A stretch of 64,000 bases of DNA from Kiritimatiellia bacterium (GTDB taxonomy: Bacteria > Verrucomicrobiota > Kiritimatiellia > PWTM01), in assembly GCA_026417735.1 (NCBI GenBank), contig JAOACR010000018.1, forward strand, positions 62,001 to 126,000, read 5' to 3'. The notes beneath the pieces were generated by a model. It made no database searches. It saw only the letters and a program-made list of their open reading frames with translations, and was not told where the DNA came from. Numbering within the stretch: position 1 is the stretch's first letter; each line of letters opens with the position of its first letter. Shown piece after piece: positions 1 through 64,000 of this stretch. The translations under genes were made by a program, and so were the position numbers.

Positions 1-10
1 GAAGGGATCC

Positions 11-1099
11 TCACCGAGCCTGCCTCCCCGGCCGCAGATAGTGCATCACCATGCCGATGGCCATTAGCGCGGTGGCCAGATAGGGGGCCGGGCGGAAGCG
101 GTTTTCGCTCACCGCCAGCACCGAGATTTCCCGCCCGTTCGGCGTGTCCATGTACGATGATTGATAGAACGCAAACGGACCATGTAGCAAGGGGCGGTTC
201 ATCGAAATCACGACCTCCCGGGCGCGGTTGTCCTCCAAGAGCTCCACCCGGCTGCGGAAGCTGCGGGGGAGCCGGGTGTTGGGATGGAAGGCCTTTTCGA
301 AGTCGAGCAGTCGGATCGTGAAGGGCAGAGGATGGCGTGCGCGGCGGAGCTGGACGTAGACGGTCGCCGGTTCGGTGCCGGCTGGTGGCCCCAGCGCCAG
401 GGCTTCGCCCTCGCCCAGCAGCGCGATCCGCTGATCGGCGACGCGCAGAACGATGGCCGGCAGGGCGCGCCGCGGATCGGCGGGCACGGGCGCGGGCCGC
501 AGGTTCTCGGGGGCGGGGCGCGCGGGCAGGTGTGTGGTGTCCACGGAGCGCCAGGCCTGCTCGATCGCCACCGTGCCGAGGGCCGCGGGAAGCGCGATCA
601 CGAGATCCGGTCGCAGGCCGCGGAACGGATGTGCGGTGATTTGGCGGGAACCGTCGGGCAAGGGGCGGATCACAGCCAGTTCCCACTCTGTTTCCGATAC
701 CGAGACCGCGGTTTGTTCGCCCTCCGCGAGCACGACGACGGTCTCACGCGCGGACTGGCGGGTGAAAAACGCGCCGAGCATCATCAGCAATAGCCCCAGA
801 TGTGTCAGCCAGAGCCCGGCGCCGCGGCGCCGCAATCGCACGGCCATCGAGGCCAGCAAATGGATCGTCAGCAGTGCACACGATCCCATCATGCCCGGCA
901 GCGGCAGGCCAAACGGACCGCGGAACACCCACGAGTGGAAAAAGCGCTGAGTTGCGCCGTGGAGGCCGACCGCCGGGTTCGCCTGCGCGAGGGTGCCCCA
1001 CACGGTTAGCGCGGCCAACCAGAGGAGGCCCGCAACGGTGATGCGCGGGTCGGCGAGGCGGCGGAGCCACGGAGGGGTGTCGCGGCTGTATTCACCCAT
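11..1099 (-). CDS. resB: ResB-type cytochrome c biogenesis protein
   Basis: ResB (Ccs1) is half of the system II heme-delivery complex that, with CcsA/ResC, ligates heme to apocytochromes c outside the inner membrane. The 362-residue product has hydrophobic segments near residues 21-39, 70-88 and 96-113, a long extracytoplasmic domain, and a last membrane segment near 337-355, which is the usual four-helix ResB layout. The phrase FAFYQSSY in the late periplasmic part is typical of the family. The start is the ATG at 1099; no Shine-Dalgarno is visible before it. The ResC/CcsA partner would be expected just beyond base 1 but is outside the window. It would serve the CxxCH proteins at 5614-8523 and 59946-61625, both of which look exported. 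Confidence 0.85.
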   Translation of the reverse strand: MGEYSRDTPPWLRRLADPRITVAGLLWLAALTVWGTLAQANPAVGLHGATQRFFHSWVFRGPFGLPLPGMMGSCALLTIHLLASMAVRLRRRGAGLWLTHLGLLLMMLGAFFTRQSARETVVVLAEGEQTAVSVSETEWELAVIRPLPDGSRQITAHPFRGLRPDLVIALPAALGTVAIEQAWRSVDTTHLPARPAPENLRPAPVPADPRRALPAIVLRVADQRIALLGEGEALALGPPAGTEPATVYVQLRRARHPLPFTIRLLDFEKAFHPNTRLPRSFRSRVELLEDNRAREVVISMNRPLLHGPFAFYQSSYMDTPNGREISVLAVSENRFRPAPYLATALMAIGMVMHYLRPGRQAR

Positions 1100-1173
1100 A
1101 GTATGGGTCTACAGTACCGCACAAAACGGTCGTGAGCGAATTGGGGATCGGGGCTGACGGAAAGGCAGTGCGG

Positions 1174-4100
1174 ATGCGAGGCCGGGCGATGGGTTTGTGC
1201 CGGGTCGGGGCCGTGGGGCTGTGCGCGCTGGTGGCGGCGGCGGAGGGCGGGGGGCGCCCCTATGAGCTGGATTGGGCGGGCCGGACGAATGATTTCTGGC
1301 CACCACTGGAGGATTTTGAGGCGACCGGCCGCACTTGGCAGGTAGAATGCCGCGATGCGCTGGCGCGCTTCGAACGGGTGGAGGAACCCGGCTTGTGGGG
1401 GGCGCGGGTGGGGCGTTTGACCTACCGGGGCACCGGTCCGGGGGCGGAGGTGCGAGTGGTGGCCGATCCGCCGCTGGTGCTGACCGGCGGGTTCGACGCG
1501 GTGACGGTGTGGTGTTACGGCAACACATGGGGGTGGCGCCGCGATCCGACAACACCAAACGTTTCGATATTTGCGATGCTGCGGGATCTTGAGGGCCGCG
1601 CGCACGAGGTGCCGCTGGGGATCGTGAACTGGCAGGAGTGGCATCTGCTCCACCGGCGTTTGAATGCGGCTCAACTCAACGCGCTGCGAGACGGCGGCGT
1701 CATGCTCGGGCTGCGCATCGCGGGCGGCACCAACACGGCGGATCGCTGGTTGGCATTTGACCATCTGGGGGTGCATCGCGAGGCGTTTCCACCGCTCAAG
1801 TTCGCGACGCGGCCGGCTCGCAACCTTTCGCCATGGCCGGGCCAGAATCTCGGCTTGAACACGGGGCCAGGTCGGCTGCCCTTCCCGACCACGCCGACTA
1901 CGATTGCGCCGACGAATCTCACGCCGGAATTTTCGGTCCGGGTCGTGGCGGAGGATCGAACGGCCGTGTTCACGTATGAGGGTGCCGACGGTCGCCTGGT
2001 TTGGCGCGTGGAACCGGCGGAGGGCACATGGAGCGGCATCATCGCGACGTGGCAGGGGCGACGGGCGGACGGAGCGGCGGGCGATCCGGTGCGGGTGCGG
2101 CCGTGCGTGGGCGGCGGTGTTCGGCTGGTCTCGGCCTCCACCGCGGAGGTGCCCGACTCGGTGGTGTGGTTGAGCGGTGATCTGGCGGGTGGTGTGTGGA
2201 CGCAGCGGTGGCAGCTGTGCGGCCGGAGCCACACGCAGGAGGTGGTGTATGCGTTCACGCTGCTGGCGAAGTCGCTGGCCGTGGACGTGCTGGCGCCGGG
2301 GGGTGGCGTTGCGGAGGTCGTCGCGGGCGAGGTGGAGGGGCCTCCTGGAGCGCGTCTGGTGACGTTGCCGTACTACCCGGCTGCGGGCGGCCGGCCGGCG
2401 ATTGCGGTGTTCGGCCGAGCGGACGCGAGGGTGTTTGCGGCAGTTCACGTAGACTGGTACCGCTCAAACGCCAGTCAGATGTGGGCGCCCGCCCCGCCGG
2501 CAGAGAGCGATGGCCGCGCGCTGCATGGCGGCGTCCGCTACCGGCCGCGCACTGACGGGCGACGCAACGATGTGGTCGAGCGGTTTGTGCTGGCGGTCTC
2601 GCCGCAGTTCGAGGAGGTGTTGCCGACGATTCCCAATCCGCCGTCGCCATGGAAGGCGGTCACCGGTTCGCGGGTCTGGCGCGCGCACGGGGCCTCGGCG
2701 GACCGCTCGCGCGACCGGGCGTTCTGGGCACGGATGCACCGGTTGGGCATCACCGAGATGGTGGTGACGGATCATGAGACGATGTGGCGCGATGGCGGCG
2801 AAAGCTTCACGTTTCGGACGCGGACGGCGCCCGGCAAAGGGGGCGACGAGGCGCAAGCCGCCTACACCCGGTTTATGATTGATGAGCTCGGGTATCGGTA
2901 CGGTCCCTACAACAACTTCACCGACCTGGCGCCTGTGAACGAATATTTTTCGCCGGACATGGTCGCGCGGGGACCGGACCTTGACTGGCAAAGGGCGTGG
3001 TTCCGCTGTTACGCGCCGAAGCCCGCCCGCGCCGTCGAGTTCTGCGAGCGACTCGCGCCGGAAATTCAGCGGAAGTTCCGGTTCAACACAGCCTACTGCG
3101 ATGTGCACACCGCGGTGGCGCCGTGGGACCGCGTGGACTATGACGCCCGCGTGCCCGGCGCTGGCACGATGGCGGCGACGTTCTACGCCTATGGCGAGAT
3201 CATGTTGCAGCAGAAAGCCGCGTGGAACGGTCCGGTGTATTCAGAAGGCGGTTATCATGCCTTCTACGCCGGCCTCACCGACGGCAACTACGCGCAGGAC
3301 CAGCACTACCGGCCGGCCGAAAACCCCTGGTTGGTGGACTTCGATCTGCGGCGGATTCACCCGCTCCAATGCGACTTTGGGATGGGCAATCCGGAGATGT
3401 TTTACGCGCAGCGCGGCGCCCGCACGCGGGAGGACCCAGCGTGGTTGGACCGTTTCCTTGCCGCGACGGTTGCGTTCGGCCACTCCGGTTTTCTCGTTAC
3501 AGAGGGCGGGGAGCGCGCAGCGTTGCGCAGCTACTGCATGACGCTGCCGCTGCACCGGCGCTACTGCACCGCCGACGCGGTGGATATCTTGTACGCGGAT
3601 GCCGCTGGCCGTTTTGAACCGACCTCGCGGGCGATCGCATCGGGCGGATATCGGCGTTCTCAAGTGGCGGTGCGCTATTCAGACGGCACTTGCGTGGTGG
3701 TCAACGGCCACCGGTCGGAACGTCTCCGCGGCGTGGTGTTCGGCCGACAGGTGGATCTGCCGCCGAACGGGTGGGTGGGGTGGACTGAAGATGGATCGGT
3801 GGAAGTATTTGCCGGCGAACAGCGGGGAGTCCGGTGTGACTACGCCGCCGATCCGGACTTGCTCTACCTCGATGGCCGCGGTGGTTTCGTGCGCTTTCCG
3901 CGAGTAGCCGGCACCGGTCCGGCGCTGTGTCGGCGAGTGGGCGAGGGCGAATGGGAGGCGGTGATGCCATTCGGCGGCGAGGCAGGTTTCGCGGTTTCCG
4001 CAACGCGGGCGGTGGCTCTCGACGCAGAGCGCCGGCCTCTGGGACCGGCGGAGGTGCGACGAGCACGGGGCCTGGCCTGGATCGTCCCGGTCGCCGGAGC

Positions 4101-5559
4101 AGTAAGCTATCGCCTCGAGCACGACCCGGGGGAGTCCCCGGAGGTGGAGGAGCCGTCGGCGGATCGCACCGAGGTCGTTCCGGGCGAACGGGTGCGCGCC
4201 CGTTGCGGTGGTCGGGACCTCGAGATCGCGATTCCATCGGATGCGGCGCCCGGCGCTCATCTGTGGTATCCCGTGGACCGTGGGTGGCTTGAGTTTCTGG
4301 TGGTGGCACCGTTCGAGTTGGCCGTGCGCCTGGAGGATGCCCGCACGCTGCTGGTTCAGGTCGCATACCAGGGGCCGGGGGCGATCGATGCGGTGCTCGG
4401 GCTCGGCGAGGAACACCGCAGGCTTCGGCTGAGGCCGGAGCATACCGGCGAGGCCCGATTCGATCTCGGCGAGCCTCGGCAACAGGGGTGGAAAGCCGTG
4501 CCGATCGAGATCGCGAGCGGTGCGTGGCGGTTCCGGACGAACGCGGTCTGGATCGCGGAGCGCGTTCATCGGCGCCTTGCGGCACTGCCACCGCGAATGA
4601 CCACAGCGATGCGGCTGCGTGGACGGCCGGAAATGGCCGTGGAGATGGACAGCGGCGCGCGGGCGGAATGGGCGGAGGAGTTGAGCTGTGGCGGCCAGGT
4701 GTTGGACGGCCTGTTCATGCATCCACCCTATCGTGGCGGGGTTGGTGCGGTGGTCGCGCGGTTCGCTCCGATCGAGCTGCCGGTGCGGCCGGCGGCATCG
4801 CTGCGCGGCCTGGTCGGCAAGCGCGATGGCAGCGATCCCGGTGACGGGATACTGTTTCGAGTTGAAGTCGAGAACGAAGATGGCAGCCCGAGCGGCGTTG
4901 CGGAACTGTGGGTTGACCGCCACGAGTGGCGCTCGTTCGAGGCCGACCTCTCGGGCTGGGCGGGACGGCGGGTGAGGTTGAATCTGGTCGCCGATGTGGG
5001 GCCTCGCGACAACTCGGCGGGGGACTGGGCCTGCTGGGCGGATCTACGGATCGAGACTCGCGAGCCGGAGCTCGTCCGCCGGCTGGCGACGCGACCGGAC
5101 CAGATGGAGCGGGAACCAGCGACGCCTCTCGGGAAGCCGGTGGCGTTATTGCGGACCGCCGCGGCCGGGTGGCTGGTGTATGAGGGCAAAGGCTTCGAGG
5201 GAACGGGGCGCTACGAGAGCCGCGCGGAGCTGAACGGCGTGGATCTGGGGCCGATGCGCCCTGCGCATGGCAACGAACTGGCGGGGAGCTTTTCAGCGCC
5301 AGTGCGGCTACCGCTACCGCCAGCCGCGATCGCGACCCTCGGCGTGCGCAATCGGCTGCGTGTGTGGAGTCCCGGCGGTGATTGGTTCAGCCTGCGGCGT
5401 TTCCGGATCGAGCTCGAGTGGTCTGACGGGTCGCGCGCGGCCTCTGACACCGCGGCGGCGACATGGTCGCAGCCTCCGGAGTGGCCCCACGCCGAGGGCC
5501 TACGTGTGCCGGCCGGTCGAGCGATTGAGCTCGATCTGTGGTTCGATGCAGTAGAATGA
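1174..5559 (+). CDS. Large secreted TIM-barrel glycoside-hydrolase-like protein, family not recognised
   Basis: I do not recognise the family with certainty. The product is about 1461 residues and starts with a clear signal peptide (MRGRAMGLCRVGAVGLCALV), for which I prefer the ATG at 1174, preceded by GGAAAGG, over the GTG at 1132. After an N-terminal beta-rich region, a central part (about residues 500-750) resembles a TIM-barrel hydrolase: acidic or aromatic strand ends include VTDHETMW near 532, NTAYCDVHT near 638, YSEGGYH near 689 and FGMGNPEMFY near 733. The C-terminal third is beta-rich and contains a jelly-roll-like, possibly carbohydrate-binding segment. It opens a block of secreted glycan-processing genes, so a role in polysaccharide breakdown is likely but inferred. 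Substrate and catalytic residues are unknown. Confidence 0.75.
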   Translation: MRGRAMGLCRVGAVGLCALVAAAEGGGRPYELDWAGRTNDFWPPLEDFEATGRTWQVECRDALARFERVEEPGLWGARVGRLTYRGTGPGAEVRVVADPPLVLTGGFDAVTVWCYGNTWGWRRDPTTPNVSIFAMLRDLEGRAHEVPLGIVNWQEWHLLHRRLNAAQLNALRDGGVMLGLRIAGGTNTADRWLAFDHLGVHREAFPPLKFATRPARNLSPWPGQNLGLNTGPGRLPFPTTPTTIAPTNLTPEFSVRVVAEDRTAVFTYEGADGRLVWRVEPAEGTWSGIIATWQGRRADGAAGDPVRVRPCVGGGVRLVSASTAEVPDSVVWLSGDLAGGVWTQRWQLCGRSHTQEVVYAFTLLAKSLAVDVLAPGGGVAEVVAGEVEGPPGARLVTLPYYPAAGGRPAIAVFGRADARVFAAVHVDWYRSNASQMWAPAPPAESDGRALHGGVRYRPRTDGRRNDVVERFVLAVSPQFEEVLPTIPNPPSPWKAVTGSRVWRAHGASADRSRDRAFWARMHRLGITEMVVTDHETMWRDGGESFTFRTRTAPGKGGDEAQAAYTRFMIDELGYRYGPYNNFTDLAPVNEYFSPDMVARGPDLDWQRAWFRCYAPKPARAVEFCERLAPEIQRKFRFNTAYCDVHTAVAPWDRVDYDARVPGAGTMAATFYAYGEIMLQQKAAWNGPVYSEGGYHAFYAGLTDGNYAQDQHYRPAENPWLVDFDLRRIHPLQCDFGMGNPEMFYAQRGARTREDPAWLDRFLAATVAFGHSGFLVTEGGERAALRSYCMTLPLHRRYCTADAVDILYADAAGRFEPTSRAIASGGYRRSQVAVRYSDGTCVVVNGHRSERLRGVVFGRQVDLPPNGWVGWTEDGSVEVFAGEQRGVRCDYAADPDLLYLDGRGGFVRFPRVAGTGPALCRRVGEGEWEAVMPFGGEAGFAVSATRAVALDAERRPLGPAEVRRARGLAWIVPVAGAVSYRLEHDPGESPEVEEPSADRTEVVPGERVRARCGGRDLEIAIPSDAAPGAHLWYPVDRGWLEFLVVAPFELAVRLEDARTLLVQVAYQGPGAIDAVLGLGEEHRRLRLRPEHTGEARFDLGEPRQQGWKAVPIEIASGAWRFRTNAVWIAERVHRRLAALPPRMTTAMRLRGRPEMAVEMDSGARAEWAEELSCGGQVLDGLFMHPPYRGGVGAVVARFAPIELPVRPAASLRGLVGKRDGSDPGDGILFRVEVENEDGSPSGVAELWVDRHEWRSFEADLSGWAGRRVRLNLVADVGPRDNSAGDWACWADLRIETREPELVRRLATRPDQMEREPATPLGKPVALLRTAAAGWLVYEGKGFEGTGRYESRAELNGVDLGPMRPAHGNELAGSFSAPVRLPLPPAAIATLGVRNRLRVWSPGGDWFSLRRFRIELEWSDGSRAASDTAAATWSQPPEWPHAEGLRVPAGRAIELDLWFDAVE

Positions 5560-5577
5560 GCGAACGCCCGAAGTTGC

Positions 5578-5606
5578 TTGTTGGTTTTCGAATCGATTTC
5601 TAGACT
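5578..5606 (+). promoter_or_regulatory. Candidate sigma70 promoter, leaderless type
   Basis: TTGTTG (5578-5583), a 17-base spacer and TAGACT (5601-5606) lie in a locally AT-richer stretch. Only seven bases separate the -10 box from the ATG at 5614, so transcription would begin at or next to the start codon. Confidence 0.4.
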
Positions 5607-5613
5607 GCCGTTG

Positions 5614-8523
5614 ATGCGACGGAACCTGCGTGTGCTCGTGGCGGCCGTGTGGACCGCCGGCGCGGCGGCGAGGGAGCCTATCGTCACCGCATCCTCGACG
5701 TTCAACGCCGACTTCGCCCCCGAGCTTGCGGTGGACGGCCGGCCCGATACCCGCTGGGCGAGCGGGCCGCTGCGCGGGGCGCCGCAGTGGATCGCGGTGG
5801 ACTTCGGGGCGCCCACCGCGATTCGAAGTGTGCGGATTCGATGGGAAGCGGCCTTTGCGGTCGAGTACGCCCTGGAGGTCTCCGAGGAGGGGACGACCTG
5901 GCGGGAACTGGCGCGTCGGGCGGACGGCCAGGGAAAGACGGAAACGTTGAAGGCCCCCGTTGTCGTCACGGCGCGCCAGATGCGGGTGATCGCGCATCGG
6001 GCCGGGCCGCACCCACATGTTTCGATCTGGGAACTTGAGTTTCCGGATGGGGAGGGCGGCGCGCGGCTGGCGGCGGCGCGAGCGGAGCGCGAGCGGCGGC
6101 TGCGGGCGGAGGCGCTCGATCGGTGCCGAGCTGCGGGCATCCGCGAAGTGGTGTTCGCAGCGCGCGAGCGGGGACCCGACGGCCACTGGTACGCCAACTT
6201 TTCGTATTACGCGGAGAGCGAGCGGCGCGTCACCTATCGGAACCACGGACGGCTCGCGGCGCTGGACCTGGAGACGGGCCGAATCCGGATGATTCTGGAA
6301 GACCCGGAGGGGACGATTCGCGATCCGGCGGTGCACTATGACGGACGCACGATTGTGTTCTCCTGGCGGCGGGCGGGCACTTCGTCGTTCCACCTGTACG
6401 AGATTCAATCGGACGGCTCCGGGCTGCGACGGCTGACCGACGGCGGCGGACCGTATGATGACATTGAACCTTGCTGGTTGCCGGACGACCGGATCGTGTT
6501 CGTGTCCAGCCGCTGCCGGCGGTGGGTGAACTGCTGGCTCACGCAGGTGGCGATCTTGCACCGGTGCGAGCGCGACGGCAGCGGAGTGGTGCCGCTGTCC
6601 GCGAACATCGAGCACGACAACACGCCGTGGCCGCTCCCCGACGGACGGGTGATGTACATGCGCTGGGAATACATTGACCGGTCGCAGGTGCATTATCATC
6701 ACCTGTGGGCGATGAACCCTGACGGCACCGGCCAGCAGGTGGTGTTCGGCAACCTGCATCCCGGCGGGGTATACATTGACGCGCGGCCGATGCCCGATGG
6801 CCGCCGCATCGCGATGATTCTCTCACCGGGTCACGGTCAGGCGGAACACGCGGGTCATGTGGCGACGGTGGACCCCCGCGCAGGGCCGGACGACCTGCCG
6901 CGGCTGCGCACGTGGACCCGGGGCGCGGACTACCGCGATCCCTGGCCGGTGGATGACGGGTTGATGCTCGCCGCGCGGGGGCGGTTGCTGGTCGCCGTCT
7001 ATGCGGATGGTCAGACCGTGCCGCTGTACGAACTGGGACCCGAGTTCGGCCCGGCCTGGCTGCACGAGCCGCGCCCGCTCGCGCCGCGCACGCGCGAGCG
7101 ACGGGTCGCGGATCGGGCGGACTGGAGCGTGGCAACCGGCGAGTTTGTGCTGAGCGACGTCTACGAAGGCCGCAACATGGCGGGCGTGCAACGCGGCGAG
7201 ATCCGCGAGCTGCTGGTGCTCGAGAGCCTGCCGAAGCCGATCAACTACACCGGCGGCATGGAGCCTTTGAGCTACGGCGGCACCTTCACGCTCGAGCGGA
7301 TCGTTGGCACCGTGCCCGTCGAGGCGGACGGCTCGGCCCGGTTCGAGCTGCCGGCGTTGCGGTCGTACCTGTTTGTCGCGCTGGACGCGCAAGGGCGGTC
7401 GGTGAAGCGAATGCAGAGCTTTACGACGGTGATGCCGGGCGAGCGACTGGGCTGCGTGGGCTGTCACGAGCCGCGCACCCAGGCGGCACCGAACCGGGAG
7501 GGGCGCGCGATGCCGCTGGCGCTGACGAAGCCCGCGGCCCGGCCGCGGCCGGTCGAGGGAGTGCCGGAGGTGCCGGACTTTCCGCGTGACGTGCAGCCGA
7601 TTCTCGATGCGCTGTGCGTGAGCTGCCACGGCTACGAGGAGAGCACGGTGGGAGGGCCGCGGGCGGGCCGCCTCATTCTGACCGGAGACCGCGGCCCGAT
7701 GTACAGCCACGCGTACTACATGATCACCGTCGCGGGCCTCGTTGCGGACGGTCGCAACAATCCGCGCAGCAACTACCCGCCGCGCGCGCTCGGCTCGTCC
7801 GCCAGCCGTCTGCTCGCGAAGATGGATGGCTCACATCATGGCGTGCGCGCGACGCCCGCACAGGAGCGCATCGTCCGCATGTGGATCGAGTGCGGTGCTC
7901 CGTATCCCGGCACCTACGCGGCACTGGGAACCGGCATGATCGGCGGATACCACGAGAACCAGCCGGTGCACACGGATTGGGACTGGCCAACGACGAAGGC
8001 CGCCGCGAAGGTGATCGACCGCCGGTGCGCGGTGTGCCATGCGGAGCCGCACCGCTCGATTCCGCGCGCGCTTTCTGACGAGCGAGGTGTCTCGTTCTGG
8101 CGGCCCGACTGGAACGATCCGCGCCTGCTGACCAGTCGCCACATTGTGTTCAACCTTTCCCGGCCGGAGAAATCTTTGGTACTGCTGGCGCCTCTCGCAA
8201 AGGAGGCCGGCGGATGGGGGCTGTGCACGAACTCGGAGGGTCGCGCGGTGTTTGCATCGCGGGAGGACGCCGACTACCGCACCCTGCTGGCGATGGTGGA
8301 GGCAGGTCGCGCGGAGCTCGAGCGCATCGGGCGGTTCGACATGCCGCAGTTCCGGCCGCGTCCGGAATATCTGCGCGAAATGAAACGCTATGGTGTCTGG
8401 GACGGGAATCCGTCGGGCGCCGACCCGGTGAACCCATACGAACTGGATCGGCGCTACTGGGAGGCAGTCAGCTACCGTCCGCTGCCGGTCGCCGGGAGAG
8501 GCGCACGCGAGGATGGGCATTGA
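5614..8523 (+). CDS. HzsA-related protein: discoidin domain, beta-propeller and CxxCH heme motifs
   Basis: A 969-residue exported protein. The ATG at 5614 gives a signal peptide (MRRNLRVLVAAVWTAGAAA); the longer TTG frame from 5578 lacks one at its N-terminus. Domain order: F5/8 type C (discoidin) carbohydrate-binding domain about 20-145; TolB/WD-like propeller repeats about 190-470 (for example DGSGLRRLTDGG); then a region with three c-type heme motifs, CVGCH (614-618), CVSCH (668-672) and CAVCH (805-809). The arrangement matches proteins annotated as HzsA-related in Planctomycetes and Verrucomicrobia, named after the hydrazine synthase alpha subunit; no hydrazine chemistry is implied. It follows the TIM-barrel giant by 54 bases and precedes a peptidase. 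A redox or glycan-binding surface role is inferred. Confidence 0.8.
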   Translation: MRRNLRVLVAAVWTAGAAAREPIVTASSTFNADFAPELAVDGRPDTRWASGPLRGAPQWIAVDFGAPTAIRSVRIRWEAAFAVEYALEVSEEGTTWRELARRADGQGKTETLKAPVVVTARQMRVIAHRAGPHPHVSIWELEFPDGEGGARLAAARAERERRLRAEALDRCRAAGIREVVFAARERGPDGHWYANFSYYAESERRVTYRNHGRLAALDLETGRIRMILEDPEGTIRDPAVHYDGRTIVFSWRRAGTSSFHLYEIQSDGSGLRRLTDGGGPYDDIEPCWLPDDRIVFVSSRCRRWVNCWLTQVAILHRCERDGSGVVPLSANIEHDNTPWPLPDGRVMYMRWEYIDRSQVHYHHLWAMNPDGTGQQVVFGNLHPGGVYIDARPMPDGRRIAMILSPGHGQAEHAGHVATVDPRAGPDDLPRLRTWTRGADYRDPWPVDDGLMLAARGRLLVAVYADGQTVPLYELGPEFGPAWLHEPRPLAPRTRERRVADRADWSVATGEFVLSDVYEGRNMAGVQRGEIRELLVLESLPKPINYTGGMEPLSYGGTFTLERIVGTVPVEADGSARFELPALRSYLFVALDAQGRSVKRMQSFTTVMPGERLGCVGCHEPRTQAAPNREGRAMPLALTKPAARPRPVEGVPEVPDFPRDVQPILDALCVSCHGYEESTVGGPRAGRLILTGDRGPMYSHAYYMITVAGLVADGRNNPRSNYPPRALGSSASRLLAKMDGSHHGVRATPAQERIVRMWIECGAPYPGTYAALGTGMIGGYHENQPVHTDWDWPTTKAAAKVIDRRCAVCHAEPHRSIPRALSDERGVSFWRPDWNDPRLLTSRHIVFNLSRPEKSLVLLAPLAKEAGGWGLCTNSEGRAVFASREDADYRTLLAMVEAGRAELERIGRFDMPQFRPRPEYLREMKRYGVWDGNPSGADPVNPYELDRRYWEAVSYRPLPVAGRGAREDGH

Positions 8524-8546
8524 GCCGGGGTGGGCGCCGCTCAGAA

Positions 8547-10910
8547 ATGTCCGTGATCAGCGGGTCCGGAGGGCGCGTGGGGCGGCGACGAGCCGGCGGA
8601 GTCGCGCTGCTTCTGCTGCTGCTCTCCGAATCGAGCGCCCAGTCGCCGCGATGGAATCGGTTGGTGTTTCGCGCGGATGTGCGTCCCCGTTGGTCCGCAG
8701 ATGGCAGCTCGTTCTGGTACCGCGTTCGCACGGGGCCGGAGGCGTGGGAGTATGTGCGAGTGTGCGCGGTCACCGGCGAGCGTCGAACCGGCCCCGACCT
8801 GGCGTCGCTCGGTCTCTGGCCGCCTCCGCCGCGGAAATCCTCCGAGCTCGATCGTGTCCGCCGACCGACGCGCCACACCGGACCGGAAACCACGATTCGA
8901 TTTTCCAACGCCACACCGCGACGGGTTGAGCTGTTCTGGCTCAATGCGGATGGAGAGCCGGTGAGTTACGGCGGTGTGGCCTCTGGCGGCGAAATGGTGC
9001 TGCAGAGCTTCGAAGGGCACGTATGGCTCGTTCGCGACGCGGAACAGCGCGAGGACCTCGCAGTGGTGGAGGCCGCGACGGAGGAGACGGTAATCGCGGT
9101 TGACGGCCCGGGCCGCGCGCCCTCGCCGCAGGTGGGGGGTGCACTGCAGGGGGGGTCGCCGGACGGCCGCTGGCAGGCGTGGGTGGATCGGCACCGGGTG
9201 TGGCTGCGCGACCTTCGGGACGGATCGGTCCGTCAGTTGGCCACCGGTCGCGACGGCGAGCCCGCGTGGGACCCCCTGGTGCAATGGTCGCCCGATTCGA
9301 CCGCGTTCGTGGTTTCGCACGGTCGGCCGGTACCGGCTCGGACGATCCCGTTGATGGAAACGACGCCGGCCGGTGCACGCCCTCCGCGCGTGATTCGCGT
9401 GCCCTATCGCAAACCCGGGGATCCACTGCCGCAGGCGGTGCCGGTATTGTTTCGGATCACGCAGACGGGGGCGCACCAGTGGGTCGCGATCGAGACGCCG
9501 CTGGCGACCAACGCCGCGCGGGAAACCCTTCACATTCCCGTCCGCTGGGCGGCGGACGGACGCGAGTTCTACTTCGACCACGATCAACGGGGCCATCAAG
9601 TGTACCGCGTTCTGGCGGTCGGTGCGCGCGATGCGGCGGTCCGCTGTGTGGTGGAGGAAACCAGCCCCACCTTCATCGACGTCGCGCACAAGACCTGGCG
9701 GCACTGGTTGGACCGCAGCAACGAGCTGATCTGGATGAGCGAGCGGGACGGCTGGTGCCACCTGTGGCTCTACGATGTGCGCGCCGGCCGGCCGATTCGT
9801 CAGCTGACCCGTGGAGAATGGGTGGTGCGCGAGGTGCTGCGGGTGGACGAGGCGGCGAGGGAGGTGTGGTTTCTGGCCAGCGGTCTGCGAGCGGGCGAGG
9901 ACCCCTATCACCGGCACCTATGTCGAGTGGACTTGGATGGTGGCGAGGTCGTGCGGCTGACGGAGGCTGACGGTGATCATGAAATCGAGTTCTCACCGGG
10001 TGGGGAGTGGTTTGTTGCGCGGTGGTCCCGCCCTGACAACCCGCCGGTCTGCGAACTGCGGAGGGCGCGGGATGGCCGGCTGGTGGCCGTGTTAGAACGG
10101 GCGGACATCTCCGCGCTGCTGGCGGCCGGATGGACGTTGCCGGAGCGTGTCCGTGCGCCCGGCCGCGATGGCCGCACGGAGATCTGGGGTGTCGTGATCC
10201 GCCCCGCGCGCTTCGACCCCCAGGCCACCTATCCGGTGGTCGAACACGTCTACGCGGGCCCACACGGCCATCATGCGCCCGCACGGTTTGAACTGCTCGA
10301 ACGCGAACACGAGATCGCCAATCTCGGTTTCGTGGTGGTGCTCGCCGACGGCATGGGCACCAATCACCGCGGCAAACGATTCCACGATGTGTGCTGGAAG
10401 AATCTGCGCGACGGGGGGTTTCCGGACCGCATCGCGTGGTTGCGGTCCGTCGGTGCGACCCGCCCCTGGATGGATTTGCGGCGGGTGGGCATTTATGGGG
10501 GCAGTGCGGGCGGGCAGAACGCCGTTCGGGCGCTGCTCGACCATGCGGACGTGTACAGCGTTGCGGTCGCCGACTGCGGCTGCCACGACAACCGCATGGA
10601 CAAACGATGGTGGAACGAACAGTGGATGGGTTGGCCGGTGGATGAGAGCTACGAGCGCAGTTCGAACATCGCCGATGCGCACCGGTTGCGCGGTCATCTG
10701 CTGCTGATCGTCGGCGAGCTGGATCGAAACGTGGATCCCGCCAGCACGTATCAGTTGGTCGGCGCGCTCCAGCGGGCGGCGCGACCGTTTGAGTTCATGC
10801 CGATCATCGGCGCCGGCCATGGGGCGGCCGAGACACCGTATGGCGCCGAGCTTCGGGCAGCGTTTCTCTCTCGCCACCTATTGCGGCCGGCCGCCCCGTC
10901 GACGCGGTAG
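8547..10910 (+). CDS. Secreted S9 family prolyl oligopeptidase / DPP-IV-like peptidase
   Basis: A 787-residue serine peptidase of family S9. I place the start at the ATG at 8547, which gives a hydrophobic leader (GVALLLLLLSESSAQ); the frame is open from 8214 but the extra part overlaps the previous gene. The N-terminal half is a DPP-IV-type beta-propeller; the C-terminal alpha/beta-hydrolase domain carries the triad in the expected order: Ser653 in GGSAGG, Asp726 in GELDRN and His758 in GAGHG. It would release peptides or dipeptides outside the cytoplasm. The gene starts 23 bases after the HzsA-related gene and is probably cotranscribed with it. Confidence 0.9.
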   Translation: MSVISGSGGRVGRRRAGGVALLLLLLSESSAQSPRWNRLVFRADVRPRWSADGSSFWYRVRTGPEAWEYVRVCAVTGERRTGPDLASLGLWPPPPRKSSELDRVRRPTRHTGPETTIRFSNATPRRVELFWLNADGEPVSYGGVASGGEMVLQSFEGHVWLVRDAEQREDLAVVEAATEETVIAVDGPGRAPSPQVGGALQGGSPDGRWQAWVDRHRVWLRDLRDGSVRQLATGRDGEPAWDPLVQWSPDSTAFVVSHGRPVPARTIPLMETTPAGARPPRVIRVPYRKPGDPLPQAVPVLFRITQTGAHQWVAIETPLATNAARETLHIPVRWAADGREFYFDHDQRGHQVYRVLAVGARDAAVRCVVEETSPTFIDVAHKTWRHWLDRSNELIWMSERDGWCHLWLYDVRAGRPIRQLTRGEWVVREVLRVDEAAREVWFLASGLRAGEDPYHRHLCRVDLDGGEVVRLTEADGDHEIEFSPGGEWFVARWSRPDNPPVCELRRARDGRLVAVLERADISALLAAGWTLPERVRAPGRDGRTEIWGVVIRPARFDPQATYPVVEHVYAGPHGHHAPARFELLEREHEIANLGFVVVLADGMGTNHRGKRFHDVCWKNLRDGGFPDRIAWLRSVGATRPWMDLRRVGIYGGSAGGQNAVRALLDHADVYSVAVADCGCHDNRMDKRWWNEQWMGWPVDESYERSSNIADAHRLRGHLLLIVGELDRNVDPASTYQLVGALQRAARPFEFMPIIGAGHGAAETPYGAELRAAFLSRHLLRPAAPSTR

Positions 10911-10928
10911 CACGGGCAGGCGCGGAGG

Positions 10929-10946
10929 ACGCTGGCTCAGCGTTTT
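10929..10946 (+). terminator. Possible intrinsic terminator of the S9 peptidase gene
   Basis: A 6-bp stem ACGCTG-GCT-CAGCGT (10929-10943) is followed by TTT, 19 bases past the peptidase stop. It overlaps the last codons of the opposing lipoprotein gene. The stem is short and the U-tract brief. Confidence 0.4.
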
Positions 10947-11473
10947 CGTGGCTCGAGCGGGGGCAGTCCGTAGTCGCGGCGTTCCTCCGCCGTGAGGTCG
11001 GCTTCCCGCCCGAACGGAGAGTTCCACGGTTTGAACGGCGAATCGCGGTCGATGGCTCGATTGTGGGGCGCAAAGGGATGGTTGCGGTAGATGGGGCTGT
11101 TCCACACGGCAAAAGGGTCCCGATTTCGCGGCGGCGGTTCCGACCCAAGGGTGCGGCCGCGGCGGCTCGGGCGTGAAAGAGGTTCGCGGAGCTCAGCGGT
11201 GACCGACTCGCTCTCCCAGAGGGCTGGCCAGCTCGATCGCCCGGCGGTCGGCATCCGCTCTAGAAGGTACAGCGAACGCCCGGGGCGGCCGGCCGCCGAC
11301 CAGTCACGGGGCGGGCACTCGTCCCGCGTGACGCGTTTCGAATGTGTTTGCGAGCGATCCGGCCAGTGTTGGGCGTACGCACCCCCGCAGCCCAGCAGGT
11401 ACAGCGACATCGCAAAGACCCGCTGAAGCCAGGCACTCCGGTGGCCCGCCCGGGGCTGGTCAGGGGCAAACAT
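10937..11473 (-). CDS. Small predicted lipoprotein with proline/tryptophan repeats
   Basis: A 178-residue protein of unknown function. The N-terminus has a basic stretch, a hydrophobic core and the lipobox-like YLLGC ending near residue 29, so it is likely a lipoprotein. The C-terminal half holds three imperfect repeats of about 14 residues with the pattern R-[DN]-x-P-F-x-x-[WH]-N: DPFAVWNSP, HPFAPHNRA and SPFKPWNSPFG (about 130-165). It lies opposite to all its neighbours within the glycan block. The start is the first ATG at 11473; I see no decisive ribosome binding site. Some start later in the frame is possible but would lose the signal sequence. Confidence 0.55.
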   Translation of the reverse strand: MFAPDQPRAGHRSAWLQRVFAMSLYLLGCGGAYAQHWPDRSQTHSKRVTRDECPPRDWSAAGRPGRSLYLLERMPTAGRSSWPALWESESVTAELREPLSRPSRRGRTLGSEPPPRNRDPFAVWNSPIYRNHPFAPHNRAIDRDSPFKPWNSPFGREADLTAEERRDYGLPPLEPRKR

Positions 11474-11540
11474 CCTGCGACGATCTTCGCACCGATGCTC
11501 GTTGACCGCAACCCGCCACCGAAGCGCGGCGGAGGTTTAC

Positions 11541-13055
11541 ATGCCTAGCAGGTCTGCTAAATTCCAGGCCGTGGTTGTCGGGAAGGCGCAGATGAGCTTC
11601 CGGCAGTGGGTGGTGTTGGCCGCGGTGGCGTGGGCGCTGGTGGCCTTCGCCGGCGAACGTGGCGAGAAGCCTGACATGCTGTTCATTGCGGTGGACGACC
11701 TCAACGACTGGATCGGTTGTCTGGGCGGCCATCTGCAGGCGCGCACGCCCCACCTGGATGCGCTGGCCGCTCGCGGCGTGCTTTTTGAAAACGCGCAATG
11801 TGCCGCGCCCGCGTGCAACCCGTCCCGATCGGCGTTGATGAGCGGGCTGCGACCCTACACGACCGGCATCTACCATAATCATCACTCTTACGCGGTTCCG
11901 TTGAGGGACGTGCTCACGCTGAACCGCTATCTCCGGGAGCAAGGGTACTTGGTGCTCGGCGCCGGCAAGATCTACCACAGCCATAGCCCGCCGAAGGGAC
12001 AAGAGGACCACTGGGATGACTACTATGCGGCCCCGGGGGATCCCGCGCCTCCGCGGGCCAGCATGACCGGTCTGAACCGCGCGCAGTTCGACTGGGGACC
12101 GCTCGACGTCGCCGACGAGGAGATGCAGGACTACCGCCTCGCGAGCTGGGCTGCGGAGCAGCTTCAGCGCCGGCACGATCGCCCGCTCTTTCTGGCGGTG
12201 GGTTTCATCAAACCTCACCTGCCGTGGTATGTGCCCCGAAAGTACTTCGAGATGTTTCCAGCGGAGGCGATCCGCCTGCCGGAGACGATCCCGAACGACC
12301 TTGACGACGTGCCGCCGGCGGGCGTGAAGTTCGCACGGCCGGAGGGCGATCACGCCGCGGTGACAAAGGCCGGTTTGTGGGCGTCCGGCGTGCGAGCCTA
12401 TCTGGCCACGATCACGTTTCTTGATGCCCAAGTCGGCCGACTGATCGAGGCTGCGGACCGGAGCTGGCGGTCAAACCGGCTCGTGATCGTGCTCTGGTCC
12501 GATCATGGTTGGCATCTTGGCGAGAAACAGCATTGGCGGAAGTTCACGCTTTGGGAGGAGTCCGCGCGCGCGCCGTTGATCGTGGTGGCGCCGGGGATCG
12601 CGAAGCCGGGTCGCCGCTGCGCCGCACCGGTGGATTTTCTCTCCATTTATCCCACCGTCTGCGATCTGCTGGGCCTTCCGATACCGCCCCACGTGCAGGG
12701 GCGTTCGCTCCTGCCGCTGCTGCGCGATCCGTCCGCATCCTGGGATGGTGTGGGCATCACCACGCACGGGCGCGGCAATCACGGCGTTCGGGATCGGCAC
12801 TGGCGGTACATCCGGTACGCGGACGGGTCGGAGGAGCTCTACGATCACCGGTCGGATCCCCACGAATGGACCAACCTCGCCGCGCGGGCGGAGTCGGTCG
12901 CGATCCTCGCAAGTCTGCGGGCGCGTCTGCCCGGCGTGGAGGCAGAGGAGGCGCCGGTGGCCGAAAGCGAGGGTAACGTGCGGCCGCGCGCGGGAGGGCG
13001 CCGATCTGCCCCCGAAGGCCGCCGAGCGCAGCCGCGGGAAGTCGAAGCGCTATGA
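11541..13055 (+). CDS. Secreted sulfatase, iduronate-2-sulfatase-like
   Basis: Formylglycine-dependent type I sulfatase of about 504 residues, hydrolysing sulfate esters, probably on polysaccharides. Counting from the ATG at 11541, the N-terminal metal pair is D52-D53 (AVDDLNDW), the modification motif is C92-N-P-S-R, and the distal metal pair is D321-H322 (SDHGWHLGEKQHW). It needs a formylglycine-generating enzyme not seen here. Two starts are plausible: ATG 11541 has an ideal GGAGG five bases upstream; ATG 11592 has GGAAGG and gives a tighter signal peptide (MSFRQWVVLAAVAWALVAFA). Its stop lies just before the FucI-like gene, suggesting cotranscription. Confidence 0.9.
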   Translation: MPSRSAKFQAVVVGKAQMSFRQWVVLAAVAWALVAFAGERGEKPDMLFIAVDDLNDWIGCLGGHLQARTPHLDALAARGVLFENAQCAAPACNPSRSALMSGLRPYTTGIYHNHHSYAVPLRDVLTLNRYLREQGYLVLGAGKIYHSHSPPKGQEDHWDDYYAAPGDPAPPRASMTGLNRAQFDWGPLDVADEEMQDYRLASWAAEQLQRRHDRPLFLAVGFIKPHLPWYVPRKYFEMFPAEAIRLPETIPNDLDDVPPAGVKFARPEGDHAAVTKAGLWASGVRAYLATITFLDAQVGRLIEAADRSWRSNRLVIVLWSDHGWHLGEKQHWRKFTLWEESARAPLIVVAPGIAKPGRRCAAPVDFLSIYPTVCDLLGLPIPPHVQGRSLLPLLRDPSASWDGVGITTHGRGNHGVRDRHWRYIRYADGSEELYDHRSDPHEWTNLAARAESVAILASLRARLPGVEAEEAPVAESEGNVRPRAGGRRSAPEGRRAQPREVEAL

Positions 13056-13081
13056 CGGATGTGTGCACGGAGGACCACGCG

Positions 13082-14626
13082 ATGAAGAACCGCACAAGTC
13101 GAAACAACCGTTTGCTTTCTCGCCGGGAGTTTCTCGGCGGATGTGCCGCCTGCGCCGGCTGCACGGCGCTGGCCCGACCGGCCTCGGCGGTGACGGCGGC
13201 GGGCGCGCGGCCGCGCGTTCGGCTCGTGTTCGCAGAGACTCGCAACGACGCGCCGATCTGGCCGAACCTCGGCTATGACTTTGATGCGCGGCGCCGGCAG
13301 ATCATTTCGTTGCTCGAACGCGAGTGCCCGGGAGTCGAGTTTCTGGTCGCCCGGCTGATGGACAAGCCGGAGGATGCGGACGCGGTGCTGGCCTCGGATG
13401 CAGACGTGCAGGGCTACATGATCTGCCTGCAGGGTCTGGGCTGGCGCAATGATGTGCTGAAGCTGTGCGCGACCGGCAAACCGACGCTGGTCGTTGACAA
13501 TCTCTATGGCGGCTCCGGGTTGTTTCTGACGAAACAACCTGCGATCCAGGCGCTGAAGAAGCCGGTGGACTGGGTCAGCTCCTCCCGCGACGAGGACATC
13601 GCCGCCTCCGCGCGGCAGTTCGCGCTGCTCGCTGAGGGGCGCAGCGCGGAGGAGGTGGCCGCGGCGTTTCGGCGGACGCGGCGGGAGCGCACGTGGCGAG
13701 GGGCACCGGACCCGGTCGCGGAGGATCGGCTGGTGGTGCGACCGGTGGAGGAAGCGCTTGCCGAGCTAAAGCGGATGAAGCTGTTGGTGGTCGGCCGGCC
13801 GATCGCGCCGGAGATGCACAAGGCGGTCGCCGAGACGTTAGGGGTGACGCTGGTGCCGATCGGCTTTCCCGAGCTTGCGGCGGCGTACGAAGCGGCCGAC
13901 GTGAAGGACGCGGAGGCATTCGCGGAGCGCTGGATCGCCGGCGCGCAGGCCGTGGTGGAGCCCTCGCGGGATGACATCACCAAGGCCGGCCGCATGTACG
14001 GGGCGATGAACGCGTTGATGCGCCAGCATGGCGCCACCGGCATCACGATCAACTGTCTGGGCGGCTTCTACGGCGGACACCTGGCCGCTTATCCGTGCCT
14101 CGGCTTCTGCCAGTTCAACAATGACGGGCTGGTGGGCGGCTGCGAGGGAGATGTGCGCTCGGCGCTGACGATGATGGTGATGGGAGCGCTGACCGGTCGG
14201 CCGGGTTACATTTCGGATCCGGTGATTGACACCGCGCGGAATGCGATCATCTACGCGCACTGTGTGGCGATGACCCGGCCGTTCGGGCCCCAGGGGGCTG
14301 CCAATCCCTACCGGATCCGGTCGCATTCGGAGGACCGGAAGGGGGCGTCGCTTGAGTCGCTGCTGCCGGCGGGCTACCTGACAACCACCATCGAGATCCA
14401 TCCGGAGCTGCGAAAGATGACGGTGCATCAGGCGGTGGCGATCGGATGCTGTGACAGCGACATGGCTTGTCGCACGAAGCTTGTCGCGCGCGTGCGGGGC
14501 GATATCGAGAAACTGACGGAAGGGTGGAGCCACGGCTGGCATCGGGTGACCTTTTATGGAGACCTGATGCCGCTGGTGGACGAGCTGTGTGCGCGCTGGA
14601 AGTTCGAGCGGGTACTCGAGGCCTGA
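13082..14626 (+). CDS. Tat-exported L-fucose/arabinose isomerase-like protein
   Basis: A 514-residue protein with a Tat signal (SRREFLGGCAACAGC, about residues 13-27). The mature part resembles the FucI/AraA fold: a C-terminal region with PCLGFCQFNNDGLVGGCEGD and a cysteine/histidine-rich stretch near IGCCDSDMACRT. The relation to sugar isomerases is by motif resemblance only, and the substrate is unknown. An upstream ATG at 13052 overlaps the sulfatase stop, but ATG 13082 has GGAGG (13069-13073) eight bases before it and starts directly into the Tat signal, so I choose it. Location outside the cytoplasm is odd for a sugar isomerase and recalls the many Tat-exported sugar enzymes of PVC bacteria. 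Confidence 0.7.
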   Translation: MKNRTSRNNRLLSRREFLGGCAACAGCTALARPASAVTAAGARPRVRLVFAETRNDAPIWPNLGYDFDARRRQIISLLERECPGVEFLVARLMDKPEDADAVLASDADVQGYMICLQGLGWRNDVLKLCATGKPTLVVDNLYGGSGLFLTKQPAIQALKKPVDWVSSSRDEDIAASARQFALLAEGRSAEEVAAAFRRTRRERTWRGAPDPVAEDRLVVRPVEEALAELKRMKLLVVGRPIAPEMHKAVAETLGVTLVPIGFPELAAAYEAADVKDAEAFAERWIAGAQAVVEPSRDDITKAGRMYGAMNALMRQHGATGITINCLGGFYGGHLAAYPCLGFCQFNNDGLVGGCEGDVRSALTMMVMGALTGRPGYISDPVIDTARNAIIYAHCVAMTRPFGPQGAANPYRIRSHSEDRKGASLESLLPAGYLTTTIEIHPELRKMTVHQAVAIGCCDSDMACRTKLVARVRGDIEKLTEGWSHGWHRVTFYGDLMPLVDELCARWKFERVLEA

Positions 14627-15679
14627 GTGAATGGGCGGGCGGGAGCTCTGGCACTGGCCGTCGTGGTCGCGGCGGCGGGGGGGGTGGCGGGGGAGCGAGC
14701 TCCCCGGATTCGGCTGGGTGCGTACTACTTTGATGGATGGTCGGGCACGAACCGGCTGGCTGGGCAGCCGGGGGAACCGTGGGCGTCCAATGCACCAACG
14801 CATCTCACTCGTTCGCTTGCGACCGACTACAGTGACCGTGAGCCGGTGTGGGGTTGGCGAAGCGACACCGCGGCGATCATGCAGCGGCAGATCGACTTGG
14901 CCGCAGATCACGGGCTGAGTTTTTGGGCGTTTTGCTGGTACTTCCATCCCGAGCCCTCAGCGGTGGCGGCCGACCCCAAACACACCGGGCTGCGACTGTA
15001 CCTGGCGGCACCCAATCGCGCCCGCATGGGCTTCTGCCTGTTGGTGGCGAACCATGACTCCTATCAGTTGAGGACGCTGGAGAACTGGAGGTCGGCGGCA
15101 GCGCACTGGGTGCCGCTGTTCCGCGAGCCCGGTCACGTCACGTTAGGGGGACGGCCGATGGTCATTGTGTTCAATCCGTCCGACGCGCTGCCGGAGGGAC
15201 TGGCGGCGGTGGAGCAGGCGGCGCGCGCAGCAGGTCTGCCCGGTGTTGCGTGGGTGGGATGTGCGCCGCGCTTGCCGCCCGTGTTTGCAGCGAGCACGCG
15301 CTACAATGTGAATGGCGGGTGGATGAAGGGATGGCAGGAGATGCCGATCGAACGGCTCTACCAGCTGCACCGCGAGTCGTGGGCAGGTACACCCGCTCAG
15401 CCGCACATCCCGTGCGTGAGCGTTGGGTGGGACCGCCGGCCCTGGGAGACCGCCGCGAAGGGAAGCTGGTACTACACGGGGGGCATGCCGGACAAGTTCG
15501 CTGCACACCTTCGGGAGTTGATCGCGTGGATGGACGCGCACCCGGAACAGTGTACGGCCGAACGGTATGCGGTGGTCTTTGCGTGGAACGAACTGGGAGA
15601 GGGCGGATGGCTGGTGCCCACCCGCGGGGACCCACAAGGTTTGTGGCTTCGGGCGATCCGCGACAACCTGATGCAGTGA
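14627..15679 (+). CDS. Secreted GH99/WbsX-like glycan-active protein
   Basis: A 350-residue protein with a signal peptide (ALALAVVVAAAGGVAG). The body resembles the WbsX/glycoside-hydrolase-99-like domain: the strand GAYYFDGWSG at 31-40 and the late motif VFAWNELGEGGW near 310 are characteristic, and MIVIFN-type strands occur between them. GH99 enzymes are endo-mannosidases/mannanases; here activity is inferred only. Translation begins at a GTG (14627) touching the stop of the FucI-like gene, so the two are translationally coupled. It precedes a separate promoter for the MocA gene. Confidence 0.75.
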   Translation: MNGRAGALALAVVVAAAGGVAGERAPRIRLGAYYFDGWSGTNRLAGQPGEPWASNAPTHLTRSLATDYSDREPVWGWRSDTAAIMQRQIDLAADHGLSFWAFCWYFHPEPSAVAADPKHTGLRLYLAAPNRARMGFCLLVANHDSYQLRTLENWRSAAAHWVPLFREPGHVTLGGRPMVIVFNPSDALPEGLAAVEQAARAAGLPGVAWVGCAPRLPPVFAASTRYNVNGGWMKGWQEMPIERLYQLHRESWAGTPAQPHIPCVSVGWDRRPWETAAKGSWYYTGGMPDKFAAHLRELIAWMDAHPEQCTAERYAVVFAWNELGEGGWLVPTRGDPQGLWLRAIRDNLMQ

Positions 15680-15724
15680 GCCGCCCGCGGCCGTGGTATC
15701 GGCCCCCATTTGTTCACCCGCTGC

Positions 15725-15753
15725 TTGACCGGTTTGCCGCCGGTCGGCATAGT
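15725..15753 (+). promoter_or_regulatory. Candidate sigma70 promoter of the MocA-type oxidoreductase gene
   Basis: TTGACC (15725-15730), a 17-base spacer, and CATAGT (15748-15753). The predicted start near 15760 leaves a short leader that carries a full AGGAGG (15766-15771). Confidence 0.5.
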
Positions 15754-15777
15754 ACGCTCAGACCCAGGAGGTGCATG

Positions 15778-17214
15778 ATGATGAAGGGCGATCAAACGGT
15801 GACTTCGACGGTCTCCCGCCGGCGTTTCCTGCAAACCACCGCGACCGCATGGGCGGGCATTCAGATGGTCGCGAATCCCGAGCGGGTATTTGGTGCAAAC
15901 GAGAGGGTGCGGGTCGCGGTGGTGGGCATTCGCGGGCGGGGCGGAGATCATATCCAGGGCTACCAGAAACTTCCGAACGTTGAAGTTGCGGCGATCTGCG
16001 ATGTGGACCAGAACGAGATTGCGAAGCGGCTGAAGCAGTTTCGCGATCGCAACCTCAAGGAGCCGATGGCGTTTGAGGATCTGCGCAAGCTGCTCGAGCG
16101 GCCAGACATTGACGCGATCTCGATCGCAACGCCTAACCATTGGCACTCGCTCCAGGGCATTTGGGCCTGCCAGGCCGGCAAGGACGCCTACGTTGAAAAG
16201 CCGATGTCGCATCGGTGGTTCGAGGGCAAGCAGCTGGTCGAGGCGGCGCGCAAGTACAAGCGGATCGTGATGCATGGCTCGCAGGCGCGGTGCAGCCCCG
16301 CGTTGCGCGAAATGGTGAAGAAGCTCCGTGAGGGCCTGATCGGCGAAGTCTACATGGCGCGCGGGTTGTGCTTCAAGCGGCGCAAGAGCATCGGGAAGAC
16401 TCCGCCCTCGGAGGTGCCGAAAGGGGTCAACTACGATCTGTGGACCGGGCCGGCACCCCTGAAACCGTTTACGCAGAACCGGTTCCATTACAACTGGCAC
16501 TGGTTCTGGGACTACGGGGATGGCGACTTCGGGAACCAGGGCGTGCACGAGCTGGACATCGCGCGCTGGGGTCTTGGCGTGACGTATCCGACTCGGGTGA
16601 CGGCGCTCGGCGCGAAAGTGATGTTCGACGACGATCAGGAGACGCCGAACGTACTGAATGTGGCCTATGAGTTCACCATGCCCGATGGCAAACCACGACT
16701 GCTCGTGTTCGAAGTACGGCACTGGCTGACGAACCACGAGGCCGGCATTGGGACGCGGCTGTTCGGCGAGGACGATATTCCTGCGGTGGTCGGCGCGATC
16801 GCGGCAGCGGGTCAGACGAAGCCCGCGGAGGAAAAGAAGAAAGTCGCCCCATGGACGAACGTGATCGGCAACCTGTTCTACGGTTCGGAGGGCTACGTCG
16901 CGGTCAACGGCTATACCTCCTACAAGACATGGCTCGGCGAGTTCCACGAGCCGGGGCCGGAGGGCCGGCAGGGTGGAGATGCGTTCGCGAACTTCATTGC
17001 GTGCGTGCGGAGCCGCAAAACGGAGGACATCGAGGCGCCGATCGAGGAGGGCCACATCTCCTGCACGTTGCTGCACCTCGGCAATATTTCGTACCGGCTC
17101 GGCCGTTCGCTCCGGTATGATCCGGCGACGCAGCAAGTGATCGGTGACGACGAAGCGAACCGGATGCTGAAGGGAGAGTATCGGCCGCCGTACGTGGTGC
17201 CCGAGCAGGTATGA
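15778..17214 (+). CDS. Tat-exported Gfo/Idh/MocA family oxidoreductase
   Basis: A 478-residue NAD(P)-dependent oxidoreductase homologue. The N-terminus has a Tat signal (TVSRRRFLQTTATAWAG), followed by the Rossmann segment VRVAVVGIRGRGGDH and the family motif E140-K141-P142. Three ATGs lie in series (15775, 15778, 15781); AGGAGG at 15766-15771 gives good spacing to 15778 or 15781. Family members oxidise or isomerise sugars and use tightly bound NAD(P); exported PVC members are common and of unproven substrate. It has its own promoter and is followed by a strong hairpin before the next gene. Together with the FucI-like and WbsX-like genes it suggests extracytoplasmic sugar transformation. Confidence 0.88.
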   Translation: MMKGDQTVTSTVSRRRFLQTTATAWAGIQMVANPERVFGANERVRVAVVGIRGRGGDHIQGYQKLPNVEVAAICDVDQNEIAKRLKQFRDRNLKEPMAFEDLRKLLERPDIDAISIATPNHWHSLQGIWACQAGKDAYVEKPMSHRWFEGKQLVEAARKYKRIVMHGSQARCSPALREMVKKLREGLIGEVYMARGLCFKRRKSIGKTPPSEVPKGVNYDLWTGPAPLKPFTQNRFHYNWHWFWDYGDGDFGNQGVHELDIARWGLGVTYPTRVTALGAKVMFDDDQETPNVLNVAYEFTMPDGKPRLLVFEVRHWLTNHEAGIGTRLFGEDDIPAVVGAIAAAGQTKPAEEKKKVAPWTNVIGNLFYGSEGYVAVNGYTSYKTWLGEFHEPGPEGRQGGDAFANFIACVRSRKTEDIEAPIEEGHISCTLLHLGNISYRLGRSLRYDPATQQVIGDDEANRMLKGEYRPPYVVPEQV

Positions 17215-17235
17215 GTGCTGCACAAGTGGAGCGGC

Positions 17236-17291
17236 TGATCTGAGGTCCGGAACGCGTGGCGATGCGCCGCGCGTTCTGCGCGTTCAGATCA
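17236..17291 (+). other. Long imperfect hairpin between two genes
   Basis: An outer 9-bp stem (17236-17244 with 17283-17291, core TGATCTGA/TCAGATCA) encloses an inner 14-bp stem (17248-17261 with 17265-17278) closed by a 3-base loop, with two G-U pairs in the inner stem and one in the outer. It lies 22 bases after the MocA stop and 20 before the PHP-protein start. No U-tract follows on either strand, so it is not a standard intrinsic terminator. It could be an mRNA-stabilising or regulatory structure, or a protein-binding palindrome. Confidence 0.6.
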
Positions 17292-17310
17292 CGCGCGCAG
17301 AAGGTCGGCG

Positions 17311-20097
17311 ATGGCCATGGGGATGCCCCGAAGCGTGGTGATGGGGATGCTGGGGGCGGCTCTCGCCGGCTCGGCGGCGGAAAATGTACTGCGCGACCCT
17401 GGCTTTGAGGAGGGCGGGACGGGGTGGTCGCTCGACGCGCTTCATGTCCTAGTGACGAACTCCGCGGCCGCCGCCTCCGGTCGGGTGTGTTTGCGGGGTG
17501 AGACGACCGCTCCCCGCCAGGCTGCCCGGCTGATCCAGACGGTCGAGGTGCGCAGCAACCGCGTCTATCGCTTCCGGGTGCGTGCGCGGGGGACACCCGG
17601 CGTGTTCATGGCGCTGTTCGCGACGTTCCCCCGGCGCACGGCTCGCGAACGGATCGCCGCATGGGATTCCATCTCGCCGCAGTGGCGGACCTTCGAGACG
17701 CCACCGTTCACGCCCTCGGCGGACGGACGGCTGGTGCTCGAGCTGATCTCGCCGTCGTCATTTGCAGGGAAACCAGGACGATTGTGGGTGGACGACGTGG
17801 AGCTGATCGAGGAGGTGCCCCCCCGCGGGGTCGAGCTTTCCGCCGCACAGGGGGTCAACGATGAGCCGGCGCTCACGCGCGGAGCGGACGGAGCGCTGTA
17901 CGCGGCGTGGATCAGTTTTCGGGATGGCCGGGACACGCTGCAGGGGGCGCGCATCGAAGTTGCGGCCGGTGACGATGCGCGCGTGACACATCGCTGGACG
18001 GTGGACGACGGGGGCGGTGACGTCGCGCTGCTTGGCCCTCGGCTCGTGGCGGCGGGCGACGGCGCTGTGCTGGTCTATGCGCGGGAACAGCGTGACGAGT
18101 GGGACATCGCGGTGGTGAAACTGAGCGCTCGCGGTCCGGAATTCCGCCAGCTGCTGGAGGATGGTGGAACGGATGTGGATCCGGCGGTCGCGTCGCATCG
18201 TGACCTGGTGTGGGTTGCCTGGGAGGGTAGCCGGGACGGCCGGCGACGGATCGGCGTCAGAGCCGTTGTGGGAGGGCGGGCCGGGCCGATCGAGTGGCTG
18301 AGCGACCCCTCGGTGAACGCGTGCGACCCGGCGATTGCGGTGACCGCGGCCGGCGAAGTGGTGGTGGCGTGGCACGACTTCCGGAACGGACGCGTGGACA
18401 TCTGGGCACGGTCGCGCGAGGCGCGAACTGGCGGCTGGTCGCCGGCGCGGCGGCTCACCACTGCTCCGGCGATTGACCGGCATCCGCTGCTTCTGGCGCG
18501 CGGCGACGAGGTCTGGATGCTGTACGAGACCGCGCAGGTGAGCGAGTACCGCGTCGGAGCGACGATTGGTCGCCGCCTCCGGCTGGTGCGGATCACGCCG
18601 CAGGGGGTGGAGGAGCCGGCGGCGGGCGACGGGCCGCTCGCCGAGGGCAGTGAGGGGCCCGCGGCGGCGTTTGATGAGTCGGGACGGCTCTGGGTCGCGT
18701 GGTTGGCGGCGGTGGCCGGGCCGAAACCGCGCGACTGGAACGTGAAGCTCGCCGCGTTCGCGGGGGACCGCTGGTCGGCCGCGCGGGAGGTTTCTTCGCT
18801 GAAGGGCATGGACCGCCGCCCGGGTTTGGCGGTCGTCGGCGGGACGGTGTGGGTACTTCATCAGTACGACAACATGCCGGCGAACTGGCCGAACGAAGCC
18901 GCCGCGGATCTCGCGCGCAGCGACGTGCGTCTGGCGGGCGTCCCGGCGGATGCGCCGCCCGCGGCGCCGCCGACGTGGCAATGCGCGACCGAATCGGCCG
19001 AGGCGTTTCCGCCAGCTGACCTGCGCGAGGCGCGCGGTGAGGAGACGCCGGGATGGTGGGTGGAACATCGCGGACACCGATGGCGATTGTTTTTCGGAGA
19101 CCTGCACGAGCACAGCGACGTGTCCCCGTGCGGTCGCACCCGGGATCAGAGCGTCGACGAGAGCTACCAGCACATGCGCGACCTCGCCGTCCACGATTTC
19201 GCCTGCGTGACGGACCACGGGTATGCGATCAACTCGTATCTGTGGCGCTACCTCGCGAAGCTCGCGCGCGCGAACGAAGACCGCGGTCGGTTCCTCACGT
19301 TTCTCGGGCAGGAGTGGACCTCATCGTTCGAAGAGTACAGCGCGAACCATCCGTATGGTTTTTACGGGCACCGGAACCTGATCCTGGGCGACCCGCGCTT
19401 TCCGCGCTGGTGGAACGAGAAGAACCGGCAGACGCCGGCACAGCTCTGGGAGGACCTGCGGCGAATGAACGCCGACTTTGTCACCATCCCGCATCAGCTC
19501 GCCGACACCGGCAACGTGCCGACGGACTGGTCGTTCGTGGACGAAACCGCGCAACCGGTTGCGGAGATTTTTCAGACGCGCGGTTCCTACGAGCATGAGG
19601 GCGCGCCGCGACAGGCTCGGGCGACGACGCCGAGGGGCTGGTTTCTGCAGGATGCGTGGGCGCGGGGGATCGTGATCGGGGTGATCGCGAGCCCTGACCA
19701 CGGTGGCGGGTACGGAAAAGCCTGCGTGTACGCGACCGAGCTGAGCCGGGCTGCGATCCTGGAGGCGCTGCGGGCGCGCCGCTGCTACGGTACCACCGGC
19801 GCGAAAATTCTGCTCGATGTGCGGGTCGGGGGGTGTTTCATGGGCGAAGCCTCGCGCAGCCGGCCGCCACCGACGGTGCCGGTGGAGGTTCGCGTGCTGG
19901 CGCCGGCGGAAATTGCACGTGTGGACGTCTGTCGCAACAACGTGTTCATCTACTCGCGCGAGGTCGGCGCGCGGCAATCTGAGTTCACTTATGTGGACCG
20001 TGAGGTGCCCGCCGGCCCGGTGTGGTACTACGTGCGGGTGCAACAGACGGACGGCGAGCTGGCCTGGACCAGCCCGGTATGGTGGGGGGCGCGATGA
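17311..20097 (+). CDS. Secreted multidomain protein: carbohydrate-binding-like, propeller and PHP/DUF3604-like domain
   Basis: A 928-residue exported protein (signal MGMLGAALAGSAAE). An N-terminal beta-sandwich (about 24-170; NVLRDPGFEEGG) resembles CBM4/9-type modules; residues 180-550 hold sialidase/propeller-like repeats with phrases such as VVVAWHDFRNGRVDIWA. The C-terminal domain has PHP-type metal motifs: D597-L-H599-E-H601 in FGDLHEHSD, TDH at 634-636 and PDH at 795-797. PHP domains are metal-dependent phosphoesterases or hydrolases; DUF3604 proteins share the GDLHxH motif. Substrate unknown. ATG 17311 is preceded by AGAAGG. Its stop overlaps the next start by ATGA, so it is coupled to the heparinase-like gene. 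Confidence 0.78.
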   Translation: MAMGMPRSVVMGMLGAALAGSAAENVLRDPGFEEGGTGWSLDALHVLVTNSAAAASGRVCLRGETTAPRQAARLIQTVEVRSNRVYRFRVRARGTPGVFMALFATFPRRTARERIAAWDSISPQWRTFETPPFTPSADGRLVLELISPSSFAGKPGRLWVDDVELIEEVPPRGVELSAAQGVNDEPALTRGADGALYAAWISFRDGRDTLQGARIEVAAGDDARVTHRWTVDDGGGDVALLGPRLVAAGDGAVLVYAREQRDEWDIAVVKLSARGPEFRQLLEDGGTDVDPAVASHRDLVWVAWEGSRDGRRRIGVRAVVGGRAGPIEWLSDPSVNACDPAIAVTAAGEVVVAWHDFRNGRVDIWARSREARTGGWSPARRLTTAPAIDRHPLLLARGDEVWMLYETAQVSEYRVGATIGRRLRLVRITPQGVEEPAAGDGPLAEGSEGPAAAFDESGRLWVAWLAAVAGPKPRDWNVKLAAFAGDRWSAAREVSSLKGMDRRPGLAVVGGTVWVLHQYDNMPANWPNEAAADLARSDVRLAGVPADAPPAAPPTWQCATESAEAFPPADLREARGEETPGWWVEHRGHRWRLFFGDLHEHSDVSPCGRTRDQSVDESYQHMRDLAVHDFACVTDHGYAINSYLWRYLAKLARANEDRGRFLTFLGQEWTSSFEEYSANHPYGFYGHRNLILGDPRFPRWWNEKNRQTPAQLWEDLRRMNADFVTIPHQLADTGNVPTDWSFVDETAQPVAEIFQTRGSYEHEGAPRQARATTPRGWFLQDAWARGIVIGVIASPDHGGGYGKACVYATELSRAAILEALRARRCYGTTGAKILLDVRVGGCFMGEASRSRPPPTVPVEVRVLAPAEIARVDVCRNNVFIYSREVGARQSEFTYVDREVPAGPVWYYVRVQQTDGELAWTSPVWWGAR

Positions 20098-21971
20098 GCG
20101 GGCGTGGAGCATGGGCGGCCGCGGCGCTGGCATTGGTGGCAGCCGCTGGCGGAGCGGCGCCGGAACCGCCGGCCGGGCTGGCCGAAAACCTTCGGCCGGC
20201 GCATCCGCGGCTGTGGCTCACCGACGAACGGCTCACGGAATTGCAGCGGGCGGCGGTAACCGATCCGACGCTGGCGGGCTGGGCCGCGAGGGTGGTGGAG
20301 TCGGCCCGGAGGCTCACGGGCGCGCGGCCGCCCCCCTACCAGCTCAGCAGTTCGCGGGGGCTGCTGCTCGAGATCAGCCGCCGGCATCTGGACGCGATCG
20401 CGACGCTCGCATTTGCGTGGCGCTGGACCAACGAAGCCGCGTTCGAGGCGGCCGCGCGACGCTTTCTGCTGAACGCGTGCGAGTTTCCGGACTGGCATCC
20501 CGATCACTTTCTTGACACCGCGGAAATGACCTGCGCGGTCGCGCTTGGTTATGACTGGCTGTACGGGGCGCTCGACCGCGACACGCGGCGGCGGATCGAA
20601 GAGGCGCTCATCCGCCACGGCCTCGAGCCGGGCCGCCGCGCCTACGCGGGCGAGGCCCGCTACGGGTGGTGGACGCGCGTCAGCCACAACTGGAACCTTG
20701 TCTGCAACGGAGGACTGCTGGCCGGCGCGCTCGCGATCGGCGACGTTCACCCGCTCTGGCTCAATACGATCGTTCGGTCCGCCGTCACCTCGATGCCCCG
20801 CGCGCTGGCGAGCTACGCGCCAGACGGCGGGTGGGGGGAGGGCCCCAGTTACTGGAACTACGCGACCACTTATGTCGCGTTGGGCTTGGACGCGCTGCGG
20901 ACGGCGCTGGGGACCGACTTCGGCCTCTCGCGGTCGCCGGGGCTGTCCAGCGCGGCGGTCGTCCCCCTTCCGTGGGTCGGCCCCACGGGCCTCTACTTCA
21001 ATTTCGCCGACGCGAGCGAACGGGCGCGTCGCCGCCCGGCCGGCTGCGTGATGTGGCTGGCGCGCGCGTTCAATGACCGTGCGGCGGCGGCGGACGAGCA
21101 CGCGCAGATCGCTGCCGGCGGCGCGCCCTCACCGTGGCATGTGGTCTGGTATGTGCCCGCGCCGCGGCAGCGGGCGCCGCGTCCGCTCGATCTGTGTGTG
21201 CGCGGCGAGATTCCGGTGGTCACGATGGGCGGGAACCTGGGGGATTCCAATGCGCTGTGGGTGGCGGTGAAGGCAGGTCACAACCGAATCAACCACGGAC
21301 ATCTCGACCTCGGCACGTTCGTGCTGGACGCGCTCGGCCGACGATGGGTGCTGGACCTCGGCAAGGACAGCTACAGTCTTCCCGGCTACTTTGGTCGGAA
21401 TCGGTGGCGATACTTCCGCAACGGCAGCGAAAGCCACGCGGTCCCGCTGATCCGCGGGCGAGGGCAGTCGCCGGAGGGCGTCTCGACGGTAGAGCGGTTC
21501 GATAGCACGCCCGAGGCCGCCGCGGTGGTGCTGGATCTGACGCGGGCGTACGGGCCGCCGGTGCGGCGGTTCCGGCGCGGCGTCGCGCTCGTCGCCGCGC
21601 GCCGGGCGGTGACCGTGCGGGACGAGCTCGAGTTGGAGGAGGCCGCGGAGGTGCGGTGGGGATTTGTCACCGGCGCGGAGATTCGAACGGACGGTGACCG
21701 CCGCGTCACTCTTCGCGCCGGCGGTGCGGAGGTGGTGCTGCGCGCGCTGGGGCCGGAGACCGCGTCGTGGCGTGTGAGCAGCGCGGAGCGGCCCTCACCG
21801 GAGGAGCGCAACCGGGGTCTGGTGCGGTTGGATCTGGTCTGTGCGCCGGCCGCCGCCCATCGGATCGTGGTGGTGTTCGCGCCGGTGTGGCCGGACGGGG
21901 CACGCGACGACGCCGTCGCGCCGCCGCTCGACGGCGGGCCGTTGCTTTTGTCCAACGGCGAAGCGCGCTGA
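20094..21971 (+). CDS. Secreted heparinase II/III family polysaccharide lyase
   Basis: A 625-residue protein with a signal peptide (AAAALALVAAAGGAA). An alpha/alpha-toroid N-terminal part (about 30-330; YDWLYGALDRDTRRRIEEAL, SHNWNLVCNGG) is followed by a beta-sandwich of the heparinase II/III type, starting near residue 395 with HNRINHGHLDLGTFVL and continuing with GRRWVLDLGKDSY. Such lyases cleave uronate-containing glycans by beta-elimination; the PL subfamily and substrate cannot be told by eye. The ATG at 20094 overlaps the preceding stop by four bases (ATGA). The open frame extends to 20022, but that part overlaps the previous gene. It closes the glycan block. Confidence 0.88.
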   Translation: MSGRGAWAAAALALVAAAGGAAPEPPAGLAENLRPAHPRLWLTDERLTELQRAAVTDPTLAGWAARVVESARRLTGARPPPYQLSSSRGLLLEISRRHLDAIATLAFAWRWTNEAAFEAAARRFLLNACEFPDWHPDHFLDTAEMTCAVALGYDWLYGALDRDTRRRIEEALIRHGLEPGRRAYAGEARYGWWTRVSHNWNLVCNGGLLAGALAIGDVHPLWLNTIVRSAVTSMPRALASYAPDGGWGEGPSYWNYATTYVALGLDALRTALGTDFGLSRSPGLSSAAVVPLPWVGPTGLYFNFADASERARRRPAGCVMWLARAFNDRAAAADEHAQIAAGGAPSPWHVVWYVPAPRQRAPRPLDLCVRGEIPVVTMGGNLGDSNALWVAVKAGHNRINHGHLDLGTFVLDALGRRWVLDLGKDSYSLPGYFGRNRWRYFRNGSESHAVPLIRGRGQSPEGVSTVERFDSTPEAAAVVLDLTRAYGPPVRRFRRGVALVAARRAVTVRDELELEEAAEVRWGFVTGAEIRTDGDRRVTLRAGGAEVVLRALGPETASWRVSSAERPSPEERNRGLVRLDLVCAPAAAHRIVVVFAPVWPDGARDDAVAPPLDGGPLLLSNGEAR

Positions 21972-22063
21972 CCTCGGAGGGCGGTGTCGGCGCCGGAGTT
22001 GCCCCGGTTGCGCTCGCCCGCAATCGGCTGGCTCTGCGTCGTGAAAAAGGTTAGAGAAAGACC

Positions 22064-23158
22064 ATGTTCGATGCTCGCGAGCTGCTTGCCGAGATGGTGC
22101 GACTCGGCGCGTCGGACCTGGTGTTGACGGTGGGCGCGCCGCCTCAAATGCGCGTTCATGGCTTGCTCACACCGTGGGGCGACCGGCCGCTCTCGCGGGA
22201 CGACACCCGTCAACTGGCGCAGTCGTTCATGCAGGACCGCCACTGGGTTTCGTTTGACGAGCGCGGCAGCGCGGATCTGGCCGCATCGCTCGACGACACC
22301 GCGCGGTTTCGCGTGCATGTGTTCAAACAGCAGGGCGCGGTGGCGCTGGCGATCCGCCAGATCGCGACGCAGATTCCGCCGTTCGAGGCGTTGGGGCTGC
22401 CCGCGTCCGTGCGCGACTTCGCGATGGCGCCGTTTGGGTTGGTGCTGATCACGGGGCCCGCCGGCAGTGGTAAGTCCACCACGCTGGCCGCGCTGATTGA
22501 CCACATCAATCATCATCGTCAGGGACATGTGATCTGCCTCGAAGACCCGATCGAGTACGTTCACCGCCACCGGCGCTGCACCATCGAACAGATCGAGATC
22601 GGAGAGGACGCTCCGACGTTCGCGGAGGCGCTGCGCAACGTGTTCCGTCAGACGCCGGACGTGATCATGGTCGGCGAAATGCGCGACCGGGAGACCATTG
22701 CGCTGGCGCTGACGCTCGCGGAGACGGGCCATCTCATCCTTGCGACACTGCACACACAGGACACCGCGAACGCGATCAACCGGGTGGTGGACACCTTTCC
22801 GGCCGACCAGCAGCAGCAGATTTTGATGCAGCTGTCGATGACGCTGGTGGGCATCTGTTCGCAGCAGCTGCTCATCGCGACCGACCACCGCCGCCGCGTG
22901 TTGGCCTGCGAGGTGTTGAAAGCGAACAGCGCGATCCGCAATCTGATCCGGGAGGGGGCGATCCAGCAGATTTACTCGGTGCTGCAGATCGGCCGAGGCG
23001 AAGGCATGCAGACGATGGAGGACTCGCTGTGGCAACTGCACGCGCTGGGACTGATCACGGAGGAGCAGGCGATGAGCCGGTCGGGGCGACCGAAGGAGAT
23101 GCAGAGACTGCTGCAGACGCGGGGGCGGTCCGGCGGGCGGGAGGGCACAACGCGATGA
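22064..23158 (+). CDS. pilT: Type IV pilus retraction ATPase PilT-like
   Basis: A 364-residue cytoplasmic ATPase that depolymerises type IV pili or drives related machines. Seen: Walker A GPAGSGKST (131-139), the Asp/His box ICLEDPIEY, Walker B VIMVGEMRD, the His box HLILATLHT, and the PilT hallmark AIRNLIREG near the C-terminus. The N-terminal domain (LVLTVGAPPQMRVHG) is typical. Length matches PilT. The start ATG at 22064 follows an AG-rich stretch. The stop overlaps the secretin start by four bases, opening a pilT-secretin-gspE-gspF operon. Confidence 0.93.
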   Translation: MFDARELLAEMVRLGASDLVLTVGAPPQMRVHGLLTPWGDRPLSRDDTRQLAQSFMQDRHWVSFDERGSADLAASLDDTARFRVHVFKQQGAVALAIRQIATQIPPFEALGLPASVRDFAMAPFGLVLITGPAGSGKSTTLAALIDHINHHRQGHVICLEDPIEYVHRHRRCTIEQIEIGEDAPTFAEALRNVFRQTPDVIMVGEMRDRETIALALTLAETGHLILATLHTQDTANAINRVVDTFPADQQQQILMQLSMTLVGICSQQLLIATDHRRRVLACEVLKANSAIRNLIREGAIQQIYSVLQIGRGEGMQTMEDSLWQLHALGLITEEQAMSRSGRPKEMQRLLQTRGRSGGREGTTR

Positions 23159-24633
23159 GGTGCCGGTGGTCGGGGCTGCTGGGGGGAGTCGCGCTGCTGC
23201 TGGGAAGGGGGTGGGAGCCCGCGGCCTCGCAGGCGCCCGCGACGGCTGCGCCGCCTGCCGCGGTGATCCCGCCTTCCATCGAGACGGATCTCGTCACCCT
23301 CAACATTCAGGACGCGGACATTCAGCAGGTGCTCGAAGCGTTTCGGCGTCAGACCGGCCGCAACATCGTGATCGGTCCCGAGGTGCGCGGAACCGTGAAC
23401 GTCCGCGTGGACAACCTGGCGTGGGACCGGGCGCTGGACGTAATCCTGCGGCCCTACGGGTTCACGTATGAGCTGGCCGACGGCGTGATCATCGTGACGA
23501 AGGCAGATCCTTCGAAGGCTGCTTCCGCCGCGGCGGAGCCGGTGTTGGTGAAGGTGTTCCAGCTGAAGTACCTCGACGCCTCGGACCTGGAGGACGTGAT
23601 TCGGCCGCATCTGAGCTCGGGGGGCTCGATGGTGGTGCTGCGGCCGCTGGGGCAGTACTGGGAGCCGGAGACCGCCTCGGGGGGAGGGTCGCGCGGAGCG
23701 GGCTCCGGGCCGGACACCGCGCTGGCGCGCGGCCGCCGTACGCTGGAGTCCAAGGCGGTGGTGCGCAGCAAGCGGTTCATCGTGCGCGACACCGCAGCGG
23801 TGCTGAAAGTGGTCGAGCAGCTCGTCGAACAGTTGGACGTGCCCTCGCCGCAGGTGCTGATCGAGGCCCGGTTCGTCGAGGTGAGCTCCGATGCGGCGCG
23901 CGACCTGGGGATTCAGTTGGATGTGGAGCGGGTGTTTCTGAACGGCCGGAACGTTCAGCGGGTGCTGGGAGAGTCGCTTACGCTCGACGCTCGTCCGAGG
24001 GTGCTGCCGACCGACGCGCCCTTCACCGCGATGCGGCCGTTCACAACCGGAGGCCAGCTCTTCTTCCAGCAGCTCACCGACGTGCAATACTCCATTCTGT
24101 TGCATGCGCTGGAAGACATTCTGGGCGCGAACGTGCTCTCCTCACCCCGCATCGTAACGCTGAACAACCAGGAGGCGCGGATCCTGGTGGGCGAGAAGTT
24201 TCCGATTTTGACCTACCAGAACACCCCGGTGGGGGGCGGCAGCGTGCAGACGCAGGTGACGCTCGAGTATTACGAAAAAATCGGGATCCAGCTGGCGGTT
24301 GTGCCGCAGATTTGCGACGGAGGCCGAATCAGCATGATCGTGCGGCCGTCGGTGTCGGACCGCATTTCGCTGGTGGAGACCTATCCGGTGCTCTCGACGC
24401 GCGAAGCGGAGACGCAGATCATGCTGCGCAGCGGCGAGACCATTGTGATCGGTGGGCTCGTGCGTGAGCGCGAGCGCAGCGAAACGTTCCGGGTGCCGCT
24501 GCTGGGGGAAATTCCGCTGCTTGGCGCACTGTTCCGGCGGGAGACCAAGGTGAAGGACAAGGTCGACCTGTTGATCTTCCTGACCGCGACAATCCTCGAG
24601 CCGGGCGCCGCAACGGCGACGCCGGCGCCGTAG
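23155..24633 (+). CDS. Secretin (GspD/PilQ family)
   Basis: A 492-residue outer-membrane secretin, the gated pore of type II secretion or type IV pilus systems. After a signal sequence (LLGGVALLLGRGWEPAASQ) comes an N0/STN-like domain (LVTLNIQDADIQQVLEAF), an N1/N3-like region with a glycine-rich insertion (about residues 175-195), and the secretin core with VLSSPRIVTLNNQEARI and the late GGLVRERER. Shorter than most GspD because it has few N-domain repeats, closer to PilQ size. Start ATG 23155 overlaps the pilT stop (ATGA). Whether it serves secretion or pili is undecided; the ATPase/platform neighbours fit both. Confidence 0.88.
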   Translation: MRCRWSGLLGGVALLLGRGWEPAASQAPATAAPPAAVIPPSIETDLVTLNIQDADIQQVLEAFRRQTGRNIVIGPEVRGTVNVRVDNLAWDRALDVILRPYGFTYELADGVIIVTKADPSKAASAAAEPVLVKVFQLKYLDASDLEDVIRPHLSSGGSMVVLRPLGQYWEPETASGGGSRGAGSGPDTALARGRRTLESKAVVRSKRFIVRDTAAVLKVVEQLVEQLDVPSPQVLIEARFVEVSSDAARDLGIQLDVERVFLNGRNVQRVLGESLTLDARPRVLPTDAPFTAMRPFTTGGQLFFQQLTDVQYSILLHALEDILGANVLSSPRIVTLNNQEARILVGEKFPILTYQNTPVGGGSVQTQVTLEYYEKIGIQLAVVPQICDGGRISMIVRPSVSDRISLVETYPVLSTREAETQIMLRSGETIVIGGLVRERERSETFRVPLLGEIPLLGALFRRETKVKDKVDLLIFLTATILEPGAATATPAP

Positions 24634-24640
24634 CGTTGCA

Positions 24641-26410
24641 ATGACGGCGGGAGACGCCACGGTGCCGTCCGCGAACGCGGCGCGGGTGCCCGCTGCAGCG
24701 CGGCGACTCTGCGACCGTCTGCGCGGGCTCGGGCGGTTGACCGCGGAGCAGGTGGAGCGCGTGTTCGAGGTCGTTGTACAGAGCGGCCGGCCCGCGGGGG
24801 ATGTGATTGTTGACCTCGGCCTCGCGAGCGAGGACGACGTCGGCCGCGCGCTCGCGGAGATCTACGGGCTGCCGTTTCTGGAGCTCGGCCCCGACTTCAA
24901 GCTTCAGCCCGAAGATGTCGCGTTAGTGCCGGAACGGGTCGCCCGGCGGCACCTTGTGTGCGCGTTCCGGAGAGCCGGGGAAACATTTCTGACGCTGGTG
25001 ATGAAGGACCCGCTCGACCTGGCAGCGGTCGACGCGGTGCGCTCGCTCACCTCAATGGAAATCCGCCGGGCGGTGAGCACCGCGGAGCGCATCCGGCGGG
25101 TGATCGAGCGCGAGTACCGGCCCGACGCGCACATCGAGCGGAACCTGCAGGACATCGTTCAGACCGAACAAGTGGAAAGCGGCCCCCTCGAACCGGCCGA
25201 AGCCGCGCTGGACGAGGACCAACTGCGCATTCTCGCGAACGACGCGCCGGTGGTGAAATTCGTGAACCTGTTGCTGATGCAGGCGGTGCGCGACCGCGCC
25301 AGCGACATTCACCTGGAGCCCGGAGAAACGGACGTGCGGATCCGCTTCCGGGTGGACGGGGTGCTGCGCGAGGTGACCCCGCCCCCCCGCCGGCTCTATC
25401 CGGCGATCGTCACCCGGATCAAGATCCTCGCGGAGATGGACATCTCTGAGCGTCGGATCCCGCTCGACGGCCGGCTGAAGTTCCGGCTCCAGGGGCGCGA
25501 AATTGACGTGCGCGTCTCGTCGCTGCCCTTGGTGTTCGGCGAAAAAATCGTGATGCGGATTTTGGACCGTGCCTCGCTGGTGGTCGACCTGGACAAGATC
25601 GGTTTCGATCCGCCGGAAATGCTGCACCGTTTCAAGAAGATCCTCGAGTCGCCGAACGGTATCATCCTGCTGACCGGTCCGACCGGCAGCGGCAAGACGA
25701 CGACGCTGTACAGCGCGCTCAGCTATCTGAACAGCCCCGAGGTGAACATCCAAACGGTAGAGGACCCGGTCGAGTATGTGCTGAAGGGCATCAACCAGAC
25801 CCACGTGCACGCGAAGGTCGGCATGACATTCGCGAACGCACTGCGCGCGATTCTGCGGCAGGATCCGGACATCTGCCTGATCGGGGAGATTCGCGACGAG
25901 GAGACCGCTCGCATCGCGATGCAGGCGTCGCTGACCGGTCACCTGGTGCTCAGTACGCTGCACACGAACGATGCGCCCTCCGCATTCAGCCGGCTCCGGG
26001 ACATCGGCATCGAGCCATATCTGATCGCGGCGACGCTGCGGCTGGTGATTGCACAGCGGTTGATCCGGCTGATCTGCCCGCGCTGTCGGCGCGAGACCAC
26101 GCCCACCGACGAACAACGGGCCGCGTTGGAGGCGGTCTGGCCGGAGTCGCGCCACTGGACGTTCTACCGTGGGGAGGGGTGCGAGGCTTGCGGCCGCACC
26201 GGCTATCGAGGCCGGCAGGCGGTGTTTGAGTTTCTTGAGGTGACCACGCCGATCCGAGAGCTGATCGTGCGGCGAGCCAGCGACGTCGAGATGCGCGAGG
26301 CGGCGATCCGGCTCGGCATGGAGACGCTGGTCCGCAACAGCCTCCGCAAGCTCGAGCGCGGGCTGACCACTGTCGAGGAGGCGATGGCGATCTGGCCGAC
26401 GGAGGACTGA
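24641..26410 (+). CDS. gspE: GspE/PilB assembly ATPase
   Basis: A 589-residue hexameric ATPase that powers pseudopilus or pilus assembly. An N-terminal MshEN/GspE-N domain (about 30-150) precedes the ATPase domain with Walker A GPTGSGKTT (346-354, K352), Asp box VEDPVEY, Walker B CLIGEIRDEET and His box HLVLSTLHT. The zinc tetracysteine is present: C479-P-R-C482 and C514-E-A-C517. It lies seven bases after the secretin and one base before gspF, so the operon is tight. ATG 24641 has no strong ribosome binding site, consistent with coupling. Confidence 0.93.
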   Translation: MTAGDATVPSANAARVPAAARRLCDRLRGLGRLTAEQVERVFEVVVQSGRPAGDVIVDLGLASEDDVGRALAEIYGLPFLELGPDFKLQPEDVALVPERVARRHLVCAFRRAGETFLTLVMKDPLDLAAVDAVRSLTSMEIRRAVSTAERIRRVIEREYRPDAHIERNLQDIVQTEQVESGPLEPAEAALDEDQLRILANDAPVVKFVNLLLMQAVRDRASDIHLEPGETDVRIRFRVDGVLREVTPPPRRLYPAIVTRIKILAEMDISERRIPLDGRLKFRLQGREIDVRVSSLPLVFGEKIVMRILDRASLVVDLDKIGFDPPEMLHRFKKILESPNGIILLTGPTGSGKTTTLYSALSYLNSPEVNIQTVEDPVEYVLKGINQTHVHAKVGMTFANALRAILRQDPDICLIGEIRDEETARIAMQASLTGHLVLSTLHTNDAPSAFSRLRDIGIEPYLIAATLRLVIAQRLIRLICPRCRRETTPTDEQRAALEAVWPESRHWTFYRGEGCEACGRTGYRGRQAVFEFLEVTTPIRELIVRRASDVEMREAAIRLGMETLVRNSLRKLERGLTTVEEAMAIWPTED

Positions 26411-26411
26411 C

Positions 26412-27662
26412 GTGCCCGCGTTGACGACGTTTCAGTTCACCGCCCGCAACTCCGCGGGGCTGGTGGTGAGGTCTTCGATCGAAGCGGCGGACCGGGCGGA
26501 CGCACTCGCGCGTCTGCGCGCGCAGGGATATCTGGTGGTGGAACTGGTCGCCAAGGGAGAGGGGGGGGGCGGCGGTGCGACCGCGGTCGCCGCCGCACCG
26601 AGACGGCGCTGGATCCAGACCGGCCGTCCAATCACAATTTCGGACAAGGCGGTCTTCTGCCGGCAACTTGCGATTACCGTGAACGCGGGCATGCCGCTGC
26701 GCGACGCCCTGGACTCCATCGCGAACGACATGGACCATCCCACGTTCCGAAAGGTGCTGCAGGACATCGTGCGGCGGCTGCACGAGGGTGAGACATTTTC
26801 ACAGGCCGTCGCGCGCCACCCGGACCATTTCAATACGCTGTTCGTTGCGTTGATCCGCGCCGCGGAGGAGTCAGGAAGCCTGCCGGAGACCCTCGAGCAA
26901 CTTGCCGCGTACATGGAACGGAACGAGAAGCTGGTGAAAAAGATCCGGGCGGTCACCTCCTATCCGCTATTCATCTTCATCTTTTTTATCCTCGTGTGCG
27001 TTGTGATGACCACGTTCGTGCTGCCAAAGTTCATGGAAAGCTTCCGGGGATTCAATGTGCCGCTGCCGAAGCTGACGCGCGTGGTGTTCGGCGTGAACCA
27101 GTTCCTGATTGACCACTGGCCCTGGCTGGTGGGCGCACTACTGGTGCCGGTGGTGACTGTGGCGGTCATGCGCCGCTCGCCGGCCGGCCGCCGCCGGCTG
27201 GACGCGCTGGTGTTGAAACTGCCGCTGTTTGGCATCTGCATTCGCGAGTTCGCGCTGGCCCGCTTCTGCCGCAATCTCTCGATCATGCTGCGCGGCGGTG
27301 TCGGCGTCACCACCGCAATGGACATCACGTCGGCGGTCAGCGGCAACAGCGTGATCGTCGAATCGCTGCAGCGGGCGAAGGAGCGGATTGTGAATGGCGA
27401 GCGGATCGCCGCCAGCCTTGCGCGAGACCCCGAGATCCCGCGGTTGGTGATCCGGATGGTCGGCGTGGGGGAAGAGTCCGGCCGGCTGCCGGAGGTGCTC
27501 GAAAAGATCGCCGGCATGTATGAGGAATACGTGGAGAACCGGATCGTCACCGCGACGTCACTCTTCGAACCGATCGTGATCTGCCTGTTTGGCGGCGTCG
27601 TGCTGGTGCTGGTGATGGCGATCTATCTGCCGATCTTCACCGTTTCGCAGACGGTGCACTGA
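26412..27662 (+). CDS. gspF: GspF/PilC inner-membrane platform protein
   Basis: A 416-residue polytopic membrane protein that couples the GspE ATPase to the pseudopilus. It has two T2SSF domains: the first with the typical FCRQLAITVNAGMPLRDAL and AAEESGSLPETLEQLA, the second with FCRNLSIMLRGGVGVTTAM and GVGEESGRLPEVL. Membrane segments lie near 175-200, 225-245 and 388-410. Translation begins at a GTG one base after the gspE stop. It ends the pilT-secretin-gspE-gspF cluster; no pseudopilin or prepilin peptidase gene follows. Confidence 0.93.
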   Translation: MPALTTFQFTARNSAGLVVRSSIEAADRADALARLRAQGYLVVELVAKGEGGGGGATAVAAAPRRRWIQTGRPITISDKAVFCRQLAITVNAGMPLRDALDSIANDMDHPTFRKVLQDIVRRLHEGETFSQAVARHPDHFNTLFVALIRAAEESGSLPETLEQLAAYMERNEKLVKKIRAVTSYPLFIFIFFILVCVVMTTFVLPKFMESFRGFNVPLPKLTRVVFGVNQFLIDHWPWLVGALLVPVVTVAVMRRSPAGRRRLDALVLKLPLFGICIREFALARFCRNLSIMLRGGVGVTTAMDITSAVSGNSVIVESLQRAKERIVNGERIAASLARDPEIPRLVIRMVGVGEESGRLPEVLEKIAGMYEEYVENRIVTATSLFEPIVICLFGGVVLVLVMAIYLPIFTVSQTVH

Positions 27663-27680
27663 AGGGCGCCGCCGCGCCTT
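27662..27680. terminator. Weak bidirectional hairpin between convergent genes
   Basis: AAGG-g-CGC (27662-27669) pairs with GCGCCTT (27674-27680) around a four-base loop, with one bulged G, exactly in the 16-base gap between gspF and the opposing DUF4159 gene. Only a short T/A flank is present. Confidence 0.3.
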
Positions 27681-29208
27681 ACTGCGTCAGCGCGGCCATC
27701 AGTACGTTGATTCCAACGGCGAGCGAGGAGGATTCGTCCAGCGCCAGCGCGTAGGGGTTGGGCGACAGCTCCCACCCTCCCGCCAGCCCCCACGGCGAAT
27801 GGACCACCGCGAGGTGGCCGTCCAGGATGATTCCTTCTAGGCGGGGTTCCGCACGGGAGCGGCTCAGCCGCTGCGCGAGCGCGGGAGTGAGGCCCACCGT
27901 TTCGATCCGGTTCGGCAGCGTCAACAACGGGTCGCCGGTCGGGATCGTCGTCAACGTGCTTTCCGGCAGTGCCCGGCGCAGCTCACGGCGAAGCGCCTGA
28001 TCGAAGGCGGCGCGGCCGCAGCACGCTTCCGAGAAGAGGAACCCGCCGCGCCGCAGGTACTCTCGCAAGTTCCGCACCTCCACCTCCGAGAGGCGGAACT
28101 CCTCGTGGCCGGTCAGATACAGCAGCGGTGAGTCGAACAGGGAGGGATCGGAGAGCCGGATTTCCCTCACCGCGAACTTCACCGGCACGCCCGTTTTCTG
28201 ATGGAACTGTTGCAGCAAGACGCTCAGCCCCTTGTGGCGCGTTTTCCATTCGCCGTCATACACGATCTGCGCGATGGAGATGCGCCCCACGGAAGAGGGC
28301 TCCCGGTCCACAAACTGCAGCGCGTGCGCGAACTGCCGGGCCCACGCCCGCTGCGCGGTCGCATAGGCCATCAGATTGACGCCGAGCTTCCGCGCCGAGT
28401 CGACCGTGTAGGCGCGCAGGCTGTCGTCGGTGTTGCCGTCCCAGCCAATGCCGAGTCCCCACCGGGACACTACGGCGACCACCCGGCAGTTGATCGTCAC
28501 GCCATCGAACCACGGCGTCTGGTCATGGTAGCCCGCGGCGCGGACGCCGGCACGGTAGTCCACCCGGTCGAGGTCGTAGTAGGCGTGGAAGATCGGGTGA
28601 TCCGGTCCCAGTCGCTGCACCGGCACCTCGGGGAACGTTTCGCGCAACTCCGCGACTGCCGAGTCGTAAAACGGCTTCGAGCCGGCCGCCGCATCGTAGA
28701 TGATCATTCCGCCGGCCAGCAGGTACTGGCGCAGGCGCGCCCGCTCGGCGGGGGTGTGACGGATCCGAAAGTGGCCGGAGCGGAACAGAATCGGATTGCG
28801 TTCCGGATTGGGATCCACCTCCTCGAGCGACTTCACCTCGCAGGCCAGATGCACGTCCATGCTCGACTTCATCTCCCGCAACAGGTTGTTCAGATCGTCG
28901 GGGCGGGTGGCCCAGTCGAGCATGCCGTGGGGCGACCGCAGTTTCGTGAACATCACGGGGGGGGTGGGCGGATTCTTTTTTTCGGACCGCGCCTGCGGCA
29001 CCACGGGCGGCGGCGGATACGGGATGTAGGATTCGCCGGACGACATTCGCGCCGGCGGGGGTGGTGGCAGGTCGCCGACGACGGGCGGGACGAACCCCGG
29101 CTCGTCGGAGCCGTCGCCCGGAAACAGCATCTGGGCGTCGCTCTTGGACGCACACGCCAGCGCGATCGCGGCGGCGGCGAATGTTCTCGCGAACGTGAGC
29201 GCTGTCAT
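27679..29208 (-). CDS. Exported protein with two tandem DUF4159 modules
   Basis: A 509-residue protein, signal peptide at 1-25 (FARTFAAAAIALACASKSDA), then a proline-rich linker (about 38-85) and two DUF4159-like halves. Each half has a start strand, a P-[IL]-L-[FY]-x-x-[GT]-H core (PILFRSGHF; PLLYLTGHEEF), a LRxYLxxGG helix-turn (LRQYLLAGGMIIYDA; LREYLRRGGFLFSEA) and a late P-x-x-x-[VL] segment. DUF4159 proteins are found beside MoxR/DUF58-type genes in PVC and related phyla; the biochemical role is unknown. The ATG at 29208 follows a strong GGAGG. The longer open frame to 29838 overlaps the next gene and is rejected. Probably last gene of an operon with the two genes upstream. Confidence 0.75.
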   Translation of the reverse strand: MTALTFARTFAAAAIALACASKSDAQMLFPGDGSDEPGFVPPVVGDLPPPPPARMSSGESYIPYPPPPVVPQARSEKKNPPTPPVMFTKLRSPHGMLDWATRPDDLNNLLREMKSSMDVHLACEVKSLEEVDPNPERNPILFRSGHFRIRHTPAERARLRQYLLAGGMIIYDAAAGSKPFYDSAVAELRETFPEVPVQRLGPDHPIFHAYYDLDRVDYRAGVRAAGYHDQTPWFDGVTINCRVVAVVSRWGLGIGWDGNTDDSLRAYTVDSARKLGVNLMAYATAQRAWARQFAHALQFVDREPSSVGRISIAQIVYDGEWKTRHKGLSVLLQQFHQKTGVPVKFAVREIRLSDPSLFDSPLLYLTGHEEFRLSEVEVRNLREYLRRGGFLFSEACCGRAAFDQALRRELRRALPESTLTTIPTGDPLLTLPNRIETVGLTPALAQRLSRSRAEPRLEGIILDGHLAVVHSPWGLAGGWELSPNPYALALDESSSLAVGINVLMAALTQ

Positions 29209-29227
29209 CGCGCACCTCCACATGGCC

Positions 29228-29773
29228 TTAGCGGGCCTTCGGATCCACCTCCCGCAGCAGCTCCTTGCCCGCTTTCGGCGATGAGCGATCCCGAAAGTCG
29301 AGCAGCGCGGGCTGCAGCAAAAATTCCTCGCGACGGGGGGACCAATGCAGCCGACCGCGCGCGGCGATCGCCTCCCCCGGCGCAAGTGAGCGGGCGAGGT
29401 CCAGCGATTGCCGACTCTCGACCACCAGTTCGAACGCGGCGCCAGAGGCCGGTTCGCGCGCGCACAGCCGGACGGCCGCGCCCGCCGGCTCGATCCGCTC
29501 CACCCGCAGATGGCGGAAGGTGTGCAGCCGGTTCGTGTGTGCGGCCAGGAGACGGGCGCGCTGGGTCGTGTTCGTCTGCTGGCTCCATTCCAGCGCGAAG
29601 TCGTTGCCATTGCGCACCGGCTCGGCGGCGCACTCGAGCAGAGTGCCGGCCAGCAGCGCGACCGGACCCAGCCGCGACGCGTGGCGCGCGGCGGGGGTGG
29701 CTGCGCAGCGGCAATGGGAGAGCTCCCCCCGCCGTTGGGCGATCGTCGCCGGGGTGTGGCGGATGGCCTGCAT
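29228..29773 (-). CDS. Small exported or lipoprotein-like protein of unknown function
   Basis: A protein of about 181 residues from the ATG at 29773. A hydrophobic segment ending in LLEC (GPVALLAGTLLEC) could be a lipoprotein signal, though it is preceded by an unusually long 38-residue N-region. The rest (about 60-181) is a compact beta-rich domain with an OB-fold-like alternation (LRVERIEPAGAAVRLCA, GEAIAARGRLHW). The frame is open further upstream, and a GTG shortly before 29773 could also serve; no start has a convincing ribosome binding site. It sits between the dehydrogenase-like and DUF4159 genes, 19 bases from the latter. Function not recognised. Confidence 0.5.
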   Translation of the reverse strand: MQAIRHTPATIAQRRGELSHCRCAATPAARHASRLGPVALLAGTLLECAAEPVRNGNDFALEWSQQTNTTQRARLLAAHTNRLHTFRHLRVERIEPAGAAVRLCAREPASGAAFELVVESRQSLDLARSLAPGEAIAARGRLHWSPRREEFLLQPALLDFRDRSSPKAGKELLREVDPKAR

Positions 29774-29891
29774 CGCGCGCTCGAAGAGTTGGGGTCTGAT
29801 CCATGCGATACCCCACACCCGCAGCGCGAGGCTGTCAAGCGCGCCGGCCCGATCGCCGCAGCGGCCGGCGGCCCCTGCGCGCCGCACGCGC

Positions 29892-31256
29892 TCAGCTTTC
29901 CGTCGCGTCACGGACGCCACCGAACAACTCGATATCCCACGCGACCAGGTCGCGGCGGATCGCGTGGGCGCGGGAACGCGGCAGCAATCGTGCAAGGTCC
30001 TCCCCGCTGACGACACCGGCCAGCCGCGCGCCGCGGCCAGTCCGCAGGTGTTCGAGCGCATGCCACAGCAGGATCGCCGCGCACACCGCGGTCGGGTAGG
30101 AGATGTAGGTGGCGCCCGCATAGGGCGAGCCGATCAGACCGCGGTAGCGCTGATAGCTGAGGCCGATCGTCTCGATCACGGTCCGCCGTTCGGTGCGAAT
30201 GCGCTCGCTCACCCGGATCTCCGCGGCCGCCGCAAAGTGCGCCCGGCGAATGCTGCCGTCGCGCAGGTATGCCTCGATGCGGCGGGGGTTCTTCATGCCC
30301 GGCAGCAGCGAGCGCACCAGCGCCTCGACGGTGAGGTCCGGCCGGTCCGGCAGCGTTCGTTTCGACAGCAGGTTCAACTGAAAGAGCGCCTTCACCAGTT
30401 CGACCTCCGAGCCGCCGGTGTACACGCTGATCGCCTCCACCTCCGGGAACGCACGGTGCAGCGAGAGTAGTTCTTCCTGGTAGAGCGGGTATTGGCGTGT
30501 GGGTTCCGGCTCGTGCGGGAAGAGGTACTCGCGCGACGACGCGAACGGCTCCAGCGCGACGAGCGCGCCGTCCCGGATCACCCGCGGCCGCTGGGCGAGC
30601 TCCTCCAGCGCGACCACGGGCGACCAGGAGAAGATCACCGAGTCGGAGTCGATGTCCTCCAACAGGAACAGGTCAATGCTCTCGACCTCCAGATCCTTGC
30701 GGTCCACCGCCAGCAGGTCGTGCATGCGTTCGCCGATCAGAAAGTCCGTCATGCCCGGCGCAACGCCGAGGTTGATGAACGCGGTGGTGCCGCGCGCGCG
30801 CAGCGCGGCGTCGTGGCGGTACTGGGGAAAGGTGAGCGTCCGCTCGGTTTCCTCGTTGTACATGTCGGAGGCGAGGTCCACCGAGTGTGCGCCGAGCCGC
30901 AGCGCCAGCTCAATGGTGGGGCTGTTGAAGGCCGGAAGCGCGGCGTTGATGACGACGGTGGCTCCCCGCAGCATCCGGTCGTAGGGCGGGGCGGTGTCGA
31001 ACAGTGGCGCGAAGTCTGGCACCGCAACGAACTCGATGCGGTCGAAGAGCGATTCCGCGTTGAACAGCGCATCGCGGGCGCGCTCCGGATGGGTAGTGAA
31101 CACCGTGAAGCGCACCGGCACCGAATCGCGATCGGCCAGCTCGCTCAGACAGATCAGCATGCCGGAACCGACTGCACCCATGCCGATGAAGACAATGTGG
31201 AGCGGCGGACTGCCGCGGGCGGCGGCGCGGCGCGGGGTGGAACGAGATGGAGACAT
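29892..31256 (-). CDS. Saccharopine dehydrogenase family NAD(P)-binding protein
   Basis: A 454-residue cytoplasmic protein. The Rossmann motif GMGAVGSG (25-32) in IVFIGMGAVGSGML, followed by a strand-helix pattern and ATVVINAALPAFN (about 95-107), matches the saccharopine/homospermidine dehydrogenase superfamily. The middle has GVAPGMTDFLIGERM, also characteristic. The true substrate is not evident; lysine-ketoglutarate reductase/saccharopine dehydrogenase-like or polyamine (carboxynorspermidine) chemistry are both possible. Start ATG 31256 lies about 28 bases after a predicted transcription start. It heads a likely operon with the small protein and the DUF4159 protein. Confidence 0.75.
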   Translation of the reverse strand: MSPSRSTPRRAAARGSPPLHIVFIGMGAVGSGMLICLSELADRDSVPVRFTVFTTHPERARDALFNAESLFDRIEFVAVPDFAPLFDTAPPYDRMLRGATVVINAALPAFNSPTIELALRLGAHSVDLASDMYNEETERTLTFPQYRHDAALRARGTTAFINLGVAPGMTDFLIGERMHDLLAVDRKDLEVESIDLFLLEDIDSDSVIFSWSPVVALEELAQRPRVIRDGALVALEPFASSREYLFPHEPEPTRQYPLYQEELLSLHRAFPEVEAISVYTGGSEVELVKALFQLNLLSKRTLPDRPDLTVEALVRSLLPGMKNPRRIEAYLRDGSIRRAHFAAAAEIRVSERIRTERRTVIETIGLSYQRYRGLIGSPYAGATYISYPTAVCAAILLWHALEHLRTGRGARLAGVVSGEDLARLLPRSRAHAIRRDLVAWDIELFGGVRDATES

Positions 31257-31290
31257 AACGGTGGCCTGTGGGTTGTGACTCGACCCGGCG

Positions 31291-31319
31291 AGTGTAGGGC
31301 CGGCGGGACGGCGGGGCAA
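31291..31319 (-). promoter_or_regulatory. Candidate sigma70 promoter for the saccharopine-dehydrogenase-like operon
   Basis: On the minus strand TTGCCC (31319-31314), a 17-base spacer and TACACT (31296-31291). The predicted start near 31284 gives a leader of about 28 bases. Confidence 0.45.
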
Positions 31320-31335
31320 CCGGTGCCGGCGGGCC

Positions 31336-33276
31336 TCAGCGACCGGGCGCAGGCAGACGCACGGAGATCGGCAGTGGGCGGGCGTCCGCCGGCGAGGCGC
31401 GCAGGCCCTTTGCGATCCATTCGACGGGGCGGTCGCGACCGACGCGAAGCGTGAAGGGACCCCCGCCGTACACCGGGGCGCGGAAACCCGGTTCGCGAAC
31501 GCGACGGGTGTAGAGCACTTCGCCGTCCGGCTCGCGCACCACCTGGATGACCGGGCGATCCACGCCGTCAACCTCCAGCGGCGGCAGCCAGCCGGACGGA
31601 ATGCGGCCGTCATTGTCTTCCATCCGGATGGTGATCGGCCACCCGGGGTACTGTGCAGCGTCGCCCCGGTCGAGATCCGCATATCGGGGCCAGCATTCGA
31701 ACGTGATCCGACCGGTTCGCTTGTCGAACCGGACGATGCCAAAGCCGTCGCCCAGCATCGCGGAGGGATCGCGCTGATGTTGGCGCATGTCCTGGATCGT
31801 GTGGAACGCCGGGTTCGCGTACGCGTGCATCGTGATGCGGTTGCCGAGGCCGTCCCGATAGTCGCCGGTGAATGGCAGCGGACTGTTCGGGATTGGCCGT
31901 GCGCCCGGCCGGCCGTCCAGCGGCGCCCACCAGCGTCCGTAGTAGCTGTTCACCATTGCGGGGGCGGTGAAGCCGAACGGGCCGTCACGGAACTCCTCGA
32001 TGCCATGCTGAATGACGACGGCGAGGTGCTGGTCGCCGCAGAGGTGGCAGGCGAGCGCTCGCCGGATCGCCCGCAGCGCGGCGTTCCGCTGTGACTGCGG
32101 CCAGCCGTTGCAATCGAGGTCCGCGTGCAGCCGGTTTTCCCTCGAGCCGTGCAGATGCACCGCGCCCGCAAAGGCTGTCTGAGAGAGCACGGCCTTCATG
32201 TCCGCGCCGGTCCAGTCCTCGGCCCACTCATTCAGAAACTTCAGCTGCCGTTCGCCCAGCAGCTGTAGTCCCGGCAGGTCCACCGACGCCGGATCGTACG
32301 ACGGGTCCAGGATGTGGTCCGGGCGGGGCCCCCGCTGGGGTACCTTGCCCTTGGGACCGCTCTTGAACTTGCGGTCTTCGAGAATCGCGAAGTCGATCCC
32401 GCCCACCCGCAGCCGGGTGAAGTAGACCCCGATGTTTTGGGCCACCGGCGTCGGATCCCAGGGATCCGGCAGATGCCAGGTCTGGCATCGCTCCACCATG
32501 CGCACGTACTCGGCGGGGTAGTAGTAACCGCCCGAGTCGCCATTCGGCGAGTCCGCGACGATCCCTCCTTCACCCCAGAGGTTCCCCTGGCCAATGTCGT
32601 GGTCGTCCGGGATCGTGACGACCGGCCGGTCCTTCAGCACCTCCCGCAGCCGGGTCCCCCACAGCAGCCAGCCGGCGGTGTGTTCGGTGTGGTCGTAGCT
32701 CTGGTCGCCGGCGAAGAACAACAGGTCGGGATCCAGCCGCCGGAGATTTCGGACGATTTCGGCGCGGTCACCGCGGTCCGCGTTGGAGTCGCAATTGAGG
32801 GAGGCAACGACGATCACATCCTTCGCGATCGGATCGGCCCGGATCAGCCCTTCGAACATCGCGGCAGCGCCGTGGCGTACCCGGTAGGGCACGGTGCAGG
32901 AGCCGTCCCACGGTTCCACGCGGAAGTGCGCGGACCACCCGGGATACAGGATGGGTGCGCGGGCGGCTTCCCGCCACTCGCCGTCGCGCTGCAACTCCAA
33001 TCGCGCCTCTCGCGGCTCATCCGGCTTCAGCGGGAAAAACTGCGCGGTGAGTTTCAGTACGCCGCGGTCATGGGTGTAGAGCGCGAAGGCGACCACCTGG
33101 TCCCGCGGCACGCGCACGAACTGGTCGAGGAACCCGCGCGGCGGGCGGCTCCAGAGGTCCTCCCGTGCGCAGAGCTCGAGCTTCTCGCCGCGGGGGCCGG
33201 GGAAAGGGGAGGGCGCCGCGCGCGACGCCGCCGCGATCGTTAGCGCTGCGAGCGCCCGCCCGAGGGTTGCCCTCAT
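31336..33276 (-). CDS. Secreted PhoD-like phosphatase
   Basis: A 646-residue exported metallophosphatase of the PhoD/alkaline phosphatase D type. Signal peptide 1-20 (ALAALTIAAASRA). An N-terminal beta domain precedes the catalytic domain, whose metal-binding motifs are visible: NCDSNADRGDR near 161-171, FFAGDQSYDH at 187-196, TIPDDHDIGQGN at 221-232 and a late LCGDQHLAVV. These enzymes hydrolyse phosphodiesters or phosphomonoesters using Ca/Fe-type centres. AGGAGG precedes the ATG at 33276. It is 29 bases downstream of the coiled-coil protein gene and likely in one transcript with it. Confidence 0.85.
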   Translation of the reverse strand: MRATLGRALAALTIAAASRAAPSPFPGPRGEKLELCAREDLWSRPPRGFLDQFVRVPRDQVVAFALYTHDRGVLKLTAQFFPLKPDEPREARLELQRDGEWREAARAPILYPGWSAHFRVEPWDGSCTVPYRVRHGAAAMFEGLIRADPIAKDVIVVASLNCDSNADRGDRAEIVRNLRRLDPDLLFFAGDQSYDHTEHTAGWLLWGTRLREVLKDRPVVTIPDDHDIGQGNLWGEGGIVADSPNGDSGGYYYPAEYVRMVERCQTWHLPDPWDPTPVAQNIGVYFTRLRVGGIDFAILEDRKFKSGPKGKVPQRGPRPDHILDPSYDPASVDLPGLQLLGERQLKFLNEWAEDWTGADMKAVLSQTAFAGAVHLHGSRENRLHADLDCNGWPQSQRNAALRAIRRALACHLCGDQHLAVVIQHGIEEFRDGPFGFTAPAMVNSYYGRWWAPLDGRPGARPIPNSPLPFTGDYRDGLGNRITMHAYANPAFHTIQDMRQHQRDPSAMLGDGFGIVRFDKRTGRITFECWPRYADLDRGDAAQYPGWPITIRMEDNDGRIPSGWLPPLEVDGVDRPVIQVVREPDGEVLYTRRVREPGFRAPVYGGGPFTLRVGRDRPVEWIAKGLRASPADARPLPISVRLPAPGR

Positions 33277-33305
33277 CGTGTGAACCTCCTCTGCGCGTTC
33301 GCCGC

Positions 33306-34433
33306 CTACCGCATGCCCGGCGTGGCGATGACGTCTTTCGACAGCGACTGCGGGTGGAATCGCTGCAGGATCACCCGCCCTTCGGGGTCCAGTAGGCTCA
33401 CGATGATGCCGTGAAACTCTTCGCCGCTGAACGAACGGCCGCTGCCACGGCTCTGGATGGTCTGGCTTTCCGAGCGGTAGAGCGAGATGCCGTTGAATTC
33501 CGCGGTGTGGGATTCGCCGCGTCCGATCCAGGGCACCAGGGTTTGTTCGCTGCTGTGGTAGCGTTTGGATCCGTCGGTGAGCGAACGGGCGAAGTACTCG
33601 ACGATCAGTCGGCTGCCCGCGGGGACCTCCGCGTTGCGTGCGGTGATGGTCACGCGGAAGCGATAGACGACGGTGCCCGAGCGACTTTCGCTGCGGGAAC
33701 GTGTGGTTTCGGTTTTGACTTCGCGCAGCCGGCTGAGGTCCTCGACCATGCCAACCTCGAGCGAGTAGGCCATCAGCGTTGCGGCGTCCTCGGAGCCGAG
33801 GCGGTAGAGTCGCAGCACCCGCTCGCCCTCCGTGCTGCTGCCGGGCCCCTCTGCGGCGACGACGAAGTTCGTCGGAATCACGATGCCGGCCGCCGCGGAG
33901 ACGACCGCGGTCCGGACGCGCGCGTTGGTGAGCAGCCGGTCGCGTTCTGCGTCAATCTGCAGCAGCACGTCCGGTTCCGCGCGCTCGGCGAGGGTACGGC
34001 GGAGCATGGCGAGGTTCTGCAGATAGGTGGCGGCCGCCCGCGCGATCGCGACGTGATTGCTATACTCCGCAGTGCGGACCGCCTTCACGTGCTCCTCCGC
34101 AAGGATTCGCAGCTCTGCGGGCTCCATCGCCGGCGTGGGCGTCGGCAGCGCCCGCTTCGTCTGAAACCGCACGTACTCGTCGTAGATGTTCAGCAGGTCG
34201 CGGATGCGGCCCGCGTACTGCATCGCGTACATCAGCTGCCGGAGCTTGTCCGCGTAGGTGAGCTCGAGGCCGCGCTGGGTCCGCTGCAGGTTCTCCTCCG
34301 CCGCGCGGAGCGCGGACTCGTAGTCGTTGCGGTACGCGCGCACCTCCGGCGGCAGCGCCTCCTCCGGCGCGGTCGCGCCCAGCGCGAGCACCGCCGCGGT
34401 CGCGAGCGCCGAAAGTGCGGTTCGCCGGCTCAT
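33306..34433 (-). CDS. Secreted coiled-coil protein of unknown function
   Basis: A 375-residue protein with a signal peptide (ALSALATAAVLALGATA). Residues about 25-180 are rich in heptad-like Glu/Arg/Leu and probably alpha-helical or coiled-coil (YESALRAAEENLQRTQ, VKAVRTAEYSNHVAIAR). The C-terminal half is beta-rich with a Ser/Arg segment (TRSRSESRSGTVVYRFRV) and LIVEYFARS. I recognise no family. The ATG at 34433 starts straight into the signal peptide. It precedes the PhoD-like phosphatase gene by 29 bases, so a joint envelope role is possible but not shown. Confidence 0.65.
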   Translation of the reverse strand: MSRRTALSALATAAVLALGATAPEEALPPEVRAYRNDYESALRAAEENLQRTQRGLELTYADKLRQLMYAMQYAGRIRDLLNIYDEYVRFQTKRALPTPTPAMEPAELRILAEEHVKAVRTAEYSNHVAIARAAATYLQNLAMLRRTLAERAEPDVLLQIDAERDRLLTNARVRTAVVSAAAGIVIPTNFVVAAEGPGSSTEGERVLRLYRLGSEDAATLMAYSLEVGMVEDLSRLREVKTETTRSRSESRSGTVVYRFRVTITARNAEVPAGSRLIVEYFARSLTDGSKRYHSSEQTLVPWIGRGESHTAEFNGISLYRSESQTIQSRGSGRSFSGEEFHGIIVSLLDPEGRVILQRFHPQSLSKDVIATPGMR

Positions 34434-34491
34434 GCGCGCATGATAGTGACCGGGGTGCGAATCGCCAACCCACGCCGGTTCGTGTCGCCCC

Positions 34492-36096
34492 TCAGCGGGG
34501 CGGGGTGGGCTCCAGCACCGCGTAGGTGGGCAGACCGCGCGCCCCCAGCACGGCCAGCACAGAACGCGCGGGCTCGCGGGCGGGGCGCTCTGCCGCGTAC
34601 TTCACGGTGACGAATCGCCGCAGCGCGCTGCGCACCGCGGGTCGGCGCAGTGTGGTGCGCTCCATTGCGGCACAGTTCTTGCACCATGTCGCCCAGAGGT
34701 CCACCAGCACCGGCCGCCCTGAGGCGCGGGCCCGCGAGAACACCTCCGCCCAGCGCGCCGCGTCGGAATTCTCGTCCAGGTTGAACTCCGCCCAGCTTTC
34801 CGAACGGGTGGACGCCGGTCCCGGGCCGGCGAAACCGATCCACGCGAGCCGGGCGTAGTACAGCGCGACGGCGGCGATGAACACCGCGAAGCCGTACTTC
34901 ACGCGGTCCATCCAGGGGCCGGGCTTCGGCAGCCGCGCGAGGCCTGCGCCAGCCAGCGGCCATGGCAGCGCCATGCCCAGCCCCAGCAGGAACGGCAGGC
35001 CGAGCGCCAGCGTATGGCCCTGCTGGTAGAGGGCCGCGGCCAGCAGCAGCACGCTGACCAGCACTGGCGCGACGCAGGCGCCGGCCAGCACCGCGGAGAG
35101 GCCTCCGAGCGCGAAGACGCCCAACACGCGCCGTCGCGCGAGCGCGGCGGCGTCCACGCGGCTCTGCCAACGGGAGAAGTCGAGGTTGAGCCGTCCGGCC
35201 ATCGCGGCGGCCAGCGCAGTGAAGAGCAGTGCGATCGTCGCGTTGAACCACGGCGAGGCGTTGATCGCGCCGAACGGTGCGCCACCGAGCACCACCACAA
35301 CCCCGAGCAGGCCGTACGCCGCGCACATGCCGGCGCCATAGGCGGCACCGAGCAGCGCGCCGCGCGCGCGTGAGCCGCTGCGCTGCGCGCCCGCACCGAT
35401 CAGCGCCAGGTTGATCGGAATCATCGGCAGTACGCACGGCGTCAAGTTCAGCGCCACGCCGCCGCCGAGGATCAGCATCACCGCGAACAGCCACCCGCGC
35501 CGCAGCAGCGATCGGGCGGGGTCGTCGACCGGAAGGCGGCCGGCGAGAAAATCGAGGAACTGCCGTTCCCCCGCATAACCCGCGTGGGTGCGCACGAGCC
35601 GGAAATCGGGCGGAAGCGCGAAGCCGCCCGCGACCGCGGCGGCGTCCTGCGTCGCGGCGATGCCGCCGGCGCCCGCGCGCCACTCGAGCCGCTCGGGAAG
35701 GAAACACTGGGTCTGGTCACAGCCGAGCCACTCGATCTCGACCGTGACACCTTGCGGGCCGCTGCGAACCACCTCGCACCGCGCGGTGAAGCTGGCGCCG
35801 TGGAAAGGATGAACTTCACCGGTGACCGGGTCCGGCTGTCGCACCGGCGGGGGAACGATGAGGGGGCCTAGCTCGGTGCCGTCCCGTCCCTGCACGCGGA
35901 ACTCCTCCGCGTACAGCCGGTGACCCGCCGGCACGTCGACTGTGACCACCAGCGAGGTCGTCCCGCCGGCGACCTCCAGCATTGGCACGACACGGAACAG
36001 CCCTTCGCCGCGCGCGGCCGCGGCGAGCGCCAGCGCGCCGAGCACGTGGCGCACCGGAGTGCGCAATCGGAACGTCGTCGTCATCGAACCAGACAC
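34492..36096 (-). CDS. dsbD: Thiol:disulfide interchange protein DsbD
   Basis: DsbD carries electrons from cytoplasmic thioredoxin across the inner membrane to periplasmic partners, including cytochrome c maturation. The product has the three expected parts, numbered from ATG 36084: an N-terminal immunoglobulin-like domain with the C122/C127 pair (GCDQTQC), an eight-helix membrane domain with C217 in LTPCVLPM and a partner in GACVAPVL, and a C-terminal thioredoxin domain with W467-C468-K-N-C471. The frame opens at a GTG at 36096; ATG 36084 begins directly before the signal sequence, and either could be used. It is divergent from the CCA enzyme with 17 bases between the two coding frames, so both promoters overlap. 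Confidence 0.9.
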   Translation of the reverse strand: MSGSMTTTFRLRTPVRHVLGALALAAAARGEGLFRVVPMLEVAGGTTSLVVTVDVPAGHRLYAEEFRVQGRDGTELGPLIVPPPVRQPDPVTGEVHPFHGASFTARCEVVRSGPQGVTVEIEWLGCDQTQCFLPERLEWRAGAGGIAATQDAAAVAGGFALPPDFRLVRTHAGYAGERQFLDFLAGRLPVDDPARSLLRRGWLFAVMLILGGGVALNLTPCVLPMIPINLALIGAGAQRSGSRARGALLGAAYGAGMCAAYGLLGVVVVLGGAPFGAINASPWFNATIALLFTALAAAMAGRLNLDFSRWQSRVDAAALARRRVLGVFALGGLSAVLAGACVAPVLVSVLLLAAALYQQGHTLALGLPFLLGLGMALPWPLAGAGLARLPKPGPWMDRVKYGFAVFIAAVALYYARLAWIGFAGPGPASTRSESWAEFNLDENSDAARWAEVFSRARASGRPVLVDLWATWCKNCAAMERTTLRRPAVRSALRRFVTVKYAAERPAREPARSVLAVLGARGLPTYAVLEPTPPR

Positions 36097-36107
36097 TACG
36101 CTATAGT
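36078..36107 (+). promoter_or_regulatory. Candidate leaderless promoter of the CCA-adding enzyme gene
   Basis: TCGTCA (36078-36083), an 18-base spacer and TATAGT (36102-36107). Six bases separate the -10 box from the ATG at 36114, so the transcript would start at the start codon. No ribosome binding site is present. The site overlaps the dsbD start region, and the symmetric CTATAG may serve both directions. Confidence 0.5.
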
Positions 36108-36113
36108 CGCCGC

Positions 36114-37457
36114 ATGGCCAACCAGCCGGACCGCAGTGGACTGGAGGCGGGTGCTCGGGCGATCTGCCAGCGGCTGGTCGCGGCCGGTCACCGCGCGCTG
36201 TGGGCGGGTGGCTGCGTGCGCGACCTGCTGCTCGGGCGGCCGTTTCACGACATCGACGTGGCGACGAGCGCGCGGCCGGAGGAGGTGATCGCGCTGTTCG
36301 AGCGGACTCGGCAGGTGGGGCGCTCCTTCGGGGTGGTGCTGGTCGAGGAGGGGGGGCACTGGTTTGAGGTGGCGACGTTCCGGGAGGACCTGGAATACCG
36401 GGATGGCCGTCGGCCGGTGGGGGTGCGGTTTGCGGACGAACTCGCGGACGCGCGTCGGCGCGACTTCACCATCAACGGCATGTTTTATGATCCGCTGAGC
36501 GGCCGGGTGCTCGACCACGTTGGCGGACGTGCGGACCTCGCGGCGCGGCTGGTGCGCGCGATCGGCGATCCACATCAGCGCTTCGGTGAGGACCGGCTGC
36601 GCATGCTGCGCGCGGTGCGATTTGCGGCAACGCTGGAGTTTGCGATCGAGGTTGCCACCGCGGCGGCGATTCGCGAGCTGGCGCCGACGATCCTGGAGGT
36701 GGCGCCGGAGCGCCTGCGGGAGGAGCTGACGCGGCTGTGGCTGGAGGCGGTGCGGCCCGGCCGCGCGCTGTTGGAGCTGGAGCGGCTCGGGCTGTTGGCG
36801 GCGCTGCTGCCGGAGGTGGCCGCGATGCGGGGCGTGCCGCACGCGCCGGAGCATCATCCGGAGGGCGACGTACTCGATCACACCGCGGCGGTGTTGGAGC
36901 GGATGGAACGTCGCTCCGCCGCGCTCGCGTGGGCGGTGGTGCTGCACGATGTCGGCAAACCGGCGGTGCGGGGTGTGGGCGGGGCCACCGCGTATCCGGG
37001 ACATGAGGTGGTCGGGGCGGACATCGCCGCCGCGGTGGTGGCGCGGTTGCGCTTTCCGAAGCGGCTGGCGGCGGAAGTCGTCAGCTGCGTGCGCACCCAC
37101 ATGCGGTACCGGCAGATTCCGACGATGCGGCTGGCGCGGCTGCGACGGTGGATGGCGGATCCCGCGTTCGCGACCGGGCTGGAGCTCCACCGGCTCGACA
37201 TGGCGGCGCGCGGCGCGGACTGTGCGGCGTGCCGGCGCGTGGAGGAGGTGCGGCGCGCGCTGGCGGCGGAGGCGGCGGTGCCGCCGCCGCTCATCCGCGG
37301 TGAGGACGTGCTGGCGCTCGGCGTGCGACCGGGGCGAGAGGTCGGCCTCTGGTTGCGGCGCGCGACGGATCACCAGCTCGACACGCCCGGCATCACCCGT
37401 GAGGAACTCCTCGAGTGGCTGCGCGCGCAGCTGCCGCGCGCCGGACCGACGGGCTAG
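36114..37457 (+). CDS. CCA tRNA nucleotidyltransferase / poly(A) polymerase family with HD domain
   Basis: A 447-residue enzyme of the class II nucleotidyltransferase family that builds or repairs the tRNA 3' CCA end. Seen: the GGCVRDLLLG signature (32-41), the catalytic D46-x-D48 (HDIDVA), the RRDFTINGM motif, RLLRAVRF-type helix (DRLRMLRAVRFA) and an HD domain with H278-D279 (VLHDVGKP). A C-terminal HD domain is common in bacterial CCA enzymes. The tRNA-Ser in this window encodes its CCA, so repair is the likely role for that tRNA. The stop shares the palindrome CTAG with the opposing ceramidase-like gene. Start ATG 36114 appears leaderless. Confidence 0.88.
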   Translation: MANQPDRSGLEAGARAICQRLVAAGHRALWAGGCVRDLLLGRPFHDIDVATSARPEEVIALFERTRQVGRSFGVVLVEEGGHWFEVATFREDLEYRDGRRPVGVRFADELADARRRDFTINGMFYDPLSGRVLDHVGGRADLAARLVRAIGDPHQRFGEDRLRMLRAVRFAATLEFAIEVATAAAIRELAPTILEVAPERLREELTRLWLEAVRPGRALLELERLGLLAALLPEVAAMRGVPHAPEHHPEGDVLDHTAAVLERMERRSAALAWAVVLHDVGKPAVRGVGGATAYPGHEVVGADIAAAVVARLRFPKRLAAEVVSCVRTHMRYRQIPTMRLARLRRWMADPAFATGLELHRLDMAARGADCAACRRVEEVRRALAAEAAVPPPLIRGEDVLALGVRPGREVGLWLRRATDHQLDTPGITREELLEWLRAQLPRAGPTG

Positions 37458-38830
37458 CGGCGCAACGGAACGCCCAGCGACATGGCGGCCTCCCGCACCG
37501 TCGCGATCACCGTCTCCTCCACGTTCGTCGCCAGCGGCGCGGGATGGCCATAGTAAACCATGCTGTCTACCGCCTCGTAGCCGCCTTCCAACAAGACCCG
37601 CAGCGACGGCAGATACGCCGGCACCGCGTTGCAGTAGCCGGCGACGATCACATGGGGCAGCGCGATTTCGCGTCGGAGCCGCAGTGCGTAGTCCACCACC
37701 ACCTCGCCACCGAGCGCCACCCAGGCGAGCTCGTCGCCCACCCGGATCACCTGCACCGGCAGCTCAATCGCGCGCGGCGGCGGGCCGCGGTTGGCCGCCG
37801 CCAGTACCAGCTCCGCGCGGCGCCGCCTCGCGAGGGACAGAGCGTCGGAGTTGGTGATTGCGAGGTCCCGTGCCAGTTCCTCCGGCGACCACGGCGCCAG
37901 CGGCAGCCTGACGGTGCGCCGGGCGGTGCGGATCGGCGGGGTCAGTTCGATCGTGCCCGCCGCCAGCGCGGCCGACACCGCGTCGGCGAGCTCGCTGCCG
38001 TACCGCAGCGACAGCGCATACTCGCCCCGCGGGTGGGGATTCTGGTCGCCCGCGCACAACGACACGAACAGCGCACTCACACCGGGGTGCCGCATCCCGA
38101 GCTCGCGCCGCGCGTGCCCGGGGAAATCGGGGTCCACCTCGTTGAACGTCGAGGCCATGGTCGTCGCGTGACACGCGCAGCCGAACACCACCGCGCGCAG
38201 GCCGCCCTCCGGCCCGCAGACGCTCAGCACCGGTACCGCGTGGTCGACCGGGCCGGTCGGGTTGACGCCGAGCCGGATGCCGTGCGGCGTCGGCTCGCGC
38301 CGGTTCATCGGAAACTTCACCCGACCCCAACCAAGGCCGAGCCGCGCGGGCCGGCTTGCCGCCACCGCCGCGCCGACCAGTGCGGTGAGGTTCGACGCCA
38401 GCCGCTCGGCGTACCACGTCAATCGCGCGCGCTCCTCCTCGGTGAACGCGAACATACCGGCGAGCGTGTCGTCGACGACCGGCCCGTAGTGGGTGTGGGA
38501 GGCGTTCACGAGCACTTGGTCTGGCCGAAGTCCGTACGAGGCGGCGGCCGCCGCGATGCGCTCGGCCAGGCCCTGCGGCACCGCGATCAGGTCGGCGGTG
38601 ACGATGAGCAGCCGTCCGCCCGCGCCATCGTCGAGCGCGAGCGCGGCAGCTTCGAGTGGCGCACGCACCGTGACAGCCTCAGCGGTCCGCGCCGCGTAGC
38701 CCGAGAGCCGGATCGGTGGCGTCGGCGTGATGTCACATCGCGCGGCGCCGGCGCGGAACTGCGCCCCGCCCAAAGCAGCACCGGCCGCCAACGCGATGGC
38801 GACCGTCGCCGTTCGCCGCGTCATGGTCAT
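37454..38830 (-). CDS. Secreted neutral-ceramidase-like protein, nucleophile position altered
   Basis: A 458-residue exported protein (signal TVAIALAAGAALGGA) of the neutral/alkaline non-lysosomal ceramidase N-terminal family. The zinc-site pattern is kept: H112 and H114 in SHTHYGP and H221 in CACHATTM. At the place where true ceramidases have GDVSPN with the nucleophilic serine, this protein has GDQNP (261-265), so ceramide hydrolysis is not expected. PVC genomes carry many such paralogues of unknown activity. ATG 38830 is the first of two close starts (38830, 38824). It is the last gene of an operon with the beta-propeller and aminotransferase genes, 46 bases after the propeller stop. Confidence 0.75.
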   Translation of the reverse strand: MTMTRRTATVAIALAAGAALGGAQFRAGAARCDITPTPPIRLSGYAARTAEAVTVRAPLEAAALALDDGAGGRLLIVTADLIAVPQGLAERIAAAAASYGLRPDQVLVNASHTHYGPVVDDTLAGMFAFTEEERARLTWYAERLASNLTALVGAAVAASRPARLGLGWGRVKFPMNRREPTPHGIRLGVNPTGPVDHAVPVLSVCGPEGGLRAVVFGCACHATTMASTFNEVDPDFPGHARRELGMRHPGVSALFVSLCAGDQNPHPRGEYALSLRYGSELADAVSAALAAGTIELTPPIRTARRTVRLPLAPWSPEELARDLAITNSDALSLARRRRAELVLAAANRGPPPRAIELPVQVIRVGDELAWVALGGEVVVDYALRLRREIALPHVIVAGYCNAVPAYLPSLRVLLEGGYEAVDSMVYYGHPAPLATNVEETVIATVREAAMSLGVPLRR

Positions 38831-38876
38831 TGCCGTCGGGCCCTGCGAGTTGATCGGGTTTGTCGGTGGTGGTCCT

Positions 38877-40214
38877 TCAGTCAAACGGTCCGCGAATCCG
38901 GATCAGGTCGGTGCGGGTTGCCGACCCGCTCGGTCCGCGGGCCAACGTGTAAATGTCGCCGTCTCGCGCGATCGCGATCGAGTTCACGTAGGTCGGGCGG
39001 GAGCCGTCGGGGTAGAAGACTGCGCCGTGGTCGCGGCAGCGTTCGGTCGGAATGTGGTAGGTGATCACGTGCAGGTTCTCCAGTCCCCTCGCCGCGCCCA
39101 TGGCGATCCGGTCCACGCCCTTCAGCCGCCGGCCGTTCTGGTAAATTGGGCCGCCGGTGAGGTAGTGGAGGGTGTCGCCGTCGGGGCCGAGCGCGAAACC
39201 GAGGTAGCCGTAGCTGAACTGGTCAAACATGCCGCTGCGGCGCGACACCTCCGAGGTGATGCGGTCGAGCACTTCGACGCGTTCGCGGCGCGGATCGAAC
39301 CGGAAAAGGTAGCCGGAGTTGCCGTGGACCGCGTAGATCCGCCCATCGGCGGCGCGCCAAACGGTCTGTCGCCAGTGGTAGCCCATGTGGCCGGGGCTGG
39401 CGGGGTCGTACTGGCCGAAGTAGTCCTTGCGCAGGTCATCGCCGGCAATCGGCGCGGGGGGGCTTCGCGCGCCCGGCCGGTGTCGGAGGATCGCTCCGTC
39501 CGCGGTGGTGAAGTAGGCGCAACCGTCGCGGGGATCCACCGCGATCGCTCGGCAGATGGTGCGGTAGTCGGCGCCGTCGCCGGCCTCACCCCCCCCGGAG
39601 ACGGGACCCAGCTGGCGGGCGCGCCGTGTGGGAAGTTCGAACTCGAAGAAGATCCCCCGAGGCCAGCTCAGGCCGTACAGGAGCCCGCGGGTGGTCTCCA
39701 TCGCCAGCGCGAGCACGCCTTCACCCGCCACGGGGATGCCGAGGTCCTCAAAGCGGCCGCCGGTGATGTCGAGGGCGAGGAGGTGGCCGCCAGGATAGGG
39801 GCGCAGGCCGGGCGGGGCTCCGAGCCTCTCGCGTCCGTCCACTTGCGCATACCAGCCAACGTGTGTCGCAAAGAACAGACGGCCTCCGCATTCGAGGAAG
39901 GGGACGTGGCTCTTGCCCTGCGCGACGGCGCCGGCGCGGTCTTCGCCGCAGACCGCGTTGAGATCGCCCAGCAGGTCGATGCGCTCGCGGACCGGATCGA
40001 ACGCGTACACGCGGCCGCCAACGTCGGGCAGCGGCGAGCACAGCACGTAGTAGATCCGCCCATCCGACGCCGCCCCGATGCCGTTGTAGGTGTCGTGCGC
40101 GACCGTGAAACCCGAATCGAACCGCTCCGCCACCAGCCGCCGGCGCGGCTGAAACGGATCGTCCGCCGTTGTGCACGGCGCGCCGCGGCCCTCTTCGTGC
40201 ACCGATGCGCTCAT
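38877..40214 (-). CDS. Beta-propeller protein of unknown function
   Basis: A 445-residue protein built of repeated blades of the form DGRIYYVL, GGRVYAFDPVRERIDLLGDL, GRIYAVHGNSGYLFRFDPRRERVEVL and GDIYTLA, consistent with a six- or seven-bladed propeller. No enzyme motif is recognised. Unlike its operon partners it has no evident signal peptide (MSASVHEEGRGAP). The start overlaps the aminotransferase stop by four bases, and it is followed by the ceramidase-like gene. The context suggests it works on the same substrate as its partners. Confidence 0.7.
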   Translation of the reverse strand: MSASVHEEGRGAPCTTADDPFQPRRRLVAERFDSGFTVAHDTYNGIGAASDGRIYYVLCSPLPDVGGRVYAFDPVRERIDLLGDLNAVCGEDRAGAVAQGKSHVPFLECGGRLFFATHVGWYAQVDGRERLGAPPGLRPYPGGHLLALDITGGRFEDLGIPVAGEGVLALAMETTRGLLYGLSWPRGIFFEFELPTRRARQLGPVSGGGEAGDGADYRTICRAIAVDPRDGCAYFTTADGAILRHRPGARSPPAPIAGDDLRKDYFGQYDPASPGHMGYHWRQTVWRAADGRIYAVHGNSGYLFRFDPRRERVEVLDRITSEVSRRSGMFDQFSYGYLGFALGPDGDTLHYLTGGPIYQNGRRLKGVDRIAMGAARGLENLHVITYHIPTERCRDHGAVFYPDGSRPTYVNSIAIARDGDIYTLARGPSGSATRTDLIRIRGPFD

Positions 40215-41572
40215 CCGGCTTTGGCGAGCTCGGCACCAAACCGGCGCAGCTTTTCGATCGCGGCGGGGACGTGGTCGAGCTGCGCGCGATCGGCCAGCAG
40301 GACGGTCTGCGGCAGGGCGACGACTGTCGCGCAGGTCTGGCGGTTTCCCTTCAACGTGTGGAGGTGGTCGCGGTACTCGCGCAGGCGCTGTTCGCTCCAG
40401 AGGCGGCGGAAACCGCGCGAGTGGATCGCTTCATCGAGCAGGCCGTCGAAGTACTGTTCCGCGTAAACCGCCGACGCGGGCACGCCCTCTGCGGAGAGCG
40501 CCTTCAGGAACTGATCGCGGCTGAGGCCGCCGAACTCCTCCGCGTTGTAGCGGAATGCGTAGAGGTGCCACACGGGGCGGGCGCCCTCCGGCAGGCGCAC
40601 GGTGGTGATGCCCGGGATGTGTCGGAGCTGCGCGGTGAGGTGGTCGGCGGCGGCGCGGCGAAGCTCCGTCTCGCGGCGGAGCTTGTCGAACTGGCATAAC
40701 AGCAGCGCCGCTTGCATGCGAGTCATGCGGAAGTTGAGCCCGCGCGTGAAAAATCCACGGCCCTGGTTCGAACCCGCCGCGCGGCCGCAGTTGTGGTAGG
40801 AATTGCACCGGTCAATGAGCTCCGGCCGCTGGCTGACGATCGCGCCGCCCTCACCGGCGGGCAGATGCTTTGACTCCTGGAAACTGAAGCAGCCGAGATC
40901 GCCGAGCGTGCCGCACATCCGGCCACGATACTCCGCCAGCCACGCCTGGCAGGCGTCCTCCACGACGGCCAAGCCGCGCCGGCGCGCGATCTCCAGAATC
41001 GGGTCCATGTCGCACGGCATCCCGAAAATGTGCACCGGCATGATCGCACGCGTGCGGTCGTTGATGCGGGACTCGATCGTCGCGGGATCGAGGTTGAGCG
41101 TGGCGGGATCGGTGTCCGCGAAGACCGGCAGCGCGCGGGCGCTGAGGATCGCGTTGTAGGACGCGATGAAGGTGAACGGCGAGACGATCACTTCGTCGCC
41201 CGCGTCGACGCCCAGCACGTGCAGGCTGGTCATCAGCGCGGTGGTGCCGCTGGCCGTCGCCAGACACTTCGCTGCACCGAGCAGCCGGGCGTACGCCTCC
41301 TCGAACTCGGCGATGACGCCGTCGCCCGGCCCGCGGAACCACTTGCCGCTGCGGTAGACGTCGAGGATCCGCTGTGTCCATTCCTCCTGCCACACCGGCC
41401 AGCGCGCCCACGCGCCCCGGTGCACCGGTTTGCCGCCGAGCAGCGCGGGGCGGTCCGCGTTCGTGGCGTGTGCGGCCGGCGTGAGGCTGGCGGCGGTGAT
41501 TGGAACGGCGCGACGCAGCCAGGACGTTCCGGCAGCGGCAGCCGCGGTCCGAATGAACGGGCGACGCTTCAT
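40211..41572 (-). CDS. Exported DegT/DnrJ/EryC1/StrS family aminotransferase homologue
   Basis: A 453-residue PLP-fold protein. The N-terminus is Tat-like (KRRPFIRTAAAAAGTSW) and followed by a hydrophobic stretch. The DegT fold signs are intact: SGTTALMTSLHVLG near 108-121, VVEDACQA with D206, and the Schiff-base lysine K235 in SFQESKHLPAGEGG. Normally these enzymes aminate nucleotide-linked keto sugars in the cytoplasm, so a secretion signal is odd; PVC bacteria are known for Tat-carrying homologues. The ATG at 41572 has GGAACGGAA upstream. It heads an operon of three minus-strand genes from a promoter at 41625-41653. Confidence 0.82.
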   Translation of the reverse strand: MKRRPFIRTAAAAAGTSWLRRAVPITAASLTPAAHATNADRPALLGGKPVHRGAWARWPVWQEEWTQRILDVYRSGKWFRGPGDGVIAEFEEAYARLLGAAKCLATASGTTALMTSLHVLGVDAGDEVIVSPFTFIASYNAILSARALPVFADTDPATLNLDPATIESRINDRTRAIMPVHIFGMPCDMDPILEIARRRGLAVVEDACQAWLAEYRGRMCGTLGDLGCFSFQESKHLPAGEGGAIVSQRPELIDRCNSYHNCGRAAGSNQGRGFFTRGLNFRMTRMQAALLLCQFDKLRRETELRRAAADHLTAQLRHIPGITTVRLPEGARPVWHLYAFRYNAEEFGGLSRDQFLKALSAEGVPASAVYAEQYFDGLLDEAIHSRGFRRLWSEQRLREYRDHLHTLKGNRQTCATVVALPQTVLLADRAQLDHVPAAIEKLRRFGAELAKAG

Positions 41573-41624
41573 TTCCGTTCCCCTCCTTGCGACGCCGGCG
41601 GGCGGCCGCCAGCCGGCTAGGCCG

Positions 41625-41653
41625 ATGCTGGTCCATCGGGGCGGACCCGTCAA
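41625..41653 (-). promoter_or_regulatory. Candidate sigma70 promoter of the aminotransferase-propeller-ceramidase operon
   Basis: Minus strand TTGACG (41653-41648), a 17-base spacer and CAGCAT (41630-41625). The leader to the ATG at 41572 would be about 45 bases. Confidence 0.45.
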
Positions 41654-41797
41654 CACCGTCGGCGGCGGGTGGGCGCCACGTCCAATCCTTGGAACGCTGG
41701 CGGGACACCCTGTCCAAGGCTCGGAAGATTGTCGCGCGGGGGAGCGGCGGCTCGTGGCTGGTCGCCGGCGCGTGCACGAGCTGGCGATGGTGCCGCG

Positions 41798-43090
41798 TCA
41801 GCGGGCCGGCGCCGCCGGGAAGAGCGCTGCGTCCCGGCGAATCAGCGCCTCAACCTCCTGCTCGGGGGTCGTGGTCGGCTCCTCCGCTGCGGCGAGGGCT
41901 TCGAGGTCGTCCAGGCGCTGTTCCGCGCTGGCGAGGCGGCGGAGCATTGCGCTGCGGTGCACAGCGCGGAAGAGCCGATCGAGCTGGCCTGCACTGTCGA
42001 CCGTGAGCGCTTCCAGCACACGCCGATGGTCGGCCGCAATCTCGTTGAGCTCCGGTTCGGCGCCGAGCGGTAGGTGGTTGAGCGCGGCGAGCATTTGTGC
42101 GGCCAACGGCGGAACCCAGGGCTGGTCGGCCGCCCGAAGCAGGTCGGCGGCGGAGAGCGGCACCGGCGTCTCCGGCGGCAGCGCGACCGGAATCTCGCCG
42201 TGATCGAGCCGGAGCGTTTCTCTCAACCGGGCGATCCGGCGCAGGGTGGACTCCCCCCAGGGCGTCTCGAGGCGCCGGAGGCCGCCCAGCGCAAGGTCCC
42301 AGGCTTGCGCGAGATCGCGTGCGGTCCAGGAGGCGTCGATCGCGGTGGCGAGCTCGACCGGGCCGATCGGTCTGCCCGCGGCGGCGGCGCGCAGCAGCTG
42401 GTCGGCAATGCGCGGGAAATCCGGTCGGCGCCGAAGCCAGTTGACCAGCGCCGTGTGGAACGGGAGGGTGCGCTCGTCGGCATGGCCCGGCGGGACCGTA
42501 AGCAGCTCCTCCAGCGGGGGGTCGCGGGCGGTGGACCACTCTTCGGCGGCGCGCCGTAGCCACGCCTGCCGCGGCGCGGGGTAAAGGGTACCGGCGAGGC
42601 CGGCGGCGAACCATTCGGGAGGCCAGCGGGGGGCGGCGTCGGCCTCGGCGGGCGGTTGGCGGCTGGCGACGTGGCGGGCAACCATTGTGGCGACGAGGCT
42701 GACGAGAATCGCGGAGGGCGGCAGCTCCTCGGGCCGGATCAGGCGGAGAGTCCGACCCATGCCCCGCGTGTTGAGGTCGGCGACGCGAATCGCTCGGGGC
42801 GAGTTGGTGGCCGGCTCGCGCTCCACGATGACCAGCCAGGGATGGCCGGGCGGCGCGGGGAAAGGTTCGCCGAGCGACTCCTCAAGGCGCGCGAGGAGGT
42901 CTTCGACCAGGGCCAGCAGCGGCACGTCGCGGGCGCGGTCGGCGGTGCGTAGCGCGACGCGGCGGGTGGAACTGAAGACGACCTCGGTGACGGGCGGAGG
43001 CGCGGGCGGCGCGGTGTGTGCGAGCGTGGCGGCCGCCAGCGCCAGTTCAGCGCCGCGTCGGCGTATCCACCACCAGTGTGACCGGACCAT
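41798..43090 (-). CDS. Secreted protein of unknown function, faintly peptidase-MA-like
   Basis: A 430-residue protein with a hydrophobic N-terminal segment (GAELALAAATLAHTAP). The layout of residues about 60-190 is like gluzincin-type peptidase-MA domains: a helix ending in VATMVARHVASRQ where an HExxH would fall, then WPPEWFAAGLAGTLYP, like the downstream WLxEGLA segment. The first His-Glu of the zinc motif is absent, so protease activity is not supported. The C-terminus is helical. It overlaps the dtd gene by 44 bases at its start, unusual in this region, and is the last gene of a minus-strand operon. Confidence 0.6.
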   Translation of the reverse strand: MVRSHWWWIRRRGAELALAAATLAHTAPPAPPPVTEVVFSSTRRVALRTADRARDVPLLALVEDLLARLEESLGEPFPAPPGHPWLVIVEREPATNSPRAIRVADLNTRGMGRTLRLIRPEELPPSAILVSLVATMVARHVASRQPPAEADAAPRWPPEWFAAGLAGTLYPAPRQAWLRRAAEEWSTARDPPLEELLTVPPGHADERTLPFHTALVNWLRRRPDFPRIADQLLRAAAAGRPIGPVELATAIDASWTARDLAQAWDLALGGLRRLETPWGESTLRRIARLRETLRLDHGEIPVALPPETPVPLSAADLLRAADQPWVPPLAAQMLAALNHLPLGAEPELNEIAADHRRVLEALTVDSAGQLDRLFRAVHRSAMLRRLASAEQRLDDLEALAAAEEPTTTPEQEVEALIRRDAALFPAAPAR

Positions 43091-43496
43091 CGTTCACCAG
43101 ATGCACCAGCATGCGCGCGCGAAAGATGCCGGTGCGGACCTCCGTGCCCTCGTCGCGCAGCGCGTCCACAAACCTGAGGTACAACTGCTCAGCGACCTCG
43201 GCGGGGGCGGCGGCGATGAACGAGGGGCGGTGCCCCCCGGCGCAGTCGGCCAACAATGTGAACTGGCTGACGACCAGCCACTGGCCGCCGACGGCTCGAA
43301 TGTCGAGGTTCATGCGGCCGTCGCTGTCATCGAAGATCCGCAATCGGGCGATTTTGCGGGCGAGCCAGTCGGCCTCTGCGGCGGTATCGTCCCGGCCAAT
43401 GCCGAGCAGCACCAGTCCTCCTGCGCCGATCTCGGCGACGGTCCGACCGTCTGCCTCGACCGCGGCGCGGCGGACGCGCTGCACGACGGCCCGCAT
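43047..43496 (-). CDS. dtd: D-aminoacyl-tRNA deacylase
   Basis: A 149-residue homodimeric enzyme that removes D-amino acids and glycine from mischarged tRNA. Family motifs are present: the N-terminal [16 protein letters not shown] at 77-84 (with S77), RPSF at 90-93 and the Gly-cisPro-containing NDGPVT at 135-140. Length matches the family. The ATG at 43496 shares one base with the stop of the upstream ATPase gene (TGATG), so they are translationally coupled, while its own 3' end overlaps the next gene by 44 bases. Confidence 0.95.
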   Translation of the reverse strand: MRAVVQRVRRAAVEADGRTVAEIGAGGLVLLGIGRDDTAAEADWLARKIARLRIFDDSDGRMNLDIRAVGGQWLVVSQFTLLADCAGGHRPSFIAAAPAEVAEQLYLRFVDALRDEGTEVRTGIFRARMLVHLVNDGPVTLVVDTPTRR

Positions 43497-45181
43497 CAGG
43501 GCGAGGGCGGCTGGCGGAGGAGCCGGAGGCTCGGCAGCCGGTTCAGCGCGGCGGCAATCTCGTAGCGGCGCGGTCGGGCGAGGTCACCGCGCAGATCGCG
43601 CGAGAGCATGTCCAGCCCCTCGGTCGCGAGATCTTCGTCGAGCAGGTCCAGCAGCTCGGCGACCGTGCGCGGCTCGTCGAGGTGGCGCATGCGCGCGTGG
43701 TAGAGCAGCAGGCCAATTGCGTTCACCTGCGCGATGTCCACCAGCTGCGGCACGCCGCCGAGGTCCACTCGGTAGCGGCCGAACTGCAGCGTGTGCGGAT
43801 CCGGCGCGGAGATCACCGCCTCCTCCGCTCCGAGGGAGGGATCAATGCTGCTGGGAATGATCCAGCGGCTCTTTTGCGTCACCGACGGCAGCGGCGGCAG
43901 CGGACCGGCCATCGCGTTGTCGCGGGCGAGCGCGCGCGCGTCCGCGGTGACGTCGCGAATGGCGCCCTGTTCGATGAACAGCACGGTGTCCGCAATGCCG
44001 AGGAACTCCCGCGCGTGGGCGAACGCACCGATCACCAGCGACACCCTCAAGTCGTTTGCGATCTCTCGTGCGCGGTTGGCCAGGGAGAGGAAGGTGGGCG
44101 CGGCGGCCGGCCGCAGCCCGCCGAGCCGCACGTCGCCGGCGAGGAACGCCGGGTCGCTGGTGGCTTCGTCCACCACCAACGCCTGCGCACCGGCGAGGAT
44201 CGCCTCGATCACGCCTGCCATCTGGGACTCCGCCGGCGGCGCATGGTTGGAGCTGAACGGGCGTGCCGGCGCACCGCCGGCGGTGCCGAACGCGGAGAGG
44301 TCCACGTCGCGCACCGGCCGGCCGGGATCGGCATCCACCCGCACGATGTCCGGGATCGCGATGATGCGTTCGCGACCGTCGCCGGGGATGTGGTTGTAGG
44401 CGCCCTGCGCGATGGCGGCGATCAGCGCCTGCCGGCCGGAATGCGGATCGCCGATGATCAGCGTGATGCCGGTCGGCACGCCGAGCCCGCGCAGCGTGCC
44501 GGCGTTGGGGACATCCAGCTCGGTCAGGCCGGTCTCCGGCAGCACCAGCGGCGGCGCGGCGGAATCGGGGCGCGCGCCCTCGCCGATCAGCGCGACGAGG
44601 CCGCGGCGGGTGAGTTGCCGTCGGGCTTGCTCCGCGTCCTCCATGAGGTTCACGAACGCGTCCAGGTCGTCGCCGTCCAGGTAGCAGTGGATCAGCGCGT
44701 CGTTCACGATCTGCGGCAAGTCGTGGAAAAACACCCGCTCGGCGACGTCGGAGTCGACCATGCCGTCGCGCAGCGGCAGCCGGACGGTGAGCCGTGCCTC
44801 GACGAAGTCTGCCGCCGCGACGATCAACGAGCGCGGCAGCACCTGACAGCCCATCGCGGGCAGCCGGATCTCCGGCACCGCAGAGCCGGCCCCCGACAGC
44901 CGGCGCCGCGCGACCGCGTCGCCGAGCCGCCGTCCGAGGTAGTCCTCCAGCGCGGTCCGCCGCATTGGCGTGGAAATCAGGTGCGGGGGGAAACCGGCAA
45001 TGATCTGGGGCACATGGACGACGACTACGCCCTCCACCTCGCCGCGCAGCACCGTCGGCGCCCGCCGGAGGTGGATCACAAAGCGGGCGAAATCGTAGTC
45101 CCCGACGAGCCGTCCGTACTCGGCGGCCGGCAGCCCATGAATCGCGCGCAACACGCTCAAAAACTCGCGTTTGTCCTTCAT
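43496..45181 (-). CDS. ABC-class ATPase family protein (PF09818-like) with degenerate nucleotide site
   Basis: A 561-residue protein aligning by eye along its whole length with the predicted ABC-class ATPases (COG3044), for example in [10 protein letters not shown] and [11 protein letters not shown]. The family P-loop, usually of the form GGGxHGKST, reads G244-DPHSG-R250-Q251, so the Walker A lysine and Ser/Thr are both replaced. The Walker B line is LVVDEATS (D338-E339), where the family has IDEDTS. The signature segment, normally ASGSTSQAANI, is [14 protein letters not shown] hydrolysis therefore looks compromised. Start ATG 45181 is preferred; the frame runs to 45250 but without support. 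It sits upstream of dtd and downstream of the zinc-ribbon gene. Biological role unknown. Confidence 0.8.
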
Positions 45182-45212
45182 GACGGTGCGATGTGCCCTC
45201 CTCGCGGATTGC

Positions 45213-45917
45213 TCAACGGGCCGAAAGTGCGACCCGAACTTTGCCCTCACCCAAATCCAGCCGCCGGACCGCGCGCAGCAGCCCCATCTCGCGCTCCAGT
45301 CCGCTCAGCACCTGCCGGAACTTCTCCGCCGCCCAGTTGCGCGCACCCGCCGTCGGCAACGTGAGGTGCCCGAGGCGCGCGTAATAGAGCCCGAAGCTGG
45401 CGCCCGACTCGTCCGCGGACGGTATGCCCTTCACTTCAAACGTCAGGCGGATCGGTCCCCAGTTGCCGGCCAGCACCGCCCGCATCCTTTCCGGCCGGGT
45501 CTCCACCACCAGCGACTTCAGCGAGATCACAAAGCCGCCACCCGCGGCGCTGGCCGACTCGCGGATTCTCCATGCCAGATAGTTGTTCAGCGCCTCGTCC
45601 GCGATGGTTTCGACCACTGTGCCGCGCTGTCGCAGCGTGCGTTCGACTTCGATCACGCGCTCCCCGAACTTTTCCGCGTGCGCGGCGTTCACGGGCACCT
45701 CGGGGACGGGAAGGGGCCAGCAGATCAGGCCGATCGCGCCGAAAATGGCGACGATTACCGCGGCGCGCAGCAGCGCCATCAGCCAGCGGCCGATCGGCAG
45801 GGGCTCCCGCCGGCGCCGGACCTCGGGGGTGACCATTCGCGCTCCACACCGTACGCAGAACATCCCGACGGTCGGGTTCTCATGGCCGCACTGCGGGCAA
45901 ACGAGGGAGGTTGGCAT
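45213..45917 (-). CDS. Zinc-ribbon plus single membrane segment protein of unknown function
   Basis: A 234-residue protein. The N-terminus is a zinc ribbon, C7-P-Q-C10 and C21-V-R-C24. After a basic stretch comes one membrane segment (about 46-68, [20 protein letters not shown]). The outer part (about 75-234) is mixed alpha/beta with [11 protein letters not shown] and [14 protein letters not shown]; no family is recognised. The orientation places the ribbon in the cytoplasm. It starts four bases after the FmdB stop and is followed after 31 bases by the ATPase gene, so it shares their operon. Confidence 0.65.
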
Positions 45918-45920
45918 GGA

Positions 45921-46232
45921 TCAGTCGTTCCCGCCGGAAGTGCTCGATCCGCCGGAGGTCGTCGCCCCAGCGGTCTTCTTCGTGGCGCCATCGCCGCCGC
46001 CGGAGGTGGTCGCGCCGGACGATTCCGCCTTCGCCGCCTTCTTGTAGCTTTCGCTCCGGTAATCGGTAATGTAGAAACCAGACCCCTTGAACAGCAGGCC
46101 GGCGCCACCGCTGATGAGCCGTCGCAGGCGCCCCCCGCAGTCGGGGCACTTGCGTTTGGGCCGCTCGGAAATGCGTTGAAACACTTCCGTTGCACGCCCA
46201 CAGTCGTCACAAAGATACTCGTACGTTGGCAT
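45921..46232 (-). CDS. FmdB family zinc-ribbon protein
   Basis: A 103-residue FmdB/CxxC_CxxC_SSSS regulatory-type protein. The signature is exact: MPTYEYLC8DDC11 with C29-P-D-C32 and [19 protein letters not shown]. The C-terminal 35 residues are Ser/Gly/Thr-rich and probably disordered, as in many members. Function in the family is poorly known; regulation or metal handling is suspected. A GTG at 46241 is in frame, but the ATG at 46232 opens the conserved MPTYEY. First gene of a five-gene minus-strand operon driven from 46281-46308. Confidence 0.9.
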
Positions 46233-46280
46233 TTGATCCACTGGTTGCTTTCAACGCAATGCGATGCAAAGACCTCACAG

Positions 46281-46308
46281 ATGTTACTTCGCGGGGGGCG
46301 GCTGTCAA
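46281..46308 (-). promoter_or_regulatory. Strong candidate sigma70 promoter for the FmdB operon
   Basis: Minus strand consensus TTGACA (46308-46303), a 16-base spacer and TAACAT (46286-46281). The predicted start near 46274 leaves a leader of about 41 bases. It lies in the divergent gap shared with pyrH. Confidence 0.6.
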
Positions 46309-46355
46309 ATGCGGCCGCCGCGCTGGTATGCCGACGGCGTGGGGGGGACGGCGGG

Positions 46356-46384
46356 TTGTCAGGGGCAGCCAGCGGCGATAGGCT
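46356..46384 (+). promoter_or_regulatory. Candidate promoter of pyrH-frr
   Basis: TTGTCA (46356-46361), a 17-base spacer and TAGGCT (46379-46384), ten bases before the ATG. The transcript leader would be only a few bases. Confidence 0.4.
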
Positions 46385-46394
46385 GGAGCGCGGC

Positions 46395-47132
46395 ATGAAA
46401 TCACGAGCGCGGGTGGGTCGGTTGAAGTACCGGCGGGTTCTGCTCAAGCTGAGCGGCGAGGCGTTTCAGAACCGCCGGGATGGTAGCAGTCTGGATTTCG
46501 ACGTGTTCACCGACATGGCGAAGCGCCTGAAGCAGGTCCACCGGCTCGGCGTGCAGATCGCGGTGGTGGTGGGCGGCGGCAACATCTTTCGAGGGCTGCC
46601 GGGGGAAGGTTGCGGCATTGACCGGGCCACCGGCGACGCGATGGGCATGCTGGCGACGGTGATCAACAGCCTCGCGCTGCAGTCGGCGCTGGAGCGGGAG
46701 GGCATTCCGACGCGGGTGATGTCGGCGATTCAGATGCCGGCAGTCGCTGAACCGTTCATCCGCCGTCGCGCGGTGCGGCATCTGGAGAAGGGGCGCATCG
46801 TGATCTTCGGCGCCGGCACCGGTCATCCGTTTTTCACCACCGACACCGCCGCGGCGTTGCGCGCCAGCGAGATCCAGGCCGACGTGCTGCTGAAGGCGAC
46901 GAAGGTGGACGGGATCTACAGTGCGGATCCGGCGAAGGACCCGCGGGCACGGCGCTATGACCGGCTGACGTACCGCGAAGCGATCGAGCGACGGCTGGCG
47001 GTGATGGACTCGGCGGCGTTCTCGTTGTGTCAGGAAAACCGAATCCCGATCATCGTGTTTGATTTTTTCCGGCGGAACGAGATCCTCCGCGTGCTGCGCG
47101 GTGAGCGCGTCGGCACGCTGGTCACGGAGTAA
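46395..47132 (+). CDS. pyrH: UMP kinase
   Basis: A 245-residue uridylate kinase that phosphorylates UMP to UDP in pyrimidine synthesis. Motifs: [10 protein letters not shown] (about 15-24), [44 protein letters not shown] and [13 protein letters not shown], all typical of bacterial PyrH of the amino acid kinase fold. ATG 46395 follows GGAG with good spacing; the long open frame upstream is unsupported. The pyrH-frr order is classical, and frr follows after 36 bases. Confidence 0.97.
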
Positions 47133-47168
47133 CGTGCCGCCGGATCCGAGCCGCAAGGAGCAAGGACG

Positions 47169-47738
47169 ATGGACGCGACCAGTCTGGACGACATCCTGTT
47201 GGAGGCGGACGACAAGATGACGAAGGCCGTGGAGTTCCTTCAGCGTGAGCTGGCGGGACTGCGCAGCGGGAAGGCCTCCCCCGCGATGGTGGAGAACATC
47301 CAGGTTGACTACTACGGCGCACAAACCCGGCTGCGCGAGATCGCGAACATCACCGCGCCCGAGCCGCGGTTGCTGGTGATCAACCCCTACGATCCGACCT
47401 CGCTGGGCGCGATCGAGAAGGCGATCCTCGCCGCCAACATCGGCATCACGCCGGTCAGCGACGGCCGCATCGTGCGGATTCCGATTCCGGAGCTCAGCGA
47501 GGAGCGGCGCCGCGAGCTGGTGAAGGTGGCCCGGAAGCTGGCGGAGGACGCGCGAATCGCGATTCGCAACGTTCGGCGCGACGCGAACGAGGCGGTGAAG
47601 CAGCTCGCGAAGACCAGCCAGGTCGCCGAGGATGACCGCGACGCGGCGCTCGAGGAGATCCAGAAGTTCACCGACGCGCACATCGAGAAGGTCGACCGCA
47701 TGGTGGCCGCGAAGGAGCAGGAGATCATGGCCGTCTAG
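47169..47738 (+). CDS. frr: Ribosome recycling factor
   Basis: A 189-residue RRF that splits post-termination ribosomes with EF-G. The typical domain I helices and domain II are visible: ELAGLRSGKASPAMVENIQVDYYG, PEPRLLVINPYDPTSLGAIEKAI, and RRRELVKVARKLAEDARIAIRNVRRDAN. The ATG at 47169 is preceded by AAGGAG (47155-47160). Directly downstream lies the ExeA/GspB pair, so housekeeping and secretion genes may share one transcript. Confidence 0.97.
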   Translation: MDATSLDDILLEADDKMTKAVEFLQRELAGLRSGKASPAMVENIQVDYYGAQTRLREIANITAPEPRLLVINPYDPTSLGAIEKAILAANIGITPVSDGRIVRIPIPELSEERRRELVKVARKLAEDARIAIRNVRRDANEAVKQLAKTSQVAEDDRDAALEEIQKFTDAHIEKVDRMVAAKEQEIMAV

Positions 47739-47766
47739 GCCGCCGCGCCGGGAGCGCGGACGCCAC

Positions 47767-48576
47767 ATGTACCTCGAGCATTTCGGCCTCTGCGAACCGC
47801 CGTTCAACATCACCCCGGATCCGCGGTTTTTGTTTCTCTCGCCCAGCCACCGCGAGGCGATGGACGCGATGCTCTACGGCGTCAGCGAGCGGAAGGGCTT
47901 CATCGAAGTGATCGGCGAGGTCGGCTGCGGCAAGACGACGCTGTGCCGCGCCGCGTTGCGACGGCTCGGCCCGCCGACGCAGACCGCGATGGTGCTGAAC
48001 CCTTCCATCTCCGCGACGCAGCTCATTCGGGCGATCCTGACCGATCTCGGCGTGACGCCGGCCGCGCAGCGACGGCTGGACCTGATCGAGCAGCTCAACG
48101 CGTTTCTGCTCGACCGGGCGTCGCGCAATGTGAACGTTGCGATTGTGATTGACGAGGCGCAGACGCTGGCGCCGGAGGTGATGGAACAGGTGCGGCTGCT
48201 CTCGAACCTCGAGACGGACGAGCGCAAGCTGATGCAGATCGTGCTGGTCGGGCAGCCGGAGCTGGATCGGCGGCTCGCGGAGGCGCCACTGCGCCAGCTG
48301 CGACAGCGGATCATGGTGAAGGCGGAGCTGCGGCCGCTGGCCGCCGCGGACACCGCCGCGTACATCGCGCATCGGCTGGCCGTCGCTGGCGCGCCGCCCG
48401 GGGTGGGCTTCGAGCCGGCCGCGGCGGCGGTGGTGCACGAGCGCTCGGGCGGAATTCCGCGCCTGATCAACAAGATTTGCGACCGCGCGATGCTGGCGGC
48501 ATATTCGCGCGGCAGCCGCACGGTGTCCGACAGGGACGTGCGGGGGGCGGTGACGGAGCTGGAGTCGGTGCTGTGA
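47767..48576 (+). CDS. ExeA/GspA-type AAA ATPase
   Basis: A 269-residue AAA+ ATPase of the ExeA/GspA group. Walker A is G50-EVGCG-K56-T57-T; Walker B is IVIDE with D129-E130; the opening YLEHFGLCEPPFNITPDPRF and the sensor region GGIPRLINKICDRAML are typical. In other bacteria GspA binds peptidoglycan-linked components with GspB to help assemble the secretin in the cell wall. The C-terminal peptidoglycan-binding domain of long ExeA proteins is absent, so this is the short form. The ATG at 47767 is 28 bases after frr; its stop overlaps the next start by four bases. Confidence 0.9.
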   Translation: MYLEHFGLCEPPFNITPDPRFLFLSPSHREAMDAMLYGVSERKGFIEVIGEVGCGKTTLCRAALRRLGPPTQTAMVLNPSISATQLIRAILTDLGVTPAAQRRLDLIEQLNAFLLDRASRNVNVAIVIDEAQTLAPEVMEQVRLLSNLETDERKLMQIVLVGQPELDRRLAEAPLRQLRQRIMVKAELRPLAAADTAAYIAHRLAVAGAPPGVGFEPAAAAVVHERSGGIPRLINKICDRAMLAAYSRGSRTVSDRDVRGAVTELESVL

Positions 48577-49283
48577 GCATCATACAGGACGCGTTGCGGC
48601 GCCGGGAGGAAGAGTTGCGCGCTGCCTCGCAGGCCGCCGCGCCTGCGGACGCGCAGACGCAGAAAAAGCGGGCGGTTTCGCCCGCGCTGCTGGTGGTGAT
48701 GGTGGTGGTGCTCCTGTTGGGGGGCGCCTTCTGGTACCCGCGACTGCGGCGCCCGGCGGCCACGGTCGCGCGCGATGCGGCGCTGTCGGCCGCGCCTGCC
48801 CGGTTCGGCGAGCTCGAATCCGGCACCGGTGAGCCGGCCGGCAGGGATCCTTTGGCGACGCGAGCGATGGCGGCCGCAGGCACCCAAGCTGCGGCCGCTG
48901 TCGCCGGGCCGCGGCCGGCCGAGCCGTCTGGGGCGGCGATCGGCAGCCCTTCGTCCCCGTCGCCGACGTCCGTCGTGACCACTGCGGTCGCCGCCGCCGC
49001 CCCAACCGCGGCCAGCGCAACGGCGGAGGGCGAGGCGACGACGGCGGCCGTGGAGAAGGCGGAGGCGATGGTTCCGCCCCCGCCGGCCTGGCCAAAGTTC
49101 CAGGTGAAAGGTGTCGTGGTCGGCCGAGCGGGTGCCGGCAGCGTGATTTTGGATCGCGGGATCGTGGAGGTCGGCCAGACCACCCTCGACGGGGTGCGGG
49201 TGGTGCGCGTTGAGGGGGAAATCGCGGTGATGGAGTTTCAGGGCGAGGAACGCCGGTTCCGGATCGGCACCGGTTCGCCGTAG
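48573..49283 (+). CDS. GspB-like single-pass membrane protein
   Basis: A 236-residue protein, starting at a GTG overlapping the ExeA stop (GTGA). After a short cytoplasmic start (SIIQDALRRREEE) comes one membrane segment (about 36-55), a long Ala/Pro/Thr-rich linker (about 60-170), and a C-terminal beta domain (about 180-236; FQVKGVVVGRAGAGSVILD, VEGEIAVMEFQGEERRF) matching the GspB/PilP-type fold. Placement after ExeA is the normal exeA-exeB order. It should act in periplasmic linkage of the secretin. The likely secretin is 25 kb away at 23155-24633. Confidence 0.82.
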   Translation: MSIIQDALRRREEELRAASQAAAPADAQTQKKRAVSPALLVVMVVVLLLGGAFWYPRLRRPAATVARDAALSAAPARFGELESGTGEPAGRDPLATRAMAAAGTQAAAAVAGPRPAEPSGAAIGSPSSPSPTSVVTTAVAAAAPTAASATAEGEATTAAVEKAEAMVPPPPAWPKFQVKGVVVGRAGAGSVILDRGIVEVGQTTLDGVRVVRVEGEIAVMEFQGEERRFRIGTGSP

Positions 49284-49369
49284 CGGCGGCGGGTGGTGCG
49301 AACGCGCCTGGCGGCGCGTGGCGGAACGGTGTAGAAGACCGGAGCAGTATCAACACGAGGAGCTAGCCG

Positions 49370-50017
49370 ATGATGAGCAGGAACGCATGGCGAATCGGAG
49401 TAGCGGCAGTGATCGTCGCCGTCACAGGGGTCGCGGCGATGGGACAGGGGCGCTTGAACGACCGGCCGGTGTGGATGCGCACGCATGAGCTCACCAGCGA
49501 CCTCGTGCTGCACGCGCCGGGCGGGGGCGATTTCGATGTTTTCGAGATCGCTTACGGCGTCGAGCTCGGCTATCGGTACTGGTTCACGGATGTGCTGGGC
49601 GCGGGGATTGGCGTCGGTTTCGAGAGATGGTCCGCGGACGGTACCAGCCGCAACTGGCCCGGCCGCGCGGATGGCGATCTGCAGGTGGTGCCGTTGAGCC
49701 TGGGCGGTTATGTGCGCGCGGTGAACTTCCGGTGGGCCGAGCTGATCGGGTTCATCGCGGTGGAGTATGGGTTCGTCAATTCGGACGTGACGATCGAGAC
49801 CGACGGGGTCGTCCAGGATGTGGACATTGACAACCCGTGGGACCTGAGGCTGGGGCTGGAGCTCGCGGTGCCGCTGACGCCCGACCTGTCCATCTCCTTC
49901 GGTGCGGGCCACCAGTTTCCGATCGTGAAGTCCGACGCGTCGACGGCCGCGGGTCCGCTGATGGATGCGGATCTGCAGTCGTTTTTCTTCTCGCTGGGTC
50001 TGCAGCTCGCGTTCTGA
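49370..50017 (+). CDS. Predicted outer-membrane beta-barrel protein
   Basis: A 215-residue exported protein (signal AAVIVAVTGVAAMGQG) with a repeated beta-hairpin pattern of alternating aromatic and polar residues: ELGYRYWFTDVLGAGIGVGFERW, VPLSLGGYVRAVNFRW, ELIGFIAVEYGFVNSD, LRLGLELAVPLTPDLSISFGAGH and a final SFFFSLGLQLAF ending in Phe. About eight strands fit an OmpA/OmpW-like small barrel. Function unknown. The ATG at 49370 has GAGGAG upstream. It stands between the GspB and symporter genes, 40 bases before the latter. Confidence 0.7.
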   Translation: MMSRNAWRIGVAAVIVAVTGVAAMGQGRLNDRPVWMRTHELTSDLVLHAPGGGDFDVFEIAYGVELGYRYWFTDVLGAGIGVGFERWSADGTSRNWPGRADGDLQVVPLSLGGYVRAVNFRWAELIGFIAVEYGFVNSDVTIETDGVVQDVDIDNPWDLRLGLELAVPLTPDLSISFGAGHQFPIVKSDASTAAGPLMDADLQSFFFSLGLQLAF

Positions 50018-50057
50018 TGATGCCGGCCGCGGTGGGGGCGGGCCGGAGGCCGACACG

Positions 50058-51503
50058 ATGCTGACGCCCGCGCACTGGGGTGCGGTCGCGGGCTATCTGC
50101 TGCTGCTGCTGGCGATCGGGCTACGGCTGGCGGGGCGGCAGCGGGACACGCACGAGTTCTTCCTGGCCGGGCGCCGTCTGGCGTGGCCCGCGGTCGCGAT
50201 GAGCATGTATGCCTCCGTCACCAGCGCGGTGACGTTCATGGGCGTGCCGGCGCTGGGGGCGACGGGGGATCTCGCGTTTGTGATGGTCGGCCCAGTGAGT
50301 CTGCTGGTCGCGCCCTGGCTGGCTCTGCGGTGGTATCCGCTCTACTGCGAGGCGGGCGTGACGACGACGTACGAGTTTCTCGAGCGGCGGCTGGGGCGCT
50401 CGGCTCGGCGCGGCGCGGCGGCGATGTTTCTGGCCGCGCGGGTGGGCTGGCTGGGGCTGGTGGTGTACGCGCCGGCGCTGGCGGTGGCCAGCGCCGCGGG
50501 CATTCCGCTGTGGTGGGCCGTCGCGGGGATGGGGGCGATTGCGACCGCCTATACCGCGATGGGCGGGCTTGCGGCGGTGGTGTGGACGGATGTCGTGCAG
50601 TTTTTGGTGATGGTCGGCGGGTTGGTGTGGGTGGCTGCGGCGGTGGCCGCGCGGCTGCCCGGCGGCCTCGCGACGCTGGCCGGCGAGTTCGCGCGCGCGC
50701 TGCCGCTATCGGTGGCGGACTGGCGGCCCGACCCGGTGCGGCTGAACGCGCTGGCGGTGGTGCTGACCTATCCGTGGCTGCTGTTGCATGAGTACGGCGC
50801 CGACCAGGTCACCGCGCAGCGTCTGCTGGCGGTGCCGGAGGCGCGCGGCGTGCGGCGCGCGATTTTTTGGAACGCGGTGGCCGACACGGTGCTCGTGACG
50901 TTGCTGCTGGCGGTGGGCGTGGGGCTGGGCCGTCTGCCGTGGCCGGGTGCCGAGACGGTCCCGGCCGACGCGCGCCTGGCCGCGTTCGCGGTCCGCGCGC
51001 TGCCGCCGCTGGCCGGCGGCGTGCTGCTGGCGGCGATCTTCGCGGCGGCGATGTCGAGCATGGACTCGGGGCTGAACTCGGTGGTGACGGTGCTGATCCA
51101 CGATTTCCTGCGACCGCACTGGCGGTGTAGTGAGCTGCAGTGGTTGCGGATCGCGCGCGCAGCGACGATCGGACTGGGGCTGTGCGCGACCGCGGCCGCG
51201 CTGGCAGTGGGTCGACTCGGCGGATTGGTGCGCGCGTATCTGACGTTCACTGGTCTGTTCGGCGGGCCGCTGCTCGCGTTGTTCATCCACGCGATGTCTC
51301 GGCGGGCAATTTCGGTGGGGTGGTGGGGAGCGTCGGCGATCGTCAGCGTTGCGCTGGGTGTGGCGTTTCGCGCCGGCCGTGTGTGCAACGAGATCTACCT
51401 CTTTCCGCTTGGTCTGGCGGTGTGCTGGATAGTGCCGCGCGCCGCGGCGTGGCTTCGACGGGGGTGCACCGCGTCCGGATCAGTCCGGCCGGGAAGCGGC
51501 TGA
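50058..51503 (+). CDS. Sodium:solute symporter (SSS family)
   Basis: A 481-residue membrane transporter of the sodium:solute symporter family, about 13 hydrophobic segments. The family signs are HEFFLAGRRLAWPAVAMSMYASVTSAVTFMG and GGVLLAAIFAAAMSSMDSGLNSV. Substrate unknown; members carry sugars, sialic acid, proline or monocarboxylates. ATG 50058 follows GGAGG (50045-50049); the longer frame to 49965 overlaps the barrel gene and is rejected. A sugar substrate would fit the wider glycan theme, but this is inference only. Its 3' end overlaps the opposing ApbE gene by 24 bases. Confidence 0.9.
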   Translation: MLTPAHWGAVAGYLLLLLAIGLRLAGRQRDTHEFFLAGRRLAWPAVAMSMYASVTSAVTFMGVPALGATGDLAFVMVGPVSLLVAPWLALRWYPLYCEAGVTTTYEFLERRLGRSARRGAAAMFLAARVGWLGLVVYAPALAVASAAGIPLWWAVAGMGAIATAYTAMGGLAAVVWTDVVQFLVMVGGLVWVAAAVAARLPGGLATLAGEFARALPLSVADWRPDPVRLNALAVVLTYPWLLLHEYGADQVTAQRLLAVPEARGVRRAIFWNAVADTVLVTLLLAVGVGLGRLPWPGAETVPADARLAAFAVRALPPLAGGVLLAAIFAAAMSSMDSGLNSVVTVLIHDFLRPHWRCSELQWLRIARAATIGLGLCATAAALAVGRLGGLVRAYLTFTGLFGGPLLALFIHAMSRRAISVGWWGASAIVSVALGVAFRAGRVCNEIYLFPLGLAVCWIVPRAAAWLRRGCTASGSVRPGSG

Positions 51504-52385
51504 CCCTTCCGGGATGGGCGCCGGCGTGGCCGGCGGCCACTGGCCGAACGAGCGGAGCTCTCCGCCGCCCGGACCCTCCAGCCAGAGTCGCGCCGCGCGG
51601 CCGGGGCGGGCGGTGCGAAACCAGTGGCTGACCTCCTCCGGTGCCATCGCGGCAAAGGCAGTGGAGAGCGCGTCCGCCTCTGCGGCGGTAGGCGCCAGCG
51701 CCCACACCCGTCGGTAGCCGGTCCGCGGGCGTCCGGTGCGCGGGTCCACAATATGCGCGCCGCGCACTTCCGGCCCGCTGGCGCTGAGCGCACGTTCGCC
51801 GAGCCAGATCACCTCCACCTGCTGCGCTGTGGTCATCGAGACCGGCCACCCTGGCGTGTCGCGCGGCGGCTTCAGCGCCAGCGCGGTACTGCCCCCCGCC
51901 TCGAGCAGCGCGGAGTCCAGCGCCCAGTTGCGATGGAGATGGTCCGCGAGCACATCCAGTGCAGCGCCCTTCCCGATGCCCCCCAGATCAAGGCGCAATC
52001 GCGCGTCGCGAAGGCGCGCACGGGGCAGCTGCGGGTCGAACTCGATGCCGCGCGGGACCTCCGGCGGAGCCGACCATGCGATGTCGAACGCGCCACCGGT
52101 CTGGGCGCGCATCCGTTCGGCGAACTCGAGCAGCGCGCGGGTTTCCGGCGCAATCACCACCATCTGGCCGGCTGCGGCGTTGAGCCGCGCGATATCGCTC
52201 GAGCCGCGGAAACGGGACCACAACGCCTCGAGCCGTTCGAGCAGTCGGAACGCGTCCTCCGCGGCGCCGGCCGCGACCGAATCGGGGATCCCCGGATCGA
52301 ACCAGATCGTCCAGTGCGTCGCCATCGCTTGCGTCGCGTGGCGGCGCCGGCGAAGGCGATCGAGGTCGGCGGGGCTCGGGGTCAT
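51480..52385 (-). CDS. apbE: ApbE-like FAD:protein FMN transferase
   Basis: A 301-residue ApbE-fold protein; ApbE attaches FMN to Thr of redox proteins. Motifs: LDLGGIGKGAALD, AHIVDPRTGRP and ADALSTAFA, all characteristic, with the Mg-binding Asp in DALSTAF. It lacks a signal peptide or lipobox (MTPSPADLDRLRRRRHATQ), whereas most bacterial ApbE proteins are exported, so it may act in the cytoplasm or be a divergent member. The ATG at 52385 overlaps the stop of the upstream Agl23-like gene by four bases. Target flavoprotein not seen. Confidence 0.85.
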   Translation of the reverse strand: MTPSPADLDRLRRRRHATQAMATHWTIWFDPGIPDSVAAGAAEDAFRLLERLEALWSRFRGSSDIARLNAAAGQMVVIAPETRALLEFAERMRAQTGGAFDIAWSAPPEVPRGIEFDPQLPRARLRDARLRLDLGGIGKGAALDVLADHLHRNWALDSALLEAGGSTALALKPPRDTPGWPVSMTTAQQVEVIWLGERALSASGPEVRGAHIVDPRTGRPRTGYRRVWALAPTAAEADALSTAFAAMAPEEVSHWFRTARPGRAARLWLEGPGGGELRSFGQWPPATPAPIPEGSAASRPD

Positions 52386-53938
52386 CGCGGGGCCGCTGCG
52401 GCGTTCCGGCGCTCGAGCACTGCGGTCCAGATCGGTTGGGGCAGATAGATCAGAATTGCGGTCGTCGGCCGGAGGCCGAACGTGGACTTGACCTGAGGAC
52501 CGTCGAGCCAGGCATCCACCGCAGCGGCGGTCGCCGGGGTCGCGATCACCACGTCGGGCGGGCGGGGCAGGTCGGCCGGCGGCGCGGACCAGTAGCCGAC
52601 ATTCGGGAACCGGCGCAGATACCACGGCAGCGGCCAGTACTCCTCCGCGACCACCGCGATGAGCAAGTCGTGGCCGGCCGGCACCACTTCCGCGGCCTCG
52701 TGCACGAGCCGCACGCCGTTGAGGAGGTCGGTCGAGGTGTGTTCGTACACGCACGGATTCCGCGGATCGGCGGCGAGCGTCGTCTTCATCCAGCGCAGCT
52801 GACGCCCCGCGTCGGCGAGGCCGGCCGCCAGTAGCAGCGCCACTGTCCAGCGGGGCCAGCGCCGTGTCACGCCGAGATTCCAGATCAGCTGAGCGGCGGC
52901 GCCACCCAGCACGCAGAGCCCCCACACCGCGGTCAGCGTCAACCACGGCGTCTTGTAGGGGATCGCGGAGTAGATGCCCAGCAGTGACGCGTTGAACACC
53001 GTCCCAAAGACCAGGAACGGACGCACCGGCTCCGCACGAAACCGCGGCCGCAGCGCAAGCAGACCACCGGCCACCGCGAGCACGACGGGCGGCCACTGGC
53101 TCCAGATGCCGAGCGGACCCGCCCGATGCGCGAACAGCAGCCGCAGGTGATACCACCACGGCTTCTCGTGACCCTGGCCGCCCGCGCGTTCCGCGAAGTG
53201 CGCGAACGCGCGCACCGCGTCCGCGACGCCGGCCGGATGCGTGAACCACGAAGAGAACCACGCCGCCGCGACGGCCAGCGCCACTGCGGCGGCGACCGCC
53301 GCGTGGCGGGCCACCGCGCGAGGCTCTGTCCCGCCCGGCAGACGCAATCCGCCGATCATCGCGGCACCGAGGCCGGCGGCGATCGCCGCCAGCGTGATCA
53401 CGAATGTCTCCTTCGTTGCCGCCATCAGTCCGCCGAACAGGCCGCCCAGCACCGCCCAGCCCGCCGCCGGCGACCGCAGATAGCGCCACAGCGCGCCGAC
53501 CAGCCCGGCGGTGAACGCGACGAGCAGCGTTTCCTGAATGAAGTAGCCGGAATAGAAAACAAGAAACGGCTGCGCGGCCATCAGCAGCGCCGCGATCAGT
53601 AGCCCGCTGCGCCGCAACGGCGGGTACAACAGCCAGCTCAGCGCGATCGTCGCAACTCCAAACACTGCGGTGACCGAACGCAGCTGCCGTTCCGAGAGGT
53701 CCTCGAAGCGAACGATGCCGGCGAGGCGCGCGGCGAGCGCGGCCAGGTAGTACAGCGTCGGCCCGTGATATTCGCGCGGATCGTAGCGGTAGACACCGGT
53801 CTCGAGCAGATGGCCGGTCTTCACCGCCTGGACCGCCTCGTCCGTGTGCATCGGACGCCGATCCAGCCGGTGCCATCGCAGCGCGCCCGCGGCCAGACAG
53901 ATCATCGCCAGCCAGATCGCGATGACGAGCCGGTTCAT
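52382..53938 (-). CDS. Agl23-type multi-pass membrane glycosyltransferase-like protein (TIGR03663)
   Basis: A 518-residue protein with about 11-12 membrane segments of the GT39/ArnT-like group known as flippase-activity-associated Agl23 (TIGR03663). The signature HTDEAVQAVKTGHLLE with the following YRYDPREYHGPTLYYL, around residues 31-70, is very close to the family. It probably transfers sugars from a lipid donor on the outer face, but the reaction is unproven in bacteria. The ATG at 53938 has no clear ribosome binding site. The stop overlaps the apbE start (ATGA). It is divergent from the RluA-type gene. Confidence 0.82.
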   Translation of the reverse strand: MNRLVIAIWLAMICLAAGALRWHRLDRRPMHTDEAVQAVKTGHLLETGVYRYDPREYHGPTLYYLAALAARLAGIVRFEDLSERQLRSVTAVFGVATIALSWLLYPPLRRSGLLIAALLMAAQPFLVFYSGYFIQETLLVAFTAGLVGALWRYLRSPAAGWAVLGGLFGGLMAATKETFVITLAAIAAGLGAAMIGGLRLPGGTEPRAVARHAAVAAAVALAVAAAWFSSWFTHPAGVADAVRAFAHFAERAGGQGHEKPWWYHLRLLFAHRAGPLGIWSQWPPVVLAVAGGLLALRPRFRAEPVRPFLVFGTVFNASLLGIYSAIPYKTPWLTLTAVWGLCVLGGAAAQLIWNLGVTRRWPRWTVALLLAAGLADAGRQLRWMKTTLAADPRNPCVYEHTSTDLLNGVRLVHEAAEVVPAGHDLLIAVVAEEYWPLPWYLRRFPNVGYWSAPPADLPRPPDVVIATPATAAAVDAWLDGPQVKSTFGLRPTTAILIYLPQPIWTAVLERRNAAAAPR

Positions 53939-53985
53939 GACGTCATGGTGCCGCAGGTGCAAGCCTTTGCAAGTCCGCCGTCCGC

Positions 53986-54013
53986 TTGACCCGCCCCCGA
54001 CCGCCGGTAGCAT
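53986..54013 (+). promoter_or_regulatory. Candidate leaderless promoter of the pseudouridine synthase gene
   Basis: TTGACC (53986-53991), a 16-base spacer, TAGCAT (54008-54013), and six bases to the GTG at 54020. The transcript would start at the start codon; no ribosome binding site is seen. Confidence 0.5.
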
Positions 54014-54019
54014 CGGCCC

Positions 54020-54913
54020 GTGAACGCGACCGGCGGATCGTCCCCTCGCACCAGCGTGCGGACCTTTCGAGCGGAAGCGGCCGATGACGGCCAGCCGCTC
54101 GAACGCGTGTTGATGCGACGGCTCCGGCTGTCCCGGCGCGGCGCGCGCCGGCTGCTCGACACGCGGCGGGTGTTTGTGAATGGGCGGCGCGTCTGGATCG
54201 CTCATCACCGGGTTCGGGCCGGTGACCACATCGAGACGCCTGCGGTGGTCGCGCCGTTCGGTGCCGTGCCGATTCGCGTTCTGTACGAGGACGAAGAACT
54301 TCTGGTGGTGGACAAACCGGCGGGCATCGTGACGACCGGTGAGGAGGGCGTCGAGGGTCGCCTTCAGCGCGAACGGGGCGAACCCGAGCTGCGTGCGGTC
54401 CATCGGCTGGATCGGGACACCACCGGCTGCCTGCTGCTGGCCCGCTCCGCGGCGGCACGGGAGCGGTTGGTGGAGGACTTCCGCGCCGGCCGGGTGCGCA
54501 AACGCTACCGGGCGATCGCGATCGGCCGCTGGCCCGCGGAGGAGACAGAAATCCGCCGGCCGATCGAGGGACGCAGTGCGCTGACCCGCGTTCGGGTCAT
54601 CGCGGCGAATGCGATGGCGTCGCACCTCGTGCTGGAGATTGAGACAGGCCGCACGCATCAGATCCGACGCCATCTGGCGGGCCGCGGCCATCCGGTCGCC
54701 GGCGATCCGCTCTACAGTGCCGGCGTGAGCGTGGGGCCAGAGCTCCGCGCGGTGCCGCGTCCGATGTTGCATGCGGAACACCTCGAGCTGCCGGGGGCGT
54801 CGGGCCGGCGGGTTGCGGCGAGTGCGCCGCTGCCTGCGGACTTTCTCGAAGTGCTGCGACTTCTGGGGCTCTTCGGTCGGCCTGGGCCGACGGGCGGAGC
54901 GCGCGCCGAGTGA
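54020..54913 (+). CDS. RluA family pseudouridine synthase
   Basis: A 297-residue rRNA/tRNA pseudouridine synthase. An S4 RNA-binding domain (about 26-75; RRLLDTRRVFVNGRRV) precedes the catalytic domain with D131 in the hallmark HRLDRDTTG and GRTHQIRRHL-type late motif (TGRTHQIRRHLAGRGHPVAGD). Target position cannot be told. Start is the GTG at 54020, seemingly leaderless. Its stop overlaps the following gene's GTG (54910), so the two are coupled. Confidence 0.92.
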   Translation: MNATGGSSPRTSVRTFRAEAADDGQPLERVLMRRLRLSRRGARRLLDTRRVFVNGRRVWIAHHRVRAGDHIETPAVVAPFGAVPIRVLYEDEELLVVDKPAGIVTTGEEGVEGRLQRERGEPELRAVHRLDRDTTGCLLLARSAAARERLVEDFRAGRVRKRYRAIAIGRWPAEETEIRRPIEGRSALTRVRVIAANAMASHLVLEIETGRTHQIRRHLAGRGHPVAGDPLYSAGVSVGPELRAVPRPMLHAEHLELPGASGRRVAASAPLPADFLEVLRLLGLFGRPGPTGGARAE

Positions 54914-56121
54914 CGCAAATGAACGATGTGGTGAGCGAACTGGTGCGGGAGATGGCCTCGTGCGTCGCAGCCGCGCGCGCGGCGGGGTTGCGGCTGCCCG
55001 CGGTGGTGGAGTTTGAACCCGGCGCCCTCGGGCGGCTGCGCGCAGTGGTGCGGATGGTTGCGAGCGGCCCAGGGCCGGTGCTGGTGGTCGCCAACCGGTC
55101 CGTGAGCGATGCGGCTCGCCGGGCGGCGATCCAGCACGCGGTCGGCGAACCGCTCGAGTGGCGGGAGGTCCGCGGCGAGCCCGCCTGTGACACGATCCAC
55201 GCACTCGCGGAGGTCGCGCGCAACCTGCAGCCTCGGCTCGTGATCGGGCTGGGGGGTGGCAGCGCCATCGATGCGGCAAAAGCGGTTGCGGCGCTCGTGC
55301 GCAACGAGGGGGCCGTGGAGGAGTATCTGGAGGGCGCACAGCCGCGCCGCGTGCTCGATGCCGCGCCGGTGCCAGTGATTGCGATACCGACCACCGCCGG
55401 CACCGGCGCGGAGATGACGCGCAACGCGGTGATCGGCTGGCCGGCGCGCCGCGTCAAGCGAAGTCTGCGCGACGACCGACTGATGCCCGCGGCAGCCGTG
55501 GTGGACCCCCAGTGGACGCTGGAGCTACCGGTCTCCCCGACGTTGTCCAGCGGCCTCGACGCGCTGACGCAGCTGATGGAGTGCTGCATTTCGCGCCGCG
55601 CGATGCCGACGACGACCGGACTGGCCTTGCGAGCGCTGCGATGGATCCGGTGGGCGTTGCCGGCGGCGCTCGAGCGGCCGCACAACCTTGCGGCACGCAC
55701 GGCGATGGCCGCAGCGGCGTCGGTCAGCGGCATTTGCCTGGCGAACGCCGGGCTCGCGATGGCGCACGGTATTGCGGCGGCCCTGGGCGCGGTACGGCCG
55801 GTGCCGCACGGGTGGGTGTGTGGCGTGCTGCTGCCCCATACCCTGCGGTTCAACTGCGCGGTGGCGAAATCCGCGCTCGCGGAAGTGATGGGGGCGTGGT
55901 TGGGGAAGCCCGCCAGTGTGCCCAGAATCGTCGAGGAGGGACTGGCGGATCTTGAAGAGTGGTATCGCCGGCTGGGCGTGGCGCCGGACTTCCGCGAGCT
56001 GCGGCTGACGTCGGCTGAAATTGAAGAGATCGCGGTTGGATCGCTCGGCCGCAGCATGGACGGCAACCCCGTGCCGATGACGGCGGATTCGGTGCGGGCG
56101 TTTTTACATCCGTTGTGCTAG
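54910..56121 (+). CDS. Iron-type alcohol dehydrogenase family protein with altered metal and catalytic residues
   Basis: A protein of 400-403 residues of the group III (iron-containing) alcohol dehydrogenase family. NAD-binding GGGS (112-115) and PTTAGTGAE (157-165) are kept (numbering from ATG 54919). Of the usual metal ligands, D214, H283 and H297 are present, but the canonical His four residues after the Asp (DALTH) is Gln218 (DALTQ). The catalytic His that normally follows four residues after the third ligand is Ala287 (HGIAA). Activity as a standard Fe/Zn alcohol dehydrogenase is doubtful. Starts: GTG 54910 overlapping the previous stop, or ATG 54919. It lies directly before tRNA-Ser. 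Confidence 0.85.
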   Translation: MTQMNDVVSELVREMASCVAAARAAGLRLPAVVEFEPGALGRLRAVVRMVASGPGPVLVVANRSVSDAARRAAIQHAVGEPLEWREVRGEPACDTIHALAEVARNLQPRLVIGLGGGSAIDAAKAVAALVRNEGAVEEYLEGAQPRRVLDAAPVPVIAIPTTAGTGAEMTRNAVIGWPARRVKRSLRDDRLMPAAAVVDPQWTLELPVSPTLSSGLDALTQLMECCISRRAMPTTTGLALRALRWIRWALPAALERPHNLAARTAMAAAASVSGICLANAGLAMAHGIAAALGAVRPVPHGWVCGVLLPHTLRFNCAVAKSALAEVMGAWLGKPASVPRIVEEGLADLEEWYRRLGVAPDFRELRLTSAEIEEIAVGSLGRSMDGNPVPMTADSVRAFLHPLC

Positions 56122-56302
56122 TGCAACGGGTCGGCGGTGGCGGATTGGCCGGGGAGGGTTATGGCCCGCGCAGAGCGGAGCGCTCCCCGATGGGATCAGT
56201 GTTGGGCATTGTCATGGAGGGGCCGCTTCCACGTGGGCCGTCTCACGTGCGTGTGGGCTGGGGTGGAACCCGGCCCGCTAGCCGGTTGGGGACGTTCGCA
56301 AG

Positions 56303-56331
56303 TTGCGGAAGCCGGCTTCCCCGCGCATGAT
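56303..56331 (+). promoter_or_regulatory. Possible promoter of tRNA-Ser
   Basis: TTGCGG (56303-56308), a 17-base spacer and CATGAT (56326-56331), with the tRNA 12 bases further on. The spacer holds a perfect 14-base palindrome, GGAAGCCGGCTTCC (56307-56320). Confidence 0.3.
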
Positions 56332-56342
56332 GCCGTTGGCGC

Positions 56343-56432
56343 GGAGGGGTGGCAGAGCGGTCGAATGCGCCGGTCTTGAAAACCGGATCCCGCAACCGCG
56401 GGACGTGGGTTCGAATCCCACCCCCTCCGCCA
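56343..56432 (+). tRNA. tRNA-Ser (anticodon TGA)
   Basis: An 87-base tRNA followed by an encoded CCA (56430-56432). The acceptor stem is GGAGGGG with CCCCTCC. The anticodon stem CCGGT/ACCGG (56370-56374 with 56382-56386) carries the loop CTTGAAA with anticodon TGA at 56377-56379. A long variable arm (CCCGC-AAC-CGCGGG region) confirms a class II serine tRNA. The T arm GTGGG-TTCGAAT-CCCAC is regular. Confidence 0.97.
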
Positions 56433-56692
56433 TCTCCGAGCCGGCTCATCCACCTCGCTCGCTTCGTCGGGCTCAACGCGCAGCCACATCAGAATCCCGG
56501 CACCGCCAGACACCACGCCCCACCAACGGTTCGACGCGGCAGGTGCGCCTGCGGTCCGCTGGACCTGCGCGATGACGTGCGCAGCAGCGCGGCGATGACC
56601 GGTTCCCAAAGTCGGAGAGAGGCGACTGAGAGTCGCTGCCGCAATCGACGCTCACCGCGGCATCACGCGACACGCTCCGAAGCGGCCACCTA

Positions 56693-57679
56693 CTACAGGC
56701 TGCCGCCAAGGTCGGCGGGGCCCTCGTCGGACCACTCGCCATTGGCCAGCAGCCGGCGACGCAGCCGTCGGAACACCTGCAGCACGCCGGCCGCCAGCGC
56801 ACCCATCCCCACGATGCCCGGCTCGGGGATCGCGGCGGCGAGCTGGTCGTAGTACACCGCGGTGGTCAGGTTCGCCGCCCAGCTGCGGTTCCCATACACG
56901 ATGGCCGACGGCCAGGGCTGCCCGGGTTCGACGCCGACGTTGTACAACATGCCGACCAGCTCCCAAGTTGCGCCGGACTTGTAGAATACGGGCCCGCCCG
57001 AGTCCCCGATCACCGCTTGCGCCTCGTTCGGGCCCGCATCGTCGTTGAACGTGACGCGGAACGAGGTCGTCGTCAGCATGTAGTAAAGGTCGAAGACGTT
57101 GACGCTCTTGAACGGGTTGTCAATGGTGTTGAGCCCCCACCGCTGCTGCAACGAACCGGTCGTCATCTTGAAGCCGGTATACACCGCGCCTGCCGCGTTG
57201 GTCTCCTGCCAGGAGGAGTTCCAGTAGCTGTTGGTCGGATGCCGCTGACGACCGTTGCCGATCATGACCAGCTGTGCGTTGTCGGGAATCTGCGAGGACC
57301 GTAGCGTCACGTCCGGGAGCGGCGGCGCGGTTTGGGTTCGGACCAGCACCATGTCCGCGAAGGTGCCGCTGGAGTTGGTGATGCGCGTCCAGGTGTTCGA
57401 CTCCAGCGGGTACCAGGTGCCGCCGAACCGCACCTGTGTGGGCTGGTCGTTCGAATAGACGTGCCAGGCGGTCAGCACCCAGCGGTTGCCGAGATACACC
57501 GCACTGTTTTGGCCGACGTTGAACTGCCCCACGTTGGCCCATCCAGGGTCGTCGGGTGGCGCATTTGTGTTGCCGAGACCGTCGCCGCCCGCGATCACCA
57601 CCGCCCGCCCGGCCTCGGCCCCGGCGATCGCCAAAAGGCAGCTCAGCCGCCAGAACCATCGTGACGCCGCTGCTCTCAT
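56693..57679 (-). CDS. PEP-CTERM-anchored trypsin-like serine protease
   Basis: A 328-residue exported protein. Signal peptide 1-24. The chymotrypsin-fold triad is complete: H73 in TAWHV, D109 in FADMVLV and S227 in GDSGGP. The C-terminus is a PEP-CTERM sorting signal: P285-E286-P287, a hydrophobic stretch (IVGMGALAAGVLQVF) and a basic run RRLRRR, normally processed by an exosortase, which is not in the window. Unusually, 19 residues (LLANGEWSDEGPADLGGSL) follow the basic run, where such signals normally end. ATG 57679 is preferred over GTG 57682, with GAGGGG upstream. Its promoter is predicted at 57716-57743. Confidence 0.88.
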   Translation of the reverse strand: MRAAASRWFWRLSCLLAIAGAEAGRAVVIAGGDGLGNTNAPPDDPGWANVGQFNVGQNSAVYLGNRWVLTAWHVYSNDQPTQVRFGGTWYPLESNTWTRITNSSGTFADMVLVRTQTAPPLPDVTLRSSQIPDNAQLVMIGNGRQRHPTNSYWNSSWQETNAAGAVYTGFKMTTGSLQQRWGLNTIDNPFKSVNVFDLYYMLTTTSFRVTFNDDAGPNEAQAVIGDSGGPVFYKSGATWELVGMLYNVGVEPGQPWPSAIVYGNRSWAANLTTAVYYDQLAAAIPEPGIVGMGALAAGVLQVFRRLRRRLLANGEWSDEGPADLGGSL

Positions 57680-57715
57680 CACCGCTTCCCCTCGATACTG
57701 TCGTCGCCCGGGGAC

Positions 57716-57743
57716 ACAGTACTACGCAGGTGCCGCTGTTCAA
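57716..57743 (-). promoter_or_regulatory. Candidate sigma70 promoter of the PEP-CTERM protease
   Basis: Minus strand TTGAAC (57743-57738), a 16-base spacer and TACTGT (57721-57716). The predicted leader to the ATG at 57679 is about 30 bases. Confidence 0.45.
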
Positions 57744-57785
57744 GGGGCGCTCGATCGGCGCGCAGCGATTGGTATGCGGATGGGC

Positions 57786-58667
57786 TCAGAGCGCCGAGAG
57801 CTTCCACTGCTCTCGCAGCGTCTCAAATGCGCGCGGCACCTCGACCATGGGGTCGGTGCCTTTGCGGATGCCGCACTCGAGACTGCAGAACCCGACGTAG
57901 CCGATTTTGCGGAGCCCTCGCATGCCTTCCACGAAGCTGTGCTCCTCCTGACCGGGGAGGATGCGAGATTTGCCGGTGGCGATGTGCACGTGGTGCAGCC
58001 ACGGGCCCCCCGCGACGATCGCGGCACACTGGTCGGTCTCTTCGCGGGACATGTGGTAGAAGTCCGCCATCAGGGCGATGCCCGGCGAGTTCACCTTTCG
58101 GCAGAGTTCGGCCGCCTGTTCGACCCGGTTCAGGTAGAACGTTTCGCCCTTGTTCAACGGCTCGAGCAGCACGCGCGTGTTGCACTTGACGGCGTGTTCC
58201 CCCAGCGCCGGCAGGATGTCGAGCAGGATCTTGTCCAGCTCGGCGGGCGGCAGCTCGCTTTCCTTGTGGAAGCAGGGCACGAAGATGACACCGCGCGCGC
58301 CGAGCTCGCCCGCGGTCGAGAGCGCGTCGCGCAGCGCCTCGATGCCCTTCCGGCGACGATCGGCGTCGGTGGAGACCAGATCCCCTTTGTGCGAGCCCCA
58401 GCACAGCGCGCTGACTTTCACCGGTGTGCCCGCGAGCGCCTCGCGGATCTCCGCGATGCGCCCTTTCGGGTTGCCGTGCAGCTCAATGCCGTTCGCGCCC
58501 CACGCGACGAGGTTCGCGACCTTCTCCTTCAAGGTGGCGCCGGGCACCCGGCTCTCCTGACTCGACAGATTCAGTACCGCCTCCGCGGTCTGCGCGCGCG
58601 TGCGCGAAGCGCTCCAGATCGCGAACGCGGCGGCCGCTCCATGTTGGAGAAATGAACGACGGTTCAT
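57786..58667 (-). CDS. Tat-exported TIM-barrel sugar isomerase/epimerase-like protein
   Basis: A 293-residue protein of the xylose-isomerase-like/AP-endonuclease-2 superfamily, related to hydroxypyruvate isomerase and sugar phosphate epimerases. Tat signal: NRRSFLQHGAAAAFAIW. The barrel has the usual acidic and His metal positions (LLEPLN, ADFYHM, HVHIATG, SLECG). The ATG at 58667 has a GAGGAG upstream. Its substrate is unknown; the Tat signal again points to an extracytoplasmic sugar enzyme. It lies alone between the protease and the ABM gene. Confidence 0.82.
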   Translation of the reverse strand: MNRRSFLQHGAAAAFAIWSASRTRAQTAEAVLNLSSQESRVPGATLKEKVANLVAWGANGIELHGNPKGRIAEIREALAGTPVKVSALCWGSHKGDLVSTDADRRRKGIEALRDALSTAGELGARGVIFVPCFHKESELPPAELDKILLDILPALGEHAVKCNTRVLLEPLNKGETFYLNRVEQAAELCRKVNSPGIALMADFYHMSREETDQCAAIVAGGPWLHHVHIATGKSRILPGQEEHSFVEGMRGLRKIGYVGFCSLECGIRKGTDPMVEVPRAFETLREQWKLSAL

Positions 58668-58705
58668 GCGGGGTCTCCTCTACGGACATTCCATCGTCTT
58701 CATCA

Positions 58706-58720
58706 TCCGGCATCGCCGGA
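58706..58720. repeat. Short inverted repeat upstream of the Tat isomerase gene
   Basis: TCCGGC-ATC-GCCGGA, a 6-bp perfect stem with a 3-base loop, lies in the gap between the ABM and Tat isomerase genes. No U-tract follows. It overlaps a weak promoter-like TTGCAA-N16-GATGAT on the minus strand. Confidence 0.3.
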
Positions 58721-58767
58721 CGATTGCAAGCCGGAGGCGGCGCAGTCGTGGGAGCGGCCAGCGGCGC

Positions 58768-59064
58768 TCAGCCTGACGGCGCCAGCGCGTGGTAGCGGTC
58801 CCCACGGCGCGGCTCGGCCATCCACGGCGCAACCGCGTCGCGCCAGGCCGCATAGTGCGGCGTCTGTTTGTGTGCGGCCGCGTCGGCCTCGCTCGCATAG
58901 GCCTCGTACAGCACGAAGTGCGTCGGGTCATCGGCGGACTGCAGCACGTCGAACCGGCGGCAGCCCGGCTCGCGGATCGAGGCCTCGTGGTTGCGGCGGG
59001 TGGCCTCGATGAAGTCGGCCAGATGCTCGGATTTCACGCGCACGTGCACGAGGGTCACGATCAT
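58768..59064 (-). CDS. Antibiotic biosynthesis monooxygenase (ABM) family protein
   Basis: A 98-residue small alpha/beta barrel protein of the ABM superfamily (quinol monooxygenase/LsrG-like). Typical pattern: an N-terminal VTLVHVRVKSEHLADFIEATRRNH strand-helix, EPGCRRFDVLQSADDPTHFVLYEAYASEADAAAHKQTPHYAAW. Substrate unknown; many act on quinols or are stress-linked. Start ATG 59064 is preferred over the longer 59142 frame because it overlaps the dapB stop by four bases (ATGA). Confidence 0.88.
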   Translation of the reverse strand: MIVTLVHVRVKSEHLADFIEATRRNHEASIREPGCRRFDVLQSADDPTHFVLYEAYASEADAAAHKQTPHYAAWRDAVAPWMAEPRRGDRYHALAPSG

Positions 59065-59897
59065 GGTGATGTCTCCGTTGGGGTGTCGAGCTCCAGCACA
59101 TCGCGCATCGAGTAGAGGCCCGGTGGCCGGCCGACGATCCACCGTGCCGCCTGCAGCGCGCCGACCGCGAACGTCTCACGGCTCGTCGCGCGGTGCGAGA
59201 GCTCGATGCACTCCCCCGCGCCGGCCAGCAGCACTGTGTGGTCGCCCACAAGGTCCCCGCCTCGCACCGCGTGGAATCCGATCTGGCGCTCCGGCCGCGC
59301 GTGCGGGCTCATCCCGTGGCGTCCGTGCACCGCGACCTCGTCCCACGGCCACTCGAACCCGCGCGCGACCGCCTCGCCGAGCGCCAGCGCGGTGCCGCTG
59401 GGCGCGTCGCGCTTCTGGCGGTGATGGCGCTCGATGATTTCCACGTCGTAGCCGCGGCCGCGCAGCGCGCGCGCCGCCCGCTCGACCAGCGCCAGCAGCA
59501 GGTTCACGCCCACGCTCATGTTCGGCGACATCACGACCGGGATCCGCCGCGCGGCCAGCTCGACCTCTCGCCGCTCCTCCGCGTTCAGGCCGGTGGTGCC
59601 GATCACCAACGCGCGCCGCCATTCCGCGCAGCGCGACGCGTTGCCGGCGGTGCCGTGATGGGCACTGAAGTCGATCACGACGTCCGCGGCCGGCGCGACG
59701 GCGGCGAGGTTGGCGGTGAGCGCAACGCCCAGCTCGCCCGCGCCGGCGACCAGCCCGGCATCGCGTCCGATCTCCGGACTGTCCCACAGGTCCACCGCGC
59801 CGACCAGCTCCACCTCCGGCACCGCGCGCGTCGCGATGCAGCGCACCAGGGTGCGGCCCATCCGGCCCGCCGCGCCCACCACCACCACCTTGGTCAT
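59061..59897 (-). CDS. dapB: 4-hydroxy-tetrahydrodipicolinate reductase
   Basis: A 278-residue DapB, the NAD(P)H-dependent second step of the diaminopimelate/lysine pathway. Seen: the N-terminal GAAGRMGR (8-15), IDFSAH near 75-80, IGTTG near 99-103, SPNMSVGVN and the signature ERHHRQKRDAPSGTA with H158-H159 and K162. Start ATG 59897. The stop overlaps the ABM gene start by four bases. It follows the cytochrome gene by 48 bases, so the three may be cotranscribed, though no functional link is obvious. Confidence 0.95.
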   Translation of the reverse strand: MTKVVVVGAAGRMGRTLVRCIATRAVPEVELVGAVDLWDSPEIGRDAGLVAGAGELGVALTANLAAVAPAADVVIDFSAHHGTAGNASRCAEWRRALVIGTTGLNAEERREVELAARRIPVVMSPNMSVGVNLLLALVERAARALRGRGYDVEIIERHHRQKRDAPSGTALALGEAVARGFEWPWDEVAVHGRHGMSPHARPERQIGFHAVRGGDLVGDHTVLLAGAGECIELSHRATSRETFAVGALQAARWIVGRPPGLYSMRDVLELDTPTETSP

Positions 59898-59945
59898 CGT
59901 TCCTCGATCTCCGCTGCCGGCGCCGCCGGCCGGCCGCGCCGCGCT

Positions 59946-61625
59946 TCACAACGATCGCACAAATTCCACGAGATCGTCGAGTTCCTGTTCGGTGAGTTCC
60001 GCGGTGCGGCCGCGCCGCTGCAGCGGGTTGAAGTCGCGGATCGCCACGCGCAGTGTCGGCGCGGAGCCGTCGTGCAGATACGGCGCGGTGCGCCAGACTT
60101 CGACGAGCGTCGGGATGTCGTACGCAACGCCGCCGCCGGGGTCGACCGCACGCATGGCGGTGTACCACGGCGGCGGATGGCACTGCACACAGCCGGCCCG
60201 GCCGTGAAAGAGCGCCCGGCCCCGCCGCGCAGTCTCGCTCGGGCCGCGCTCCGCCTCCGCGGGATCGTCGGATGCCACCGCCGTCGCGATGGACACAGGC
60301 CGCAGCGAGCGCAGGTACGCCTCGATCGCGGCCTCCCGCGCGAGATCCTCCGGTTCGCCCAGCATGTGCCGCATCCCCGCGCGGATCGCGTCACGCGCGT
60401 TGCCCCGCACACCCCGCCACATCGCGGGCGGCGTGAAGGGCGCCAGCAGCAGGCTTTTGGTGTTTTTCGGGTTTCCGATGCCGTCGTTCGGCAGATCCCA
60501 GTTGAGCGTGTCGTCGCGGCCGTCGGGATGGCAACTGGCGCAGCTCTGCCAGCCGGCGCCGGGGGCGTCGTGGAAGTGGAACTCGCCCAGGCGGGCCTCG
60601 TCGGCGGGCGGCCAGCGCCCGACGCGTAGCAGTCGGGGCGCCGAATCCGCGCGCGAGAGGCTCACCGCGGCGACCGCGCCGTCGAAGTGTCCGCGCACGA
60701 TCGCTTCGTCGCCGTCGATCACGACCGTCCGCGGGCCGCGCACCGGCACCGCGAGCCGCCGGCCAAACGCGCGCCATTCGCCCGGCGTCGCCGCCGGGCG
60801 GTTGCGCTCATCCGCGCCGCGCGTTCGCCGCGCCGCCTCGAGAAGCGGGGGCCAGGCCAGCACCGTCAGCTCGTGCGTGCCCGCGTGCGCGACCACCAGC
60901 CGCCCCCCCGCCGGATCGAACGCGACCGCCCAGGGGTTTGCCGCGCCGCGGTGCTCGTCATCCAGGCCGAGCGTGAGCCAGCGGGCGCGCTCCTCGAGCG
61001 AAATCACGCTCAGCGCGTTCCGGTTGATCCCGCCACGGTCCGCCGACCATGCCGGCTGGTGGTAGTTCGCGACGATGTGGGTGACGACCGCGAAGCGCCC
61101 GTCCGGCGAGACCGCCAGCCCGCGCGCGCTGTGGCTGCCGTCGGGCAACGCAACGTGCGTGATCGCTGTGGCCGCGTCCGGCTCAATCAGCGTGACCTCC
61201 GCGGCGATCTGCGCAAGGTCATCGTCCAGCTGCGGTCGGGAGGCGGGCAGCAGGTTGGCGACCACGAGCATCCGCCCGCCCAATCCGAACGCGGCGGCGA
61301 CCGGCTCGCGCACTGCCACGAACGTGCGAGCCGCCCCCCCCGCCGGCTGAAGCCAGCGGACCGACGCAGTGAACCGGTTCACCTCCGCGACGAAGCCCGC
61401 ATCGGCGGAGCGCACGATGCACCACTCGTCGCCAGCGGTTTGGGCCGGCTCTGCGGTCGAGCGTGAAAGCCCCAATCTGATTCCGTCTTCCGATCGCTGC
61501 ATTGCGCTCGATGGGTCCCGCTCAAGCCCCTCGCCGGCGGCAGCGGGGACCTGCGGCCGGGTGATGCCTGCGGCGACGACGGCAAGCAGTCCGATCCCGC
61601 TCAACTTTGCTCGCCACGCCCGCAT
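59946..61625 (-). CDS. Secreted di-CxxCH cytochrome with beta-propeller (cytochrome c peroxidase/MauG-like)
   Basis: A 559-residue exported protein with a signal peptide (LSGIGLLAVVAAGITRP). Residues about 60-340 form a YncE-like propeller (SHSARGLAVSPDGRFAVVTH, ANPWAVAFDPAGGRLVVAH). The C-terminal part has two c-type heme motifs, CASCH (362-366) and CVQCH (479-483), with GIGNPKNTKSL and TLVEVWRTAPYLHDGSAPTL as in cytochrome c peroxidase/MauG-type proteins. It probably needs ResB for maturation. I choose ATG 61625; the frame can be extended to 61706, which would place a charged stretch before the signal peptide. Confidence 0.82.
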   Translation of the reverse strand: MRAWRAKLSGIGLLAVVAAGITRPQVPAAAGEGLERDPSSAMQRSEDGIRLGLSRSTAEPAQTAGDEWCIVRSADAGFVAEVNRFTASVRWLQPAGGAARTFVAVREPVAAAFGLGGRMLVVANLLPASRPQLDDDLAQIAAEVTLIEPDAATAITHVALPDGSHSARGLAVSPDGRFAVVTHIVANYHQPAWSADRGGINRNALSVISLEERARWLTLGLDDEHRGAANPWAVAFDPAGGRLVVAHAGTHELTVLAWPPLLEAARRTRGADERNRPAATPGEWRAFGRRLAVPVRGPRTVVIDGDEAIVRGHFDGAVAAVSLSRADSAPRLLRVGRWPPADEARLGEFHFHDAPGAGWQSCASCHPDGRDDTLNWDLPNDGIGNPKNTKSLLLAPFTPPAMWRGVRGNARDAIRAGMRHMLGEPEDLAREAAIEAYLRSLRPVSIATAVASDDPAEAERGPSETARRGRALFHGRAGCVQCHPPPWYTAMRAVDPGGGVAYDIPTLVEVWRTAPYLHDGSAPTLRVAIRDFNPLQRRGRTAELTEQELDDLVEFVRSL

Positions 61626-61690
61626 GGCCAGGAGCTTATCACACCTGCCTCCCATCTTTCTGACGACCCGGCCGCGTCCAAAAAAAGCTA

Positions 61691-61720
61691 TTGACACCTC
61701 TACCAAAGTTGTAGTAGCCT
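61691..61720 (+). promoter_or_regulatory. Candidate promoter with internal palindrome before the autotransporter-repeat gene
   Basis: A consensus TTGACA (61691-61696), an 18-base spacer and TAGCCT (61715-61720) in an unusually AT-rich stretch. The spacer contains CTACCAAAGTTGTAG (61700-61714), an imperfect palindrome with arms CTAC/GTAG, a possible operator. The -10 box is six bases from an in-frame GTG at 61727. Confidence 0.55.
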
Positions 61721-61753
61721 AAACACGTGATGGCCAACACGGGAGAGATCGCC

Positions 61754-64000
61754 ATGCAGTGCTCACGCGTGCGGCTGGGGATTCTGATCGCGTTGCTCGG
61801 TTTCACCGCAGGCTCGTTTGCGGCCGATGTAACTTGGACCGGCGGCGCAACTGGAGGTGACCGGGTTTGGAGTAACACTGGAAACTGGTTGCCCGGCTCG
61901 GTGCCTGTAGACAACGACAGTTTGATCTTTGGCCAGGGCACCGGCCACGCGACGACCAACAATCTTTCCGCTCGGATCTTTCAGTGGCTGTGGTTTTCGA
62001 ACAGTACGTGGACGCTGAGCGGCAACGGCATCCGCCTCACCGCCGGCATGTCCAACACCGTGAGCGGCACGCAGACCATCGGCCTCTCGATCACGACCAC
62101 CGCCGCGCAGGTCTGGCACAATGCGCCGGCGAACGCAGTGGTGCAGTTGAACAGCAACGCCGCGCTCGCGATCAATGCGGCGGTGCAGTTGACCGGCGCG
62201 GGGCAGTTTCAGTGGTTTGGGACGATCACCGGCACCGCCCCGTTGCGCGTGAGCTTGAGCAACGTCGCCGGCGCGGCCATTGCCGAGCTCTTCGTGACGA
62301 ACAACGCGAACACCTACAGCGGGCCGGTGACGATTGACTTCAGCAACCGCGTGCGCGTCGCCTCGTTCTCGCAGATCAGTTCCGGCAGCATCACCGTCAC
62401 CAACGGCGGCCAGCTGTACCTGGTCGGCGCGACGAACGTCGGCCCCATCGTGATTTCCGGTTTCGGCTTTGCGGAGTCGGCAGGGATTCTCGGCGCGCTG
62501 CGGATTGACGGTGGCTCGCTGGTGCGGGGGACGGTGACGCTCTCCAACGACGCCCGGATCCATGTACACAGTGGGAACGCGGCGATTTTCGGGCCAATTC
62601 ATGGCGCCTTCAGATTGGAGAAGAGTGGTGCCGGATCGCTGCAGCTGGACAACGTCACGAACACGGGCTTCACGGGGAAGTGGGTGGTGATGTCGAACGG
62701 CCAGCTGCGCGCGGCCACGGATGGCGCTCTGGGCGCGGTGCCGGCCTCGTTGGTCTCCGATGCGATCACGCTGACCAATCGCGGCCGGTTGATGAACTGG
62801 AACAACGAGGTCGTGATTCATCCGAACCGCGGCATTTTCCTCGCCGGCGGTACGGACGCCGGCGGTGGTCTACAGGCGGGCTGGTGGGCGGGGCTGCAGG
62901 TGCTGAGCCCGATTTCCGGCCCGGGCGGTTTGTACATCGCGGCCGACTCGACGCCGGGCTGGGTCGTGCTGGCGGGCGCGAACACCTTCCAGGGCGGGCT
63001 GACGAACGACGCGCGGCTGCGGCTTGGTGCGAACGAGGTGATTCCGGACGGCGCGAGCGCGGGCAACGTGGTCCTGCTGCCGCAGGTCACGTATCCGGTG
63101 CACAGCCTCGCTACTCCGCGAGCACTCGATCTGGCAGGGTTCACTGAAACGATCAACGGTTTGAGCGGCGGCAGTGTGCTGACCAACAGCATCGGCGCGG
63201 CACAGCTGTGGCTGGGCGCGAACGACGCAAGCGGCAGCTACACGGGCCGGGTTGCGGCCGGACCGTCGGCGACGCTGCGGATCGTGAAGACGGGGGCGGG
63301 CCTGCAGACGATGCTGGGCGGTTTCTCGGGGGCGGTGTCGTTGCATTCGATCGGCGGCGTTCTGGCCGCAACCGGCTCGGTCGTCGCGGCCGGCGCGGCC
63401 GGCGGCGCGCTCTCCGCGGGCGACGTGGTGGCCCCCGGGGTTCTCTCGACCCCGGGCACGATGGCGTTCACGAACGGCGCGGTGGTGTTCAATCCGGGCG
63501 GTTCGGCTCCGGGCGTCGATGCGGACCTCTTTTCCGCGAACGATCTGGTGTTTGACACCAGCGCGCTGATCGTGGTGACGCCGCTGCGAGCGTTCACCGG
63601 CGCGGTGCCGGTCTTCACCTACACCAACAGTCTCACCGGCACCGCGTCGCTGCTGACGGTGATCCCGACCAACACGCGCTATACCGCCTTCACCGTGGAC
63701 GATACGACGCCGGGCGTGATCACGCTCTCGCCGGCCGGTGGCGGGCCGAACGAACTGAGCTGGGTGGGCACGAATGCAACGTGGAACGTCGGTGCGCATT
63801 ACGCCTTCTATAACGAGACGACCACCTCCACCGATCGTTTCTGGCAGGCGGACATCGTCCGCTTCGGAAATGTCAATACATCGCTCGACCGCGTTCGCAC
63901 GGGCACGGTGAACATTGTCGGCGCGGTTGCGCCGGAGCGGATTATTGTTGAGGGCCTCAGCAACATCACCTTTGCGGGTAGCGGTCGGATCAGCGGCTGG
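61754..64000 (+). CDS. Large autotransporter-associated beta-strand repeat protein, 3' end outside window
   Basis: An open frame without stop to the end of the window (749 codons). Start ATG 61754 has GGGAG eight bases upstream; the in-frame GTG 61727 and ATG 61730 are alternatives. The signal peptide is GILIALLGFTAGSFAA. The mature N-terminus shows the VTWTGGATGGDRVWSNTGNW motif, typical of proteins with autotransporter-associated beta strands in Verrucomicrobia and Planctomycetes. A long beta-helix-like region follows, rich in Gly, Asn and Thr with phrases like VKTGAGLQTMLGGFSG. A second LSWVGTNATWNVG motif near residue 665 suggests a new unit. Such proteins are surface or secreted; a PEP-CTERM or autotransporter C-terminus would lie downstream. 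Function unknown. Confidence 0.8.
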   Translation, partial: MQCSRVRLGILIALLGFTAGSFAADVTWTGGATGGDRVWSNTGNWLPGSVPVDNDSLIFGQGTGHATTNNLSARIFQWLWFSNSTWTLSGNGIRLTAGMSNTVSGTQTIGLSITTTAAQVWHNAPANAVVQLNSNAALAINAAVQLTGAGQFQWFGTITGTAPLRVSLSNVAGAAIAELFVTNNANTYSGPVTIDFSNRVRVASFSQISSGSITVTNGGQLYLVGATNVGPIVISGFGFAESAGILGALRIDGGSLVRGTVTLSNDARIHVHSGNAAIFGPIHGAFRLEKSGAGSLQLDNVTNTGFTGKWVVMSNGQLRAATDGALGAVPASLVSDAITLTNRGRLMNWNNEVVIHPNRGIFLAGGTDAGGGLQAGWWAGLQVLSPISGPGGLYIAADSTPGWVVLAGANTFQGGLTNDARLRLGANEVIPDGASAGNVVLLPQVTYPVHSLATPRALDLAGFTETINGLSGGSVLTNSIGAAQLWLGANDASGSYTGRVAAGPSATLRIVKTGAGLQTMLGGFSGAVSLHSIGGVLAATGSVVAAGAAGGALSAGDVVAPGVLSTPGTMAFTNGAVVFNPGGSAPGVDADLFSANDLVFDTSALIVVTPLRAFTGAVPVFTYTNSLTGTASLLTVIPTNTRYTAFTVDDTTPGVITLSPAGGGPNELSWVGTNATWNVGAHYAFYNETTTSTDRFWQADIVRFGNVNTSLDRVRTGTVNIVGAVAPERIIVEGLSNITFAGSGRISGW

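Follow-up and report, generated by a model that had tools for sequence, protein, structure and literature searches.

Among the group III alcohol dehydrogenases (ADHs), the enzyme Adh3/DhaT of Oenococcus oeni (4FR2) is a 1,3-propanediol dehydrogenase that depends on NAD+ and was crystallised with Ni2+, as given in Table 1 in the available part of PMC5125639; in the excerpt consulted of PMC7594077 it is described as active with Ni2+ and inhibited by Zn2+. For E. coli FucO, His267 is held to touch the substrate and not the metal, and human ADHFE1 carries Tyr at this position, according to the available text of PMC5125639. In the same text, NAD+ binders carry Asp or Thr in the coenzyme column and NADP+ binders carry Gly. 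LsrG proteins, which are of concern below, act on a phosphorylated diketone in the breakdown of AI-2, as stated in the excerpt consulted of PMC12274486. The window (the whole stretch of DNA that was analysed, 64,000 nucleotides from a Kiritimatiellia bacterium, contig JAOACR010000018.1 of assembly GCA_026417735.1) encodes an ADH of this group in which two of the active-site residues of FucO are replaced. The gene and its relevant codons are as follows.

54910..56121, + strand: group III alcohol dehydrogenase of the Gln clade, 403 amino acids from GTG 54910, with an alternative in-frame start at ATG 54919.
55252..55263, + strand: GGGS nucleotide-binding motif, residues 115-118, whose three Gly (G115, G116, G117) do not vary over 53 aligned rows.
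55558..55560, + strand: codon of Asp217, a predicted metal ligand, Asp in all rows with data.
55570..55572, + strand: codon of Gln221, which replaces a ligand His, Gln in 86 of 113 rows and in 163 of 210 rows of the larger alignment.
55765..55767, + strand: codon of His286, a predicted metal ligand, His in all rows with data.
55777..55779, + strand: codon of Ala290, placed by alignment in the column of FucO His267 (FucO numbering from the available text of PMC5125639).
55807..55809, + strand: codon of His300, a predicted metal ligand, His in all rows with data.

The open reading frame at 54910-56121 was intact over its 403 codons. Both domains of an iron-type ADH were recognised in the protein, with 127.7 bits against PF00465 (cut-off 31.3) and 109 bits against PF25137 (cut-off 27), and the GGGS motif and, in the predicted model, the two-domain fold of group III ADHs were present. 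In alignments including E. coli FucO and YiaY, it was found that Gln221 aligned with the ligand His of the DALTH motif and Ala290 with the second His of GLVHGMAH in FucO. D217, H286, H300 and G115-G117 were invariant down to 27% identity, and S118 did not vary among the 10 close-clade rows. The initial annotation had described the gene as an iron-type ADH with Gln for a ligand His and Ala for the second His, the Asp, two His and GGGS being kept, and the alignments bore this out; none that was made placed His at either position. The residues that it listed (D214, Q218, H283, A287, H297) were correct, but their numbers were 3 too low for the GTG start that it gave, since they had been counted from the in-frame ATG 54919; from GTG 54910 they are D217, Q221, H286, A290 and H300. 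A frameshift or misalignment as the cause of the missing His was ruled out, because the frame is intact and close relatives agree. The window ADH does not have the four-ligand Asp/His/His/His set, its second ligand position being Gln221, and 4FR2 departs from the set likewise. None of the named NCBIfam equivalogs (FucO, PsrA, ErcA, GbsB, SarD, EutG and others) was matched above its curated cut-off; the best was lactaldehyde reductase with 184.1 bits against a cut-off of 523, and the glycerol dehydrogenase model PRK09423 gave 47.5 bits against a cut-off of 336.

Of 288 genomes searched in the phylum, 168 gave matches to the ADH at E 1e-30. The search for homologues sharing Gln and Ala, which the initial annotation had advised, was run: Gln was present in 30 of the 30 loci first read (from the phylum or family search, the window's own excluded), and the named-genome loci, which were the best 80 of at least 588 confirmed relatives among at least 597 pattern matches, comprised 55 with Gln and 25 with His. 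Gln is thus common among relatives, and a one-off oddity was ruled out. A larger alignment of 210 rows, two of them doubled (L219 = L197, L220 = L207), was drawn by similarity to the window protein, and it therefore does not mirror the family at large in its proportions. Among its 163 Gln rows, position 290 was His in 64, Ala in 42, Gly in 35, Ser in 16, Tyr in 3, Pro in 1 and Gln in 1; one Gln row had no data there, and one row of the alignment had none at any of the five positions. In the 46 rows with His221 (two of which, one with Arg and one with Asn, were counted twice), position 290 was Tyr in 17, Arg in 8, His in 7, Asn in 7, Phe in 3, Glu in 2, Gly in 1 and Ser in 1.

These distributions indicated that the two changes are separable. 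The 64 Gln rows with His290 ruled out a strictly paired Gln/Ala change, as the initial annotation had supposed, and L085 and L097, both lying within the Gln clade, combine a ligand His with Gly or Ser at 290. The term 'catalytic His' used there for position 290 could not be upheld either: the spread among the His221 rows, of which only 7 of the 46 sampled carry His, and the Tyr of human ADHFE1 demonstrated that the position is variable and holds no universal catalytic residue. In a FastTree phylogeny of 114 rows, the Gln clade consisted of 88 rows, including the His rows L085 and L097, with SH-like support of 98; in a quick tree with the two trait regions excluded, the Gln column needed 2 changes. 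The tree excludes 4FR2 and three loci (L227, L229 and L233) of a D-Q-H-Y-H type, i.e. group III proteins in which Gln occupies the metal position and Tyr position 290; for the two of these that were scanned, L227 and L229, the best model was TIGR03405, below its cut-off. The Gln-site branch of the iron-type ADHs is a widespread and little-studied one.

The AlphaFold2 model of the window protein, built with 52 rows from named loci, had a mean pLDDT of 95.0 and a pTM of 0.93. The top solved fold matches of this predicted model were B. methanolicus MDH, Zymomonas mobilis ADH2 and FucO, with Z of 50.9-52.7, and glycerol dehydrogenases matched at Z of about 33-36; such matches to a model speak to the fold and not to function. 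In the 210-row alignment, the column of FucO Asp39 was Gly in 85 of 94 Gln rows with a small residue at 290 (Gln+small) and in 51 of 64 Gln rows with His290 (Gln+His), and Asp in 36 of 46 His-ligand rows. In view of this Gly, the Gln clade is predicted to favour NADP(H); the prediction is weaker for the window ADH, which has Asn62 instead of Gly. As to the metal, Ni2+ use has been described for YugJ with the standard four ligands (in the available part of PMC8836905), so that Gln alone is no predictor of Ni2+, and the Ni2+ of 4FR2 need not stem from its Gln. The initial annotation had suggested a different metal, a new substrate or a loss of redox activity. A different metal or a new substrate is possible, whereas loss of redox activity is disfavoured by the invariant Asp/His/His and GGG and is made unlikely by 4FR2, in which the same Gln occurs at the ligand site of a metal-bound, active family member.

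Two genes of the window come into question as neighbours with a bearing on function. The one directly upstream, to which the initial annotation had considered the ADH translationally coupled, is

54020..54913, + strand: RluA-type pseudouridine synthase (PF00849 and S4), with a 4-nt overlap with the ADH start, a lineage-specific neighbour.

The overlap is real here, and it recurs in the closest relative (locus L005, RluA 557-1444, ADH 1441-2664); the coupling is lineage-specific, however: RluA is present in one of nine close relatives (genome G003), and the window RluA at E 1e-8 had no match in the stretches around the other 8. We take the neighbour to be a peroxiredoxin-like gene in G001, G002 and G008; in G059 and G164 it is presumably fmt-like and divergently oriented, and in G121, G019 and G068 we assume it to be rlmN-like, all by sequence reading. 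With the neighbour differing among the nine relatives, a function of the ADH inferred from RluA was rejected. By sequence reading, an rlmN-looking gene follows the ADH on the same strand in L124, L125 and L126 (three genomes of family f3), and G008 has an RsuA/RluB-looking gene about 2 kb from the ADH (L121, 5120-5875, - strand). The presence of several rRNA-modification genes near clade members may be chance. On the other side of the window ADH, a tRNA-Ser (tga) at 56343-56432 on the + strand lies between it and the next genes, both on the - strand. These are an apparent secreted trypsin-like protein with a PEP-CTERM-like tail (56693-57682, from sequence reading alone) and a xylose-isomerase-like TIM-barrel protein (57786-58667, PF01261), whose best NCBIfam match was 5-keto-L-gluconate epimerase, below cut-off. 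The latter gene adjoins the second neighbour in question, an order kept in G003 (L118):

58768..59142, - strand: LsrG-like ABM-domain protein, 98 amino acids from a likely internal ATG (MIVTLVHV...), the proposed functional partner.

This protein scored 79.1 bits against PF03992 (cut-off 23.1), which places it among ABM-domain proteins, and 84.8 bits against the NCBIfam LsrG model PRK10486, below the cut-off of 135. It is the sole PF03992 match in the window's genome, lies about 2.65 kb from the ADH and aligns with ABM genes that abut ADH relatives. Such an ABM gene is a commoner neighbour in the clade, which the initial annotation had overlooked. When the neighbourhoods of the 55 named Gln loci were clustered, the most recurrent neighbour by far was an ABM gene of about 100 residues at or just before the ADH start, in 15 loci. 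By profile search, 24 of 86 Gln loci (17 of the 55 named and 7 of the 31 others) had an ABM gene just upstream on the same strand, at gaps of no more than 359 nt; among the 25 named His loci the one case was L085, nested in the Gln clade. By record title, the named cases, which are mostly metagenome-assembled, belong to Planctomycetota, Verrucomicrobiota, Pseudomonadota, Spirochaetota, Chloroflexota and Acidobacteriota, and L085 adds Bacteroidota as a seventh phylum.

In 80 further loci of the phylum, an ABM gene just upstream was observed in 10 of 12 Gln+small, 0 of 56 Gln+His and 0 of 12 His loci. After pooling, the gene was present at 34 of 92 Gln loci without His290, 0 of 62 Gln+His loci and 1 of 37 His-ligand loci. 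The other 58 of the 92 had no ABM gene in the stretch read, for which contig ends account in part only; because some contigs end near the ADH, the adjacency counts are lower bounds. What is new here is that Gln ADHs without His290 often stand just behind an LsrG-like ABM gene. Counted against a partnership is the arrangement in the window and in G003, where about 2.65 kb or more separate the ABM gene from the ADH and the two lie on opposite strands; of the remaining close relatives, G001 yielded no ABM gene, and the others carry it on a different contig.

The two genes were also compared genome by genome, the state of each genome resting on one or two fetched ADHs. LsrG-like genes at E 1e-10 occurred in 45 of the 288 genomes. 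Among genomes whose ADHs were read, an LsrG-like gene was present in 36 of 38 with a Gln+small ADH (the match being weak, at E about 1e-12, in G192, G195 and G204), in 0 of 61 with a Gln+His ADH and no Gln+small ADH among those read, and in 2 of 7 with His types only. The ADH is present without a clear LsrG-like gene in G227 and in G001, the latter 68% complete. When seven further genomes with an LsrG-like gene were checked, G012, G256 and G208 were seen to carry Gln+small ADHs. In G165 a Gln ADH, unreadable at 290, is near an ABM frame with one stop; G179 and G062 have an LsrG-like gene with Gln+His and other ADH types, no Gln+small being found; and G072, the last of the seven, has a His type. 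The ABM matches of G072 and of two other genomes, G221 and G260, were weaker (E about 1e-13 to 1e-12), and the ADHs read from these three were all of the His-ligand kind. Four genomes of the same family without this ADH at 1e-20 (G004-G007, 83-91% complete) had no LsrG-like gene, with a best E of 0.2. Retention of the ABM gene where it is no longer adjacent makes the ADH-ABM link credible. Within the phylum the loss of His290 was a single event (1 independent pair), so the match of residue and partner is not separable there from shared descent by statistics.

LuxS was found in 0 of 31 genomes searched, the window's own included, which makes it unlikely that the cell produces AI-2 itself, and AI-2 catabolism with an endogenous signal was rejected. 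The AI-2-quenching oxidoreductase of PMC4942472, a short-chain dehydrogenase according to the available part of that paper, was rejected as a relative. Literature searches combining ADH with ABM, LsrG or quinol monooxygenase returned no paper on an ADH-ABM pair, as judged by titles and the first part of abstracts.

The window ADH is probably a working enzyme. The explanation that we favour, and hold with moderate confidence, is that it is a metal-dependent group III ADH or carbonyl reductase of the Gln clade which shares a pathway with the LsrG-like protein. It builds on the residues, the predicted fold, the clade and the co-occurrence with the ABM gene described above. Asp217, His286 and His300 would bind a divalent metal (Zn, Ni or Fe), and Gln221 would either coordinate it more weakly through oxygen or nitrogen or belong to the second shell. 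The metal would polarise the carbonyl or hydroxyl group, hydride being exchanged with NAD(P)H, of which NADP(H) is the probable form. Ala290, at a place taken by His, Tyr or Arg in other members, might widen the substrate pocket. Within the sub-clade, the ADH and the LsrG-like protein would serve a common pathway, whose compound is most likely a small oxo- or hydroxy-carbonyl, a class proposed from the chemistry of LsrG, the operon of ArqI (see below) and the absence of LuxS. To our knowledge, no activity, metal or substrate has been reported for any member of the sub-clade, which was counted against this explanation.

Three other explanations were considered. A zinc enzyme in the manner of glycerol dehydrogenase, in which the Gln would stay outside the sphere, Asp/His/His would bind Zn2+ and the substrate would be a polyol or hydroxyketone, appears unlikely to us. 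Glycerol dehydrogenases do bind zinc via one Asp and two His in the available text of PMC5125639, and they match the ADH model in fold; but the top matches, at Z about 50, are iron-type ADHs, the score against the glycerol dehydrogenase model falls far below its cut-off, and 4FR2, with the same Gln, is the Ni2+ enzyme inhibited by Zn2+ (excerpt of PMC7594077). Gene context was also in favour of this rival in Rhodobacterales, where the ADH of L078, L090 and L113 is directly adjacent to a kinase gene or overlaps it, these kinases forming one cluster and the L078 kinase scoring above the GlpK cut-off, and these neighbours hint at polyol substrates in that sub-clade; beside the window ADH, no kinase gene was recognised by eye. 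Sugar-kinase-like ORFs were seen near L069 too.

A metal-free reductase, with a site too weak for metal and side chains that activate the substrate, seems to us quite improbable. It is modelled on the maleylacetate reductases, which are active without metal, and the same has been suggested for FeADH2 (cd08183), which has a glutamine at a metal position (available part of PMC5125639). In that text, the metal-free state of maleylacetate reductases is put down to Asn or Arg in place of the ligand Asp, whereas Asp217 and the two His are kept here; GraC keeps the equivalent of FucO His267 in the same source, which the window ADH does not; and 4FR2 with its Gln holds Ni2+. Least probable of all, and by our estimate highly so, is a pseudo-enzyme or regulatory protein without redox activity. 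The replacement of two FucO active-site residues would fit it, as would the 163.5 bits against the NCBIfam model ErcA (named alcohol dehydrogenase-like regulatory protein), which are below the cut-off of 550. Against it stand the invariance of G115-G117 and Asp/His/His across great divergence, the rarity of His at position 290 even among His-ligand rows, and the compatibility of Gln with activity in 4FR2 (PMC7594077, in excerpt).

Returning to the metal-dependent enzyme that shares a pathway with the LsrG-like protein, a bolder form of it may be put forward tentatively. Gln+small ADHs and LsrG-like ABM proteins, which by adjacency occur together in seven phyla (record titles), might constitute an undescribed conserved two-enzyme module, in which the ABM protein would isomerise or oxidise a reactive dicarbonyl or enediol and the ADH, with a non-iron metal, would then reduce the product by means of NADP(H). 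If so, it would be through the replacement of His290 that the ADH became suited to the substrate of the module. Many group III proteins are labelled "iron-containing alcohol dehydrogenase", and the Gln clade departs from the textbook metal site; together with the recurrent pairing with LsrG-like ABM genes, it offers a handle on metal choice and substrate in an uncharacterised part of the family, and it suggests what LsrG-like genes might do in bacteria that lack LuxS. For the name of the window gene, caution is advisable over both "iron" and "alcohol".

Compared with known systems, the window ADH resembles 4FR2 in having Gln in the same ligand column (DAFVQ, HMMER alignment), with a fold Z of 49.6 and an rmsd of 2.3 over 374 residues against the window model; it differs in that 4FR2 keeps His in the 290 column (HAMAH), and the two share 24% identity. 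FucO (1RRM, lactaldehyde reductase) is similar in fold (Z 50.9), with 27% identity and the Asp/His/His in common, but it has four ligands (D/H/H/H), His267 and Asp in the coenzyme column, where the window ADH has Asn62. FeADH2, compared by description only, has no characterised member in the available text of PMC5125639, and its glutamine at a metal position is a likeness; that text names Asp242 as replaced, whereas the window ADH keeps the Asp and has Gln four residues on. The GldA family shares the three protein metal ligands Asp/His/His (same source, available part), but its match to the window ADH is far weaker in both sequence and fold. For the partner, the likeness to E. coli LsrG consists in its matching PF03992 and, below cut-off, the LsrG model, although inspection by eye of the genes next to the window copy revealed no lsr gene. 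P. aeruginosa ArqI is likewise LsrG-like and is encoded in a glyoxal-induced operon with the glyoxalase GloA2, according to the excerpt consulted of PMC12274486, whereas the partner of the window ABM gene is an ADH, not a glyoxalase.
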